A DNA stretch of 64,000 nt from contig CAMREV010000001.1 of the NCBI GenBank assembly GCA_947041945.1, positions 1 to 64,000 on the forward strand, in the 5' to 3' direction. Under the pieces are notes generated by a model. It was not told where the DNA came from, made no database searches, and worked only from the letters and a program-made list of their open reading frames with translations. The translations under genes were made by a program, and so were the position numbers. The DNA comes from an uncultured Mycoplasmataceae bacterium (GTDB taxonomy: Bacteria; Bacillota_I; Bacilli_A; Mycoplasmatales; Mycoplasmoidaceae). This document shows positions 1 to 64,000 of this stretch, one piece after another (position 1 is the first letter of the stretch; the number at the start of each line of letters is the position of its first letter).

Positions 1-101
1 ATCATGTAAGACTATAAAAGAAAACTTTGATAGCATTGAATAGTAAATTATTTATTTACTATTCAATGCTATCAAAGTTTTCTTTTATAGTCTTACATGA
101 T
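1..101. repeat. 48-bp perfect inverted repeat at the window edge
   Basis: Positions 1-48 are the exact reverse complement of 54-101, leaving a 5-nt loop. The right arm contains the last 13 codons and stop of ldh on the minus strand, so the left arm is an inverted copy of the ldh 3' end. A natural Rho-independent terminator rarely has a stem this long or contains coding sequence. The repeat starts exactly at base 1, which is what a fold-back artefact at a contig end would give. A genuine ldh terminator or inverted duplication remains possible. Confidence 0.9.
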
Positions 102-997
102 TTATCAAAATTAGATTGTTCTTCATCACTTAGTGGAACATTAACTACTCTAGTTCAACCATCTTTATTTATAATTGCTGGCACCCCAATATAAACATTG
201 TTATTTTTATATTCACCATTTAAATAAACTGATATAGTTTCTATTTCATTTGCATCTCTAAGAACATGAGAAGCTAATCTCATCATACAAGCACCTATTC
301 CATAGTAAGTAGATTTTTTTCTATTTATTATTTCATAAGCTCTTTGAACTACGTCTTTATGTATTTCTTTTAATTTGCTTTCGCTAATTTTTCCTTCTGA
401 GATTACTTCACTAATTGGTTTAGTAAAAACAGATCCATATTTAATACTTGCAATTGAACTGTCGCCATGCTCACCCATTATACAAAGATTTATTGTTGAT
501 GGGTTTACTTTTAATTCTTTTCCAACTAAAACTCTAAACCTAGAAGTATCAAGCATTGTTCCTGTTCCAAAAACTTTATTTTTTGAATAACCAGTTTCTT
601 TTTGGTAAACCATAGTTAATACATCAACAGGATTTGAAGAAATCATTGTAACTCCATCAAACTTAGTAGCTTTTACACTCTTAGCAATTTGCTTCATTAT
701 TTTTGCATTATCTTGAATCATTTCAAGTCTTGTTTCACCAGGTTTTTGTGGTCTTCCAGCTGTTATAGCAATTATATCAGCATCATTACAATCATTGTAA
801 GTACCGTTTCTAATTGTTGCATCACAATGTGGTAACACACCAATTGCATCAAGTAAATCCATTGATTGTCCTTCAGCTAATTCATTGAAGTGATCAATTA
901 ATATATATTCATCTGCTATCATATTATTAATAGCTGAATATAAAAAAGAACACCCAACATTACCAGCTCCAATTAGAACTATTTTTTTTCTTTTCAT
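59..997 (-). CDS. ldh: L-lactate dehydrogenase
   Basis: This NAD-dependent cytoplasmic enzyme reduces pyruvate to lactate and regenerates NAD+ for glycolysis. The N-terminal Rossmann motif GAGNVG is at about residues 11-16. The SSNPVD motif and the catalytic histidine in GEHGDSS are present, and the length of 312 residues is normal for the family. One TGA near the C-terminus is read as Trp; stopping there would cut off about 30 residues. The start has a strong Shine-Dalgarno, AAAGGAG, just upstream. The stop codon lies inside the 48-bp inverted repeat. Malate dehydrogenase is the main alternative because the families are close, but the overall sequence reads as LDH. Confidence 0.93.
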
Positions 998-1189
998 TTT
1001 TTCTCCTTTTTAAACAATCATATTATATTAAATTTTTTTTATATATTATATTAATGATTATTTTATATACATATATTTTTAAGATATATTTATACAAGTG
1101 TTAATTTATTTTGTATAGTTTTTAATAAAAATTAAAAACAAACCCTTAATATAAGAAAATAAATAATAATAAACAATTTATAATATTTT

Positions 1190-1218
1190 TTGATAAAAAG
1201 ACATTTTTAAGGTATAAT
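1190..1218 (+). promoter_or_regulatory. Sigma-70-type promoter for the surface protein gene
   Basis: TTGATA (1190-1195) and TATAAT (1213-1218) are separated by 17 nt, close to the sigma-70 consensus. The next gene starts at 1275 and has an AGGAG ribosome site at 1261-1265, which implies a leader of about 50 nt. Confidence 0.6.
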
Positions 1219-1274
1219 AATAGTAGTTATATTTTTGTAATATAAATTTATTTTAGACATAGGAGTTTATAAAT

Positions 1275-2747
1275 ATGAGAAATAAAAAATTAAAAAAGGC
1301 AATCTTGTCTACAGTTAGCATTTTTGCTTTTACAGGTATAATATTATCTGCAAACTTAGATAATATTTCAAAATTACAATCTAGTTTTTCTAGTGAATAT
1401 TCTTTACAAAATGATGGTTTTAAAAATGAAAATGAATCATCTGAAATTATCAATTCAGAAATTGAAAGTATTTCTTCAATTACACCATTAGCTTTACCAA
1501 CAGTAATTAGTTTAAAACCTGAAGTAGAAATCGAAAGTATTATTGCAGGTAATTTTCCGTTTCAAGTAAATAGAAAAGTTATGGAAAGTTTAGTATCAAT
1601 CACAAATCTTCCTCCTGATTCAACTATTGGAGCAAATGTTACTTTTACTGCTACTGGAATTAATAATGTGGCTCCTCCTGGTGGTTCTCTACCTCCAACA
1701 ATGGCTGGTTTAGCTACTATCAATGTTTCTATTAACAATTATTATGGTTCTAATGGCTCATTGGTTGCAGAGGGTTTGCCTGGTTATCAACCTCTTCTTG
1801 GAACCTTTACTATAAGAAATTTTAAATCTGTAGCAAGACAAACAAATTATGCTCAAATTAATAGTTTTATTACAACAAATTGATATGCTTCTGATGTTGT
1901 AGATGGTAAAGATGTAACCACTGAAAATGTATTTATGATTAATAATGGTGTTACAGGCATTCCTGGTTCTAATACAACTGTAAATATAGTTTCAAAAGAT
2001 TTTGACAATAAAGTTGGTTCATTAAAGGTGAGTTATACTATTCAAAATTATTTTGACCAAAGTGGACAACTTATTAGAACAAAATCTTTAGTTCGAGATA
2101 TTACTGTATCAAATTTTAAAAAAGTTCCAGGAGCGACAACTTTAATATTAAAGGATGATGGCACTACAAATACTTTAATACCTTCAAACATTGCAAAACA
2201 ATTAGAAATTAATTTTGAAGAGTATATAACATGATTTGAATTAATAAATGTTCCAGAAGGAAGCTCTGGTGCTCCAAGTGGAAAAATTACTTCAATAAAA
2301 AACATAGTTCCAGATGATAAAAATGGTAGTATTAAACTTACTTATACTATTCAAGGAGAATTCTTTAATGCAAAACTTGTTAAAGAAAATTCACTTGAAG
2401 GAAATGAATTTACTGTAACTATTTCTGGAATGAATTCTCAAGTTGAGAAAGTTGATATTATTCCATTTGTTATAGGTGGTTCTGTTGGTGGTGTTGTCTT
2501 AATTGCCGCTATAGTAACAACTATAATGTTAGTATCTAAATCTAAAAAGAAAAAAAGTGAAAACTTAAGAAAACAAAAATTAAGTGAAAAAGTAGCCCCT
2601 CCAACAGGTGGTGTTGCTAAGTCTACTACTCCAGTTCCATCTTCAATTAGTGGTTCAAGTGTAGTTCCTGGTGGACCTAAACCTCCAGTTGGACCATCTG
2701 CAGGTGGCCCTATGAACAGACCAGTTCCACCTCCAATTAGAAAATAA
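1275..2747 (+). CDS. Surface protein with Lipoprotein_17-like repeats and proline-rich cytoplasmic tail
   Basis: 490 residues, joined through two TGA (Trp) codons. A basic N-terminus and hydrophobic stretch (about residues 10-28) form a signal or anchor, but no cysteine lipobox is visible. The ectodomain holds about three repeats, each ending in a pattern like GSLKVSYTIQNYF...ITVSNFKK, which resembles the mycoplasma lipoprotein-associated domain PF04200. A second membrane segment lies at about 395-415 (IPFVIGGSVGGVVLIAAIV). It is followed by a KSKKKK stop-transfer run and a tail of about 65 residues rich in P, G and S, ending in PVPPPIRK. Such proline-rich tails occur in mycoplasma adhesion and cytoskeletal proteins; a role in adhesion is inference. 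The gene is monocistronic, with its own promoter and terminator. Confidence 0.75.
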
Positions 2748-2760
2748 TTTTATTTTAATA

Positions 2761-2790
2761 AAAACCATAGTAAATATGGTTTTTTATTTT
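2761..2790 (+). terminator. Rho-independent terminator after surface protein
   Basis: Stem AAAACCATA (2761-2769) pairs with TATGGTTTT (2775-2783) and is followed by a T-rich run. Confidence 0.75.
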
Positions 2791-2810
2791 ATAATAAAAA
2801 AAAGGTTAAT

Positions 2811-3311
2811 ATGAATGTAAATTTAAATGAAATAATTTCAACTCAAATTGAACTTGATAATTTCATAGAAAAAAATCATAATCTTATTAAAAGAAATCTA
2901 ATTTCGAGAAGAAGATTAGCTTTAATTATTGAGATTTCTGAATTATGTAATGAAGTTAGATGTTTTAAATTTTGATCATTAAAAAAGCCAAGTCATAAAG
3001 ATATTATTTTGGATGAATTTGTAGATTGCTTACATTTCATAGTTTCTATTGGTCTTTATTATGGAGTGGATAAAATGAAATTCACAGTTAGTAAATCAAC
3101 AAAAAACAAAAAGGATAATATTCAATTATCTAAAACATTCACTGATTTAATTTCAAGTGTTAGTTCATTAAATAATGAAAAAAAAGTGAAAGCATTTATA
3201 AAAAAACTTTTTCAATTAGCAATTGATTTAAATTTAACTTTTAACGAAATAAAAAAAGCATATTTTTCAAAAAATGAAATCAATATAAAAAGACAAAAAG
3301 AAAACTACTAA
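2811..3311 (+). CDS. All-alpha dUTPase-like NTP pyrophosphohydrolase
   Basis: 166 residues, with one TGA read as Trp. The motif EISELCNEVRCFKFW followed by DEFVDCLHFIVSIGL matches the dimeric all-alpha dUTPase/MazG-like superfamily (PF08761), in which E-x2-E and E/D-x2-D residues bind magnesium. The likely role is hydrolysis of dUTP to dUMP, which limits uracil in DNA and feeds thyA further along in this window. The start was set at the ATG at 2811, which precedes the conserved helix and has AAGG upstream. The gene has its own terminator. Other MazG-fold NTPases cannot be excluded. Confidence 0.75.
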
Positions 3312-3325
3312 TTTATAGTAGTTTT
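3301..3325. terminator. Bidirectional terminator between convergent genes
   Basis: AAAACTACTA (3301-3310) pairs with TAGTAGTTTT (3316-3325) across a 5-nt loop, with a T-run on the plus strand. It covers the stop codon of the dUTPase gene and adjoins the end of the gene on the minus strand. Confidence 0.75.
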
Positions 3326-3326
3326 T

Positions 3327-3800
3327 TTAAACATTGTTAATAAATAAGAAAGTAACTATTAGAATCATATCTATAAACATGAAAGACGCAAATACTTGGA
3401 AAGCTAAATATTTTTTTCTAATGATATTTATATTAATCATTATTTGTCTTAAAACATCTGTATCAATGTCATATTTTTCTTGAATCTCATTTTTATTATA
3501 AGTTGTTCAATCTTGTCAACTATAAATGTTGAAATTGCTATCAATCGATTTATACCTATGTTTAATTCTTTTGTATCTAAATTCTGGTAATAAAAAGATT
3601 ACCACAAATAATATTTCCAAAATAATCAAAACTATTAGTGAAATAAAAAAGTTTCAACCTAATTGATTAAATAAGGCCCCCACAAAAGTAAGCGAGAAGA
3701 ACAAAATACCAAGAGAAATATTTAATTTATCTTCAGCATGCGACCTTTCTTTTTTAAACATTAAAAGTAAATTGAAATGTTCTTTATTTATTTTTTTCAA
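3327..3800 (-). CDS. Small membrane protein, function unknown
   Basis: The minus-strand reading frame gives 157 residues with three in-frame TGA Trp codons. It starts at TTG (3800) behind an AGAAGAG Shine-Dalgarno-like run; the first ATG (3761) has no visible ribosome site. There is a hydrophobic hairpin (about residues 30-75, containing LNISLGILFFSL and FFISLIVLIILEILFVVIFLL), a charged middle segment (YKRIKHRYKSIDS), and a last hydrophobic segment near the C-terminus. About three membrane spans are predicted by eye. I do not recognise the family. A SLATT-like topology was considered but not supported by any motif. Confidence 0.6.
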
Positions 3801-3912
3801 ATTGTACTCTTCTTTTTCTTTTTATTAATTATAAAACAAAATTTATACATTTTTAAAAATAATTAATTAAATACAATATAATTTATAAAATATTCAAAAA
3901 AGGTTCCAAAAA

Positions 3913-5136
3913 ATGTCTGAAAAAATCAAAATATCTCCAAAAGATTGAAATAAAAGTGAGTTCTTTCTTGAACAAGATGCAAAAAAAGGCGACTATATTT
4001 GTCTAGAAGATATTGGCGCTTTTTCTACTGATTATATTAAGGAACAATTTGATACAAAAATAAACAAAATCGCTAACGAAAGAATTACTGAAAAATTGAT
4101 AATCGAGAAAAGAAATTGAGAGAATGAATTCAGAGTTTCAAAAGAATTTACTAATTTAAATAATGAATTATTAAATACAAAAAAAGAATTAAATTTAATA
4201 AATGAGAACCATCAACAAAAAATTGATTCATTAAACAATTCAAAGAAAATGGAAATTGAAAAAGCAGTTCAAAATGAATCGCTAAATCAAGAAAAAAAAA
4301 TCAGCGAACTTAAGACTGAATTAAATATTTTGCTTATTAAAACGAATAAAGACAAGGAAGCAAAAGAAGCCATTCACCAAGCAGAAATTGACAAATTTAA
4401 TACTATAATAGAAAGTCAAAAAAATGAAATAGATAGAAGAGAAAATAAAAATATTAAATTAATTGGTGAAGATTTTGAAAAATGAATTGAGTCAGAATTT
4501 GATAGATATTTTCCAATTAGTGATAAATCAAAATTAGAAAAAACAACTAAACCTATTGGTGGGACAAAACCAGACTTTGAATTTAAAGTGTTTGGTGATA
4601 ATCAAGAAATTTTAGGAACTGCAACAATTGAAGCTAAAACAGAAACTATTTCAGGTAAAACAAAAAATAGTTCTCACTATGAAAAATTAGATAGAGATAG
4701 AAACAATTTAAATTCTGAGTATGCTATTTTAGTAAGTGAATTAGAACCTGAAAATGCTTTTTTAATTAAGAAGGTTCCAGAATACAAAAATATGTTTGTG
4801 ATTAGACCTGCTTATTTAATGACATTCTTATCATTAATACAATATATTTCATATGAAAAACAAGGTGTTAAAAAACTTGAATTAAAATTCAAAGATAAGC
4901 AAGAAATTCAAAAAGAGTTTGAAGAAATGAAATCAGAAATTTTAGAAAATTCAATAAAACATATAAATACAAAATGTAGTGAAATAAATGATGAAGTAAG
5001 CAAGATTAAGAAATCGGCAGATAAAATTCAAGAAGCAATTAACTTAGTTTTAGAAAGACATTTATCTACAGTTAAAACTAAAATAGAAAACTTTAGAATT
5101 GAATCAATTAAAAATAGAATTGAAAAAATTAATTAA
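3913..5136 (+). CDS. DUF2130 family protein (predicted DNA-associated, nuclease-like)
   Basis: 407 residues, with Trp-TGA codons at positions the family conserves. The N-terminal half is a long charged coiled coil (about residues 50-190). The C-terminal half carries the DUF2130 signature: GEDFEKWIESEFDRYFP, then GTKPDFEF, then IEAKTET and HYEKLDRDRNNLNSEYAILV, then the segment VPEYKNMFVIRP. The order D...E-A-K recalls a PD-(D/E)XK nuclease core; the biochemical role is not established as far as I know. The start at 3913 follows an AAGG ribosome site. ispD begins 2 nt after its stop, so the two are probably translated together. Confidence 0.85.
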
Positions 5137-5138
5137 TT

Positions 5139-5828
5139 ATGAATATTGCAATTATTTTAGCTTCTGGAATTAGTCTGAGAACTAAAACAAAAACACCTAA
5201 ACAATTTTTAAAAATTAATAACAAAACAATTCTTGAGCATTCTGCATTAACATTTATAAATACTAAAGAAATAAACAAAGTAATCATTGTAGTAAGAGAA
5301 GAACATCTATCTAAAGTGAAATCTATATTCAAAAAATACAAATGTCATAATAACTTTTTGTATTTTTGTGTTGGAGGAAGTTCAAGAAATGCTTCTATTA
5401 AAAAAGCTTTAGAATTTACCAGAAATAATTTAACCATAAAAAAAGATGACATCATTCTTACTCATGATGCAAATCGAATTTTTGTTACTTCTAAAATAAT
5501 AAAAGATAATATTCTAAGTTGTAAAAAAAACAAATGTGTTATTACTGGAATTAATTCTTCAGATACAATTTATAAATATAAAAATAAATCTATAACTAGT
5601 ACATTAAATAGGGATGAATTATTTTGCTCACAAACGCCCCAAACTTTTACCTATGAAAAAATAAGCAAAATTATAAATATTAAAGATAAAAAAATATTTG
5701 ATAATTCTGACTTGGGAACCTTGGCATTTTCACTTAATGAAAAGATATCGATTGTCCAGGGAAGCAGCTTAAATTTTAAAATAACAAATTATGATGACTA
5801 TATTATTGCAAAAAAGATAATGAAATAA
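5139..5828 (+). CDS. ispD: 2-C-methyl-D-erythritol 4-phosphate cytidylyltransferase (IspD/TarI family)
   Basis: 229 residues. The N-terminal nucleotide-binding loop ASGISLRTKTKTPKQF matches the family pattern G-x3-R...PKQ. HDANRIFVT corresponds to the HDAARPxV motif, and SQTPQTF to the conserved QTPQ motif. IspD couples MEP to CTP, the third step of the MEP isoprenoid pathway. TarI, a ribitol-phosphate cytidylyltransferase of wall teichoic acid synthesis, has almost the same motifs. Mycoplasmas have no wall, and ispG lies at 62634, so IspD is favoured. Translation is probably coupled to the DUF2130 gene. Confidence 0.75.
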   Translation: MNIAIILASGISLRTKTKTPKQFLKINNKTILEHSALTFINTKEINKVIIVVREEHLSKVKSIFKKYKCHNNFLYFCVGGSSRNASIKKALEFTRNNLTIKKDDIILTHDANRIFVTSKIIKDNILSCKKNKCVITGINSSDTIYKYKNKSITSTLNRDELFCSQTPQTFTYEKISKIINIKDKKIFDNSDLGTLAFSLNEKISIVQGSSLNFKITNYDDYIIAKKIMK

Positions 5829-5855
5829 TATTTATAAAAAATTAATTTTATTTGT

Positions 5856-5861
5856 TATAAT
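5856..5861 (+). promoter_or_regulatory. -10 element upstream of the P-type ATPase
   Basis: TATAAT lies 39 nt before the ATG at 5900. A weak TTTATA is about 19 nt further upstream. The AAAGAAAG run before the start may serve as ribosome site. Confidence 0.4.
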
Positions 5862-5899
5862 AATTTTAATTTTTAAAATAACTTTAAAAGAAAGAAAAT

Positions 5900-8941
<3,042 letters not shown>

Positions 8942-8952
8942 TTTTTTATTTT

Positions 8953-10353
8953 TTAATATTCAAATTCTTCATTTTTTTTATCGTTTGCATCTTCTTCTTT
9001 TTCAATAGAGTCTTTAATTTCGTTAATTAAGCTATCCATGTTTTTTGTGATTGCTTCTTCATCATCCCATAAGTTTTCTTCTTCATAAGATTCAATGTTA
9101 TTAATTTCATTTACTAACGATTCATAGATCATGTCTTCAGTTTCACTAATAAAATTATTTTCATCAACTTCAGATTTTTTTGATTCAAAGCTTTCATCGT
9201 TAACATCAACCATTGTGTTTCATAGTTCTAAATCTTCTTCATTAAAAGAATCATCATCTTCTGATTTTGGAATTATAAACTCTTCAAAGTCACTAATAGT
9301 TTTATGATTTGATTTTTCGCTTGATAGATCATATTCTTCTATTACAATGTTATCACTTGAAAAATCTGAATTAGAGCTTTTTAATTCTTGATTAACCATT
9401 TCAGTTTTATATTCATCTTTTGGTAATGAAATACTTTTTATTACTTCATCATTAGTTATGTCAGAAATTATAACCTCATTAGTTTTTTTGATTAAAGACT
9501 CTTCTTTCTTTATTTCTTCTTCAATTTTGTTTTCTTCTAATTTAATTTCATATCTTTTTCATAAAACATTAATTGCTGGAATTAGTTTTGTAATTATTGA
9601 AGCAAATAATATTTTTATTTCTTCCATTGTATAAAATAAGAATTTTAAAAAGTCATTTTTATATAAGAATCCATCATCATCATATTCAAGTTCAAGTAGT
9701 TTAACTTTTTCAATAAGTTTTTTATCTGTTTCATATGAACAAAGTTTTATTTTTTTAATTAAGTCTTGAAGTTTAATATTTCTTCCAAATAAAGAATTAG
9801 ATATAATTATTTTATCTTTTTCAAATCTTGATAAATATTCATCAAGACTACTTGTCATTGCTGAAGCTAAGTCAAATAAATTGACTTCAATAATATTAAA
9901 TAGATCAGATAAAGAAATAATATATTTATTTAAATTAACTATTTTTTCAGACAATTCAAAAAACTCAGTGTTTTCTAATAAAGTTTTATAATAATTTTTT
10001 TGTGTTTTATATGTAAAATTGTTATTTGCAAATTCAGTTATAGTTTGTAATGCAAATAAATCTACTGAATTTATTTCAAAAAAATCATCAGATTCAACAA
10101 TAAAGTTTTTATCAATAAAATTTTCCTTTAAATTTTCAAAGTATGGAATACTAGTTTGAAATTTATATAATAATCCATTACTTTCATTTTCTAAAAATGA
10201 ATAACTATTACCATCCAACTTATTAATTTTTTCTTCTTTATTAATTAAAATAGAAGAAGGAAGAAGAAACATTGATATTAATGATTCCTTCATTTTGTCA
10301 TTGTTTATATTTGCTTTTTTTCTATTAACAATATTTATATTTTTATTACTCAT
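8953..10353 (-). CDS. Acidic protein of unknown function
   Basis: 466 residues, read through two TGA codons. The first 270 residues look helical with a hydrophobic patch (FLKFLFYTMEEIKILFASIITKLIPAINVLWKR, about 245-275, shown here only as a location). From about residue 280 on, the protein is very acidic and low-complexity, with clusters such as EEDLELWNT and YEEENLWDDEE in which tryptophan sits within acid patches. No signal peptide is seen. I do not recognise the family. Aromatic-acidic clusters occur in some mycoplasma terminal-organelle proteins, but these are not EAGR boxes. It is divergent from the strongly basic protein at 10513. Confidence 0.7.
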
Positions 10354-10512
10354 TTTCTATGCCTTTTTTAAAGTTATGTATTCATATTAATTATATTAAA
10401 TTTAAAAAAATAAACAAATTTTAATTAATAAAAAACTAATTAAATAATATTTTTTTCAATAACTTATATATAATTAAACTATTGTAAAAAAAATAAAAAA
10501 AAGGAATAAAAA

Positions 10513-10890
10513 ATGTTATTTTGAAAAAAGAAAAAAAACCAAGAATCTCAAACAGAAAATAAAGAAACTGAAGAGATAAAAAAAGAAGAAGAAAAAATAG
10601 ACGCAACAATGGAAAAAGGCGAAGGCTCTTTAACTGTAAAAGAATCTATTGTTGAAAAAACAACTGTTGCTAAAAAAGCTCCAGCTAAAAAGAAATCTCC
10701 AGCTAAAAAACCAGCTGTTAAAAAAGCTGCAACTGCTAAAGCAAAACCTGTTGCTAAAAAAGCCGCACCTGCTAAAGCAAAACCTGCTGCTAAAAAACCT
10801 GCTGCTAAAAAACCCGCTGCTAAAAAACCTGCTGCTAAAAAACCTGCTGCTAAAAAACCTGCTGCTAAAAAACCTGCTTCAAAAAAATAA
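10513..10890 (+). CDS. Lysine/alanine/proline repeat protein (histone H1-like tail)
   Basis: 125 residues. The start at 10513 follows an AAGGAATAAAAA leader and reads MLFWKKKKN through one TGA. An acidic-basic segment (residues 1-55) precedes an almost pure A/K/P region from about residue 55 to the end. That region has units of PAAKK encoded by a 15-bp DNA repeat. Such tails bind nucleic acid non-specifically in histone H1-like bacterial proteins. In mollicutes the same kind of linker is often followed by a DUF2188 domain, and remnants of that domain follow the stop here. The protein is probably truncated or the sequence carries indel errors. Confidence 0.7.
10786..10875 (+). repeat. 15-bp tandem repeat encoding AAKKP units
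   Basis: Six head-to-tail copies of GCTGCTAAAAAACCT with a single C/T difference in one copy. It is prone to slippage, so copy number may vary between strains. Confidence 0.9.
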
Positions 10891-11134
10891 GCTAGCTAAA
10901 AAATGCTTTAAAATCAACTAAATAAACTAAAAATATTTATCATGTAATTTCTGGAAAATATAAAAAAGTAAAAAAGTTGATAAGAAGATAAATTAGAAGT
11001 TTTAAAAAAGTTAATGTTTATTGCAAAATTAACAATGAATATATTTCAAAAGTTAAAACACTTGCTTCTAATAATGGTGCAACCATCATGGTTAAAAAAT
11101 TGATGGTTCTCTCCAAGAAACTATAAATTTATAA
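10891..11134 (+). pseudogene. Broken DUF2188 domain downstream of the AAKP protein
   Basis: No intact gene is present, but pieces of a DUF2188-like domain can be read. IYHVISGKY appears near 10935. VKTLASNNGATIMVKK ends near 11095, in the same frame but after an in-frame TAA (10989-10991). KIDGSLQETINL follows in a shifted frame and ends at 11134. The joined pieces match the pattern of DUF2188 (YHV...AK.LA...GA.I.VHK.DG..Q). Its frame also differs from the upstream gene. All lesions lie in or near A-runs, so either real decay or sequencing indels could explain them. Confidence 0.6.
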
Positions 11135-11165
11135 AAAAAATAATGATCTAATCATTATTTTTTTT
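11133..11165. terminator. Bidirectional terminator
   Basis: A 15-bp perfect stem (11133-11147 with 11151-11165) has a 3-nt loop and A/T runs on both sides. The loop is the stop codon of the ABC ATPase gene on the minus strand. Confidence 0.8.
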
Positions 11166-11981
11166 ATCCTTGTCTCCATGATATTCATTTGGAGACTTCA
11201 AGTCTTTTATCCAATAATCATAAATAATTTTTTTACTATGAGATTTAATTATTTTTGGTGTTACTCCAAAAATATCTTCAATAGATTTTTTAGTTATAAT
11301 ATCATTTGTTTTTCCATCAAGTGCAACTTTTCCATCTTTCATAATAATTACTTTATCAGAAAACTTTAGCCCATGATTAATATCATGAATTACTATAATA
11401 ATTGTTTTGTTCATTTTATGATTTAAATCATGAAGTAAATGCATTATTTCTAGTTGAGCTTTAATATCTAAGTGATTTGTTGGCTCATCCAAAACTATTG
11501 TTTCTGTGTCTTGGGCAATTGCTAATGCAATTAGTGCTTTTTGTCTTTGACCACCAGAAAGTTCATCAATATATTTATTTTCTAAATTAGATAATCCAAC
11601 TCTATCCAATGCAGATCTTATTTTTTCCTCATCATCTTTTTTATTTGAGAAAAATAAACTATTGTATGGATGTCTTCCAAGTTGAACGAACTCTCATAAA
11701 GTTACATCTTCTGGAAATGTTGAAAGTTGTGGAACAAAAGCAATTTTTTTTGAAATATCTTTTTTTGAAAATGATTTAAGATTCAAACCATCATAAAATA
11801 TTTCTCCTGAATTTTGATTGACCATTGAAAAGAGTGCAAATAATAAAGTAGATTTACCAGAGCCGTTTACACCAATTATTGAAACAAAATCTCCTTTTTT
11901 AATTGAAAAAGAAGCGTCCTTAACAATATTTATATCCTTTGTGTATCCAAGACACACATTTTTAAAAACTATTTTTTCCAT
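11148..11981 (-). CDS. Iron/siderophore-type ABC transporter ATPase
   Basis: 277 residues, joined through one TGA. Walker A GVNGSGKST is at about 38-46. The signature LSGGQRQ is near 145, Walker B TIVLDEPTNHLD follows, and the switch histidine is in VIHDINH. The sequence LGRHPYNSL between Walker A and the signature is typical of FecE/FepC/BtuD ATPases. It would drive the two FecCD permeases encoded just upstream on the same strand. Its ATG overlaps the permease stop by 1 nt (TAATG). The substrate could be ferric siderophore, haem or cobalamin. Confidence 0.9.
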
Positions 11982-12979
11982 TATTTCTCCTTGACTATTA
12001 AATATACAAAATAAGGTATCCCAATTAAGGGAATTATTGCAGGGGTATTTATATTTGATTCAAATATGTTTTTATTAATTAAAAAAGCAAATCCAACAAT
12101 AATTGAACCGATAAGACACGATGCAGGAAATGAGTATGAATAATTCTTTTTAAATATGAATGAAGATATATTACCTGCAATCAAACCTAGAAATGTTAAA
12201 TTTCCTACTAATGTAAATGCAACACCTGATAGTAAACCACAAATTAATAATATTTGTAGATTAATAGAATTAGAATTTATTCCTAGTGATTTTGCTACGG
12301 AATAACTTGTATTACATATTTTAAATTTTTGAAAAATGAATGCTAATCAAATCGTCCCTACTATAAAGCCTGTAAGAGAAACAAATATTGGAAGATCATG
12401 CGAAGTATCTATAAAACCATTTATGAATTGTTTTAATGCACTACTTTTTCCACTAGGCAAAAAAACATTAAGCGAAGAAGATATTGATAAAAAAGTAAAA
12501 TTAAAAATAATACCAACTAGAATAAATTTTTTACTTATATTTTTATTTTTTTTATAACTAAATAAAAATATTAAAAAGCAAGCCAACATTGAGAAGATTA
12601 TAAATAAGAAAGGATATATATTTAAATAATTATTGACTGAATAGTCACTATTAAGATCAACTATAAAAATCAATGACATTAAAACAATTAAGTTTATATT
12701 TCCCAAACCTAAAACAGAGTTATCGGCTAATCTATTTTTTGATAGTTGTTGAAGCAATAAAGATGCAATTGATAAACTAGCACTTGATATTGGTATTACT
12801 ATTATTAAATTCTTATTTATGTCGAAAATTTTATTTGCATCTTGAAAACCATTTTTTCCTAAAGTAAGAACTAATGACATCACAAGCATGAAAGAAGTTA
12901 TTAATAAAAACATTATAAATACTTTTGTTTTTGTAATTGAATTTGTTCCAACAAATTTAATTTTATTATGCTTAATCAT
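11981..12979 (-). CDS. FecCD-family ABC permease 1
   Basis: 332 residues with one TGA Trp, about nine hydrophobic segments. The family pattern around NRLADNSVLGLGNINLIVL corresponds to the conserved N-P/R-L-A-x-P-x-x-LG segment of FecCD permeases. AKSLGIN and GLIAGN occur in the C-terminal third, where this family contacts the ATPase and forms the last helices. It overlaps the neighbouring permease by 8 nt and the ATPase by 1 nt, so the genes form one operon. Together with the second permease it should form the heterodimeric import channel. Confidence 0.85.
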
Positions 12980-13955
12980 TTTTATTATCCACCTTTCTTA
13001 AAATAAGAAATATAAAAACTGGAGCTGATAAAATTGTTGCAAAAAAGTTAGGGCCCACACTTCACCTGCTATTAATCATTAGAGAGAACATTATTACTGT
13101 TCCACATAATAATCCAGATAGCGGAGTAACAACTAAATAATTTCTAGTTTTAAAAAGCATTCTTATTAAATGTGGAATAACGATACCTATCATTGCAACA
13201 GATCCAACAAGAATTACAGATGAAACAGTTATTAATACAGAAGCAATTCCTGAGATTCAATATACTTGATCTATATTAACACCCAAACTTTTAGCTAAGA
13301 AAGGATCCTTTTCAACAATATTTAATTTTTTACTAATCAAAATTATTATTAGCACACCTAAAATCATTGCTGGGAATGTATAAGTTGCTTTTTCTCAACT
13401 ATAATCAATAGATACTTGTCCTAACCAAGGAATAAGATTTTCATTCAATTTAGGCACTAATCTATTTAATATTATTGATAAAGAAGAAAATAATGCCCCA
13501 ATGATAACACCAATTAATATGACTTTATAACCCTTAACATCATTTTTATTAATTTTACATGCAAAGAAATTTACACTCAAATTGATGATTGCAAAAATAA
13601 ATGCAAAAAATATTAACAAAGGAATAGAAGGAAAATCAATTATTTTATAAATAATAATTCCAAATGATGCAGCTGGTAAAAAACCAAGTGTTGTTGGCCC
13701 TGCCAACTCATTTCTAGTTACAGATTGCATAGCTGAACCAGATGCAGCTAAACTAAAACCAACAGAAAAACCAACAAGGGTTTTAAGTAAGGTTTCATCA
13801 ACAATATTATTTGAACTGATAAAAGATAATCCATTATTAAAAATAGAAATAAAAAAAACAGTTATAAAAGAAATAATAATAGAAAATGTAAAAATTATAT
13901 TTTTATAATTAAAAGAGTTTTTATGGAACACAAACCTATTTTTATTTTGCTTCAT
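12972..13955 (-). CDS. FecCD-family ABC permease 2
   Basis: 327 residues, one TGA Trp. The FecCD motif SGSAMQSVTRNELAGPTTLG is at about 73-92. The segments DPFLAKSLGVN and GSVAMIGIVIPHLIRML are also family hallmarks: the latter is the GxIxFIGLxxPHxxR motif. The N-terminus is basic and precedes the first membrane segment. Start overlaps the end of the binding-protein gene by 14 nt. It is more canonical than permease 1. Confidence 0.9.
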
Positions 13956-15117
13956 TTTTTCTTAACCTCACTAAATCTTGTGGTGGAGTAACATTTCAAA
14001 TTAATAAAGGATCATCATTAATTACATTTAAGTTGTTCTTATTTAAAAATTCAACCATATATGTTAATAACTGTCTCTTACCAATTATTCCCCATGCAGA
14101 TGTATATCACTTTCCCCTTTTTCCAAATTCTATATTTTCATTTGCTTTTGATGGGTCTTTTAACATAGTTTTAATTTCTGAATTTAAAACATCATTCTTA
14201 TCATAAGAAGAAATATCTGGCGATGTGTAAATTAAATAATCAAACTTACCTTTGAATTGTTCTAAAAGTTGCTTACTTGTGTCGCCAGCTATAACAGAGT
14301 TTAAATAATGGGTGTTATTTAAAAAAGATTTATCTTTTGGTTCTGGAAATTGCATCCCAAGCCCTTTTTCATTATTTAAATCACTTCCATAAAAAAAAGG
14401 ATAAACAGAAGGAGAGAAAAATCTAAATGAATTAGAAATATTTGCACCATCACCTCCACCAGATATTATACCAATAGAAATTTTTTTAAAATCAAATAGA
14501 CTTTCATTTATTTTTTTTATCCTTTGCTTGTCTTTTAAAATAATTTCCTCTGCCTTTAATTCAAATTTATTTCCAGGATAAATTCTATCCAAATCTCTTG
14601 CTTGCATTAAAAAAGCCTTATCAATCGAAACCTGGATTTTATAATTTCAACCACCAGTAATCATTGGTTCATTATAAGTTGCATTTTCACTATCTCCCAT
14701 TGAAGTTCAAGCAATATTGTTTACTATACCTTTAAATTTATATTCATCTGCTCTCATTCATTCATTCAAAATAAGTGTTTCCAAATTTAGTTTTTCAATT
14801 GGTAACCTATTTACTTCGTTTCCATCCATAACATCTATATTAACATATTGAGTAATATTGTCATTTGTGAACCCATTCAAATATTCACCATACTTAATTT
14901 TTCCTGAACCACCAGCATTATCAAAATCAGGCGCAAATCCTAATGCAATTGAATTATCAAGAGCATTATCATAAGTTGTTCATAAATTAAGTCTATTATT
15001 AGTAATGTTATTAACAGTGAATACAGGTACTACTAATGAAATACCTATAATTGGTATTGATAACATTGCAAGAAATTTAAAATTAAACTTTCTTTTCATC
15101 CTTTTTGTATTTTTCAT
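13942..15117 (-). CDS. Probable substrate-binding protein of the iron-type ABC importer
   Basis: 391 residues. The ATG at 15117 has a good AAGGAG site. A basic N-terminus (MKNTKRMKRK) and a hydrophobic stretch (about 14-34) form a signal anchor. There is no lipobox cysteine, which is unusual because mycoplasma binding proteins are normally lipoproteins. The body has patches consistent with a two-lobed periplasmic-binding fold, such as DYLIYTSPDISSY and a C-terminal AWGIIGKRQLLTYMVEFL. Function is inferred mainly from its place as first gene of the importer operon. It is divergent from the RavA-like gene. Confidence 0.65.
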
Positions 15118-15251
15118 TATTCTCCTTATTTATAATAATTATAATTAATATAAATATAACACTTATTTTATATTTTTTTAAAATTTAATTTTTGAAACTC
15201 CAAAATATTTTTTTATTGTATTATTTAATTAGTGTATTTTATTGAGGAAAT

Positions 15252-16445
15252 ATGAACCAAGCAAGAGTTAAATTAATTATAGAGAAGTTAACTTCTAAAG
15301 AATTTCACAATGAAGAATCAATAAAATTTTGTCTTCTTGGTATTTTTTCATCTTTACCTAATTTCATCAACTCTTCTCCAGCGTGTATTGAAGATATAAA
15401 ATACTTAATCAAAGGTGCTAATATTTATAAATATGATATCGAAACAAATGAAACTGTAAAAGATTCAATAACTAAATTTAAAAGTAACTGAGATGAAATT
15501 CTAAATGCAAATATCATAATAATTAATAACTTTACAAGACTGCCAGATATTATGCTTCCTCTTAAAGCTTTGCTACAAGAAGAAAATAAAAACTTATTTT
15601 CAATAATAGCAATTGATGAGAATGGTTTTAATGTTACAAAAGATTATGACATCTTTAAAAACTTTTCACTTAAAACAAAAATTGATTTTTTCTCATACAA
15701 TGATCAAATTACAAAGCTTGTTAATGATGATAAACATAAGAAATTATATTTACCAATTGAAGATTCATTTTCAAAGGAAGAACTAAGATATTCTATTAAT
15801 AATTCAAAAAAAGTAATTGTCACTGAAGAGGTAATGATCGCCCTAAAGATTATATTTAGCAAACTAGAAGCTTATAATGAAAATAAACCAGAATTTGATG
15901 AAGATGTTATTTTAGAAAAAGAGCGTTGAAAAGAATACATTTCTGTACTAAAGGCAAGTGCTTTTTTAAATGGAAGAAGCATGGTTAACTTATCAGATAT
16001 TTTCTTATTAAAAAAAATGATTTGATCTCAGAAAAATCAAATAGCAGATATTCATAGCATAATAATTGAAGCAATAAATTTTACAGTAAATGACACTTGT
16101 AAAAATCTTAAAAAATATAGTATGGAAATGGTTAATTTATTAGTTGATATGACTAGAAGTTTTAAATTAATGAAAAAGAACAATGATAATTCTATTAGAA
16201 ATATTGATTTAATAGAATGAAATGCAGCTTTTGACAAAATTAAAAAGAACATAATTGAAATTAAATACTATTCAAGAGATTTTTTTGATGCAGAAAATTT
16301 CTTTACCAATATTTTTATTGATGAAGATGATAAAGAGCACTTCTTAAACATTTTCAAAATTGATGATAAATTAATTTTTGATTGATATTCTAAACTTAAA
16401 ACAATTATCAATTTCATAAATAATGAAAAAAGATTAAGTATCTAA
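15252..16445 (+). CDS. RavA/MoxR-like AAA+ protein lacking ATPase motifs
   Basis: 397 residues, joined through several TGA Trp codons. The segment ESIKFCLLGIF (22-32) and the region ASAFLNGRSMVNLSDIFLL (235-253) with the next Trp follow Escherichia coli RavA closely from memory ([21 protein letters not shown]). Where RavA has Walker A GPPGIAKS, this protein has NSSPACIEDIK (40-50). Where RavA has Walker B FLDEI, it has IINNF (90-94). No arginine finger is evident. It therefore looks like a catalytically dead member. No ViaA gene is adjacent; a DEDDh exonuclease starts 1 nt after the stop, suggesting co-translation. Confidence 0.65.
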
Positions 16446-16446
16446 T

Positions 16447-17562
16447 ATGAATACATTAAAAGAAATAATTGATTTTGATAAACCAATTGTTTACATAGAT
16501 ATAGAAGCAACTGAAAATAACAATGAACCAAGAATATTGCAGTTATCTGCTCTATTAGTGAAAAACAATCAAATTGTCAAAGAATTCAATATGTGATCAA
16601 ATCCTGAAACTCATATTTCACAACACGTTTTATGAATGTTAAAAAAAAGAGCAGATTTTTTTTCTAATAAGGAACCAAATCATTTTGTATTTAATGAATT
16701 TGTAAATTTTATATCTGACTATGATCAGATTGTTTGTTTTGGTAATTATGATCAAAAAATAATTGACTACCAATGTAAAATTAACGAAAAGAAAGAAATT
16801 AAATTAATTGATATACAAAATTCATTTTATTGTAAATTTTTAAACAATAGAAAAATATCATTGTCACTTAGTTTGTTAGCAGATGCTTTATCAATAGATA
16901 ATACTCAAAAAAATGAACATAATGCTTTACTTGACGCAAAAATGCTTTTTAAAGTAGTGAGTTATTCCTTAGAAATAGAAAAAATGGAAAACTTTGAAAA
17001 AATAGTTTATGGCGAATTAATAAGTCCAAAGAAAAAAAATTATCGAAACATGAAACATTCAAGAAAAGTAGAAGAATCTTTTTTATTTTCAAAAGATAAT
17101 GATTATGTTTATTTTTATTTAAAGATAAATAGGACCTTAAAAGAAAATTCCTTAAATGAAAAATATATTTCAAGCATAAAATTTATTACTAAAAAATACT
17201 CTTCTAAAGGTGTCTTATCAAAAAAAATATATAAAGACATTCAATTTAAAGAACATGAACAAGATATTGTTGAAAAAAACATTGAATGAATATTTAAAAA
17301 ATTTAATGATATTTATTTTAAAAATTCAATAATTATCTCAAGAGGAAACTTTAAAGATTTTTTAAATTATTATGAAAAAAAACATAAAGCCTTACCCTTA
17401 TATTATTATATATCTTATGAAATTTTATCTTGATATGTTTCTAATGTAATGAAAGAAAAACAAAAAGATTTTATAAATGATGATGATTTCATGAGCAAGC
17501 TAATTTCTCGAATAAGACAAAAGTGAAATAAGACTGTTATTTTACAAAATGGTGTTAAGTAA
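16447..17562 (+). CDS. DEDDh-family 3'-5' exonuclease-like protein
   Basis: 371 residues. Exonuclease motif I is YIDIEATE (Asp18, Glu20), motif II contains Asp102 in FGNYDQ, and motif III is HNALLDA (His158, Asp163). These four acidic residues plus His define the DEDDh fold of DnaQ, oligoribonuclease and related enzymes. Residues 190-371 are a lysine-rich C-terminal extension that I do not recognise. It starts 1 nt after the RavA-like gene and is followed by a clear terminator, so the two genes form a bicistronic unit. Substrate (DNA or RNA) is unknown. Confidence 0.7.
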
Positions 17563-17583
17563 AAAACCTTAACACTTTTTTTA
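17552..17583 (+). terminator. Rho-independent terminator
   Basis: GTGTTAAG (17552-17559) pairs with CTTAACAC (17568-17575), followed by a T-run. The stem includes the stop codon of the exonuclease gene. Confidence 0.9.
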
Positions 17584-17592
17584 TTTTTGTAT

Positions 17593-17598
17593 TATAAT
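17593..17598 (+). promoter_or_regulatory. -10 element of the rpsP-trmD-rplS operon
   Basis: TATAAT lies between the preceding terminator and the rpsP start at 17628. No good -35 is seen, as is common in mycoplasmas. AAGGAG at 17618-17623 is the ribosome site. Confidence 0.5.
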
Positions 17599-17627
17599 TT
17601 TTATGGTTTTCAAAAAAAGGAGAAAAA

Positions 17628-18092
17628 ATGGTTAAAATAAGATTAACAAGAATGGGAAGACATAAATTACCATATTACAGAATAGTTGCTGTTGATTCAA
17701 GAACTAGAAGAGATGGTGCATTTATTGAATTATTAGGACATTATGAACCATTTAGTGGAAAAGTAGATGTTAAAAAAGAATTAATTTTTAAATGATTAAA
17801 TGATGGTGCTCAACCTTCAGAAACAATTTTAGCAATACTAAAAAAACAAGGTTTATGAAAAGAATACCAAGATTTAAAAATTGGTAAAAATAAACCTAAT
17901 AAGAAAAGAAAATTGTCTGCAGCTAAAAAAGCAAAAAAAGCTGAAGCTAAAAAACCAAAACCAGTAGTTAAAAAACCAACTAAAAAACTTGAGGAAATTA
18001 AACCTGAAGAAATTAAGCCTGAAGAAGTTAAAACTGAAGTTAGTGTAGAAAGTACACCTACAGTAGAAACAACTGAAAATAAAAGCGAATAA
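17628..18092 (+). CDS. rpsP: 30S ribosomal protein S16 with long charged C-terminal tail
   Basis: 154 residues, with Trp-TGA codons. The N-terminal 85 residues are canonical S16 ([24 protein letters not shown]...). The remainder is a low-complexity tail, first basic ([14 protein letters not shown]) and then acidic with repeats of EEIKPE. Typical bacterial S16 has 80-90 residues, so about 60 are extra. It starts a compact operon with trmD and rplS. rimM, which usually lies between rpsP and trmD, is absent from this position. Confidence 0.95.
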
Positions 18093-18100
18093 TTTTAATT

Positions 18101-18799
18101 GTGAGAATAACTATATTAACATTATTTCCTAGTGTAATAAATGAATATATAAATTCATCAATAATTAAAAGAGCTATTGATAATGATAACTGTGCAATAG
18201 AAGTTGTTAACTTCAGAGATTTTTCAGAAAACAAGCATAAAAAAGTAGATGACTATCAATTTGGAGGTGGTGGAGGAATGGTTCTTTCACTTCAACCAAT
18301 AGTAGATGCAATTAAATTTTATAAAAAAGAAAATTCAAAAGTAATTTTATTAACCCCAAGTGGTAAGAAATATAAAAGCTCTTTTGCAAAAGAACTTTCA
18401 CTAGAAAAACATTTAATTTTTATAGCTGGTCATTATGAAGGATTTGATGAGAGATTAAACAATTACGTTGATGAGGAAATATCAATTGGAGATTATGTAT
18501 TAACTGGCGGGGAATTACCTGCACTTGTAATTGTAGATTCAATAGTAAGATTAATTCCAAATGTAATTAGCAAAGAAAGTTTAATTTCAGAATCATTTGA
18601 AGATAATTTACTTGATTATCCAGTTTATACAAAACCAATTGATTTTGAGGGTCATAAAGTACCAGAAGTTTTAATTGGTGGAAATCATAAATCAATAGAA
18701 GAGTTTAGATATAAATCTAAATTAGCTAAAACAAAACTAAATAGATATGATTTGTATAAAGAACATATCAAAAACAAGAAAGGAATTAATAATGAATAA
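18101..18799 (+). CDS. trmD: tRNA (guanine-N1)-methyltransferase
   Basis: 232 residues from a GTG start at 18101, 8 nt after rpsP. It methylates G37 of tRNAs reading CUN, CCN and CGG codons using S-adenosylmethionine, which prevents +1 frameshifting. Family motifs are visible: YQFGGGGGMVL, the knot segment IAGHYEGFDER and SIGDYVLTGGELPALV. Its last codons overlap the rplS start by 8 nt, indicating coupled translation. Confidence 0.97.
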   Translation: MRITILTLFPSVINEYINSSIIKRAIDNDNCAIEVVNFRDFSENKHKKVDDYQFGGGGGMVLSLQPIVDAIKFYKKENSKVILLTPSGKKYKSSFAKELSLEKHLIFIAGHYEGFDERLNNYVDEEISIGDYVLTGGELPALVIVDSIVRLIPNVISKESLISESFEDNLLDYPVYTKPIDFEGHKVPEVLIGGNHKSIEEFRYKSKLAKTKLNRYDLYKEHIKNKKGINNE

Positions 18800-19160
18800 T
18801 TATAAAAAAATAAATAAACAAGAATTAATCAAAGGAATTGAAAGTTTACAATTAAAAAAAGACGTTCCAAATTTTGGTCCTGGTGATACTATTGCTGTTT
18901 ACAACATAATCAAAGAAGAAACTAAATCAAGAGTTCAAAAATTTGAAGGTGTTGTTCTAAGAAGAAGAGGTAGAGGATTATCTGAAAGTTTCAACATTAG
19001 AAAAGAAAGTAATGGAATTTGAGTAGAAGAAATTCTACAAGTTCATTCTCCTTTAATTGAAAAAATTGAAATCGTTAAAAGAGGTAAGGTTAGAAGAGCT
19101 TACATTTCTTATATGAGACAAAGATCTGGTAAATCTGCTAGAATTAAAGAAAAAAAATAA
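18792..19160 (+). CDS. rplS: 50S ribosomal protein L19
   Basis: 122 residues. The ATG at 18792 is preceded by AAGAAAGGA. Signature segments are [31 protein letters not shown] and [16 protein letters not shown], with one TGA as Trp. L19 sits at the interface with the small subunit. The longer upstream reading frame that overlaps trmD was not used because the first in-frame ATG is inside trmD and has no ribosome site. Confidence 0.97.
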
Positions 19161-19169
19161 TTTTTATTT

Positions 19170-20360
19170 ATGTCTAATGTAATTTTTAAAAAATATTCAA
19201 GACCTGATAGCACGAAATATGTTAAAACAAATTTCTCACATCCATTAGGTCCTTTAACTTATGTTTTCTTAAATAAAGACATTTGATGAAGATACGCTAT
19301 TGCTGTTCTAGTTGGAATAATTACTGCACTTTCATCAATGTTTTTAATAAGAAACATGGGTTTATATAGTTTCGGGCTTTCTGGTATATTTCAAGGTATA
19401 GCCAGAATTGTTAAGGTGTCTTCGTCAAAATATATTACAGATCCACAAACAATAGAGGCAATATATAATGCTCTATTTTATGGTTTGTATTTATTGGCTA
19501 ATATACCTTTAATAATATTTTCATATTTCAAACTTGGAAAAAGGTTCACACACATATCAACAATTGTTATTGTTTTAGGTAATGTGATTCCTATATTACT
19601 TGGTTTCATTCCAGGTATAAATGATATTTATATATTTGGTCATATTGATTCAAATCAAAGTTTACAAGTTCATGGAGTACAACTTCTAACTTTCTTTGGA
19701 GATGATTTAGGCAAGTTTGGTCCTTTAATGATTTATGCAATTGCCAATGGTATTATAACTGGTGGATATGTTGCTCTTTCATTGGCTGTTAGTGGCTCTA
19801 CTGGTGGACTTGATTTCATCTCATTCTATTATGCAAAGAAAAAGGGAAAACCAATTGGAACAATACTAGCCTATTTTAATTTAGCATCCGTGTTCCTTTC
19901 GATAATTGTTGGTTCTTATATTGCTTCTGGTACAACAGATTTTAATTGAGTGAATAATGATCCAAATGCTAATATAGACTTTGCTCCAACTCCTTTTTCA
20001 TACCAAACATTTTTCTCACAAAATTTAGTTGCATCAATTGCAATGTCAATAATTTCATCATTAACATTAAACTTTTTGTTTCCAAAAGATAAAAAAGTTA
20101 AATTATCAATTTATAGTAATAATATTAATGAGATTAGAGATTATTTCTATTCACAAAAATTCAATCATGCATTAACAATTAATAACAATATTGGTGGTTA
20201 TTCTCTTGAAAAAAAACAAAGTATTGAAATTGTATGTTTATACATGGAAGTACCTATATTAATAGATTGAATAAAAAAAGTGGATGATAAAGCATTTACG
20301 ACAATATCTTCCTTAATGGGTATCAATGGAACCCTGAGTGTAGAAGACTCGATAGATTAA
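19170..20360 (+). CDS. YitT-family membrane protein 1
   Basis: 396 residues. Five or six hydrophobic segments cover residues 40-290. GSTGGLDFISFYYAKKKGKPIG near 210-232 is the YitT_membrane (DUF161) hallmark. A cytoplasmic C-terminal domain (SIYSNNINEIRDYF...MEVPILIDWIKKVDDKAF) resembles DUF2179, a ferredoxin-fold domain common at the end of this family. The transported substrate is unknown for the family as far as I know. It is followed 12 nt later by a paralogue, which suggests a heteromer or tandem duplication. Confidence 0.8.
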
Positions 20361-20372
20361 ACTGGAAAAAAA

Positions 20373-21545
20373 ATGAATAATAAAACTAATAAAGATAAAA
20401 CTCAACAAATAGAAGAAAAAATTATTTTAAATGGTAGCGCTAGTGCTAACTTTGAAAAAAAGTTTTTTAAATCTTCAACATTAAGATTATCAAAAATATA
20501 TTCTATTACAAGTCAGAGACAAAAATACTTAATGGTCATATTAATTGGAATGATTATTGGTTTTTTAACACTTATTTTTTTAAAAAATACAGGTTTATAT
20601 TCAATGGGAGTTACAGCTCTTACACAAGGTCTGTCAAGAATAATAACATCAGCAATGGTTCTGAATAATGTTAACAAAGAAGTTGTAAATATTGTTTCTG
20701 AATTTACCTTTTGGTTCTTTATATTGTTTGTAAATGCCCCTTTATTATTTTTTGCAAAAAAATATATCGGAAACCAATTTACTTTTTTAACTCTTGCATA
20801 TCTTTTAACATCTGCTATTTTCCCGTTTTCAATTTCATTCATACCTGGTATTCAAGACATATTATTATTTGGAAATATTAAATCTGAAGTATTCACTAAC
20901 TTACAAAACATTACTTTACTAACATGAGATAAATTAGATTCTGGAAAAGTTATTTCATTATTCTTTTATTCACTTGCATTTCCTTTCACAAGTGTAATGC
21001 TTTACACAATTGTGTATGCTCTTGGTGGTTCTACTGGTGGTAGTGATATTGTTTCAATTTATTATTTAAAAATAAAATTAAAATCCTTAGGAAAAATTTT
21101 AATTATAATTAATTTCTTTTGTGTAATAATTGGTTCATTTATAGGATCTTATTTATCTATTGGATTATTAGAAAAAAATTGAAACTATCAAAATTTCTTT
21201 TCACCAAATTTAGTTTGTTCTATTATAAACTTCTCAATTTTTGGATTTTTATTACAAATTTTATATCCTAGATTTAGAATGAGTTCAATTAAGGTTTTTG
21301 GTCAAAATATCGAAAAAATTAATGAACACCTTGATAGCATAGATTGTATTCATTCAAGAACAATTTCAAAAGCTATGGGTTCTTATTCAAAAAAAGAACA
21401 ATATATTCTTGAAATGTACATTACTATTATTGAGCTTGGTCCAATTATTAAAGAAATAAGAAAAATAGATGAAAATGCTTTTATCGTAATCAATAAAAAC
21501 ATTGAAATTGATGGTAACTTAAGCTTCCCAGTATTCCTGAGGTAA
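20373..21545 (+). CDS. YitT-family membrane protein 2
   Basis: 390 residues, paralogous to the previous gene. It has the same layout: a hydrophilic N-terminus of about 45 residues, five or six membrane segments, the motif GGSTGGSDIVSIYYLKIKLK, and a C-terminal DUF2179-like domain (SSIKVFGQNIEKINEHL...IDENAFIVIN). Some Trp codons are TGA and one is TGG. rbgA begins 3 nt after its stop, so it belongs to the run from rpsP to rnhB. Confidence 0.8.
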
Positions 21546-21548
21546 ATT

Positions 21549-22373
21549 ATGAAACAAAATCAAGGATCAATAAATTGATTTCCTGGTCACATGCAAAAAG
21601 CAACCAGATTAATGAAAGAACAAATCAAGATAATTGATATCATCATTCAAATAGTTGATTCTAGATCAATTATCAATTCTTCTAATGACGAATTAATTAA
21701 TGAAATTGCTCCAAATAAAATTGTTATTAAAATTGCACTTAAAGGTGATCTTTCTGATGTTTTCAATAACGATAAAGATATTATTCATGGTTCTATAAAA
21801 AATGAATCTTTTAGAAAAACGGTTTTACATAGAATAGATACAATTGCAAAAACCAAAATAGATTCAATGCTAAAAAAAGGAATTGTAAAACCAAAAATAT
21901 ATTTAATGGTATTAGGTTTACCAAATGTTGGTAAATCTAGTTTCATTAATTTCATTGCAAAAAAAAGCCAATTAATTACTAGTGATAGGCCTGGTGTTAC
22001 AAAAAAGAACACTTGATTAAAAATTAATGATCAGATCCAAATGATGGATACACCTGGTATTTTATTTAAAAAAATTAAAGATGTTGAAACTGGTTTTATT
22101 TTAACATTAATCAAATGTGTTAAATGAGATGTTACTCCAAAATATGAAGTAATTAAATTTGCATATAATTTTTATGTTGAAAATTATTTAAGTGAATTCA
22201 AAAATCATTTCAACACAGAGATAATTGATGATTTTCAAGAATTTTTAAATGAATATTGTTTGAACAAAAAAATGCTTTTAAATAAAGATGAATATGATAT
22301 TGAAAAAAGTTTAGAAAAACTTTATAAAGAATTTTGTTCTGGGAACATTTGCAAAATAAATTATGAAAAATAA
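21549..22373 (+). CDS. rbgA: Ribosome biogenesis GTPase (RbgA/YlqF)
   Basis: 274 residues. The N-terminus NWFPGHMQKATR is diagnostic of RbgA. As a circularly permuted GTPase its G4-like region comes first (around LKGD, in place of NKxD), followed by G1 GLPNVGKSS (about 119-127), G2 RPGVTKK and G3 DTPG. It helps the late assembly of the 50S subunit. It overlaps rnhB by 11 nt. Confidence 0.92.
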
Positions 22374-22965
22374 TATGAATGATTTTGAAAACAAATATTT
22401 TAAAGAAGGTTTCAATTTAATTGCAGGAATTGATGAAGTAGGGAGAGGTGCACTGTGTGGACCAATTGTTGTTGCTATTTGCATACTTCCAAAAAACTAT
22501 GTAAACAACGAGATCAATGATTCTAAGAAACTTACAAATACAAAAAGAGTTCAACTTGACAAAATAATTAGAAAAGATTGTATTGATTTTTTTATTGAAG
22601 TTATTTCTCCAAAAAAAGTAGATCAACTTAATCCAAAGAAAGCATCAATTAAAGGCATGGAAAATTGTTTAAACAAAATTAAAACAAAACCAGATTTTGT
22701 TTTAATAGATGCTGAAAAAATAAATTCAGATATTAAAAGTTTGTCAATAATAAAAGGTGATCAAAAATCTATTTCTATTGCAGCCGCTTCAATATTAGCG
22801 AAAGTATATAGAGATAATTACATGATGAAAATGGCAAAAAAATATCCTAGCTATTTTTTTGAAAGTAACAAGGGTTATGGAACAAAGAAACATCTTAGTG
22901 CTTTAGAAAATTATGGCCCAATAAAAGATTTTCATAGATTCAGTTACAAACCAATTAAAAAATAA
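22363..22965 (+). CDS. rnhB: Ribonuclease HII
   Basis: 200 residues. It removes ribonucleotides and RNA primers from RNA/DNA hybrids. The active-site segment AGIDEVGRGALCGPIVVA carries the D-E pair (about 23-24), and LIDAEKI and AAASILAKVYRD provide the further conserved acidic residues. The start lies inside the end of rbgA. Its stop TAA directly abuts the stop of convergent rlmH with no base in between. Confidence 0.95.
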   Translation: MKNNMNDFENKYFKEGFNLIAGIDEVGRGALCGPIVVAICILPKNYVNNEINDSKKLTNTKRVQLDKIIRKDCIDFFIEVISPKKVDQLNPKKASIKGMENCLNKIKTKPDFVLIDAEKINSDIKSLSIIKGDQKSISIAAASILAKVYRDNYMMKMAKKYPSYFFESNKGYGTKKHLSALENYGPIKDFHRFSYKPIKK

Positions 22966-23445
22966 CTATTTATGATACTTCTCATTTTTAATTATTTTAA
23001 ATGATCTAAAAATTTGTTCTAATAATATATATTGCATCATCTGATGTGTAAATGTCATTTTAGAAAAAGATAAAAGGCTATTTGATTCGTCTTTTATTTT
23101 TTTGTCTAAACCATGAGAACTACCAATTATAAAATTAACATACTTATAATTACCCATATCTTCCAGCTTTTTAATTTGATTTGAAAACTCAATTGAATCA
23201 ATTTGCTTTCCTTCAATGCATAGAGAAACATTATATGAGTTAGCAAAATATTTTTTAATTAATTCACATTCATTTTTTAAAATTATGTTTTGTTCTTCTA
23301 TGTTAGGATCTTTTAAAAAATTATCTTCTTTTATTGAAACTATTTCTATACTGCAATAGTGGCTTATTTTATCAAGATAAGAATTAATCAAAAACTGTAA
23401 TTCTTTATCCTTTATTTTCCCTATTGTTATTAATCTAATTTTCAT
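22966..23445 (-). CDS. rlmH: 23S rRNA pseudouridine-1915 N3-methyltransferase
   Basis: 159 residues, normal RlmH/YbeA length. SPOUT-family motifs FIIGSSHGLD and the C-terminal FTHQMMQYILLEQIFRSFKI are diagnostic. It uses S-adenosylmethionine to methylate pseudouridine 1915 in helix 69 of 23S rRNA. It is alone on the minus strand between two plus-strand blocks, and shares its 5' region with the divergent gene at 23505. Confidence 0.95.
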   Translation of the reverse strand: MKIRLITIGKIKDKELQFLINSYLDKISHYCSIEIVSIKEDNFLKDPNIEEQNIILKNECELIKKYFANSYNVSLCIEGKQIDSIEFSNQIKKLEDMGNYKYVNFIIGSSHGLDKKIKDESNSLLSFSKMTFTHQMMQYILLEQIFRSFKIIKNEKYHK

Positions 23446-23504
23446 ATTTTAATATCACTTTTTAATCTATAATAATTATATTGATTATAAAGGTTTTTTT
23501 AATA

Positions 23505-24143
23505 GTGAGTGAAAGTAGAGTAAAAAGATATAAGTCTTACAGAAAACAAATCGATAGAGAATATATTCTTTTGTCAAAAGTTAATAAAGATAATAAAGAA
23601 TTATTAAAATTAGAGTCTAAATTAAAAAACATAGACAAGTCTTTAGTTGCTATTGAAGAAGTTGACTTATTTAGTGTCGATATCGTTTACGATGATGATT
23701 GATCTAATTATTTAGTTAATCTAAAAGAAATAATTTCTTTTTACGATTTAAATGAGATTTCAAAAATTTTATTAGAATCTCAAAATCCTGTAAAGAAAAT
23801 AAAACCTTCAAATATTAATTATGATGATTTAATTAAGTCTTTGCTAAAAGATGATTTAAATTATAAAGATATTAAAAAAATTGAAAATCAAATAAAATTT
23901 AAAAAAAGCAACCAAGAATTTTTTAAAAGAGAAATGAAGGATGTTAGCAATCATATTGAAAAAATGGTTACTGAATCAAAAAAATTGAGAGATGGTAAAC
24001 CATTTATTTCAGAAATAAAAATGTATAATAATGATAATAAAAAAAATAAAATAATGAAAATTTTTTACTTGGCTTCACTATCAATATTTTTAGTCTTATT
24101 AATAATAGGCATAACACTTTTTTTAATTGGAGGAATGAAATAA
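23505..24143 (+). CDS. Coiled-coil protein with C-terminal membrane anchor, unknown function
   Basis: 212 residues from a GTG at 23505, about 11 nt after AAAGG; an upstream in-frame TTG at 23481 is less likely. One TGA is Trp. The protein is highly charged and helical (KRYKSYRKQIDREYILLSK...), and ends in a single hydrophobic segment (about 188-208, FYLASLSIFLVLLIIGITLFL) with GGMK after it, the shape of a tail-anchored membrane protein. Its stop overlaps the cmk start by 1 nt (TAATG). I do not recognise the family; its constant position before cmk may be more informative than its sequence. Confidence 0.65.
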
Positions 24144-24802
24144 TGATATATAAAATTGCTGTAGATGGTCCAGCTGGATCTGGAAAAAGTTCTTTATCTA
24201 AAGTTATCGCTGCAAACAATAATATTTTGTTTTTTTCATCTGGTATTTTTTATAGAGCATGTGCATTCATATTAAATGGAACAGATATAAATGATACACA
24301 AAAAATAAAATCTATGCTTGAATCACATGTTTTAAAATTTCAAGATGATTTCTTAATAATGGATGGAGAAAAAATGAATCAATTATTATTCACAAATGAA
24401 ATATCAACTCTTGCAAGCACATACTCTTCTGTGCCATTTGTGAGAGAATATGTAAACAATATACTAAGAAGTATTGCAAAAGATAAAAGTGTAATTTTAG
24501 AAGGAAGAGATATAGGAACAGTTGTTTTTAAAGATGCTGAATTAAAATTCTATTTAAAAGCGAGTGTTTTAGAAAGAGCAAGAAGAAGACAAAAAGATTT
24601 GGAAAAAACATCTGAAAAAAGTAATCTATTATATTTAGCGAAAGAAATAATTAAGCGAGATTGAAGAGACAAACATAGAAAAATGGATCCTTTAAAAAAA
24701 GCAAAGGATGCAATTGTTATTTCAACAAGAAACAAGACTTTATTAGATGTCACTTCAGAAGTTCAAATAAGGATTAATGAGTTTTTAAAATGCAAAAAAT
24801 AG
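24143..24802 (+). CDS. cmk: Cytidylate kinase
   Basis: 219 residues. P-loop GPAGSGKSS is near residues 9-17. The GIFYRACA segment, [11 protein letters not shown] and the C-terminal [19 protein letters not shown] (Trp from TGA) are family hallmarks. It phosphorylates CMP and dCMP with ATP. It overlaps der by 13 nt; a cmk-der pair is common in mollicutes and other Firmicutes relatives. Confidence 0.95.
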
Positions 24803-26115
24803 CAATCGTTGGTAAACCAAATGTAGGTAAGTCTACTTTATTTAACAGAATCATAAAAAGAAATAAATCAATAGTTCATGAGACTCCTGGTGTTACAAGA
24901 GACAGAATTTATTCTGAAGCAGAATGATTAAATAGACAATTCACTTTAATTGATACTGGCGGACTAACAATAGCTGATTTTGATTTTAAGGAAAATATCA
25001 AAATTCAAGTTGAATACGCAATCAATGAAGCAGATAAAATAATTTTTTTAGTTTCAAGTAAAGATGGAATTGACAAGGATGATTTCTTTATTGCAAAAAT
25101 GTTGAAAAAAATTAAAAATAAAAAAATATTTTTAGCAGTAAACAAATCAGAATCAAATAAGTCTGATCAGTTTTTAAATGATTTTTATAAATTAGGTTTT
25201 GGTGAACCTATATTTATTTCGTCTTCACATGGTATTGGTGTTGGTGATTTATTAGATATCATTGTTGATAATGAGAAATCAAAAAACATTGAAGAAAGCA
25301 AAAGTTTTCCTATTGCAATAATTGGAAGACCAAATGTTGGTAAATCTTCATTAGTAAATGCAATTCTTCATGAAGAAAGAGTAATTGTCTCTGATATTGC
25401 AGGAACAACAAGGGATGCTGTTGATACTTCATTCTCATTTGATAAAAAAGATTATACAATTATTGACACTGCTGGAATTAGAAGAAAAGGTAAAGTAAAA
25501 GAAAGTATTGAAAAGTATTCTGTTCTTAGAGTTGAGCAATCAATTAAAAGAGCAAAAGTTTTACTACTTATTTTAGATTCATCAGAAGAGTTTAATGAGC
25601 TTGATGAAGTAATTGGTGGATTAGTTTTTTCTGCTAATATACCATCTATTATTGTTGTGAATAAATGAGATTTAGTTGATAAAGACACATACACAATGAA
25701 CACTTATATTAAAATATTGAAGTCAAGATTTAAATTCTTATCATGATCTCCAATAATTTTCATTAGCGCAAAAGAAAATAAAAGAGTTAAAATTATCTTT
25801 AAGGAAATAGAAAAAATAAGGGAAAACTTAAAGAAACAAATTTCTGCTTCAACATTAACTGATGTAATATTCAAAGCACAGATGATGAATAATACTCCTT
25901 CTAATGAAGGTGGTCGATTGAAGGTCAATTATGTTACACAAGTAGAAGGCCAAATACCAACGTTTGTTCTTTTTTGTAATAATCCTAAGTTCCTTCACTT
26001 TAGCTATGCAAGATACTTAGAAAATACATTAAGAGAATCATTCGGTTTCGACAACATACCTATAACCTTATATTTTAAAAGTAAGAATTCTAGAACAAGA
26101 AACAAGGAAGAATAA
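24790..26115 (+). CDS. der: Ribosome-associated GTPase Der (EngA)
   Basis: 441 residues with two GTPase domains in tandem. Domain 1 has GKPNVGKST (8-16) and DTGG; its G4 is NKSE, a relaxed form of NKxD. Domain 2 has GRPNVGKSS near 178, [10 protein letters not shown], and NKWD (Trp from TGA). A KH-like C-terminal domain ends with [17 protein letters not shown]. Der is needed for 50S assembly. Confidence 0.96.
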
Positions 26116-26116
26116 T

Positions 26117-27211
26117 ATGGATAAAAAAACAAACAAAAGCATTAAAACTAATAAAAAACCAAATAAGAGTAATAAAACAGATAAAAAAACAAAAAAAACT
26201 AATAAAAATGAATTCAACAACATAACAATAATTGGAACAGGAGCATGAGGAACAGCAATTGCTAAGGTTTTATCTGAAAGTGGCAATAACGTTACTATGT
26301 ATGGAGTTGATAATAAAGAAATAAAAGATATCAATCAACATGGTATGAATAAAAAATATTTTGGTCAAAGCAAAATTAATACGATAATAAGAGCAACAAA
26401 TGATATTGACAAAGCTTTATTAAAATCAAAATACATTGTTTTTGCTTTACCTTCTGCTTTTTTAAAGGATATCCTTAAAATACTTAAAAATAAATTAAAA
26501 CATAAAGTTATCTTTATTAATCTTGTAAAAGGAATTGATCCTTCTAATAAAAAACCATGATCATTTACCATTTCAAAAATTTTAAAAGACAAATCAAGTG
26601 GGTTAGCATCAATAATAGGACCTTCTTTTGCAATTGATGTTTTTAACAAAAAACAAACAATTGTTAATGTTGTTTCTAAAAGTGATAGCGTTTGTAAAAA
26701 GGTAGCTGACTTATTCTCGGTTCCATATTTTAGAGTTGTAAGATGTTTAGACGAAGTAGGAGCTGAAACAATTGCTGCATATAAAAACTTACTTGCAATT
26801 GGAATGGGAATGGTTTTTGAAAATACTAAATCAATTAATACAATTTCAGCAGTTTTAACTCAGGGTATAAAAGAAATTGAAATTATCAGTAAGAACAATG
26901 GTGGTAAATCATCTACAATTATTGAATTCTGTGGAATTGGTGATATTTTCCTTACTTGTACTTCTGATTTATCAAGAAACTTTACATTTGGTAAAAATTT
27001 ATATAGAAAAAACTCAAGTAAGTCATTTAAATTAAGTAAATCAACTGTAGAAGGATATACATTATATTCAATTGTTAAAAAAGAAATAATTAAAAATAAG
27101 AATTTACCACTATTAAAGTCAATCTGTTTAGTGTTAAGTAAAGAGGTTGAACCCAAAAATATAGTTACAAATACTTTTGAATTAATAAATAAAACTACCA
27201 CACAAAATTAA
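26117..27211 (+). CDS. gpsA: Glycerol-3-phosphate dehydrogenase [NAD(P)+] with lysine-rich N-terminal extension
   Basis: 364 residues. After about 36 residues made almost only of K, N, T and S, the NAD-binding motif ITIIGTGAWGTAIAKVL begins. Further motifs are LVKGIDP, IIGPSFA, and the catalytic AAYKNLLAIGMGM, followed by GIGDIFLTC. It makes glycerol 3-phosphate from DHAP for lipid synthesis. The usual length is about 330. No good alternative start exists just before the NAD motif, so the extension is probably translated. It begins 1 nt after the der stop. Confidence 0.94.
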
Positions 27212-27213
27212 TA

Positions 27214-27219
27214 TATAAT
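27214..27219 (+). promoter_or_regulatory. -10 element before the helicase gene
   Basis: TATAAT lies 20 nt before the ATG at 27240, with AAGG just upstream of the start. The leader would be very short. Confidence 0.35.
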
Positions 27220-27239
27220 TTCTATACTAAGGAAAAAAA

Positions 27240-30200
27240 ATGCAATCTAAAACTAATCATTCAATAATTTTAAAAAAATCTAAAAACTTAATATCTTTTT
27301 CTTCAAAAGATTCTGCAATAAGAAGTTCTGATTCAAGAAGTAAATTTTTTGATATAAGTGGATATGCTAATAATAATTTAATTGATTTTTTCGATTTTAT
27401 TTCTTTTGAAAAAAATTCATCACAAAAATTTTCATTTCTTTTAGAAGATTATGAATATATTTCAAGTTCTAAAGATGTTAAGGAATTACAGAAAAAATTA
27501 GAAAAAATAAACTTTGAGTTAAACAAAGGTGAGCAAAAAATGCTTACAGCTAACTTTGAAGGTTTAAAAGAGAAAATAATTGCTAAATTTTCTTCACAAA
27601 ACGTAAGTGTTCAAAAAAAATTAGAAAAGCTTCAATTAGATGCAAATAATGCAGAAATTGATACTTCTATTTATCCTTTATACCTATCTGTATTCTTTTT
27701 AAAGGGGACTACAAAAAATGGAGATGTCGTAAATGCTCCTTTATTTTTAATACCTATTAAAATTGAAGTATTAGATGACAACATAAAAGTTTCTAAAGTT
27801 GATAATGAATTTATTATTAATGAAAAATTAGAAGCATTTTTATTAAAACAATATACATTTAAAAAAGAATTTTTAAAATGTAAAAATTATGTTGAACTTA
27901 TCAGAATTATTTCAGAAGGAACAAAAGCAGAATTAAAAGGTCTTGATCTACAAAAACCAATGAATTCTGAATTTGAACCTTTTATCTCACATAATAGTGA
28001 CCAAATAAGGGTTTTATTTAGAAAGCTTTCAATTGAAAGAAATGCTGCCTTACAAATGATTGATCCAAAAGGTGGATTACTTAAAGGTGATATTGAAATA
28101 ATTTCAAAAAGAAATGAACTTGGTTTAGTTTTTAAAACTAAATCACTAACTACAACTCATGGGCCCCATGTTCAAAGTGTTATTGAAAAAAATTCTATAT
28201 CTCAAATTGGTAGACCTTTAAATATTTATCAAAAATATGCTGTTGAATCTTCACTAAATGAAGATACTTTAATTCATGGTCCGCCTGGTACTGGTAAATC
28301 AGAAACAATTGCAAACATAATTGCAAATGTTATTAAATTGGGAAAAACATCATTATTAGTTTCTGAGAAAAAAGCTGCATTAGAAGTTTTAGAAGAAAGG
28401 TTATACGATCTTTCTGATATTGTTCTTTTTGCTTTTGACATGAATGATAAAGATAGATTTTATGAAAAAATTAATAAGATTGGAGAATTATTTCCTAAAA
28501 AAATTGATTCTGAAATAATTAACAAACAAAAAATTAATATAAATAAAAATGACAAATTATTCAAAGACTTAAAATACGATTTAAGTAGAATAAATGAAAT
28601 TAATAGAGCAAGAGTAACAACTGGTGCTAATTTTTATAACTATTTAAATACACTAAAGTTATTTGATAAATTAAGACTTAAATATCTTGCTGATAATGTT
28701 TTTTTAGCTCATTTAAAATCAATTGAAGCAAGACTTGATGCATTTGTTATTGATGTTTATGAACATTCACATAGCTTAATAAGTGATCTTTTTGAATTAA
28801 GTAAAATTTTATTACCAAAACATTTTGATAATATTCTAAATAATTTTAATAAGTTAAAAGATGTTCATATTTTAATGTCTTCTTTTACTGACAAAAGAGT
28901 TACAATTGCTACAAACTTTGTTTTAAATGGTTCTGTAAGTAAAATTGGTGTTCCTGGTAGAAGTTTAAATAAAGAAGAATCTTATTCTGAAAAAAAAATT
29001 GAAGAGCTAATTAGAAAATGTGCCGCAGATTCTCAACTAACAAAATTTATTCTTCAAAAAGAAGAAGTTTTTACTTTTATGCATTTCTTAGATGTACAAG
29101 AACTTTCACAATATAACAACCTATTATTATGAAGTGAAAAACTAGATATAAACATTCTAGATTCTATTTTTGATAAAAATCTATTTAATTACAAAGACAA
29201 ATATGATAACTATTATGATAGTTTAAATCTTGTTCCAAAAAACACAGACAAAATTATATTGCAAGATCATTTAAAAAAGATTAGAACAATTTATGAAAGT
29301 TTAAGTGATGAAAAGAAAAAAGTTTGAGAGCAAATAATTACTTATTCTTTAAGAAAAGAAAAGTTAAGTGTTAATAAATTTATAAAAAAATTCTATGAAG
29401 AGCTTAGAATAATTTTCCCTGTTTGAATAATGAATCCAACACAAGTATCATTAATTGTTCCTCTAAAAAGAGAAACATTTGATTATGGTATTTTTGATGA
29501 GGCAAGTCAAATGTTCTTGGAAAGAGCTTTCCCAGTAGTATATAGATGTAAAATAAATGTTATTGCAGGTGATGAGAAACAATTAAGACCAACATCATTC
29601 TTTCACTCTAGAAATGAGATAGAAGATGAAGAAGAAGATTTAGAAAATGATAATGTTGAATCATTATTAGATAAAGCTAAACTTTGTATGTGAAGTGAAT
29701 TCCATTTAAAGAACCACTATAGAAGTTTAAATAGTAATTTAATTGATTTTTCAAATAGAAACTTTTACAACTCATCTTTAAACACAGCATCAGTAAATAC
29801 TGATTTAATGAAATCTTCAATCGTTGTTTATAATGTTCCTGGAATTTACAATGAAAGAGTTAACGAAGTGGAAGCTGACACTATTGTTAATATTATTGGT
29901 TCAGAATATAAAAAATTCGAAAAAATACTTGTTGTTACATTAAATGTTCCACAATCAGAATTAATAGATCAAAAAATCTTTCAATCAGAGTTATATTTAA
30001 ATGAAGAAATTAGAAATAAAATTGATTCTGGTAATATTCAAATTAAAAACTTAGAAAACGTTCAAGGAAATGAAGCGGACTTAGTTATTTTATCAATATG
30101 TTTTGCTAAAAATTCATATGGTTTATTTAAAAATCATTTTGGTGTTCTAAGTCAAAATGGTGGTGGAAATAGATTAAATGTTGCAATCACTAGAGCTAAA

Positions 30201-30731
30201 AAACAAATGATAGTAGTTAAAAGTATTAAATCAGAAATGATCAAATCAACTGAAAGTAATGAAACATTTAAAAAGTTCATTCACTATGTTGATAATGTTG
30301 ATTCATTCTATGAAAGAACATGAAGTGATCAAGTTGTTGAAACACATAAATTCCCTTCAAAATTCCATGAAGAAATTAATAATTTATTAATGACAATAAT
30401 TAATTTAAATAAATATAGAATATCTTATGACTTCAAAATTGGTAATGAAATTCTTGATTTTGCTTTATTACAAAAAAACTCTACCGATGTAACATTAGGG
30501 ATTGTTTTAGATTCTAAGAAAAATAGATTTGATTTACAAAGAAGAGTTGAATTAGCTGATAACCAAAACTTCTTAGAAAATAGAGGTTATAAAGTACTTA
30601 GAATTCTTGAAATTGAATGAAATCTGTACCCTTGAAGAACAACTGATCAAATATTCAAAACAATGATAGTTGATGACTATAACTCTAAGAATATTGAGTA
30701 CTATAGAGGAGAATATAAAAATAAAATCTAA
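27240..30731 (+). CDS. Large superfamily 1 helicase with a PD-(D/E)XK-like C-terminal domain
   Basis: 1163 residues, joined through several TGA codons. After an N-terminal domain of about 340 residues, Walker A is HGPPGTGKSET (about 346). Motif II is FDEAS (about 749), followed by AGDEKQLRPTSFF. The C-terminal motor has NVQGNEADLVILS and LNVAITRAKK, as in Dna2/UPF1-like helicases (AAA_11/AAA_12). The last 110 residues (KFHEEINNLL...ILDFALL...LGIVLDSKK...GYKVLRILEIEW) resemble the nuclease-like domain found at the end of DUF4011-type helicases, but the usual acidic residue before VDG-like D is V. Similar large helicases of unknown role occur in other mycoplasmas. Confidence 0.85.
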
Positions 30732-31044
30732 CTTATTGATTTTTTAATTTTATATATTATAATAATCTCAATAAGTCCATAATTTGGCTTTATTATCATT
30801 TGTATTTATTGCTTAAATAAGTATTCATTTGATTTTTCAAATGTCTTTTTCGAGAAAATGATATGCGCATATTCATTCTATTATGCTTTTTTATGAATTG
30901 TTTATATAAAATATTTATAATTTATTTACTAACTTTTTAATTAATATAATTATTACTTACTTTATATTACATTACTTATTTATCCTATTTCTGTTCACAA
31001 TACAATTAACTAAGTAGATAAAAAATATTTTATTTAAGACATTC
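30732..31044. other. Gene-free AT-rich spacer
   Basis: About 310 bp between the helicase and the folate gene, which transcribe towards each other. No reading frame, tRNA or conserved RNA signature (SRP RNA, tmRNA, RNase P) was seen. Short imperfect inverted repeats occur near 30735-30775 around the end of the helicase gene, but none has a convincing stem and T-run. Confidence 0.5.
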
Positions 31045-31074
31045 AAAAAAACTACATTAATTTGTAGTTTTTTT
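31045..31074 (-). terminator. Terminator of the thyA-folA/folD operon
   Basis: AAAAAACTAC (31046-31055) pairs with GTAGTTTTTT (31064-31073) with an 8-nt loop; the run of A on the plus strand gives a U-run on the minus-strand transcript. It overlaps the folD stop. Confidence 0.75.
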
Positions 31075-32364
31075 ATTTTGTAAATTTGTGGCATTTAGTA
31101 AGTTTAAAATCATCATTGTAACAGTCATAGGACCAACACCTCTTGGGACAGGTGTTATTAAACTACATTTTTTTATTACCTTTTCAAAATCAATATCACC
31201 GCAGATTTTATTATCCTTGCTTCTGTTGATTCCTACATCAATTAAAATTGCTCCCCTTTTTATATCCTTATCAGTGATCAATTTTTCTTTACCAACAGCA
31301 GTTATTAATATGTCTGCATTTGAAGTAATTTTTCTTAAATTATTTGTTTTGGAATGACATGTGGTAATGGTAGCATTTTCATTTAATAATAACAATCCTA
31401 ATGGTTTACCTACAATATTACTTCTTCCAACAATAACAATATTTTTAGATTGAATTTTTATGTTACTTCTTTTTAGTATTTGAACAACAGCATTTGGAGT
31501 GCAAGGTAAGATACTTTCTCTTTGAATATTAAAAAGATTTCCAATGTTTATGTTGTTTAAACAATCAACATCTTTTAATGGATCAATTTTATTTAAAATT
31601 TTATTAGTATCAATATTGCTTGGTAATGGTAGTTGAACAAGAATTCCATTAATTGATTTATCTTTATTACATTTATCAATATAATTAGACAATTGAGCAG
31701 TAGTTGTTTTTTCAAATTTTTTTACTATAGCTTTGATTCCCACTTCTTTTGCTAATTTAACTTTGTTATTAATATAAATAGAACTAGCAAAATCATCACC
31801 CACATTTACAATAACAAGTGATGGTTTTTTATTGTATTCCTTTATTAAGTAGTTATTTTTTATTATCAGTTCATTTTTTATTTGTTTAGATATTTTATAT
31901 CCAGATAATATTTTTGTTTTATAGTAATTAATTTTAAAGTCTTTTCTATTTATAGATTTAACAAGTTTAAAATAATTCTTATTTATATCTAATTTCATGT
32001 CACTTTTATATTCTTTTCTGATAACTGATTCTATTATTTCATCAGCATATGGTAAGAATAAATTAATAATTTCTTTTCCACCAATTACATAGATATCTTC
32101 ATGAATGCTTTTTTCAACAACTCAATCAATGCTATCTGTTACCATAGCATTTTTTATTTTTAAATTTTTATCTTTTGAGAAAATAATATTCTCTCTTTTA
32201 GGTAACAAACGTCCAATTGATTCATATGTTTTTCTTCCCATTAAAACAGTTTTGTTAATTGTATTTTTTTTGAAATGAGACATTTCTTCTTTATTGACTC
32301 AAGGCATTTCTTTTTCATAAGAAAAACCATTTCTTTTGTCAATGCAATAAATAATTTTAATCAT
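31057..32364 (-). CDS. folA-folD: Fused dihydrofolate reductase - FolD methylene-THF dehydrogenase/cyclohydrolase
   Basis: 435 residues in one frame, with a TGA read as Trp in IDWVVEK. Residues 1-150 are [43 protein letters not shown] and a C-terminal strand segment. From about 152 FolD follows: [41 protein letters not shown] and [14 protein letters not shown]. No stop or new ribosome site separates the two. DHFR regenerates tetrahydrofolate oxidised by ThyA, and FolD interconverts methylene-, methenyl- and formyl-THF. The start overlaps the thyA stop by 1 nt (TAATG), so the operon covers the complete thymidylate cycle. Confidence 0.88.
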
Positions 32365-33230
32365 TATACTGATACCTTTGCTTTTATGAATGGATGAAAA
32401 TCATAGTTAATTAATTTTATATCTTCAAACTTAAAATCATATAAGTTTTTTATATTTTTATTTAACTCTATTTTTGGTAATTTTTTAACATCTCTTGATA
32501 ATTGTTTATCAATAGCTTCTAAATGATTAGTGTAAATGTGACAATCACCAATTGTATGAATAAATTCATATGGTTCTAAATCACATGCTTGAGCAACCAT
32601 GTATGTTAACAATGAATAAGAAGATATGTTAAAAGGAACTCCCAGGAACAAATCTGCACTTCTTTGATATAACTGACATGATAATTTATTTTTGTTAACA
32701 TAAAATTGAAAAAAACAATGGCATGGAGGCAATAACATATTTTCTATTTCATTTGGGTTTCAAGAAGAAACAATTAATCTTCTACTTGAGGGATTATCCT
32801 TGATTTCTTTAATGACATTTTTTAATTGATTAATTCCATTGAAGTTATTTCATTGCTTGCCATACACGGGTCCTAAGTCTCCCCATTTTTTTGCAAATTC
32901 ATTATCATATTTTATTTTTTCTATAAATTCATCAATTGTCTCATTTTTAAAAGAACTAGATTTTTTAAAATTTTCATATGGTCATTCATTTCAAATTTTT
33001 ACATTATTATCAACTAAATATTTAATATTAGTATCACCTTTAATAAATCATAGTAATTCATGCACTACAGCATCAAAATTCACTTTTTTTGTAGTGATGA
33101 TTGGAAATTCATTCTCTAGGTTATATCTTTCTTGAGAACCAAATATAGATATTGTCCCAGTTTTTGTTCTATCTTCTTTGGGTGAACCATTATTTTTTAC
33201 TAGTTTAATTAGATCTAAATATTTTTTCAT
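32364..33230 (-). CDS. thyA: Thymidylate synthase
   Basis: 288 residues. It methylates dUMP using methylene-THF. The active-site segment [13 protein letters not shown] holds the catalytic Cys, and [25 protein letters not shown] and [10 protein letters not shown] complete the family pattern. Trp residues are TGA except one. The ATG at 33230 was chosen because AAGG lies 7 nt upstream; an in-frame TTG two codons earlier is less likely. It overlaps the folA-folD start. Confidence 0.96.
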
Positions 33231-33295
33231 AAGCAAACCTTAAAAGAAGTTATATTGTTAAAATTATATTATTAAAAATAAAAAAAATACTAACG

Positions 33296-34654
33296 TTATT
33301 CTCCGTTTAGCATTTTTCTTATTTCTGACTGAATACTATGTAAATCAGTTTTAAAATTTTCTTTAATAAACTTATCTAATTTATCAATATTAATTTCTGC
33401 TCATCTCATATGTCTAGGATTTAAAATTCTCACCTTATCAATTTTGTAAGCTTCTTGATCTCTATTTGCTTTTATGTTGTTAAATAGATAAAAACACAAT
33501 GCATCAAATAGGTATGTATTTCTAAATTTTCATTCATCATCAAAGTAAATGTTAAATAAATTATTATTAAATATTGCAAATGAAGTTTCCTCAACTTCAC
33601 ATTTTTTAAATCCACAATTAAATTCAGGAAGTAATTCTACATTTCTATCGCTAATTTCACTGCTTCCTAATATGCTAATGAATTCTCTTTTACTTCTTAG
33701 AAGTTCATCAACTATTCCTTCACTTAATCTATCAAAATTTCTGTCCATATATTTTAAAAAATTATTATTGTTAAGTTTAACATCTTCATTTATTGATCAC
33801 TCTTCAATAAATCTAATTCTATTATTTCATTCAATTATAGAAATTCAAATTATTGATTTCATACATTTTGATTCACTTCTATTTGTAAATAAAGATTTAA
33901 CTTTTTGATCAAACTCATTTACTACTTTTTTATTATGAAGATTACTTTTTGATTCATTTAATTCACTAATGAATTTTTCAACATTTTCATTATTTTTAGA
34001 ATAAATTGCAACAATAAATTTAATAAGAATTGTTAAAGCAATTTCATACAAATCATAATTCTTTACATTTTCAACAATATAGTTATTGCTATCAAGTAAA
34101 TTCATATCTTCAGAAGGTATAAAAAACATGTCTCATTTTTTTGATTCATTATTTTTAACAGTACATCTTTTTAGAAAGAAACCATTAATTTTATTTTTAT
34201 AGAAGATATACTTTCATTGATTTTCTTGAACAAATTTTTTATTTGTATTTATAAATCAAGTTTTTTCAAAAAAAGATTTTATTGATTTACTTATATTTTC
34301 AAAATCATAACAATAAAAAACAACATTGAATTGCTTGCTATCAAAATTTTCTCATAAAGCATCAAATGTACTAAAAGATGTTTTTCCAAATTCATTTCAA
34401 GCAACAAATGATTTTGTTTTTTCATCAAAATTTAAAAAATAATAGTCTTTAACCTTTGAATAATCAAATTGTTCTCTCTTGAAGAAAGAATAATTTTTTT
34501 CATTTTCATCTCACATATTTATAAATTCATTATACTTTTCAGCATTAGAAATATCGTCTATTAAAAATAAAAAGTCAAATAATTTTCTTACTTTTTTAAT
34601 TTTTTTTAAGTCATTAAAAGATAAAATTTCTTTTTTCAAATATCTATTGTTCAT
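33296..34654 (-). CDS. Protein of unknown function, third gene of the Abi_2 unit
   Basis: 452 residues with many TGA Trp codons and an unusually high Trp, Phe and Asn content. No signal or membrane segment was seen. The C-terminal motif LNPRHMRWAEINIDKLDKF and a central helical stretch (YDLYEIALTILIKFIVAIY) stand out, but I cannot assign a family. It lies downstream of a membrane protein and an Abi_2 protein on the same strand, with a 33-nt gap, so it is probably the last gene of that unit. Confidence 0.7.
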
Positions 34655-34687
34655 ATACTAAAAATTATACCATTTATAATTACAAAA

Positions 34688-35818
34688 TTATTTATGATTT
34701 TCTCATTTTTTAAAATTCTTGTTGAACAAGAATTTAGACAATATAATTACTACAAAAAAAGTTGCAATTATAAGTATTAAAAAGAAAACTGATTGTCAAC
34801 CACCATTGTAGAAATTAGGGTTAGTGTCTCCATAATAAGGGATAATGTTACCATTTAAATTTGTAACAAAACCATAAACACTAAAATTCGTAAAAAATGG
34901 AAGAGAGTAAACAAATGCACCATATATAGCTGGCATTAATAATGCATGAACTAAATAACTAATTCCTTTTTCTGTTTTTTGGTTTGATCTTTTTAGTAGT
35001 AATACACAAAACAAAATAAATGAAAGCGGATTAATAAAATGAAATCAAATTGATCTTGTAGTATTTTCAGCATCTGCAAATGGTGTGTGATAAAGAGAAA
35101 TCATAAAGAAAAATGATAAGGAAAATATAATTCCAATAATCGACATATAAGACACCATTGCTAATGTAAAAGAATTATTCTTAAAAAAGAATCTATGTCC
35201 AGTAACAACTAGTAGAAACATAAATATAAAAGATCCAATGTTACCTCACTCTGTAAAATATGTAAGGTTATTTAATATTAAAGAGTCAGTAGGAAAATTA
35301 TTATTTGTTCCTTCATAAACAAATGCAAAGCTAAAGGCGATTACACTTATACAAAATTGCAATGCAACTGAAATTGTATTTTGTATAAGGATTAATTTTT
35401 CCTTATCATTGTTTGCTTTGTAAAAACAAAATATTTTAAATGTACTATCACTTGAATATTCATGAGCAATATATTCTTTTAATTTTTTTTCTTGAATTAA
35501 TTTATATAGGAAATAAAAACCAATTATAAACGAAAATGGCGAAGCAATAATATTTATAATTTTTTTTTTGAAAACATCATTAATGTATAAAAGGTATCCA
35601 ATGAAAATAGTAATAAATAAGACAACACTTAAACTTACTAAAAATATTGCCCTTTGTTCTTGTGATACAATTGATAAACTTGAATTTATTTCGCTATTTA
35701 AATCAGGTGAATTAAAAACAATCACAGAAAAATATATTAATAATATTAGAAATACTAATTGTATTACTGAATAAAAAATCAGTTTTATATTTTTCCTTGT
35801 GTTCTCATATTTGTTCAT
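34688..35818 (-). CDS. Polytopic membrane protein, function unknown
   Basis: 376 residues with about eight to nine hydrophobic segments, for example LIFYSVIQLVFLILLIYFSV near the N-terminus and FFLILIIATFFVVIILSKFL near the C-terminus. The central part (FTEWGNIGSFIFMFLL...WFHFINPLSFILFCVLLL) resembles Pr6Pr/DUF1600-type mycoplasma membrane proteins, at low confidence. It lies 2 nt downstream of the Abi_2-like gene and is almost certainly co-transcribed. Confidence 0.7.
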
Positions 35819-35820
35819 TT

Positions 35821-36900
35821 TTATTTCATCTCAATATTGACATTCTTTTTTATTATATCTTTTGTTACTTTACTTATTTTTTTATTTGAATTTTTATTTT
35901 TCTCAAAAATATATTCCTTAATTTCTTTTAGAATTTTATCATTTTCTATACGTCTAATTCCCTGAATTATTTTCACAATAAAAGAAATATTGTATGATTT
36001 ATTAATGTGTACTTCTTCTCCAATTATCGATGAAAAAGTTTTGGCTAATTCTTCTGTTTCTATTTTTATTTTTCAATCTATTATTTTTGAATTGTGAGCT
36101 AGTGCATTCCTAAACAAAGAAAACTTTTCTAAAAGTTCAATTAGTGCAACGCTTTCTATTTCAAAATTATTATCCTTGTAGATATTTCCATAGTCAAAAA
36201 ATTTCTCTCTCAAACTGTCTTGCAGATCATCACTAAGTGATTTATAAATTCAAATTAATTCTGAAAATGTTCAAGATGATGATAATGTTTGTAAATGAAC
36301 TAATGAATACTTTTTTATAGTCGATCATTCTTTTAAATTAGAAACTGAATCATCAACTTTTCTAATTATTTCTTTGTTCTCAAATTCTCTATTATATCTT
36401 GTTACATATTCAAATCATTTATTACGACTTGCATATTTTAATAAATATTTTTTAATGTTATTTGAATCTTCATTTTTATATTTTCTAACAATTTCTTTTG
36501 GAGTGTAATTACCAAATATTTGTTTTACTGATTTCTCATTAAGTAAGACAACATAAGGACCATCCAAATATTTTTCAAAAGCTTTGCAAAGAATGTGAGT
36601 AATTAGTGCATTTAAATGAAGTTCAATACCTTTAAAATATTTTCAAATAATAGAAGATATTGTTCTATCAATGTCAAAAAGGTATCTAATATCATCTGAA
36701 TAAATCATCTCTGAAAATGTTTTTTTATCTTCTTGATAAAGATCTTCAAATCAGTACCCATTTATTAAGATTTCATAATTGTAATCTTCTAAATATAAAA
36801 TAAACATATTTTTTGATTCTTCATCAATGAATTTCAAACCCTTATTTTCAAGGTTTTTTATTTGATCTTCAATTGATAAAAATTTATTTATTGATTCCAT
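35821..36900 (-). CDS. Abi_2 (AbiD/AbiF) family HEPN protein
   Basis: 359 residues. The N-terminal pattern is a NGYWF segment, then IRYLFDIDRTISSIIWKYFKGIELHLNALITH (location about 70-105), then FSELIWIYKSL, and the HEPN motif R264-N-A-L-A-H269. This order (GY..F, FDR.L...IEI..R, F..L...Y..L, R-N..AH) is the Abi_2 layout. HEPN proteins with R-x4-H are usually RNases; Abi_2 members have been linked to abortive phage infection. It starts a three-gene minus-strand unit with a membrane protein and an unknown protein. Confidence 0.7.
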
Positions 36901-36930
36901 TTTATTCCTAATAAAAACATAAATAAATTA

Positions 36931-36936
36931 TATAAT
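36931..36936 (+). promoter_or_regulatory. -10 element upstream of the gene at 36973
   Basis: TATAAT sits in a 72-bp divergent spacer, 37 nt before the ATG. Confidence 0.4.
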
Positions 36937-36972
36937 AAATATATTCTAAATATTATAAGAAAAAAGGTAATT

Positions 36973-37335
36973 ATGAATGATGAAGTAAAAGTTGAAAAAC
37001 TTAATGCAAAGATAATTAAAAATAATAAATTTAGAAAAGAACATGAACCAGAATTTGCAACTCTTCAAAAATGACCTTTTATAAAACTATTCTTAATTAT
37101 TGCTATAGTATTCTTATCTTATTTAACTATTTCTATAATGCTAATTACCTTTGGTGTCATTTCTATGCATCAAAGCCTTTGAAGGGGAGATCTATTAAAT
37201 GGACTTTCAAGCATGCCTTGAGGAATAGTATTATTTGCAATTGGTTTCTTAATGATATTACCAATTTTAAGATATATTAAAACATTAATAAAATTTTTAA
37301 TAAACCAATACAAATTACAAAAACAAGGAGAATAA
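36973..37335 (+). CDS. Small two-span membrane protein
   Basis: 120 residues, three TGA Trp. A charged N-terminal part (residues 1-34) is followed by a hydrophobic segment (about 35-60), a short loop containing SLWRGDLLNG, a second hydrophobic segment (about 80-100) and a basic end. Shine-Dalgarno AAAGG precedes the start. glyA follows 3 nt after its stop, using the GGAG at the end of this gene as its ribosome site. Function unknown. Confidence 0.65.
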
Positions 37336-37338
37336 AAG

Positions 37339-38583
37339 ATGAAATATAAAAAAATCGAATTAGAAGATAAAGAAATTGAGAAAGCCATCAATAAAGAGTT
37401 AGAAAGACAAAATAATCATATTGAACTTATTGCATCAGAAAACTTTGTTTCAAATGAAGTTCTAAAGGCTACTGGATCTATTTTAACAAATAAATATGGT
37501 GAAGGTTATCCAGGAAAAAGATATTACGATGGTTGTGAACATGTAGACGTAATTGAAAACATAGCAATAGAAAGATTAAAAAAACTATTTAATGTTAATT
37601 TTGCAAACGTTCAACCACATTCAGGATCTAGTGCCAATTCTGCTGCTATTGCTGCATTAATTGAAAAAGGTAAAAAAATATTAGGAATGAAATTAGAAGC
37701 TGGCGGACATCTAACTCATGGTTATAGTATAAATTTTTCAGGTTATTTTTATGAAAGCTCATTTTATTCAGTTGATGAAAATGGATGATTAGATTATGAA
37801 GAAATTGCAAAAATTGCAAAGGAAGTTAAGCCAGATCTTATTATTTGTGGTGCTTCTGCTTACTCAAGAACAATTGACTTTAAAAAATTCAAAGAAATTG
37901 CTGATAGTGTTGGTGCTAAATTATTAGCTGATGTTGCTCATATTGCTGGTTTAATAGTTGCTGGATTACATGTTTCTCCCGTTGGTTATGCAGATGTTAT
38001 CACATCAACAACTCATAAAACACTAAGAGGGGCAAGAGGTGGAGTCATTATGTGCAATGATCCTACTATTGCTAAGAAAATTGATAAATGAGTTTTTCCT
38101 GGATATCAAGGAGGCCCGCTATTTCACTCAATTGCTGGTAAGGCTGTTGCTTTTGGAGAAGCATTAACAAAAGAATTTAATGAGTATCAGAAAGAAATAG
38201 TTTTAAATGCAAAGGTGTTTGCTAATTCATTTCAAAAGTTTGGTGTAAAAGTTATATCTGGAGGAACAGATAATCATTTATTTACAATTGATGTAAAAAG
38301 TAGTTATGGTATTAATGGTAAAATAGCTAGTGAAACCTTACAAAAGATAAATATAACAGTAAATAAAAACACTATCCCAAATGATAGTGAATCTCCCTTT
38401 GTAACAAGTGGTATTAGATTAGGAACTCCTGCAATGACTACAAGAGGTTTTAAAGAAAAAGAATTTATTGAACTTACAAGAATAATTAATGAAGCCTTAA
38501 AAAACTATAATAATGAAAAAATATTAAACAGCTTAATAAATGATGTAAGTAATCTTTTAAAAGAATTTAATATATTACAGTAA
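37339..38583 (+). CDS. glyA: Serine hydroxymethyltransferase
   Basis: 414 residues. PLP enzyme that converts serine and THF to glycine and methylene-THF, supplying FolD and ThyA. Motifs are [43 protein letters not shown], and the PLP lysine in STTHKTLRG, followed by GPGYQGGPL-like PGYQGGP. Trp from TGA occurs twice. It ends at a clear terminator. Confidence 0.97.
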
Positions 38584-38584
38584 A

Positions 38585-38610
38585 AAAAAATAGCCTAAGC
38601 TATTTTTTTT
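38585..38610. terminator. Bidirectional terminator after glyA
   Basis: AAAAAATAGC and GCTATTTTTT flank a CTAA loop, with a long T-run. The convergent small gene ends at 38617. Confidence 0.85.
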
Positions 38611-38616
38611 TAATCA

Positions 38617-38931
38617 TTATTCGTTAATTTGAACTTTAACTTCTTCTAATTCTGTTTTAATGTTTGATTTATTATTATCAACAACTTGAGTGTTAATAAC
38701 TATATTATTTCTATATTTGAATAACATAACGTTGATTACAAATGTAGTTATAAATGCTAAAACAAATAAAACAATAAATGTTATTGCTAATGGTATTCAT
38801 CCTGTAAATGTTGCAATAAATAAATAACCAACAATTGAAACAAGAGACATTAGAAATGAAAAACTCATAATAATTAAAGAAATTATACTAACTAAAGTAC
38901 ATTTCTTTGGATTTGTAAAAAACTGTTTCAT
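38617..38931 (-). CDS. Small two-span membrane protein, unknown
   Basis: 104 residues. Two hydrophobic segments (about 13-42 and 46-70) are joined by TGWIP (Trp from TGA). The C-terminal 35 residues are hydrophilic and acidic. The ATG at 38931 is preferred; a longer reading frame continues upstream into the tRNA gene and was rejected. No family recognised. Confidence 0.6.
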
Positions 38932-38966
38932 ATATTTTAAATGCGCCTTTATTTTTTTAAAAAAAA

Positions 38967-39042
38967 TGGCGCACCAGATAGGACTTGAACCCATAACCTT
39001 TTGGTCCGAAGCCAAACGCTCTATCCATTGAGCTACTGATGC
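38967..39042 (-). tRNA. tRNA-Arg (anticodon TCG)
   Basis: Reading the minus strand, acceptor GCATCAG pairs with CTGGTGC (one G-T wobble). The D-arm is GCTC/GAGC. The anticodon stem TTTGG/CCAAA encloses loop CTTCGGA with anticodon TCG. The T-arm is ATGGG/CCTAT around TTCAAGT. CCA is encoded at 38967-38969. In code 4 mollicutes a TCG anticodon reads CGA and, by wobble, other CGN codons, which are rare here. Confidence 0.93.
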
Positions 39043-39088
39043 ACATTTTTATTGTAATCTAAAAAATTGTTTTTTTAGAAATTATATA

Positions 39089-39844
39089 CTAATTTCTACC
39101 AAATATTAACATTAGTTGTAATATTCTATATACAATTGAAATTAAATTAATTAGTAAGATGAAACCAAAGAAAATACTATATTTTCTTCGTAAATCATCA
39201 TCATTTGTTAAGAATTTATCCATGTTTTGAATCATTCATAATGAGTATGCTAAGTAACCAATACTTATTAAACCACCAACAATTGTTGAAATTATTAAAA
39301 CATTAAAGTAACTTCTATTTGAAGTTCCAATCATGAAGAAAGATGACAATGAAATTACTAAACTTCCTATTAAATAAACTATTGCAGAAATAAATAATAT
39401 TCTACCTAAGTTAATTGCAACTTTTGCATTCATTGATTTAGATATTATAAATGTTCCCAAAAAAATGAACCCTGTCATTCCAAAAGCAATCATGATTTGT
39501 TCCATGTTAAGTGCTAAGAATATACTACCAAATCCTATACCATTTGAAATACAATATATTGAAACGACTGAAAACATAAATAAGTTTGATGCTTTTTCAA
39601 CTCTAAATTGTCAAACAATTGATAATATTAAACTAACAAAAACAAGTGGTCCGCCAAAATAATATAAAGTATTACCACTAATTGAGTTTTCTCTTAATAA
39701 TCATGCAGATAAGAAACCAATAAGAGCAGTGAAAACAAAACCAATACCTGCAACAAAAAGTGCATTTGATAACATTGAAACTTGTCTTTTTGAATAAAGC
39801 TTAACTCTTGCTCTTTCAATGTTTGTTGTTTGATAATTCCCCAT
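39089..39844 (-). CDS. Bax inhibitor-1/YccA family membrane protein
   Basis: 251 residues with seven hydrophobic segments. The pattern LSNALFVAGIGFVFTALIGF, the IFLALNMEQIMIAFGMTGFIF region and the terminal RRKYSIFFGFILLINLISIVYRILQL match the BI-1 family (TMBIM/YccA/YbhL). Family members act as calcium-leak or pH-sensitive channels, or bind FtsH; which applies here is unknown. It is divergent from the GT80-like gene. Confidence 0.75.
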
Positions 39845-39928
39845 AATAAACCTCTAATAGATTTAATTTTACCTTAAAATTCAATTTCTTTTTTAAAAAA
39901 TTTTATTTAAAATATCTAAATTTAAATA

Positions 39929-39934
39929 TATAAT
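39929..39934 (+). promoter_or_regulatory. -10 element upstream of the GT80-like gene
   Basis: TATAAT lies 35 nt before the start; AAGGA precedes the ATG at 39969. No clear -35 is seen. Confidence 0.4.
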
Positions 39935-39968
39935 TAATAAAATAATAAATTAATTATTAAGGAACAAA

Positions 39969-41768
39969 ATGAAAAAAAGAAATTTTAAAAATAATCTGAA
40001 ATATATCCTAATTGGTATCGGTGGAGTTTTGCCTCTAACTGCTATCCCTTTTTTAGGTTTATTTCCTCATCACAACAATGCTCTTGTTAACACAGTTAAC
40101 ACAAAAGCTTTAAATACAGATATTTCTGTTTCACCTTATAATGACGATTTAGCAGCAACAGCAAAACCTGAATTTCAAAATGCAATTTATCAAGATGCAT
40201 TTGAAAAAGCTACATATGATCCAGATAGTATATTAGTTTATTCTATTTATTGATTTGGTGTGTTTCATAGATTTGGATTGGTTTCTCATATACTTTCTGT
40301 ATTAGAAATAAACCCAAATCAAAAAATATATGTAATGGAAACTTCAAAGAAAAATGATTACTCACCATTACTTGCATCAAACCCTGATGGAACTAGAAAA
40401 TATCCAAATGTAAAAATAGTTGAATCAGCACCAGGTTTTGATAGCACTGATGGTGTTTGATTATTATCTAATAGATTTATTACGCCAATTGACTTTTTTA
40501 AAGATATATATAAAGAAAATCCAGACGCTAAAATTCATGGATATTTTGCTGATTTCACAATTTTAGAAGTAATGAAAAATTTCTTTAATGGTTCAAATCT
40601 ACCGATATTAAAAAAGAATATACATGACTACTGAGGAATGTTTAATAAATTTGATTCATTAAGCATTTTTGCTGATGGAACAGGTTCTGTAGATTTTTTT
40701 AACACAACTTTTTATGACTACCTTCTTAAGGCTGGTATTGGTGAATATACAGAAATGGCTAGTAATACACCAGGTACTACAAAATTTGAGTACAAAGAAG
40801 CTGCAAACTTTAGAAAGCAATTTTTAGAAAGTCAAAACAAGGGAGAAGATTTCGCTCATAAATTTTTAGAAAAAAATAATGCAATCATGTATGTTGCATC
40901 TCTAATTACTACAAAAGATTTTAATAATGATAATGTATATCCTATGAAGGATGCTAGTGGTAACCCAGTACAATATAAAGATTCTAAATTTTTTCTTCCA
41001 ACAACTGAATTTATAAGAGATGTTAATAGAACAGGTTCTACTTTTTTAAAAACTTCAAATAATGAATTTTTTAATCCATATAATTCATATGAAGCTGACC
41101 TTATAGAATCATTCAAAAAGCTTCCAATAGATAAATTTGAAGAATTAACAAAAATTTTAAAAGCAAAAGATGTTTTTGAAGATAAAGATCTTGAATTTCA
41201 AATGGAAAACAAAATCAACGTTGTTTATTCTGGTACACTTTTAAATAATAGTACTGTATCTCCTAGTGCTGAAAAAGCTACTAGAAAGTCAGAGATTGAC
41301 AATCTAAGAGCAATTAAAATTCTAGTTGAAAGAGATAACCCAGGAAAAAAAGTTCAAATTATTTACAAAGGTCACCCAAGAGATTATACAATAGCAGCGA
41401 TTCAAGGTGCTTTTAAACAAATAATAGATGAATATAAGTTAACTGATGTTCCAGAAATATTAGTAGTAGATCCAACTATTCCTTATGAATTATACTTATT
41501 TAGTGGTTTATTTGATCCAAACCCAACAACTGGTAAGGAAGTAAAACTTTACTCAACTTATTCAACAATTATATGATTCTTATTTGCAGCTGGTAGAGGT
41601 GATGATATTATCAAAATTGCTATAAGTGAAAACACATTTACTAACTCAAAATATATTGAAAATATTTATGGTTTGAATTCAAGAATATTTAACACTGTTG
41701 GCGGTCCCGGAGGAAACGACAAAATTACTACTACAGAAAAACTTTTAGCTGAAGCAGGAATTAAATAA
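39969..41768 (+). CDS. Putative membrane-anchored GT80-family sialyltransferase-like protein
   Basis: 599 residues, joined through four TGA codons. A basic N-terminus and hydrophobic stretch (about 10-31) form a signal or anchor without lipobox Cys, so the enzyme should face outward. Three elements match Pasteurella/Photobacterium GT80 sialyltransferases from memory. First is ADGTG (235-239) in place of DDGS, keeping the second Asp. Second is YSGTLL near 420 in place of FTGTTTW. Third is IYKGHPR with His469 as the candidate acid, followed by [14 protein letters not shown] and a YSTYSTI segment in place of the CMP-binding SSLYFS. GT80 enzymes move sialic acid from CMP-sialate to galactosides. 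Donor and acceptor in this organism are unknown. Confidence 0.65.
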
Positions 41769-41770
41769 AA

Positions 41771-42316
41771 ATGAACAAAGTTAATGTTGTAATTGAGATT
41801 CCAAAAGATTCAAAAATAAAATACGAATATGATAGAAGAACAAAACAAATAGTTGTTGATAGGATCTTATATGGTTCTAGTTCTTATCCTCTAAACTATG
41901 GTTTCATAAGAGAAGCCTTAGATTGAGATGGAGATGAATTAGATGCACTAATTATTTCAGATCAAACATTTATTCCAGGTTGTGTTGTTCCTACAAGAAT
42001 TATTGGTGCAATGGAAATGATTGATGGCGGAGAAACTGATACAAAGTTAATCACAGTTATTGATTGTGATCCAAGATATAAACACATCAATAAGCTAGAA
42101 GATCTTTCAAAACATACTCTACTTGAAATAAGAGATTTCTTTGAGAATTATAAAAATCTTCAAGATAAGACAGTTGAAATAAAAGGATATAATTCAATCG
42201 AATGAGCAATGCAAGAATATAATGAATGTGTTGAACTAATGAATAAATACAAAGATCTTCCAAAAGCAGATTTTGTTAAAAAAATGATGATTGAACACCC
42301 AGAAAAATATAAATAG
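41771..42316 (+). CDS. ppa: Inorganic pyrophosphatase
   Basis: 181 residues, family I soluble enzyme. Active-site segments are [26 protein letters not shown], and the signature [10 protein letters not shown] (first Trp from TGA), with DCDPRY later. It hydrolyses PPi, pulling biosynthetic reactions forward, including any CMP- or CDP-sugar formation. It begins 2 nt after the GT80-like gene. Confidence 0.96.
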
Positions 42317-42324
42317 GATTAAAC

Positions 42325-42645
42325 ATGTCAAAAAAAATTAAAATTGAAATAAATAAAAGTCTATATGATAGTCTATTAGATAGATACGAAAAAGAAAAAC
42401 TATCTCTTGTTGCTATTAATGTTAATGATGTTCAAGAGTTTATTGAATATATTTTAAAAAACTTTGATGCTAGTTCAAAGCAATTTGAAAATCTAACAGA
42501 TCAACAAAAAAACGCTTTCTCTAACATGGATATAAATAATATTGATTTAAATGATTTAGTAAAAACTTTAACTGACTCTTTAGGTGGAGACAAACAAGAA
42601 GAACCTAAAAAGGAAACTAAAAAGTCTACCAACTCAAAAAATTAA
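42325..42645 (+). CDS. Small acidic protein, unknown
   Basis: 106 residues, following ppa by 8 nt. The N-terminal half (IEINKSLYDSLLDRYEKEK) looks like a short strand and helix, followed by an acidic helix. The last 20 residues are a lysine/serine/threonine tail. No Cys, no membrane segment. Family not recognised; residues 1-60 could form a small dimeric fold, but this is speculation. Confidence 0.65.
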   Translation: MSKKIKIEINKSLYDSLLDRYEKEKLSLVAINVNDVQEFIEYILKNFDASSKQFENLTDQQKNAFSNMDINNIDLNDLVKTLTDSLGGDKQEEPKKETKKSTNSKN

Positions 42646-42722
42646 AAAGACTCAATAAAAATAAATAATAAATATATATACAAATATTAAAAGTTTGCTA
42701 TATATATTTATATTTATTTTCA

Positions 42723-42728
42723 TATAAT
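42723..42728 (+). promoter_or_regulatory. -10 element of the arc cluster
   Basis: TATAAT lies 40 nt before arcA. Upstream 42660-42715 is rich in alternating AT. GGAG sits before the ATG at 42763. No ArgR or catabolite site was recognised. Confidence 0.4.
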
Positions 42729-42762
42729 AAAGAAAAAGATGTCTTAAGCGGAGAAATAAAAA

Positions 42763-43956
42763 ATGATAAATGTTTATAGTGAAATTGGAAAATTAAAAAA
42801 AGTGCTTGTTCACACTCCCGGAAAAGAAGTTGCGAACGTTAGTCCACAAAGATTAGATGAATTATTACTTTCTGCTTTAATAGAACCAGAAAGTGCTAAA
42901 GAAGAACATGAAAGATATATTAATATCTTAAAAGATAATGATGTTGAAGTAGTTCAATTAGTAGATTTATTAGTAGAAACTTTTGAATCATGTAATAAAA
43001 AGCAAAAAGAAGAATTCATTTGAAAATGAATAAGTGAATCAAAACCAGAAATTAAAAATGAAAAAATACAAGCTAAAGTTTTTAAATTCATTAACTCTTT
43101 GAAAACAGTTAATGAATTAATTTTAAAAATGATGCATGGTATTTTTTATGAAGAGATTAAGGAAAAATCAAAAATTGATTTTGTTGTTGATCCAATGCCA
43201 AATTTATATTTTACAAGAGATCCATTTGCTTCAATTGGAAATGGTGTAAGTATTAACAAAATGAAATATGATACAAGAAGAAGAGAAACAATTTTTTCTG
43301 AATTCATTTTCACATACCATCCAGTTTATAAAGACACTCCAAAATATTACAATAGAAATGCTTCTGGAACAATTGAAGGTGGAGACATATTCATTTACAA
43401 TTCTGAAACATTAGTAATTGGTTTATCAGAAAGAACATCAAAAAAAGCAATTATTCAAATAGCAAAAAATATTAAAAAAAATAAGGAATGTAAATTCAAA
43501 TACATCTATGTAGTTAATGTTCCAAAAGCAAAAGATTTAATGCATTTAGATACATGACTAACAATGATCGATTACGATAAATTTATTTATTCTCCAAACA
43601 TTAATTCAAGTATTAAATTCTATAAAATAGATTTAAAAAAACCTGATGAAATGGTGCATCTAAAAATAACATTAGAAGCTTTCTTAAAAAGAATAACAAA
43701 AAGAAAACCAATTTTAATTCCTGTTGCTGGTAAAAATGCAAAACAATTAGACATTGATATTGAAACTCACTTTGATGCAACAAATTATTTAGTTATTGAA
43801 CCAGGCGTGATAGTTGGTTATAGTAGAAACATAAAAACTGAAGAAGCTTTAAAAAAAGCAGGCGTTAAAGTTTTATCATTTAAAGGAAATCAATTATCTC
43901 TTGGCATGGGATCTGCAAGGTGTATGTCTATGCCATTAAAAAGAAATGATATTTAA
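42763..43956 (+). CDS. arcA: Arginine deiminase
   Basis: 397 residues. Converts arginine to citrulline and ammonia. Characteristic segments are GKLKKVLVHTPGKE, PNLYFTRDPFASIGNG, the GTIEGGDIF segment, MHLDTWLTMID, and the catalytic Cys387 in GMGSARCMSMP. It is first of four arginine catabolic genes; argF follows after 21 nt with a GGAG ribosome site. Ammonia release also buffers the cytoplasm. Confidence 0.97.
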
Positions 43957-43977
43957 TAAAAATATAGGAGAAAAAAT

Positions 43978-45006
43978 ATGCCATTAAATTTAAAAGGAAG
44001 AAGTTTAGATTCACTTCTAAACTTCACAACAAAAGAAGTTCATTACTTAATAGACTTAAGTATTGATTTAAAAAAATCTAAACAACAAGGATTACACATT
44101 GGGAATAGACCTCTTGTTGGAAAAAATATTGCAATATTATTCCAAAAAGATTCTACAAGAACAAGATGTTCATTTGAAGTTGCAGCTGCTGATTTAGGAG
44201 CTAGCGTTACTTACATTGGTCCTCAAGGTTCAAACTTTGGAAAAAAAGAATCTATCGAAGATACTGCAAAAGTATTAGGTAGATATTATGATGGACTAGA
44301 ATTTAGAGGATTCCTACAATCTGATGTTGATGCATTAGTTAAATATTCAGGTGTTCCAATCTGAAATGGATTAACAGATGCTGAACATCCAACTCAAATA
44401 ATTGCTGACTTTATGACAATGAAAGAAAAATTTGGAAATTTAAAAAATAGAAAAATGGTTTTCATTGGAGACATCAAAAATAACATGGGAATATCATGTA
44501 TGATTGGTGCTGCATTTATGGGTATGAACATAACTTTATGTGCTCCAAAAGAATATCATAAAGAAGTTGATAAAAACTACATTAAAAAATGTGAGGAACT
44601 TTTCAAAATCAATGGTGGTTCTTTATCATTTTCTGATGACAAAATTAAAGCTGCAAAAGATGCAGACGTTATTTATACTGACGTGTGAGTTTCATTAGGA
44701 GAAGATTTCTCATTATTTGAAAAAAGAATTGGTGATTTAAGAAATTTCCAAGTATGTGAAAAAATGATGAAAGCAGCAAATGAAGATGCAATATTCTTAC
44801 ATTGTCTACCTGCATTCCATGATAAAAACACTCAATTTTCAAAAGAAATAGCAGAAAAATTTGGTAAGAAATTTCCTGAAGTAAAAGATGGTGCAATGGA
44901 AGTAACTGATAAAGTATTTCAATCAAGACAAAACCATGCTTTTGATCAAGCAGAAAATAGATTACATTCTATTAAAGCAATAATCTTAACTACAATTGGA
45001 TACTAA
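43978..45006 (+). CDS. arcB: Ornithine carbamoyltransferase, catabolic
   Basis: 342 residues. Carbamoyl-phosphate motif STRTR (59-63) and ornithine-binding HCLPAF are present, plus DAEHPTQ. It splits citrulline with phosphate into ornithine and carbamoyl phosphate. Its placement between arcA and arcC supports the catabolic role. The stop is 1 nt before the arcC start. Confidence 0.96.
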
Positions 45007-45007
45007 G

Positions 45008-45940
45008 ATGTCTAAGATAGTTATAGCTCTTGGTGGTAATGCTCTTGGAAACAATCCAGAAGAACAAAAAAAATTAATTGAAATACCTGCTAAAAAAATT
45101 GCTTCATTAATTAAAAATAATCACAAAGTAATTGTTGGACATGGAAATGGCCCACAAGTAGGAATGATTTTTAATTCATTTGTAGATGCAAGAAAAAGCA
45201 ATCCAAATAATGTATTAGTTCCTTTCCCAGAAGCTGGTGGAATGAGCCAAGGATACATTGGATATCATATGATTACTGCAATCACTAATGAATTAAAGAA
45301 AGTAAATATAAAAAAAGATGTACTTTATTTTTTAACTCAAACAATTGTTGATGCAAATGATGCTGGATTTAAAAATCCTACAAAACCTGTTGGACCATTT
45401 TATAGTTCAAAAGAAGAAGCAGAAAAAAACAATCCGAATAGTACAATTGTTGAAGACTCTGGAAGAGGATTTAGAAAAGTTGTAGCTAGTCCAAAACCAA
45501 TTGATTTTATTGGAATGGAAACTATTAAAAAAGTTGTTGATTTAGAATCTGTTGTCATATTTGGTGGTGGAGGAGGAATCCCTACCATTATTGAAAATAA
45601 TATGTTTAAAGGTGTTGACGGTGTAATTGATAAAGACTTTGCTCTTTGTGAAATTGCTAATAAAGTTGATGCTGATATATTTGTTATTTTAACAGCAGTT
45701 GATAATATTTGTATCAACTTCAACAAACCTAATCAAGAAAAACTTTCAAAAGTAAATGTATCTGAACTAGAAAAATATTGTTCAGAAAATCAATTTGCTC
45801 CTGGAAGTATGCTCCCTAAAGTTGAAGCTGCAATTAAGTTTGTTAAAGGTCACAATAATAGAAGTGCAATTATTGCTTCATTAGATAAAATGGAAGAAGC
45901 ATTAAATGGTCAATCAGGAACATTAATCACTAACTTATAA
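45008..45940 (+). CDS. arcC: Carbamate kinase
   Basis: 310 residues. Transfers phosphate from carbamoyl phosphate to ADP, the ATP-yielding step of arginine fermentation. Motifs: IVIALGGNALG, VGHGNGPQVG, SQGYIGYHM, and GGGGIPTI, with LTAVDNICINF. The ATG at 45008 was chosen over an in-frame TTG four codons earlier, which lies inside arcB. Confidence 0.97.
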   Translation: MSKIVIALGGNALGNNPEEQKKLIEIPAKKIASLIKNNHKVIVGHGNGPQVGMIFNSFVDARKSNPNNVLVPFPEAGGMSQGYIGYHMITAITNELKKVNIKKDVLYFLTQTIVDANDAGFKNPTKPVGPFYSSKEEAEKNNPNSTIVEDSGRGFRKVVASPKPIDFIGMETIKKVVDLESVVIFGGGGGIPTIIENNMFKGVDGVIDKDFALCEIANKVDADIFVILTAVDNICINFNKPNQEKLSKVNVSELEKYCSENQFAPGSMLPKVEAAIKFVKGHNNRSAIIASLDKMEEALNGQSGTLITNL

Positions 45941-46011
45941 GCAAATATTAATTTTTTAATATGTTATACTAAAAACAAATAAAAAATGAATAATAAAATT
46001 AAAGGAAATTT

Positions 46012-47694
46012 ATGAAAAAAGTAAAAGGCAAGTCTCAAAAATTTGATTCTGTAAAAGAACCAACTATGCAGCCTATATCTGAAGCTTCAACATCTAAAAA
46101 AATATCATTCTTCTCTGCAATGATGGTTGTTGTTGGATCATCTGTAGGTGCTGGAATATTTCTAAGATCTGCTTCTGTCCTTGAGCACGCTCAAGGAAGT
46201 TTACCACTAGCAATTTTAAGTTGACTTGTTGCATCATTTGCAGTTATTGCAATGGCATTGAGTTTAATTGAAATTGCGAGTGCAAGAAACGATAATTTAT
46301 CATTAATTGGATGATGTAAAACTTTCAATAGTAGAATAATGTACAAAGCATCAAAAAACTTTATGTTTTACATTTATTTACCACTTACCTACTTCTTTAT
46401 GCCCATGTATGTATTAATACAATTACAAGATGGAATTGGTGTTTGAACACATACAACTATTGCTTCAGATGGCGTGGTAAGTCTAGGTTCTTTTACATTT
46501 GGAACAAATGTTGATTGATTAATATGAGGTGCGATTTCAATAGTAATTAGTATTTACTTTATCATGTCAGCAGGATTATCTTCAAAAGTGGGTAATATTC
46601 AAAACTTATTAATTAGTTTTGTTAAATTTATACCATTATTAATTGCTGCATTTATTGGTTATGCTTTTGTTGCAATGAATGGAACTGGAGGAATAGAAAC
46701 AGCACCAGGTGTTCCTGTTCCACCTGAAATAGGGGCTACTCCTGTTAATCCATTCTATGATCCAACAAGATTCTCAACATTCAACCCAGGTTTTGGAATG
46801 TTCTTAGCTATTTCAGGAATCTTCTTTGCATATGATGGATTCTATGTAACTGCTGGATTACAAACTGAAATGAAAGAACCTCAAAAAACTCCTAAGGCCA
46901 TTTTATTTGGATTAATAATTGTTACTGTAATTTATTTAGCAATTGCAATTTCAATGTCATTAAATGGTACTGGTAGTTTCTATGGATTTGGTGAATGATT
47001 AGTTGGAGAAAACTTAGGCTGATTATTTGGAATAATTAATATATTAATTTCAATTGGTATTTTAGGAATCATTAATGGATTCTCATTATGAGCTCCAAGA
47101 TTTGTAGAAGATTTAATAAAAGAAAATGAATTACCATTTTCAAATAAATATGTTAATAAATTAAATGCTAACAAACCAATAGTTGGTATTAAATATACAT
47201 TATTTGCAAGTATTCCAATTATGGTATTATTTACAATAATTGGAGCCCTAGCATTTGAAAATACAGGAAATTATCCTGACTATGGTTCTGGTATGGCTTC
47301 ACTATATAGTTTCTGTGATATAGTTGCTAACTGAACTGCTGTGTTTGCATTTGCATTTATTACTGCTGCAATTTATGGTGGAATTAGAAATAGAAAAACA
47401 CAAAAAATTGAAACACAAAAATATAAAAACTTTATGCCTTATGCTATAACAGCTGTTGGTATAATGTCAGTAACGTTATTCATTACTGTATTAAATCCAA
47501 TAATAGATTTAATGTTAATCTATGTCCCTAATGCAAACATATCGCAAGAAGGACTACTTGGTAGAATAATGCTTGTTATTGTTTTAATCTTATTTATTGC
47601 TATCATGTTTGTTCCAACAATCATTGAAGATAAAATTAATGAAAAAAGATCAGGCAAAAAAACAACTTTAGACTTACAAGAAAATCTAGAATAA
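46012..47694 (+). CDS. arcD: APC-family amino acid permease, probable arginine/ornithine antiporter
   Basis: 560 residues with about 12-13 hydrophobic segments and many TGA Trp codons. The motif VVVGSSVGAGIFLRS near residues 42-56 is the APC-superfamily substrate-binding turn in helix 1, and FFAYDGFYVTAGLQTEMKEPQKTPKA is the conserved central region. An insert (NGTGGIETAPGVPVPPEIG) lies in an external loop. The substrate is inferred from position behind arcABC. TATACT at 45965-45970 may give it its own promoter. A strong terminator follows. Confidence 0.8.
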
Positions 47695-47710
47695 TAATTT
47701 TCAAAAATTA

Positions 47711-47745
47711 AAAACTAAAAAACAATTCGTTTTTTAGTTTTTTTT
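47711..47745 (+). terminator. Terminator after the arc cluster
   Basis: A 13-bp stem (47711-47723 with 47729-47741), loop AATTC, then a T-run. Confidence 0.88.
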
Positions 47746-47796
47746 ATTTGTGCAAAAAAAAGTAGTAAAATTATAGGGTAATCTAAAAGGAAATTT

Positions 47797-48558
47797 ATGA
47801 GAAAAAAACTAATTATCGGAAATTGAAAAATGAACAAAACTAAAAGTGAAATTTTAAGTTTTGTAAAAGATTTTCAAAATGAAATAAAAAATTTAAATTT
47901 AAATTGTGACTATGGAATTGCTCCATCTTCAATATATTTAGACTTTACAAAGGAAGCATTTAAAGATAATAATAAAATTATTATTTCTGCTCAAGATGCA
48001 CACTTTGAAGAAAAAGGAGCTTTTACTGGATCTAACTCTTGATCACAGATAAAAGATATTGGAATCAAATATTCAATTATTGGACACTCTGAAAGAAGAG
48101 AAATGTTTGGAGATAATAATACTGTTGTTAATAAAAAAACATCTAAATTATTAGAAGAAAAAATTGTCCCAATTCTTTGTGTTGGTGAATCTTTAGAAGA
48201 TAGAGAATCTGGTAAAGCAAATGATTTTGTTACCAAACAACTTGAAATGGCTTTAATTGGAATTAAAGAAAATGAAATTAAAGATTTAGTAATTGCATAT
48301 GAACCAATTTGAGCTATTGGTACTGGTAAAAGCGCAACTTCACAAGATGCTGAAGATATGTGTGCTGAAATAAGAAATAAAATAAAATGTTTATATGGTG
48401 AAGAAATTGCAAATAAAATAATTATTTTATATGGTGGATCAGTTAATGAAAAAAATGGTAAAGAATATTTATCACAAAATAACATTGATGGAGCCCTAGT
48501 TGGCGGAGCATCATTAGATGCAAAACTATTTGTTAGATTATTAAAAGTAGTTGCATAA
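47797..48558 (+). CDS. tpiA: Triosephosphate isomerase
   Basis: 253 residues. Interconverts DHAP and glyceraldehyde 3-phosphate. Active-site Lys in GNWKMN (both Trp from TGA), His in IIGHSERR, and Glu in AYEPIWAIGTG are visible, with phosphate loop YGGSVN. Start has AAAGG upstream. Overlaps gpmI by 1 nt (TAATG). Confidence 0.97.
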
Positions 48559-50072
48559 TGAAAAAACCAGTTTTATTAGCAATCTTAGATGGTTATGGTA
48601 TTGCACCTGCTTCAAAGATGAATGCAATTTCACTTGCTAACACACCTACTTTAGATAAACTATTAAGTGGAGAATATCCTTATGTTGAACTAGAAGCTTC
48701 TGGTATGGCAGTTGGTCTTCCTGAAGGTCAAATCGGTAACTCAGAAGTTGGACATTTAAACATTGGTGCAGGAAGAACAGTTTATACTGGACTTTCTTTA
48801 ATCAATAAAGATGTAAAGGATGATAACTTAAAAAACAATGAAGGATTAAAACTTGCAATTAAACATGCAAAGGATAATAACTCTAAATTTCATATTATGG
48901 GATTAATGTCTCCTGGTGGAGTTCATTCTCATGAAGAACACATCTTTGCTTTAATGAAAATTGCTAGTTGAAATGGATTACAACCTGTAGTTCACTTATT
49001 CACAGATGGTAGAGACGTTCCGCCTAGATGAATTAAAAACAGTATTGATAAACTTAATATTGTTTTAAAAGAAACTAATGGAATTATTGGATCTATTTCT
49101 GGAAGATATTATGCAATGGATCGTGATAAAAGATGAGATAGAGTTCAAACTGCTTACGATGTTTTAATTGGTAATACAGATAAAACCTTTACAGATATCT
49201 ATAAATATATAGATGAACAATATTCTGCAAATATTAATGATGAGTTTTTTACTCCCACAATAAATGTTGATATTGAAAAAGCAAAAATTAATGATAACGA
49301 TTCAATTATCTTTGCAAATTTTAGACCAGATAGAGCAAGAGAATTATCTCATTTAATAATTGGTTCTAAATATTATGATTATGTGAATGAAAATAAAAAG
49401 AAAAATTTATTTTTTGTAACAATGATGAAGTATGAAGGAATTGAACCAAGTTTTGTATTATTTCCTCCAACAAAAATTACAAATACAATTGGAGAAGTAG
49501 TTTCAAAAAATGGTTTATCTCAATTAAGAATTGCTGAAACTGAAAAATATGCACATGTTACATTCTTTATGGATGGCGGAATTGAAATTGATTTTCCAAA
49601 AGAAGATAAGATTTTAATTGATTCTCCAAAAGTAAATACATATGATGAAGCATATAAAATGTCTGCTGAAGGTATTACAAAAAAACTATTAGAAGTAATG
49701 GGCAATTATGATTTAATAATTTTAAACTTTGCAAACCCTGATATGCTAGGACATACAGGAAACATTGAGAAAACAATTTTATCAATTGAATTTATTGATT
49801 CTCAAATTAAAATAATTTGAGATAAAATAAATGAACTTCACGGAACAATGTTTTTAACTTCAGATCATGGTAATGCTGAATCTATGTTAGATGAAAAAGG
49901 CAATATTGTTACTGCACATACAACAAATTTAGTACCTTTCGTTTGTACAGATAAAAATATTTTGCTTAAAAAAAGTGGAAATTTGTCAAATATTGCAAGT
50001 ACTATATTACAATATATAATGTTAGACATACCAAAAGAAATGACATCAAGTTCATTATTGGTTAGTAAATAA
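48558..50072 (+). CDS. gpmI: 2,3-bisphosphoglycerate-independent phosphoglycerate mutase
   Basis: 504 residues. Moves phosphate from C3 to C2 of glycerate using two metal ions. The phosphoserine site is GNSEVGHL (Ser about 62). LFTDGRDVPP, FANFRPDRAREL and TSDHGNAE are metal-site motifs. TGA encodes Trp several times. It follows tpiA directly and precedes eno, forming a lower-glycolysis operon. Confidence 0.97.
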
Positions 50073-50102
50073 ATAATTTTAGAAAAAAAAGAGGAATAAA
50101 AA

Positions 50103-51452
<1,350 letters not shown>

Positions 51453-51458
51453 TTTTTT

Positions 51459-51490
51459 AAAAAATATGATTGATAAAATCATATTTTTTT
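51459..51490 (+). terminator. Terminator after eno
   Basis: AAAAAATATGAT (51459-51470) pairs with ATCATATTTTTT (51478-51489) and runs into T's. Confidence 0.88.
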
Positions 51491-51501
51491 TATATTAAAT
51501 A

Positions 51502-51507
51502 TATAAT
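51502..51507 (+). promoter_or_regulatory. -10 element of the DNA methyltransferase gene
   Basis: TATAAT lies 29 nt before the ATG at 51536; GAAGGAAAT is the ribosome site. Confidence 0.45.
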
Positions 51508-51535
51508 ATTAAAGATATTAGTTGTTGAAGGAAAT

Positions 51536-52681
51536 ATGAAAAAAATAAAATTGTTTGAAGCGTTTGCTGGAATTGGCTCACAATATAAAGCTTTAAAAAA
51601 TATTTCTAAAGATAAAAAATGAGACATTGAAGTTGTAGGAATAGTTGAATGATATGTTGATGCTATTATTGCTTACTTAGCAATTCACCATAATCTTAAA
51701 CACATTAAAAAAGACAAAACAACAATTAACTCACTTAGTTTAAATTCAAAAGACTTAATAACTGAAAGACAATTTAATAATTTACAAAATACTGAAAAAG
51801 CATTCTTTATTAATAAATCAAAAGAACTATGTAATAACTTATTTGATATTACTAAAGTAACTTATAAAGAAATGCCAAAAGATATTGACATCTTTACTTA
51901 TTCATTCCCTTGTCAAGATTTATCTCAACAAGGAAAACAAAGAGGAATGACCAAAGATACTAGAAGTGGATTATTATTTCAAATTGATCGTATTCTTTCA
52001 GAAATGAAGAAAAACTACTCAATAAATGACTTACCTAAGTATTTACTATTAGAAAATGTTACAAATATTGTTTCTAAGAGGCATTTAAGCGCATATAACA
52101 AGTGATTAGATAAATTACATAGATTAGGTTACGAATCTAAAACTTATGTCTTAAACTCAAGGAATTTTGGTTCTCCTCAAAATAGAGTAAGAACATTTTG
52201 TATTTCAGTTAGAAAAGACTTTAAAGAAAAAGTTAATTTTAGTTTTCCTGAATTTGAAAATATAGACAAAAAGAATAAAAAAATTAAATCTATTTTAGAA
52301 AAAGAAGTAGATGAAAAGTATTATATGAATAATTTAATGACCTATTCAAAAACTGATGAAAAAAAATCAAAAAATGGATTAATAAAATGTTATTTAAAAA
52401 ACTACACTAATTTTAATAGTGAAGCATATTTATATAGTATTGAAGGTAAGGGCCCAACATTAACTGCTTCTGGTGCAAACAGTAGAATTAAAATATGAAT
52501 TAACAACAGAATAAGAAGACTAACACCATTGGAAGCTTATTTGTATATGGGATTTAAAAAACAAGATTTTAATAATGTAAATAGATTAGAAATTTTAAAT
52601 GAAAGACAAATGGTTTTCACTGCAGGAAATTCTATTTCGATTGAAGCATTAGAAGGAATATTTAATTCTTTTAAGTTTTAG
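51536..52681 (+). CDS. DNA (cytosine-5-)-methyltransferase
   Basis: 381 residues, complete for a type II C5 methylase. Motif I is LFEAFAGIGSQ, motif IV FPCQDLSQQG with nucleophile Cys126, motif VI LENV, motif VIII QNRVRTF, motif IX RRLTPLEAYLYMGF and motif X GNSI. Target specificity cannot be read from the sequence. No restriction endonuclease is recognisable next to it; the next gene is an AAA_13 ATPase. TGA codons show it is adapted to code 4. It lies between the eno terminator and a spacer with a 22-bp palindrome. Confidence 0.93.
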
Positions 52682-52756
52682 AATAAAAGGTGATTTTAAT
52701 TAAAGGAATTTAATGGTTATGTTATTATTATTTTATAATGTTAAATTAAAAGATAA

Positions 52757-52778
52757 TGATCATTTTTAAAAATGATCA
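52757..52778. repeat. 22-bp perfect palindrome in the spacer upstream of the ATPase
   Basis: TGATCATTTTT at 52757-52767 is followed directly by its reverse complement AAAAATGATCA (52768-52778). It contains two GATC sites. It could be an operator, a methylation-sensitive site or a weak terminator; no T-run follows. Confidence 0.7.
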
Positions 52779-52896
52779 ATATTGTTAAAAAGAACTATAG
52801 AAGATTTATATTAATTTAATAAATTAAATTTTTTGAATAACAAAATATTATAAAGTTAATTAAATCTATAAAAAAAGAAAAAAGAAGATTAGAAAT

Positions 52897-55047
52897 ATGT
52901 TTGAAAAATTTAAATCCGATAATCCAAACTTTATTCTTTCTGAAGATCAATCAAAAAAGTTAAATGATGGCAAAGTTATATATTTGTTTGGAAAAAACGG
53001 AAGCGGTAAAACAACTTTGTCAAGGGAAATAGAATCTTATTTTTATAAAGAAGTAGAATTATTTATTTTTAATGAAGACTATATAAGTAAAAACTTATAT
53101 GTTCAAGATCTTAATTCATTAAAATCAGAAGTGAAACAACTTCCATCCACAAAAGAAAATACTTTCAAAATATTTTTTGGAAAAGAGTTAATCAATTTAA
53201 AAGATAAATTAGATAAAAAGATAGATTATTTTAAGCAACTAAAAGATCAATTTAATTCTCATAAAATTAAACCAAAATACATGTATGAATTAAAAGAAGT
53301 TAATTTAGAAGGTAATGTTGATTTAAAAAGTTGAAATGATTTAAAAATAAATGATAAAAATATTATTAAAAATATGAAAAACTTTAACGATATGGACAAA
53401 ATAAAAAAAGAATTTGATAGTAAATTTAGTTCAATTAAGAATTATAAAGATCAATTTGATTTTTATAAAGAAATAAATGATTTAAAAAAATGTATCAAGG
53501 ATCAAAATAAAAATATATTGCAAATAAATTCACTATATAAAGAAAAGATTAAAAATCAAGTAATAATTGATTTCCATGAAAATTCAAAAAATTATTTTGA
53601 AAAAGACACTATAGAATTTTTAGAAAAAGAATATCATTTATCTGATTTAGAAAAATATTTAGAAAAATGAAAAACAAATAAAAATGAAAAAATTGAATTG
53701 TTTGCAAAAAATAATAAAAAAATTTCAAATAAAATAATTAATATTGAAAAAAACAATCTTTTTGATAATTTGTTAGATGAAAAAAATAAAAATTTTATTA
53801 TGGAAACTAAAAAAAGAAACAGTATCAAAATAGATACTTATAGTAATGAAAATGCTATTTTTGAATTGGAAGAAGAAATTATTATTCATGGAAAAAAAGA
53901 AATAAAAAATTCTTTCGGAGCGTGACTAGAGGAAAATAAATGGTATCTTATAGATGACTGTGAAAATTTAAATGATTTATTTAATAAAATAATAAAATAT
54001 GACAAAAATATTAAGCTCATTAAGAAAGAAATAACAGAAAAAACTAATGATTTAGGAAAATCATTTATTGAAAAATTAAATAATCATATTAAAACATTAT
54101 CAAATGAAAACTTTAATATTTTATTTGAGTTAGAAAGTGTTTCAAATAGAAGTATGATTAAACTATATTTTAATAATAATAGAAATTTCAATAGTCTTTC
54201 TGCTGGTGAAAAGTCAATAATTTCTTTTGCGTATTTTTTAACTGATTTAGAGAATAATTTAATAAAAATTAAAAAACCTTTTATTGTTTTTATTGATGAT
54301 CCATTTGATTCAAATGATCATTACAAATATGATAATTTTAGCAAGATAAAATTTGAAAATATGGGACTTTCAGATTTTATAAAAAAAGTTTCTTTAGAAA
54401 ATAAAGTTAAATCAAAATTAATAATTACCACTCATAATATTCACATTTTAATGTCATTTATTAGAAGTTTACGTAGCGAACATAATGAAGATTTTTTTAT
54501 ACAACAAAATGATTTAACAAAAAGCAATATTTTTGTCAAAGAAATAGTTAATCATTCAAACAAGATTAATATAAATGACATTGATATAAAGCTTTTTTTT
54601 CCAATAGAAAAAAATATAACAGAATTTTTAAAAACCGCAATTGAAAAATTTATGAAAATAGAAAAATATAATGATATTGAAATTCAAATTTTTAAATTAA
54701 TTTTATGTTTATTAATTAAAATATACGATTCATCTGAATCAGAATTGAGAGCTAAATATAAATCATATATTAAAGAACACTCTCCTAAATGAAATGTAAA
54801 AGAAGAAAAAGTAATAAAAATAAGAGATATACCGATTAGTTTTAAAGAAATTAATAAACAAAATATAAAGATTTTTTTGGATAAATATTCAGAAAAAAAA
54901 GAATATAGCAATGACATTGTTATTTATTTGAATTTTATAAAAACAAAATATGAAAAAATTTTTTTGACTGAAGATCAAGAACAAATTAAAAGAATGAGAC
55001 ATAAAATATTTACATCAACATTATTCAATGATATATTAGAAGAATAA
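52897..55047 (+). CDS. AAA_13-type ABC ATPase, probable defence protein
   Basis: 716 residues. Walker A is GKNGSGKT (32-39), the ABC signature is LSAGE (434-438), Walker B is FIDDPFD (Asp467-Asp468) and the switch His513 is in TTHNIH. Between Walker A and the signature lies a coiled-coil region of about 380 residues, as in PrrC, RloC and other AAA_13 proteins. The C-terminal 190 residues are lysine-rich and carry no nuclease motif that I can name. PrrC and RloC are tRNA anticodon nucleases tied to phage defence. Position 215 nt after a DNA methylase suggests a modification-linked defence pair (inference). Most Trp are TGA, one is TGG. Confidence 0.72.
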
Positions 55048-55232
55048 TAATATATAGGTAAGTATTTGGTCCTTAAATTATCTATTTTCTTGATAATAAA
55101 TATAGTATTTATCTAGTTTGTGATTCCTATTAGAAATATATGATTAAATTAATAGTTTATTATTTATTTTTTTATGTTAAATTTATATATGTATATTAAT
55201 ATGACTACTACTGTGTTATAAATCATTTGGTT

Positions 55233-55247
55233 TATTACTGTGTAATA
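55233..55247 (+). promoter_or_regulatory. Small hairpin in the rpsO leader
   Basis: TATTAC and GTAATA flank a TGT loop, just upstream of the AAAGG ribosome site. A related string, ACTGTGTTATAA, lies about 24 nt earlier. Ribosomal protein S15 often represses its own mRNA through leader structure, so this may be the site; untested. Confidence 0.3.
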
Positions 55248-55265
55248 GTGGAAGAAAAGGAAATT

Positions 55266-55538
55266 ATGGCAATAAGTAAAGCTACAAAAGAAAAAATCAT
55301 CCAAGAAGTTGGTGGAAGTAAAGAAAATACTGGAATGACTGAAGTTCAAATCACTATTTTAACAGCTGAAATTAAATCTTTAACTGATCATATGATTTTA
55401 AATAAGAAAGATAACATCTCTAAAAGAGGGTTACAAAAAAAAGTTTCTAAAAGAAAATCTTTATTAACTTATTTAAAAAGAAAAGACATTGAAAGATATA
55501 GAAATATTCTTAAAACTTTAGGTTTAAGAGGTAACTAA
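55266..55538 (+). CDS. rpsO: 30S ribosomal protein S15
   Basis: 90 residues, normal length. Signature segments are [40 protein letters not shown] and [16 protein letters not shown]15 binds the central domain of 16S rRNA early in assembly. The ATG at 55266 has AAAGG 5 nt upstream. Its last 85 bp and terminator recur at 57051-57172. Confidence 0.97.
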
Positions 55539-55569
55539 AAAATAAGAAACATTTTGTTTCTTATTTTTT
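55537..55569 (+). terminator. Terminator after rpsO (copy 1)
   Basis: A 14-bp stem (55537-55550 with 55556-55569) with loop ATTTT, followed by T's. A near copy follows the duplicated rpsO end near 57134. Confidence 0.88.
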
Positions 55570-55591
55570 TATTTCTTTTAATAATAAAAAA

Positions 55592-55691
55592 GATTCTTTT
55601 TTATTAGAAAGAAACTTAGTAAATAACATAAACCAAGATACAATATTTTGCTAAGAACAGTTACAACTATCCAAATATAGTTGTAACTGAT
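55592..55691 (+). pseudogene. Decayed uvrC fragment
   Basis: 100 nt align by eye with uvrC positions 57477-57578 (about 80% identity with one 2-nt gap), from GATTCTTTTTTA to GTTGTAACTGAT. The translation begins DSFLLERNL like UvrC, then hits an in-frame stop. It lies directly behind the intact rpsO, where uvrC would be expected before insertion of the next gene. Confidence 0.8.
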
Positions 55692-55790
55692 AAAAAATCT
55701 AAGAGTTATTTACAAAAGAAATTTTGTTAAATAAAAGTAGTATTTTGCCATTTCCAAATAAATGAAAAAAATTAATTTATAATTACTAAT

Positions 55791-56927
55791 ATGGAAAATA
55801 AAAGAAAAAAAATTAACAACCATTTTATTCAAAAGGCTTTTGCGAAAAATTTTTCTAATAACGGATTATTGAAATATACATATTACAAACCGAATTCAAA
55901 AGTTGAGGATGAAAAAACTTTTAATGTTAATGAAATAGATACTAGTAAGCACCCTATTGTAAAAAAAAAATTTTATTCTAGGGAAATTGAAGATGAAATG
56001 AATGAAATAGAAAATGATGGAATAAAAGTAATAAAAAAAATTGCTTATTATTCAAACAATAATATTGATAATAAAATTTCTTTAAACGGAAAAGAACTTT
56101 ATCATTTAAAATTCTACTTTTTACTTAGCAATATAAGGACTAATAAAATCAGAGAATTTATTTCCAATTTAAATGGAGATCATATATTTATTGATGCAGT
56201 TAAAAAAGATAAAAGAAGTGTAAAAGATATTCAAGAAAGTCAAATAAAAACAATTATTGATGAATACAAAAGATATAAGAAAAAAGAATTATTATTATCA
56301 ACAAAATTTTTTGATAGATATTGAGAAAGTGAAAATCATTCATCATATGCTTTGAAAGATTGTACTCCTGAAAAAATTGTATTGTTTACTGCTTATAATA
56401 TAATGAAATCAAGATTGCATATTTTTAAATTTAATAAAAATAAATTATTTCTTCATGATGGGATTGCGTTTTCCTATAATCATTCATGTGGTGGGATTAT
56501 TACATTTATGCCCATTTCCCCAAATATTGGAATTATGTTTTATTTAGATCCTCCAATTACAATAAAATCATCAAAATGAGATTTTTTCAAAATTGATATT
56601 TTAGAAAAAAAAAGTAGTATTATTTATGTTAATGAATATCAAATACAGCAAGAAAAAAGAAAATTTATTAGTGAAAAAAAACTTAATGATTCACAATTTG
56701 AAAAAGATCGATTAGATAGATATTTCTTTTTATTGATAGCTAGCAACTTTTTTCATGATGATGACAAACACACAAATGATATTTTAGAAGAAAGTGAAGA
56801 AGTTCAAGATATTTGTAATGCTATTGCCTTAATACAAAATAAAGATAGTTTTATAATATATCAAAAAAAAGAACATATTAAAGATGCTGAAATTAAGATG
56901 AAAAAAATTAATATATTATGAGGCTAG
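55791..56927 (+). CDS. DUF4238 family protein
   Basis: 378 residues, joined through three TGA codons. The N-terminal motif NNHFIQKAFAKNFSNNGLLKYTYY matches the DUF4238 start (H-x2-P/Q...YL.NF....L..Y; shown as residues 6-29). FYSREIEDEMNEIEND follows, and ITFMPISPNIGIMFYLDPP near 240-258 is the conserved C-terminal core. DUF4238 proteins occur in accessory and phage-defence settings, but their activity is not known to me. It is flanked by a decayed uvrC piece and a duplicated rpsO end, so it is an insertion. Ribosome site is weak. Confidence 0.7.
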
Positions 56928-57050
56928 AATAATCAAGATAATAAAAAATAAGTAGCATAAGTTTTCAAACAATATAAAAAAGTTACTATTTATAATTAGG
57001 GCGACATATAAAATTATGTGCTTTCTTTTATTATCATTTATGTTAAGATT
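56928..57050. other. Spacer between DUF4238 gene and duplicated rpsO end
   Basis: About 120 bp without a gene. No tRNA, integrase site or inverted repeat recognised. The junction with the rpsO copy is at about 57048-57051. Confidence 0.4.
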
Positions 57051-57172
57051 AAAATCTTTATTAACTTATTTAAAAAGAAAAGACATTGAAAGATATAGAA
57101 GTATCATTAAAACTTTAGGTTTAAGAGGTAACTAAAAAATAAGAAACATTTTGTTTTTTATTTTTTTTTATT
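57051..57172 (+). pseudogene. Duplicated 3' end of rpsO with terminator (copy 2)
   Basis: 57051-57135 repeats the last 85 bp of rpsO (55454-55538), beginning AAAATCTTTATTAAC, and encodes [20 protein letters not shown]...LGLRGN and stop. There are three base differences near 57100. The terminator hairpin follows with little change. Only the C-terminal 28 codons are present, with no start, so it cannot make S15. It is the right-hand direct repeat around the DUF4238 gene. Confidence 0.92.
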
Positions 57173-57248
57173 AAATTATTAAAAATATTTTTTAATTTTT
57201 ATTTAATATAATTAATTAAATAAATACTTTGAAAATCAATGAGTTAAT

Positions 57249-59051
57249 ATGGATTCTAATAGAAAAAATTTACTTGAGAAAATAAAGAACTTACCAGAAA
57301 CTCCAGGATGCTATCTTTGAAAGAATAATGTTGGTGATGTTATCTATGTTGGTAAGGCTAAAAACTTATTAGATCGAGTTAGTCAATACATGAATAACAA
57401 ATCATTAGATTCTAAAACTCAAATTTTAGTATCTAAGATTTGAGATGTTGATTACATCTCTGTTGATAATGAAAATGATTCTTTTTTACTTGAAAGAAAT
57501 CTAATTAATAAATATAAACCAAGATATAATATCTTATTAAGAACAGGTGGTAATTATCCTTATATTGTTGTAACAGATGAAAAACACCCAAGAATAATAT
57601 ATACTCGTAATCCTGATAAAATCAGAGGTAAAAAATATGGACCATTTGCAAATTCAAAAATGAATAAATATGAATTATTTATTATTTTAAATAGAATGTT
57701 TCCATTAAGAAAATGTAGTAAGTTACCAAAGAATAAATGTATCTTTTATGATATTGGTCAATGTGCTGCTCCATGTATCAATAAAATTGAACCTGGATTT
57801 TATGAAGAGATTGAAAAGAAAATAGATTCATTATTTAAAGGTAAAATAAATGACTTTAAAAAAGAACTAAAAGAAAAAGAAATCCACTATAGTGATAAAT
57901 TAGAATTTGAAACAGCAATGAGTTATTTAGAAATTACAAAAGCACTTGATTTTATCATTCAAAACAATCAAGTTATTTTTGATACAAAAAAAGACTTTGA
58001 CTTTTTTTCTTTCTATGTAAAAGAAAATTCAATTACAGTTGTAATCTTTAAATATAATAATGGAACATTGTTAGATAAGTATGAAACAACAAACTTCTTA
58101 TTTGATAATGATGAATTAGACTACATTAAATCACTTCTAATCAACTATTATCTTGATGAACTTACAAAGAAACCTAAATCAATCTACATCTCTATAGAAG
58201 CAGATAAATTAAAAGATATCGAAGATATTATTAAAATTAAGTTTATTAATCCCAAGAGTGGAAAAATGCTTAATACAATGAAAACAGCAATGCAAAATGC
58301 AAAACTTGCAAATCAATCTAAATATTATAAATTAGTTCAAAATTTTGATCGAAACGAAAATGCATTAATTGAATTAGAAAAGCTATTAGGAATAGATAAT
58401 TTATCACTAATTGAAATGTATGATAATTCAAATATTTTTAACACTATCAATGTTGGTGTTAAAGTAGCTTATTTAAATGGCTATAAAAATACTAATCTAT
58501 ATCGTAAATATAATATTAAAAATGAAACTGCAAGATCAGACTTTGAATATATGGAAGAAGTAGTATATCGTCGATTCTTATCAATTAAAAACGGTAAAGA
58601 TAGTATGTTACCAAATCTTATAATTGTTGATGGTGGAAAACCACAAATAACAGCTGCAAAAAATTCATTAAAAAAATTATCTTTAGAAGGAGTTGTTCCA
58701 GTAATTGGTTTAACAAAAAATGAAAGACACAAAACTAAAAGTATTATTTTAGAAAATGGTGAAGAAATAGAATTAGATAAATCAAATGAAGTTTATTTAT
58801 TCTTGCTAAATATTCAAGAAGAAGTTCATCGTTATGCTATTTCCTTTTATCGAAATAAAAAATCAGCATCATTATTTTATACAAAACTAAATGATGTACC
58901 TGGCTTAGGTAGACAAAGAATAAAAAATTTATTAGAAAAATATGATTCATTAGAAGCAATTGTGAATGCATCAGAAGATGAACTTTCACAAATTGTTCCT
59001 AGAGAAATTGCAAAAAAAATAAAAGAGATAGATATAAAAAAAATAATATAA
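57249..59051 (+). CDS. uvrC: Excinuclease ABC subunit C
   Basis: 600 residues. The GIY-YIG nuclease domain is at the N-terminus (LPETPGCYLW...VIYVGKAKNLLDR), a UVR/Cys-containing region (PLRKC...QCAAPC) is near 165, an RNase H-like C-terminal nuclease has MYDNSN and VDGGKPQ, and a helix-hairpin-helix tail (VPGLGRQRIKNLLEKY) ends the protein. It makes both incisions in nucleotide excision repair. Start at 57249 has weak ribosome site. Part of it (57477-57578) is duplicated in decayed form upstream. Confidence 0.95.
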
Positions 59052-59061
59052 TTATATTATT

Positions 59062-59988
59062 ATGAACAACGTTAAAAATATTAATTGAATTAATTTAGAT
59101 TGAGACACTTATAAAGATGTTGATATTTTATTAAAAAACACAATGAATGAACCATTTTCAGCTCTAACTTATTTAGGTTGAAAATATTATGGAGTAAATA
59201 TTAAATTTGCCTTTCATAATGAAAGTATTTTATTTATTGGTGAAATAAAAAATCGATTCAAAAATCTTATAAGAGACAATGACACTAATAATAAATTAGT
59301 TGATTTTAATATTAAAAATACAATAATTAGACCATTCTTTTTTAAAGGTGATTTAGAAGATGTTATAAAAATTTGTAAAGAAGAAATAAATTCAACAGAT
59401 AACATTATTCTTGAAAATTTTTATGCAGATGATTTAGAAAATGTTTCTTTTAAAGAACATTTATGAGAATGAGATTCTAACTATATTTATGAAACAGAAA
59501 AACTAAAATTTTTTAAGGGAAAATCTTTGCAAAAAAAAAGAAATCTTTTAAATTATTTTAACTTAAATTATCTTTCTAATTCTTCAATTGAAAAAGTCAC
59601 AAAAGATAATCTTAATGTTATTTTAGAACTAATTGATAGTGGAAGTGATGAAATCGAATTCATAGAAGCAGAAATTGAATTTTATAAGGACTTACTTAAT
59701 AATTTTGATGAAAAAACAATGTCTGGTTCTATTTTATATTTAAACAATGAAGTGATAGGTTTTACACTAGGTTATTCAAGAAATAATTATTATGAGATCT
59801 ATATAGAAAAAGCTTGAAAAAGCATTAAAGGTTCATACCAATATTTGCTTTCTCAAAACTTAATTATTAATAATATAAATACTGAATTTATTGATAGACA
59901 AGATGGAGCATCTTCTGAAGGTATCATTAAGTCTAAACTATCTTACAAACCAATAAAAATTTCAAGACGTTCTGTATATTTAATTTAG
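59062..59988 (+). CDS. DUF2156 family protein (PG lysyltransferase C-terminal-like, GNAT fold)
   Basis: 308 residues, 10 nt after uvrC. The stretch FKGKSLQKKRNLLNYF, then SGSILYLNNEVIGFTLGY, then GSYQYLLSQNLI and the end SEGIIKSKLSYKPIKI follow the DUF2156 layout, a double GNAT fold found as the catalytic part of MprF/LysX proteins. Stand-alone members often have unknown acyl or aminoacyl acceptors. There is no membrane domain. It ends tail to tail with the GNAT gene, overlapping it by 4 nt. Confidence 0.75.
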
Positions 59989-60791
59989 AAGAACTCAGCA
60001 AAATGAACATCAATATTTTCTTTATCTAATATTTTTGTTTCTATTTTTATTTCATCTAAATAATTAAAAAATCTTTTATCAAGAATTTCATGGCCTCAAA
60101 TAACTGTATCTTGAGGAAGAGTTGATATAAGTCTCATAAAATTTTTAAAATCTTTATAAGCATAGTCTGTAACTCCGTTACTTGAAACAATTAAGTAACA
60201 ATCATATGATTGAATTATTTTGTCTCCACAACTTAAAGCCATTTTTAAAATTTGTTTGCTTTCTTTTGTAGTTCTATAAGTAAAATTTTCAAAGTTCATC
60301 ATTTTTACATAATCATTGTAAATTCTATTGCATTTATTGTAATTAGTTTTTTCAATTAAATCATTTGATTTTAAGAATTGATCTTTCTTAAGTTTTGATT
60401 TATATTTTTTAGTACACACATGAAAACCAAATGATTTGTATAAGTCTCAATTTGTAGCTTGAATATAGATTTGATCATAAAAAGGTCTTACTTCATTTAA
60501 AAAATTATTCATGAAATCTCTCATGATTCCTTTTCCTCTATATTCTTCAGCAACAGCAACAGCAACAATCAATCCTGCCTTAATTTTATTGCCATTTTGA
60601 GATATTCTTTTTTTAACTAATGTAGTCATTAAAACAATATTATCACCATCTCATATAGTTCATAAATCATAGTATTTTTTATAACTACCAAAAAATGAAT
60701 CACTAAATTCCTTTGGATCTTTAAAGGCTTTATCATAAAGTTCTTGGACCTTTACTAAATCAATATTTTCAAATCCTTTTTTTAATTCCAT
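59985..60791 (-). CDS. GNAT acetyltransferase, Eis-like
   Basis: 268 residues. The acetyl-CoA binding region is VAVAVAEEYRGKGIMRDFMNNF (residues about 75-96; the R/Q-x2-G-x-G/A motif is YRGKGIM). A second domain (residues 120-268) follows, giving the Eis/Rv-like two-domain shape with a sterol-carrier-like end, at low confidence. Substrate unknown. It is 10 nt downstream of the ABC fusion gene, so likely in the same transcript. Confidence 0.7.
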
Positions 60792-60801
60792 TTTATTCTC
60801 C

Positions 60802-62538
60802 TTAACTTAAGTATTTTGTAATATATTCTTCTAAGTTATTCTTTTTCATTATGTCGCTTTTTTGAACATCAGATACAACTTTTCCTTTTTCAAGAATTAT
60901 TATTCTGTCACATAAATATTCAATTTCATTAATGTCATGACTTATTACAACTAATAAAATATCATTTTCTTCTGCATATTTCTTAATAAATGTTTTAATG
61001 CTATTTCTGATTTTAATATCAAGGCCTGTTGAAAGTTCATCTAGGAAAATTATTTTTGGCTTATGTAATATTGCAAGTAGTAAGTTTACTCTTTGTCGTT
61101 GACCACCAGATAATGAACTTGCATTTTTATTGTAAAATTTTTCAACTCCAAATTCTTTAATCATTTTATTTAAATCTTTGTTTGAAATATGCAAATTATA
61201 AATATCAATAAAGAATAAAATTATATCCTTACATTTTAATCCACTAGGAAAAGAACAATCTTGAAATTGAACACCTAAATGGTATTTAAATTTCTTTTGA
61301 TATTTATAGTTAAATCTAAAATAACCACTTGTGGGAGTATCCACACCTAACAACATTTCAATGAAAGTTGTTTTACCAGCACCATTTCCTCCAAGTATAG
61401 CAACGTTTTCACCTCTTTTGAAAGAAATATTTATATCATCATTTGCACAAAATTTATTTTTTGAATTGCCAAAAACTTTTGTAATTGAGTTTGCTTCAAT
61501 GATAAATGGAGATTCTTCTGAACCTTTTAAATATGAATTTTTAAAAGACTGTTTTTTATTTTTATTGTTTTCCTTAAAGTTTAATAATTCAAGAGAATTA
61601 ACTTTATCAAATTGAATTTTCTTAACTGTTCTTGTTGATCATGAGAATTTTGATAAAGTTAATAAACCAAAAATTATTAATAGAACATATGGCATTGTTA
61701 AATTTAAAATTTTATCAATTCTATTGAAATATACAATATGTTTATTTACTTGGCTACTTGTAGCAAAAAGATCAAATATAACATAATCAGTATTTACATC
61801 TCATATTGAACTTCCAAGTAAGTTATTAGCTACTAAGGCTTCACTTGAACCACCATTAAAACTTTCAATTAATGCACCTAGTGCATATCTCAATGGTCAA
61901 AAATAACCAATAATTTTTATTGCTTCAACTCTACCAACCATATATATTGGTAGGGCAGCTGGTCCAACAAACATTGTAATTAGTATGACACTAATTCCTG
62001 TTGATACAATAAATAAACTTGAATTAGAGAATGATGAAATATACAATCCAATAACCATAGTTAATGCAATTAAAATAAATAGACTATAAATGAAACTAAG
62101 TCAATTAACAGACTCCAAAGTATCTAAGTAACTAAGTTTTGTAACCGCTATAGTTTCCATCATTGGTAGTATTCCATTTGATACAGTATATAAATCATCA
62201 TAAAAAACTAAAAAAGATATACAAAACTGCATGATTATTCCCAAAATAATTATTAGAAAATTATAAGAAAAAATTACAAATAAAAATCTACTTGAATCTA
62301 CATTAGTTAGTCCAATTCTCTTTAAAAGAGAAGAACTTTTAAATTCATAAATTGATTGTGGCATAAAAACCAAACCAGTTGTTAAAATAGGAAGAGTAAA
62401 TGCTCCTGGAAGAATATATTCATAACCAAGGATTATTCCTAAAAAGAATAATAAAATTGAAGGTATTACAAAACAGAAAATTGGTCCAATTGTGCCTTTT
62501 CAAAAATATTTATTAATTAATTTGTAAAGTGCCTTCAA
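60802..62538 (-). CDS. ABC exporter with permease and ATPase fused in one chain
   Basis: 578 residues in one frame, with TGA Trp codons. Residues 1-300 carry six hydrophobic segments of ABC-2 permease type (including YALGALIESFNGG and a PLRYALG segment). After a linker, the ATPase begins near 330, with Walker A GGNGAGKT, signature LSGGQRQ, Walker B IIFLDELSTGLD and switch His in ISHDINE. The start is TTG at 62538 with a strong AGGGGG site 6 nt upstream; the first ATG would remove the first membrane segment. Permease-first fusions of this class are uncommon. Substrate could be a drug, peptide or lipid. Confidence 0.8.
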
Positions 62539-62560
62539 TTAAACCCCCTTCTATGAATTA

Positions 62561-62587
62561 TTGTAAATATATATTAATTATTATAAT
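62561..62587 (+). promoter_or_regulatory. Candidate ispG promoter
   Basis: TTGTAA (62561-62566) and TATAAT (62582-62587) with a 15-nt spacer, in the divergent region between the ABC fusion and ispG. The spacing is shorter than ideal. Confidence 0.4.
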
Positions 62588-62633
62588 GTAAAATATAAAA
62601 GAATACTTATATTCTATATGTATTAGGAATTAC

Positions 62634-63710
62634 ATGAAAAGAACTGAAACAAGAAAAATAAAAGTTGGTAATCTTTTTATTGGTGGAGATAAAAAAGTAA
62701 TTATTCAAAGCATGACAAATACTAAGACAAAAAACATTGATGAAACAATTAAACAAATTAATGAACTTTATAATGAAGGTGCAGAAATTGTAAGAGTTTC
62801 AATTTTTGATAATGAAGATTCACAGTCACTAAAAAAAATAATTGAAAAATCACCATGTCCAATTGTTGCAGATATACACTTCAACCCATTGTTTGCTATT
62901 AATGCAATTAATGATGGTGTTGCCAAAATTAGATTGAATCCTGGAAATATTGATGATGAAAACATTTTGAAAAAAATATTAACTTTAGCTAAAGAAAGAG
63001 GAACGGCAATTAGAATAGGAATTAATTCAGGTTCTTTACCATTAGATATAGTAAATAATTTTGGTGTTACATCAATATCAATGATGATGGCAATGAGAAG
63101 ATATGTGAAAATATTTGAAGATAACGAATTCTATAATACTGTAATTTCCTTAAAGGCTACTGATGCTCCATTGGCAATAGAAGCATATAGACTAGCAGCA
63201 AATGAATTTGACTATCCTTTGCACCTTGGAATCACTGAAGCTGGTCCAAAAGAATTAGGGACAATTAAATCATGTGCAGGCCTTGCACCACTTTTATATG
63301 AAGGTATAGGAGATACAATAAGAATCTCATTAACATGTAATCCTGTTGAGGAAGTAAAAGTATGTAAAAAATTACTGAATTCATTAGGTTTATATTCTAA
63401 TATGGTTGATATAATATCTTGCCCAACTTGTGGAAGATTAAATTTCGACATGGAACCAATTGTTAAAGAGATTGCAGAATATACAAAAGACATGAAGTTT
63501 CCTTTAAAGGTTGCTATTCTTGGTTGTGCAGTTAATGGTCCTGGCGAAGCAAAAGAAGCTGATGTTGGAATAGCTGGAGGAATTGGCTCCGGAATCTTAT
63601 TTGAGAAGGGCAAAATCATTAAAGCAGTTAAAGAAGAAAATCTTGTGGCTGAGTTAAAGTGTATTATAGATAAGTATTATAATGAGTATAAAAAAAATAA
63701 ACTTTGTTAA
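62634..63710 (+). CDS. ispG: 4-hydroxy-3-methylbut-2-en-1-yl diphosphate synthase
   Basis: 358 residues, the usual bacterial two-domain length. The N-terminal TIM barrel has VIIQSMTNTKT, IVRVSIFDNED and PIVADIHFNP. The C-terminal [4Fe-4S] domain has ligands in CPTCGR and LGCAVNGPGEA. It converts MEcPP to HMBPP, the sixth step of the MEP route, using an electron donor such as flavodoxin or ferredoxin. With ispD at 5139 this indicates a working MEP pathway, rare in mycoplasmas. It has its own promoter region. Confidence 0.96.
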   Translation: MKRTETRKIKVGNLFIGGDKKVIIQSMTNTKTKNIDETIKQINELYNEGAEIVRVSIFDNEDSQSLKKIIEKSPCPIVADIHFNPLFAINAINDGVAKIRLNPGNIDDENILKKILTLAKERGTAIRIGINSGSLPLDIVNNFGVTSISMMMAMRRYVKIFEDNEFYNTVISLKATDAPLAIEAYRLAANEFDYPLHLGITEAGPKELGTIKSCAGLAPLLYEGIGDTIRISLTCNPVEEVKVCKKLLNSLGLYSNMVDIISCPTCGRLNFDMEPIVKEIAEYTKDMKFPLKVAILGCAVNGPGEAKEADVGIAGGIGSGILFEKGKIIKAVKEENLVAELKCIIDKYYNEYKKNKLC

Positions 63711-63731
63711 AAACTTATTTTTTTATATACT
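63704..63731 (+). promoter_or_regulatory. Candidate promoter of the GntR-like gene
   Basis: TTGTTA (63704-63709, overlapping the ispG stop) and TATACT (63726-63731) with a 16-nt spacer. TAGGAG precedes the ATG at 63768. Confidence 0.45.
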
Positions 63732-63767
63732 ATATTTATATTAATAAAAATATTAATAGGAGTAATC

Positions 63768-64000
63768 ATGAAAAGCTCAAAAAAATATATAAGTGAATAT
63801 ATCATTCTAAAAATCCTTAGAGGTGATTATAAATTGAGTGAAGTTGTGTCAAGTGAGAATAGACTTGCTATAAAATTTAATTGTAGCAGACTAACTTCAA
63901 GATCTTCTCTTATGAGTTTATCAAACATTGGTGTCCTAGATTCTTTTAAGGGAATGGGTTACCTTGTTTCTTCTAGAGCATTAGATATCATATTCTTAGC
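63768..64000 (+). CDS. GntR-type transcription regulator, N-terminal part
   Basis: The gene runs off the window. The 77 residues seen form a winged-helix DNA-binding domain: ILKILRGDYKLSEVVSSENRLAIKF, then CSRLTSRSSLMSLSNIGVLDSFKGMGYLV, the GntR pattern with the recognition helix at SRLTSRSS. The effector domain is not visible, so the sub-family (HutC/UTRA or other) cannot be given. Ribosome site TAGGAG. Confidence 0.75.
   Translation, partial: MKSSKKYISEYIILKILRGDYKLSEVVSSENRLAIKFNCSRLTSRSSLMSLSNIGVLDSFKGMGYLVSSRALDIIFL

Follow-up and report, generated by a model that had tools for sequence, protein, structure and literature searches.

What would an enzyme built like a bacterial sialyltransferase be doing on the outer side of a mycoplasma membrane? 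The question is raised by a gene of an uncultured mycoplasma that lies in the window, by which we mean the whole stretch of 64,000 nucleotides that was analysed. Leloir glycosyltransferases normally act in the cytoplasm, which is where the nucleotide sugars made by the cell are found. In the reading that we favour, and to which we give a probability of roughly 0.6, the gene encodes a GT-B glycosyltransferase that belongs to the clan of the bacterial sialyltransferases, is anchored in the membrane, faces outward and would work with a scavenged CMP-type donor.

The gene itself is real: a frame that starts with the ATG at position 39969, ends with the stop at 41768 and stays open for 599 codons under genetic code 4 (with four TGA codons read as tryptophan) is preceded by a ribosome-binding site (Table 1). 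It belongs to a genome assembly of 661 kb in 12 contigs, which is about 90% complete. On one flank lies a gene for a Bax1-I membrane protein, on the opposite strand. On the other lies the gene of an inorganic pyrophosphatase, with which our gene is probably co-transcribed, followed by genes of the arginine deiminase pathway and then by an amino acid permease. Pfam annotation of these flanks gave no sugar-related gene, and no pyrophosphatase match was found in two genomes of the same genus, both of which are incomplete assemblies. We considered whether the protein works together with the pyrophosphatase or the arginine deiminase genes downstream, and dropped the idea because the neighbours of the family members in other genera are different. 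Elsewhere in the window, a single gene on the minus strand (31057-32364) fuses a DHFR (residues 1-150) to a methylene-tetrahydrofolate dehydrogenase/cyclohydrolase (153-427), and it is adjoined by a thymidylate synthase gene (32364-33236). Also on the minus strand, a candidate phage defence gene (35821-36900) encodes an Abi-like protein (PF07751, E 4.2e-11); beside it stands the gene of a DUF1600 membrane protein (34688-35818), and near it that of a protein with no Pfam match (33296-34654). On the plus strand, a DUF4011 helicase of 1163 residues (27240-30731), which ends in a weak MTES_1575 nuclease domain, resembles the defence-type helicase-nucleases, and a 716-residue AAA_13 ATPase of the RloC/PrrC-like kind (52897-55047) is a possible defence gene.

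Table 1. Coordinates of the gene, of its signals and of the elements of its product (positions of the window; residue numbers of the protein)
Feature	Position	Strand	Basis
Candidate -10 element TATAAT	39929..39934	+	consensus match only; regional matches no commoner than in shuffles
Ribosome-binding site AAGGA	39959..39963	+	5 bases upstream of the ATG; direct sequence reading
ORF encoding the anchored protein P0001, of predicted sialyltransferase fold	39969..41768	+	599 aa, code 4, 18-member family
N-terminal hydrophobic stretch (residues 12-32) that follows a start rich in Lys/Arg; signal anchor, expected topology N-in/C-out	40002..40064	+	Kyte-Doolittle 2.12 at residue 13
D195, invariant Asp in Y-F-A-D; resembles F-N-D of neuA-linked polySTs (by eye)	40551..40553	+	18/18; F-N-D in A5
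A-D-G-T (235-238); D236, candidate general base (MhPST E153, PmST1 D141)	40671..40682	+	D236, G237 invariant
Predicted C-terminal Rossmann-like domain, ~residues 416-575, nucleotide-binding half	41214..41693	+	block pLDDT mostly 85-96
Y-S-G (420-422), first strand of the C domain	41226..41234	+	G422 invariant
K-G-H-P-R (467-471); H469, candidate general acid (MhPST H291, PmST1 H311)	41367..41381	+	K467, H469, P470 invariant in 18
P-Y-E (505-507); E507, candidate ribose-binding Glu (MhPST E323, PmST1 E338)	41481..41489	+	P505, E507 invariant; hhalign
S532-T533, candidate phosphate-binding pair (MhPST S339/T340, PmST1 S355/S356)	41562..41567	+	invariant in 18
Inorganic pyrophosphatase	41771..42316	+	starts 2 bases past the stop of the ORF above; PF00719 E 1.7e-52

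Taken alone, the window protein has no family match in Pfam, NCBIfam or the PDB sequences (matches to DUF2532 and to a histamine methyltransferase were rejected as chance), and as a query against genome contigs it gave no matches. The family was built stepwise: the window protein led to two first homologues, the profile of these three sequences led to more than a dozen, and an 18-member profile followed. With the latter, the family is found in 19 of the 320 genomes of the same bacterial order, in 8 of its 50 genera, while no match came from outside the order among 392 genomes sampled across the phylum. The members span several mollicute families, and most of them are only 17-32% identical to the window protein. 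Weak matches at profile positions 1 to about 90, which turned up in many genomes, were set aside as shared lipoprotein signal peptides. A contig search with the A4 profile gave four uncultured Mycoplasma MAGs with no host named, and a search of the open-access literature gave no paper on a sialyltransferase-like protein in mollicutes. The comparison with the GT80 and GT52 models, suggested as a check in the preliminary description, came out negative: the GT80 model PF11477 matches neither the window protein (E<=10) nor any of the 18 members (E<=1), and it found nothing in the source genome, though no control genome gave a match either, while the GT52 model PF07922 matches neither the window protein nor any of the 18 members. 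As PF11477 is not matched, the window protein should not be filed as GT80. The cut-off of PF07388 (23.3 bits) is passed by three f2 loci (G077, G155 and G121, with scores of 35.2, 32.0 and 31.8 bits among them) and the window protein does not match it; since only some f2 relatives reach this model, the window protein should not be filed as GT38 either.

An AlphaFold2 model computed from the 18-row alignment (pLDDT 72.9, pTM 0.79) was compared with the PDB by Foldseek. The comparison gave 18 matches at E<=0.001, every one a bacterial sialyltransferase: 17 are GT80 enzymes and one is MhPST (E 2.8e-5), the GT38 polysialyltransferase. The best match is PmST1 (2ihz, E 1.2e-10, probability 1.00), generic GT-B enzymes follow only from E 1.6e-3 (trehalose-phosphate synthase), and neither CDP-glycerol nor Kdo transferases are found among the best 50 matches. 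For a second AlphaFold model, of a distant lipoprotein member that is 18-19% identical to the window protein (L009), the seven best matches are again sialyltransferases, with the generic GT-B enzymes trailing them more closely than for the window model; most of the alignment rows are common to the two models, which are therefore only partly independent. A viral structure library gave nothing. The TM-scores to the sialyltransferases are moderate (0.36-0.44 by query length) and the rmsd amounts to 7-10 A over the whole length, so the relative packing of the two domains is unsure, and the identity to GT80 enzymes in the structural alignment is 11-15%. On these models, a GT-B fold of the bacterial sialyltransferase type is to us almost certain, and the GT80-like fold proposed from the letters alone is borne out by this predicted-fold check.

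The residues that are identical in all 18 aligned members are Y91, D195, D236, G237, G422, K467, H469, P470, P505, E507, S532 and T533; close to the start, all 17 alignment rows that reach K3 have this Lys as well. In MhPST, E153 acts as the base and H291 as the acid, K289 contacts the cytosine O2, E323 the ribose, and S339 and T340 together the phosphate, while T155 corresponds to S143 of PmST1 (PMC5517516); it follows from this last correspondence that the PmST1 base D141, in the same loop, also has a single residue between itself and that Ser. In PM0188, the important residues are D141, H311, E338, S355 and S356, to which H112 is added in PmST1 (PMC4202792). If one goes by the fold, the order of the motifs and the hhalign alignment, the mollicute family holds putative counterparts of E153, K289, H291, E323, S339 and T340 of MhPST and of D141, H311, E338, S355 and S356 of PM0188, PmST1 H112 being outside the set that was traced. 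In particular, K467 would be the counterpart of MhPST K289, the position of PM0188 S356 is an invariant Thr as is T340 in MhPST, and T238, counterpart of T155 and S143, is kept in 16 of the 18 members. In the hhalign comparison, the family was set against two polySTs that are neuA-linked and come from other members of the class (E 7.6e-5, with a probability of only 62), and this alignment pairs K-x-H-P-R and P-x-E. The conservation of DG and KxHP in the family lies far beyond chance, and both H469 and D236, for which the preliminary description asked conservation in homologues, are among the invariant residues. Its motif reading stood in part: KGHPR, DG and SGL are present and the order is that of GT80, but the spacing is not, since it is stretched, with 233 residues from base to His (170 in PmST1, 138 in MhPST), 38 from His to Glu (27 and 32) and 25 from Glu to Ser (17 and 16; reference numbering from PMC4202792 and PMC5517516). 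Nor is S-G-L (512-514) a motif, because this position varies among the relatives (SGL, YDV, ADA, KDF, etc.), while the conserved Y-S-G (420-422), P-x-E (505-507) and S-T (532-533) of the C domain had been missed.

The one anomaly of this active site is the Ala that precedes D236. Among the 18 members, position 235 is Ala in seven, Ser in five, Thr in five and Gly in one; being small in all of them, it is a trait of the family and not a lesion of the window gene. The D/E-D/E-G motif is thus incomplete family-wide, its first acidic residue being gone and its second acidic residue and Gly being invariant (18/18), and it is in this one defined way that the family, as aligned, departs from the published motif. 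In GT38, it is the second of the two acidic residues, E153 in MhPST, that serves as the catalytic base (PMC5517516). As this residue is kept as D236, the initial concern that the Ala could alter the activity was misplaced, and on the same ground we discarded the view that Ala235 inactivates the enzyme. The E152A change, which matches the loss seen here, does make MhPST a 300-fold worse catalyst (PMC5517516), and the family-wide loss of the first acidic residue counts against the reading that we favour.

The location of the protein is the next point to consider. Apart from the segment at residues 12-32, the window protein has no second strong hydrophobic segment on the Kyte-Doolittle scale. At the same N-terminal place, 9 of the 18 members carry a lipobox, and several match the mollicute lipoprotein signal models LP_plasma, MOLPALP and spiralin_LP. 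One member, L017, is devoid of a lipobox and has a strong hydrophobic stretch at its C-terminus. Because lipoproteins are exposed on the outer side, the catalytic part of these proteins would lie outside the membrane, and we hold an outward location of the enzyme to be very likely, in agreement with the N-terminal anchor that had been noticed at the outset and that is now extended, as anchor or lipoprotein signals, across the family.

Where, then, would the donor come from? No NeuB was found in 15 carrier genomes, and neither a member of the DHDPS/NanA family (sialate lyase) nor a BNR sialidase in the 15-16 carriers searched. PF02348, the CMP-sialate synthetase model, has no match in 12 of 15 carriers; its matches in the other three are weak, and the two that were inspected are IspD-like cytidylyltransferases by their motifs. 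The source genome, at about 90% completeness, has no match for NeuB, PF02348, DHDPS/NanA or the BNR sialidase either. The expectation that such a bacterium makes no CMP-sialic acid is thus supported, for NeuB and for any recognisable synthetase in the carriers, and, considering the outward site of the enzyme, any CMP-sugar donor would need to be scavenged. Animal cells make CMP-Neu5Ac in their nucleus and consume it in the Golgi, so its availability outside cells is not obvious; it could come from lysed host cells or be met in an intracellular niche. The availability of the donor is the weakest link of the sialylation reading. As a separate observation, in distant class relatives (L033 170-2325 and L034 290-2406) a PF07388 polyST-like gene directly adjoins a neuA-like gene, which by its reading encodes a CMP-sialate synthetase in the N-terminal half and a second domain fused to it.

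The same facts lend themselves to a glycosyltransferase of the same clan whose donor is not sialic acid, be it another CMP- or CDP-compound (Kdo-like, another nonulosonate or of the CDP-glycerol type) or a nucleotide sugar of its niche. Several carriers look Spiroplasma-like and may live in arthropods, and lineages with spiralin-type lipoprotein signals likewise suggest Spiroplasma and arthropod hosts, in which sialic acid is scarce; if the carriers are in arthropods, the explanation by mimicry, raised in the preliminary description, is weakened for the family as a whole. Moreover, what the conserved residues recognise in the donor is its CMP moiety and not the sugar (PMC5517516). The likeness of the Spiroplasma-like members to KpsC, a CMP-Kdo enzyme, would point the same way, but at E 0.78 it is not significant: the PDB sequence matches of the A2 and A3 profiles, to KpsC as to quinolinate synthase, are chance only. 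Against such a donor, the sialyltransferases precede all other GT-B enzymes in the structure matches of both models, and CDP-glycerol and Kdo transferases are missing from the best 50, so we regard it as rather unlikely.

A second alternative does away with the nucleotide sugar: acting mainly in the reverse or a side direction, the protein would take sialic acid off host glycans and bring it to the mycoplasma surface, as a sialidase or trans-sialidase assisted by CMP. Some GT80 enzymes, PdST for instance, do have sialidase and trans-sialidase side activities (PMC4202792), and mycoplasmas are reported to glycosylate their surface proteins extracellularly from host oligosaccharides with enzymes that are unassigned (PMC4657876, PMC12453214). 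However, the reaction reported in M. genitalium, M. pulmonis and Syn3A is a hexosylation, and these two papers do not mention sialic acid (PMC4657876, PMC12453214). Besides, a family missing from 301 of the 320 genomes of the order is unlikely to be a general enzyme, and on this distribution we rejected it as the general hexosylation enzyme of mycoplasmas. A trans-sialidase of this kind is thus improbable.

In the tree of the family, the f2 members form one clade and the f1 and f3 members are intermixed, which makes an ancient presence with losses, or some transfer, likely. Two genomes of genus g2 have two diverged lipoprotein copies each (L013 and L027 in G631, L014 and L028 in G624); the copies pair across genomes, so that the gene seems to have been duplicated before the two species parted. 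In two of the 19 genomes, the copy is broken by in-frame TAA stops (L062 in G203 and L073 in G402), and the former retains TDGT, KVHPR and the ST pair. Between the relatives, none of which is close to the window gene, dN/dS is 0.09-0.46, and their proteins are therefore under purifying selection. A loss of catalysis that would leave a surface lectin or adhesin on a GT-B scaffold, to which the outward anchor, the missing donor pathway, the fast divergence, the absent first acidic residue and the two disrupted copies would lend themselves, is very improbable, as glycan binding alone would not need base, acid, ribose and phosphate residues to be invariant in 18 diverged members.

For the scavenging glycosyltransferase that we favour, the starting points obtained by computation are the fold, the invariant catalytic set, the anchor, the selection on the relatives and the absence of the tested sialic acid genes. 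The C-terminal domain would grip the CMP-activated donor, for which the host or lysed cells would be the supply, through K467, E507, S532 and T533; H469 would stabilise the leaving phosphate, and D236, in the N-terminal domain, would deprotonate the acceptor hydroxyl, giving an inverting transfer. As acceptor, a glycan of the host or of the mycoplasma surface itself would serve. As far as structure and residues go, the protein behaves like a bacterial sialyltransferase. We infer that it is likely to be catalytic; that its donor is of the CMP type seems fairly probable, and that sialic acid is the sugar transferred is possible, somewhat short of an even chance. The broader proposition, that mollicute surface enzymes run CMP-sugar transfer outside the cell with a wholly host-derived donor and so decorate the wall-less surface with a sugar (sialic acid or one related to it) that the bacterium can neither make nor activate, is for now doubtful. 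More generally, an anchored enzyme with an intact CMP-donor site, in bacteria devoid of the donor pathway, would mean either that CMP-sugars are available outside these cells or that the fold has been put to a new use. For surface glycan capture, some wall-less bacteria have a concrete candidate in this family.

How does this family compare with the known systems? The extracellular hexosylation of mycoplasmas, the enzyme of which is unassigned, would likewise be an outward glycosylation with host-derived sugars, but it concerns another sugar, uses no nucleotide donor and has a far wider species range (PMC4657876, PMC12453214). With GT52, the meningococcal lipooligosaccharide sialyltransferase, it has in common the general HP motif and the logic of D/E-D/E-G, and GT52 is absent among the structure matches listed for both models. 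With GT38 (MhPST), the family has K-x-H, the ribose Glu and the S-T pair in common, and E-G-T there becomes D-G-T here; however, MhPST acts at the cytoplasmic face, whereas the window protein is anchored outside, with neither linked neuA nor capsule genes. With GT80 (PmST1/PM0188 and the Photobacterium enzymes), it shares the predicted fold, the motif order, the base Asp, the His of HP, the ribose Glu and the position of the Ser pair. It differs in that a small residue replaces the first Asp of DDG here, the second position of the Ser pair is Thr here, the motif spacing is wider, and the mollicute carriers are devoid of a recognisable CMP-sialate synthetase. The family is best described as an unnamed mollicute family, outward-anchored and without its own donor supply, within the clan of GT80, GT38 and GT52, the HP motif of which it carries as the invariant H469-P470.

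Follow-up and report, generated by a model that had tools for sequence, protein, structure and literature searches.

What brought three genes of defense type together between eno and uvrC in this genome: did they arrive and act as one module, or were they gathered one by one? In the window, i.e., the whole 64,000-nucleotide stretch of DNA that was analyzed, the interval bounded by eno (50103-51452) and uvrC (57249-59051) contains three intact open reading frames (ORFs) on the plus strand, encoding 381, 716, and 378 amino acids when read with genetic code 4 (TGA = Trp). The original prediction described them as three non-housekeeping genes, a C5 methylase, an AAA_13 ATPase, and a DUF4238 protein, possibly forming a single module at a hotspot. 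The three ORFs were confirmed, but the interval also includes a housekeeping gene that had been overlooked, rpsO (ribosomal protein S15; 55266..55538, plus strand), found as an ORF with up to 70% identity to the rpsO matches of relatives. Defense-type gene content at the locus is supported, and the reading we hold with moderate confidence is that of a defense-gene hotspot with separately collected genes, among them an orphan methylase and an ATPase with an unclassified, effector-like tail.

The first gene (51536..52681, plus strand) is a C5 methylase, as predicted (PF00145, E 2.2e-54 in a profile search). Its product aligns over its full length with M.MpeI (PDB 4dkj and 8c56; E 2e-115, about 50% identity), and its sequence contains FAGIG, PCQ, ENV, QNRVR, and GNS, which we take to be the catalytic motifs of C5 methyltransferases. 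The recognition loops of M.MpeI (T301-E305 and G322-R326) are retained as TNFNSE and TASGANSR; in loop 1, the residue preceding F is N where M.MpeI has T, while FNSE and SGANSR are kept. Full-length homology and both recognition loops are thus common to the window methylase and the Mollicutes CpG C5 methyltransferases M.MpeI and M.SssI, so that its sequence predicts an enzyme of this type with CpG specificity. It differs from these enzymes in that its CpG activity is a prediction and in that it is flanked by the ATPase and not by an HNH gene. Most likely, it would still methylate CpG genome-wide. An indirect sign in favor of this is the CpG observed/expected ratio of its own genome, 0.23-0.29, from a comparison of 14 methylase-positive stretches from 12 genomes with 11 methylase-negative stretches, in which GC content and descent act as confounders. 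The composition of the methylase gene is that of the genome.

The methylase had been noted as having no recognizable endonuclease, and indeed none adjoins it. In 20 of the 27 methylase loci of the family, an HNH_2 endonuclease lies directly downstream of the methylase; this denominator retains loci that end at contig edges (L024, L027) and loci where BLAST found no HNH (L022, L025, L028, L029). M.SssI-like methylase and HNH_2 pairs such as those of G001, G021, G023, and G028 involve the same methylase family, and two of these pairs likewise come after eno, but the window differs from them in lacking the HNH gene, which was found neither within or beside the methylase, nor in the intergenic gaps, nor elsewhere in the window. 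The site of the endonuclease in relatives corresponds here to the intergenic stretch 52682..52896, which carries a near-perfect AT-rich palindrome (repeat I3, hairpin). We rejected a decayed HNH gene left in this stretch between methylase and ATPase, as tblastn with 12 HNH partners gave only chance-level matches among those listed. Relocation of the endonuclease elsewhere in the genome was rejected as well: a search there for proteins related to the G001 HNH partner came back empty at E <= 0.001, and the sole HNH_2 gene above the cut-off, on contig 11, adjoins and belongs to a second C5 methylase. Two weaker HNH_2 matches in the same genome, of 12.5 and 11.6 bits, fall under the cut-off. The mark of a type II restriction-modification system, a cognate endonuclease adjoining the methylase, is therefore missing. 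Because the HNH_2 gene of the relatives is absent here, we read the methylase as the solitary descendant of a restriction-modification pair; it would descend from a methylase and HNH_2 pair whose endonuclease was lost. PMC9465063 treats the CpG methylase of Mycoplasma agalactiae as an orphan that likely arose from loss of its cognate endonuclease.

The second gene (52897..55047, plus strand; P0002, 716 amino acids) encodes an AAA_13 ATPase, as predicted: its PF13166 match scores 38.4 bits against a cut-off of 36, with the best stretch at profile positions 281-607 of 713. The protein carries a Walker A motif (residues 32-39), the signature LSAGE (434), a Walker B motif (about 463-469), and THN (512-514), and its head structurally matches Rad50/SMC/RecF with Z up to 12.6, in a low-confidence model (mean pLDDT only 49) and a fold search that covers residues 9-567 only. 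By sequence, no solved structure matches the ATPase at E below 0.1. Two SMC-like defense ATPases of the same head fold class, AriA of PARIS and LmuB of Lamassu, are both in the Foldseek list; this likeness is at the fold level only (the LmuB match in PADLOC is weak, E 0.08), and there is no AriB-like or LmuA-like partner among the neighbors read. Alignment A2 joins P0002 to five of the eight loci from the contig search, excluding L072 (a split ORF) and L074 and L075 (transporter-type ABC ATPases by ORF reading). Among the 45 ORFs of the window that span at least 600 bases, the ATPase has the lowest GC content (18.5%) and the second-highest CpG ratio, a composition consistent with a later arrival. 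We also considered, and rejected, that the ATPase or P0003, the product of the third gene, came from a phage or a plasmid: relatives of either were absent from 50,697 phage records, plasmid records gave just short matches to the ATPase (in 12 records) and none to P0003, IMG/VR scans gave no relatives, and PHROGs held nothing for either protein.

The C-terminal region of the ATPase (residues 520-716; 54454..55047, plus strand) had been flagged as unrecognized and remains so, with no match in Pfam, among PDB sequences, or by hhalign; 31% of its residues are conserved in the relative from Candidatus Tyloplasma litorale. The region is predicted to be helical, in a low-confidence model (pLDDT about 40-60), and its sequence displays no nameable catalytic motif; a HEPN fold was sought there without a sequence-profile match, in a region that the fold search barely reached. 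The original placement of the protein with PrrC and RloC is supported at the level of the superfamily, as is an unrecognized C-terminus. PMC2610378 gives R-X3-E-X36-52-H as the RloC/PrrC catalytic triad motif and, together with PMC3710099, describes PrrC/RloC-kind genes linked to restriction-modification. The window protein shares with PrrC and RloC the AAA_13 match and the layout of an ABC head followed by a helical C-terminal domain, and it could be a diverged anticodon nuclease of this type, whose HEPN C-terminus drifted past recognition and still cuts tRNA. We consider this unlikely: the triad and the CxxC zinc hook of RloC are missing from P0002 and from its Tyloplasma relative, i.e., from both known members, hhalign of the C-termini was without result, and the only Rx5H (residue 523) does not occur in the relative, such a motif arising in 38% of shuffles. 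On the triad and the zinc hook, we rejected membership in RloC/PrrC proper, the C-terminus being either unrelated or unrecognizable.

The one full-length relative of the ATPase that was found, in the Tyloplasma genome (G119), brings the gene to two known genomes; cas1 and a long CRISPR array (about 66 units) are its neighbors there, and this setting favors a role of the ATPase in defense. In that genome, the nearest C5-methylase match is about 258 kb away, which argues against the proposed methylase-ATPase system, as do the usual partner of the methylase, an HNH endonuclease, and the counts: in the 95 family genomes, the methylase occurs in 24 (E <= 1e-40), the ATPase in one, P0003 in one, and methylase and ATPase together in one. 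As far as the collections reach, the observation that the original prediction named as its own refutation, methylase and ATPase never occurring together elsewhere, has thus largely been made. It could still be that the ATPase replaced the endonuclease, so that host CpG is methylated and unmethylated incoming DNA, or loss of methylation, triggers the SMC-like protein; it sits in the slot of the HNH_2 endonucleases of those 20 related loci, both genes are intact and on the same strand with a gap of 215 bases, and an SMC-like head would suit DNA sensing. This account is very unlikely in our view, given the single co-occurrence, the Tyloplasma relative that adjoins no C5 methylase, the differing compositions of the two genes, which hint at different arrival times, and the palindrome between them, with no close coupling. 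Its most specific form, an M.SssI-type system with the HNH protein swapped for an SMC/Rad50-like ATPase whose novel toxic C-terminus reads CpG methylation and answers unmethylated incoming DNA with growth arrest rather than cutting, is a long shot.

The third gene (P0003; 55791..56927, plus strand) also speaks against a single module. The DUF4238 identity assigned to its product holds by descent and not by direct detection: P0003 does not match PF14022 at E <= 1 or reach its gathering score, and no protein of its genome does at E <= 0.01, but it shares 34% identity over 368 columns (pairwise, E 2e-43) with the mollicute protein L117, which passes the cut-off (31.7 bits against 27). By sequence, then, P0003 is related to the DUF4238 family but has diverged from it. 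PMC9122126 reports one DUF4238 protein, a single-gene defense protein of P2-like phages, that protects against T7, and P0003 is linked to it through L117; itself below PF14022 detection, it is a candidate for such a role. It has no sequence match among solved structures up to E 10, and its structure model (pLDDT 34) is useless. To its left lies a 128-base decayed uvrC fragment (55571..55698, plus strand; about codons 70-112), frameshifted and 79% identical to resident uvrC, and to its right a second, truncated rpsO tail (57046..57168, plus strand) that matches rpsO residues 62-90 and is identical to the full rpsO tail at 111 of 115 bases (97%), with a terminator-like hairpin, hairpins being present at both rpsO copies. 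These flanking pieces look like the marks of a separate insertion of P0003; it would have come on its own segment, leaving the debris, as a third, independent defense candidate. Given rpsO between ATPase and P0003, the co-occurrence counts, and these scars, we rejected a single conserved module including P0003. A block import of methylase, ATPase, full rpsO, uvrC piece, and P0003 together, truncating resident rpsO, as a mobile defense cassette, would explain the full rpsO on the left and the truncated tail on the right. The uvrC fragment might then be a relative's DNA, as it differs from resident uvrC at 10, 2, and 13 bases of codon positions 1, 2, and 3, and 11 of its 22 changed codons are synonymous; this argument for a diverged donor is weak because resident uvrC also kept evolving under constraint. 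We judge the import improbable, since the methylase has the composition of the genome while the ATPase and P0003 are AT-richer, and since the 97% identity of the rpsO tails against the 79% of the uvrC fragment hints at more than one event.

The site had also been called a hotspot. Two genomes of a different genus (G021, G030) do carry a methylase after eno, but in a tree of 24 of the 27 loci these methylases fall in another supported clade and are not sisters of the window methylase, so that a shared ancestry of the eno-side methylases was rejected and the hotspot has little beneath it beyond these two genomes. On the reading that we favor, of separately collected genes, the site between eno and uvrC would have gathered defense-type genes in separate events, and the ATPase would most likely work alone or with an unlinked partner. 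Its SMC/Rad50-like head may sense DNA that is foreign or damaged, or a change made by a phage; ATP turnover would then free a toxic activity of the C-terminal domain, and growth would stop, as with PrrC/RloC-type proteins.

Comparison of these loci links the CpG methylases of this bacterial family with a regular HNH_2 partner, and the HNH pairs of the family point to a candidate for the endonuclease that was probably lost beside the M. agalactiae CpG methylase. If the ATPase is an active defense protein, it would represent an SMC/Rad50-like kind that lacks the active site of PrrC/RloC and has turned up so far in two mollicutes, in one of them next to a CRISPR locus, and its C-terminus may hold a novel effector.

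Translated with genetic code 4, the region bordered by eno (50103-51452) on the left and uvrC (57249-59051) on the right encodes, all on the plus strand, a C5 methylase (381 aa, 51536-52681), an AAA_13-type ATPase (716 aa, 52897-55047), rpsO (55266-55538), and P0003, a DUF4238-like protein (378 aa, 55791-56927). The original prediction, a possible three-gene defence module, overlooked rpsO; this housekeeping gene, which carries a terminator-like hairpin of its own, breaks the module. A near-perfect AT-rich palindrome (52751-52790) separates the methylase and ATPase genes and could be an operator or weak terminator. Elsewhere in the window, four consecutive genes (42763-47691) resemble the arginine deiminase pathway and are presumably arcA, ornithine carbamoyltransferase, carbamate kinase, and a transporter.

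The methylase matches M.MpeI (4dkj, 8c56) over its full length (E about 2e-115), and its top PADLOC library model is an orphan methyltransferase. It retains FNSE and SGANSR, parts of the two recognition loops with which M.MpeI contacts the CG step (PMC10899764). CpG is strongly depleted in the genome itself, with a ratio of 0.29 for the window and 0.23 for the 40 kb that follow. In the family sample, the median ratio was 0.31 in 12 methylase-positive and 0.78 in 11 negative genomes (Mann-Whitney P 0.0008), a contrast that is only consistent with a link between depletion and the methylase because the negative genomes are higher in GC and mutually related. In the methylase tree, G001, G002, G021, G030, G069, G071, G087, and G089 form one supported clade with GALSR or GAMSR in recognition loop 2 instead of the GANSR of M.MpeI, a change that may alter specificity or sharpen it.

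With a threshold of E <= 1e-40, 24 of 95 family genomes carry the methylase, at 27 places. In 20 of these, the same-strand ORF on its 3' side encodes a relative of the HNH references about 375-440 aa long; all six reference partners tested matched HNH_2, five above the curated cut-off and one (from G002) below. This HNH_2 protein following M.SssI/M.MpeI-like methylases (L004-L029, 20/27) is a candidate cognate endonuclease of a CpG-type restriction-modification system, and the general pairing is a useful by-product of the comparison. The seven exceptions comprise the window locus, two contig edges, three with distant-clade methylases, and L022, where no HNH follows the methylase. With the G001 HNH partner as query, 13 of 95 family genomes gave relatives, but not the window's own genome, whose sole HNH_2 above cut-off, on contig 11, adjoins a second C5 methylase with a different recognition region (L145:7587-9681, minus strand). 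The window methylase thus descends from a restriction-modification pair and now stands alone; its lack of an endonuclease neighbour, as first noted, departs from the family's usual arrangement. G021 and G030, which belong to another genus, also have a methylase-HNH pair downstream of eno, separated from it by a rhodanese gene (L091, L092). Because their methylase is not sister to that of the window, the stretch beside eno may be a site of recurrent insertion.

P0003 is flanked by fragments of uvrC and rpsO: directly 3' of the full rpsO is a decayed uvrC piece (79% identity, two frameshifts), and from 57051 onward the rpsO tail and hairpin are duplicated (111/115 bases identical). This order would be expected if DNA with P0003 and pieces of rpsO and uvrC had entered by a single-crossover type of insertion. 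Among 20 family genomes surveyed, including the window's own (one had no rpsO match), uvrC was absent from the 1.5 kb flanks of rpsO in the 18 others with rpsO. The PF14022 profile did not match P0003; its relative L117, from another family of the order, scored 31.7 bits, a family match. Of 298 order genomes, 23 have a DUF4238 match at E <= 0.01, 18 of them above the cut-off, and, according to PMC9122126, a DUF4238 protein of a P2-like phage gave strong T7 resistance, its molecular function being unknown. The description that suits P0003 best is that of a diverged relative of DUF4238 and a candidate for defence.

The comparison did not support the proposal that methylase and ATPase form one system. 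Evidence is against their working together, because they co-occur in 1 of 95 family genomes, no C5 methylase adjoins the ATPase gene of Candidatus Tyloplasma litorale (on that contig the ATPase lies at 479 kb, the methylase matches near 208 kb and 220 kb), and their composition differs (GC 18.5% for the ATPase versus 24.2%). The ATPase gene contains 12 CpG, whereas the depletion seen in the genome would predict about 4.8 (Poisson P 0.004, uncorrected for the choice of one ORF out of 45), the second highest ratio among the 45 window ORFs; this excess and the GC content suggest that it arrived later than the methylase. Import of methylase, ATPase, and P0003 as a single block seems unlikely. Less probable still is replacement of HNH by the ATPase as effector: the ATPase does occupy the slot of the HNH gene in relatives, but this single coincidence is indistinguishable from chance. 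The gene set is a gathering of defence genes at one site, ordinary apart from the ATPase.

The ATPase passes the AAA_13 cut-off and carries GKNGSGKT, LSAGE, IVFIDDP, and THN motifs. In a low-confidence model (mean pLDDT 49), residues 9-567 match SMC, Rad50, and RecF heads, the best fold match being 3zgx_A (Z 12.6, rmsd 3.4 over 257 residues). It shows neither of the RloC/PrrC features sought, CxxC and the R-X3-E-X36-52-H triad (as defined in PMC2610378). Its C-terminus is unrecognised, as first proposed: residues 520-716 matched no Pfam family or PDB sequence, and 31% are conserved in Tyloplasma, including R699, R701, and H702. The ATPase occurs in 1/95 family, 2/298 order, and 1/395 class genomes; a genome_contigs scan of 84,980 species gave eight loci, with a full-length relative only in Tyloplasma (32% identity). 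There, at L051 (38-4425 and 6510-8828), the relative adjoins type II cas1 and a CRISPR array that comprises about 66 units, each 66 bases long; also next to the array is an unassigned 349-aa ORF with no PADLOC match at E <= 0.1. Because of this neighbourhood, a defence role is favoured from a single context. The interest of the locus lies in this ATPase, which is SMC/Rad50-like, has a C-terminal domain that fits no class, and is known from two mollicutes, in one of them beside CRISPR.
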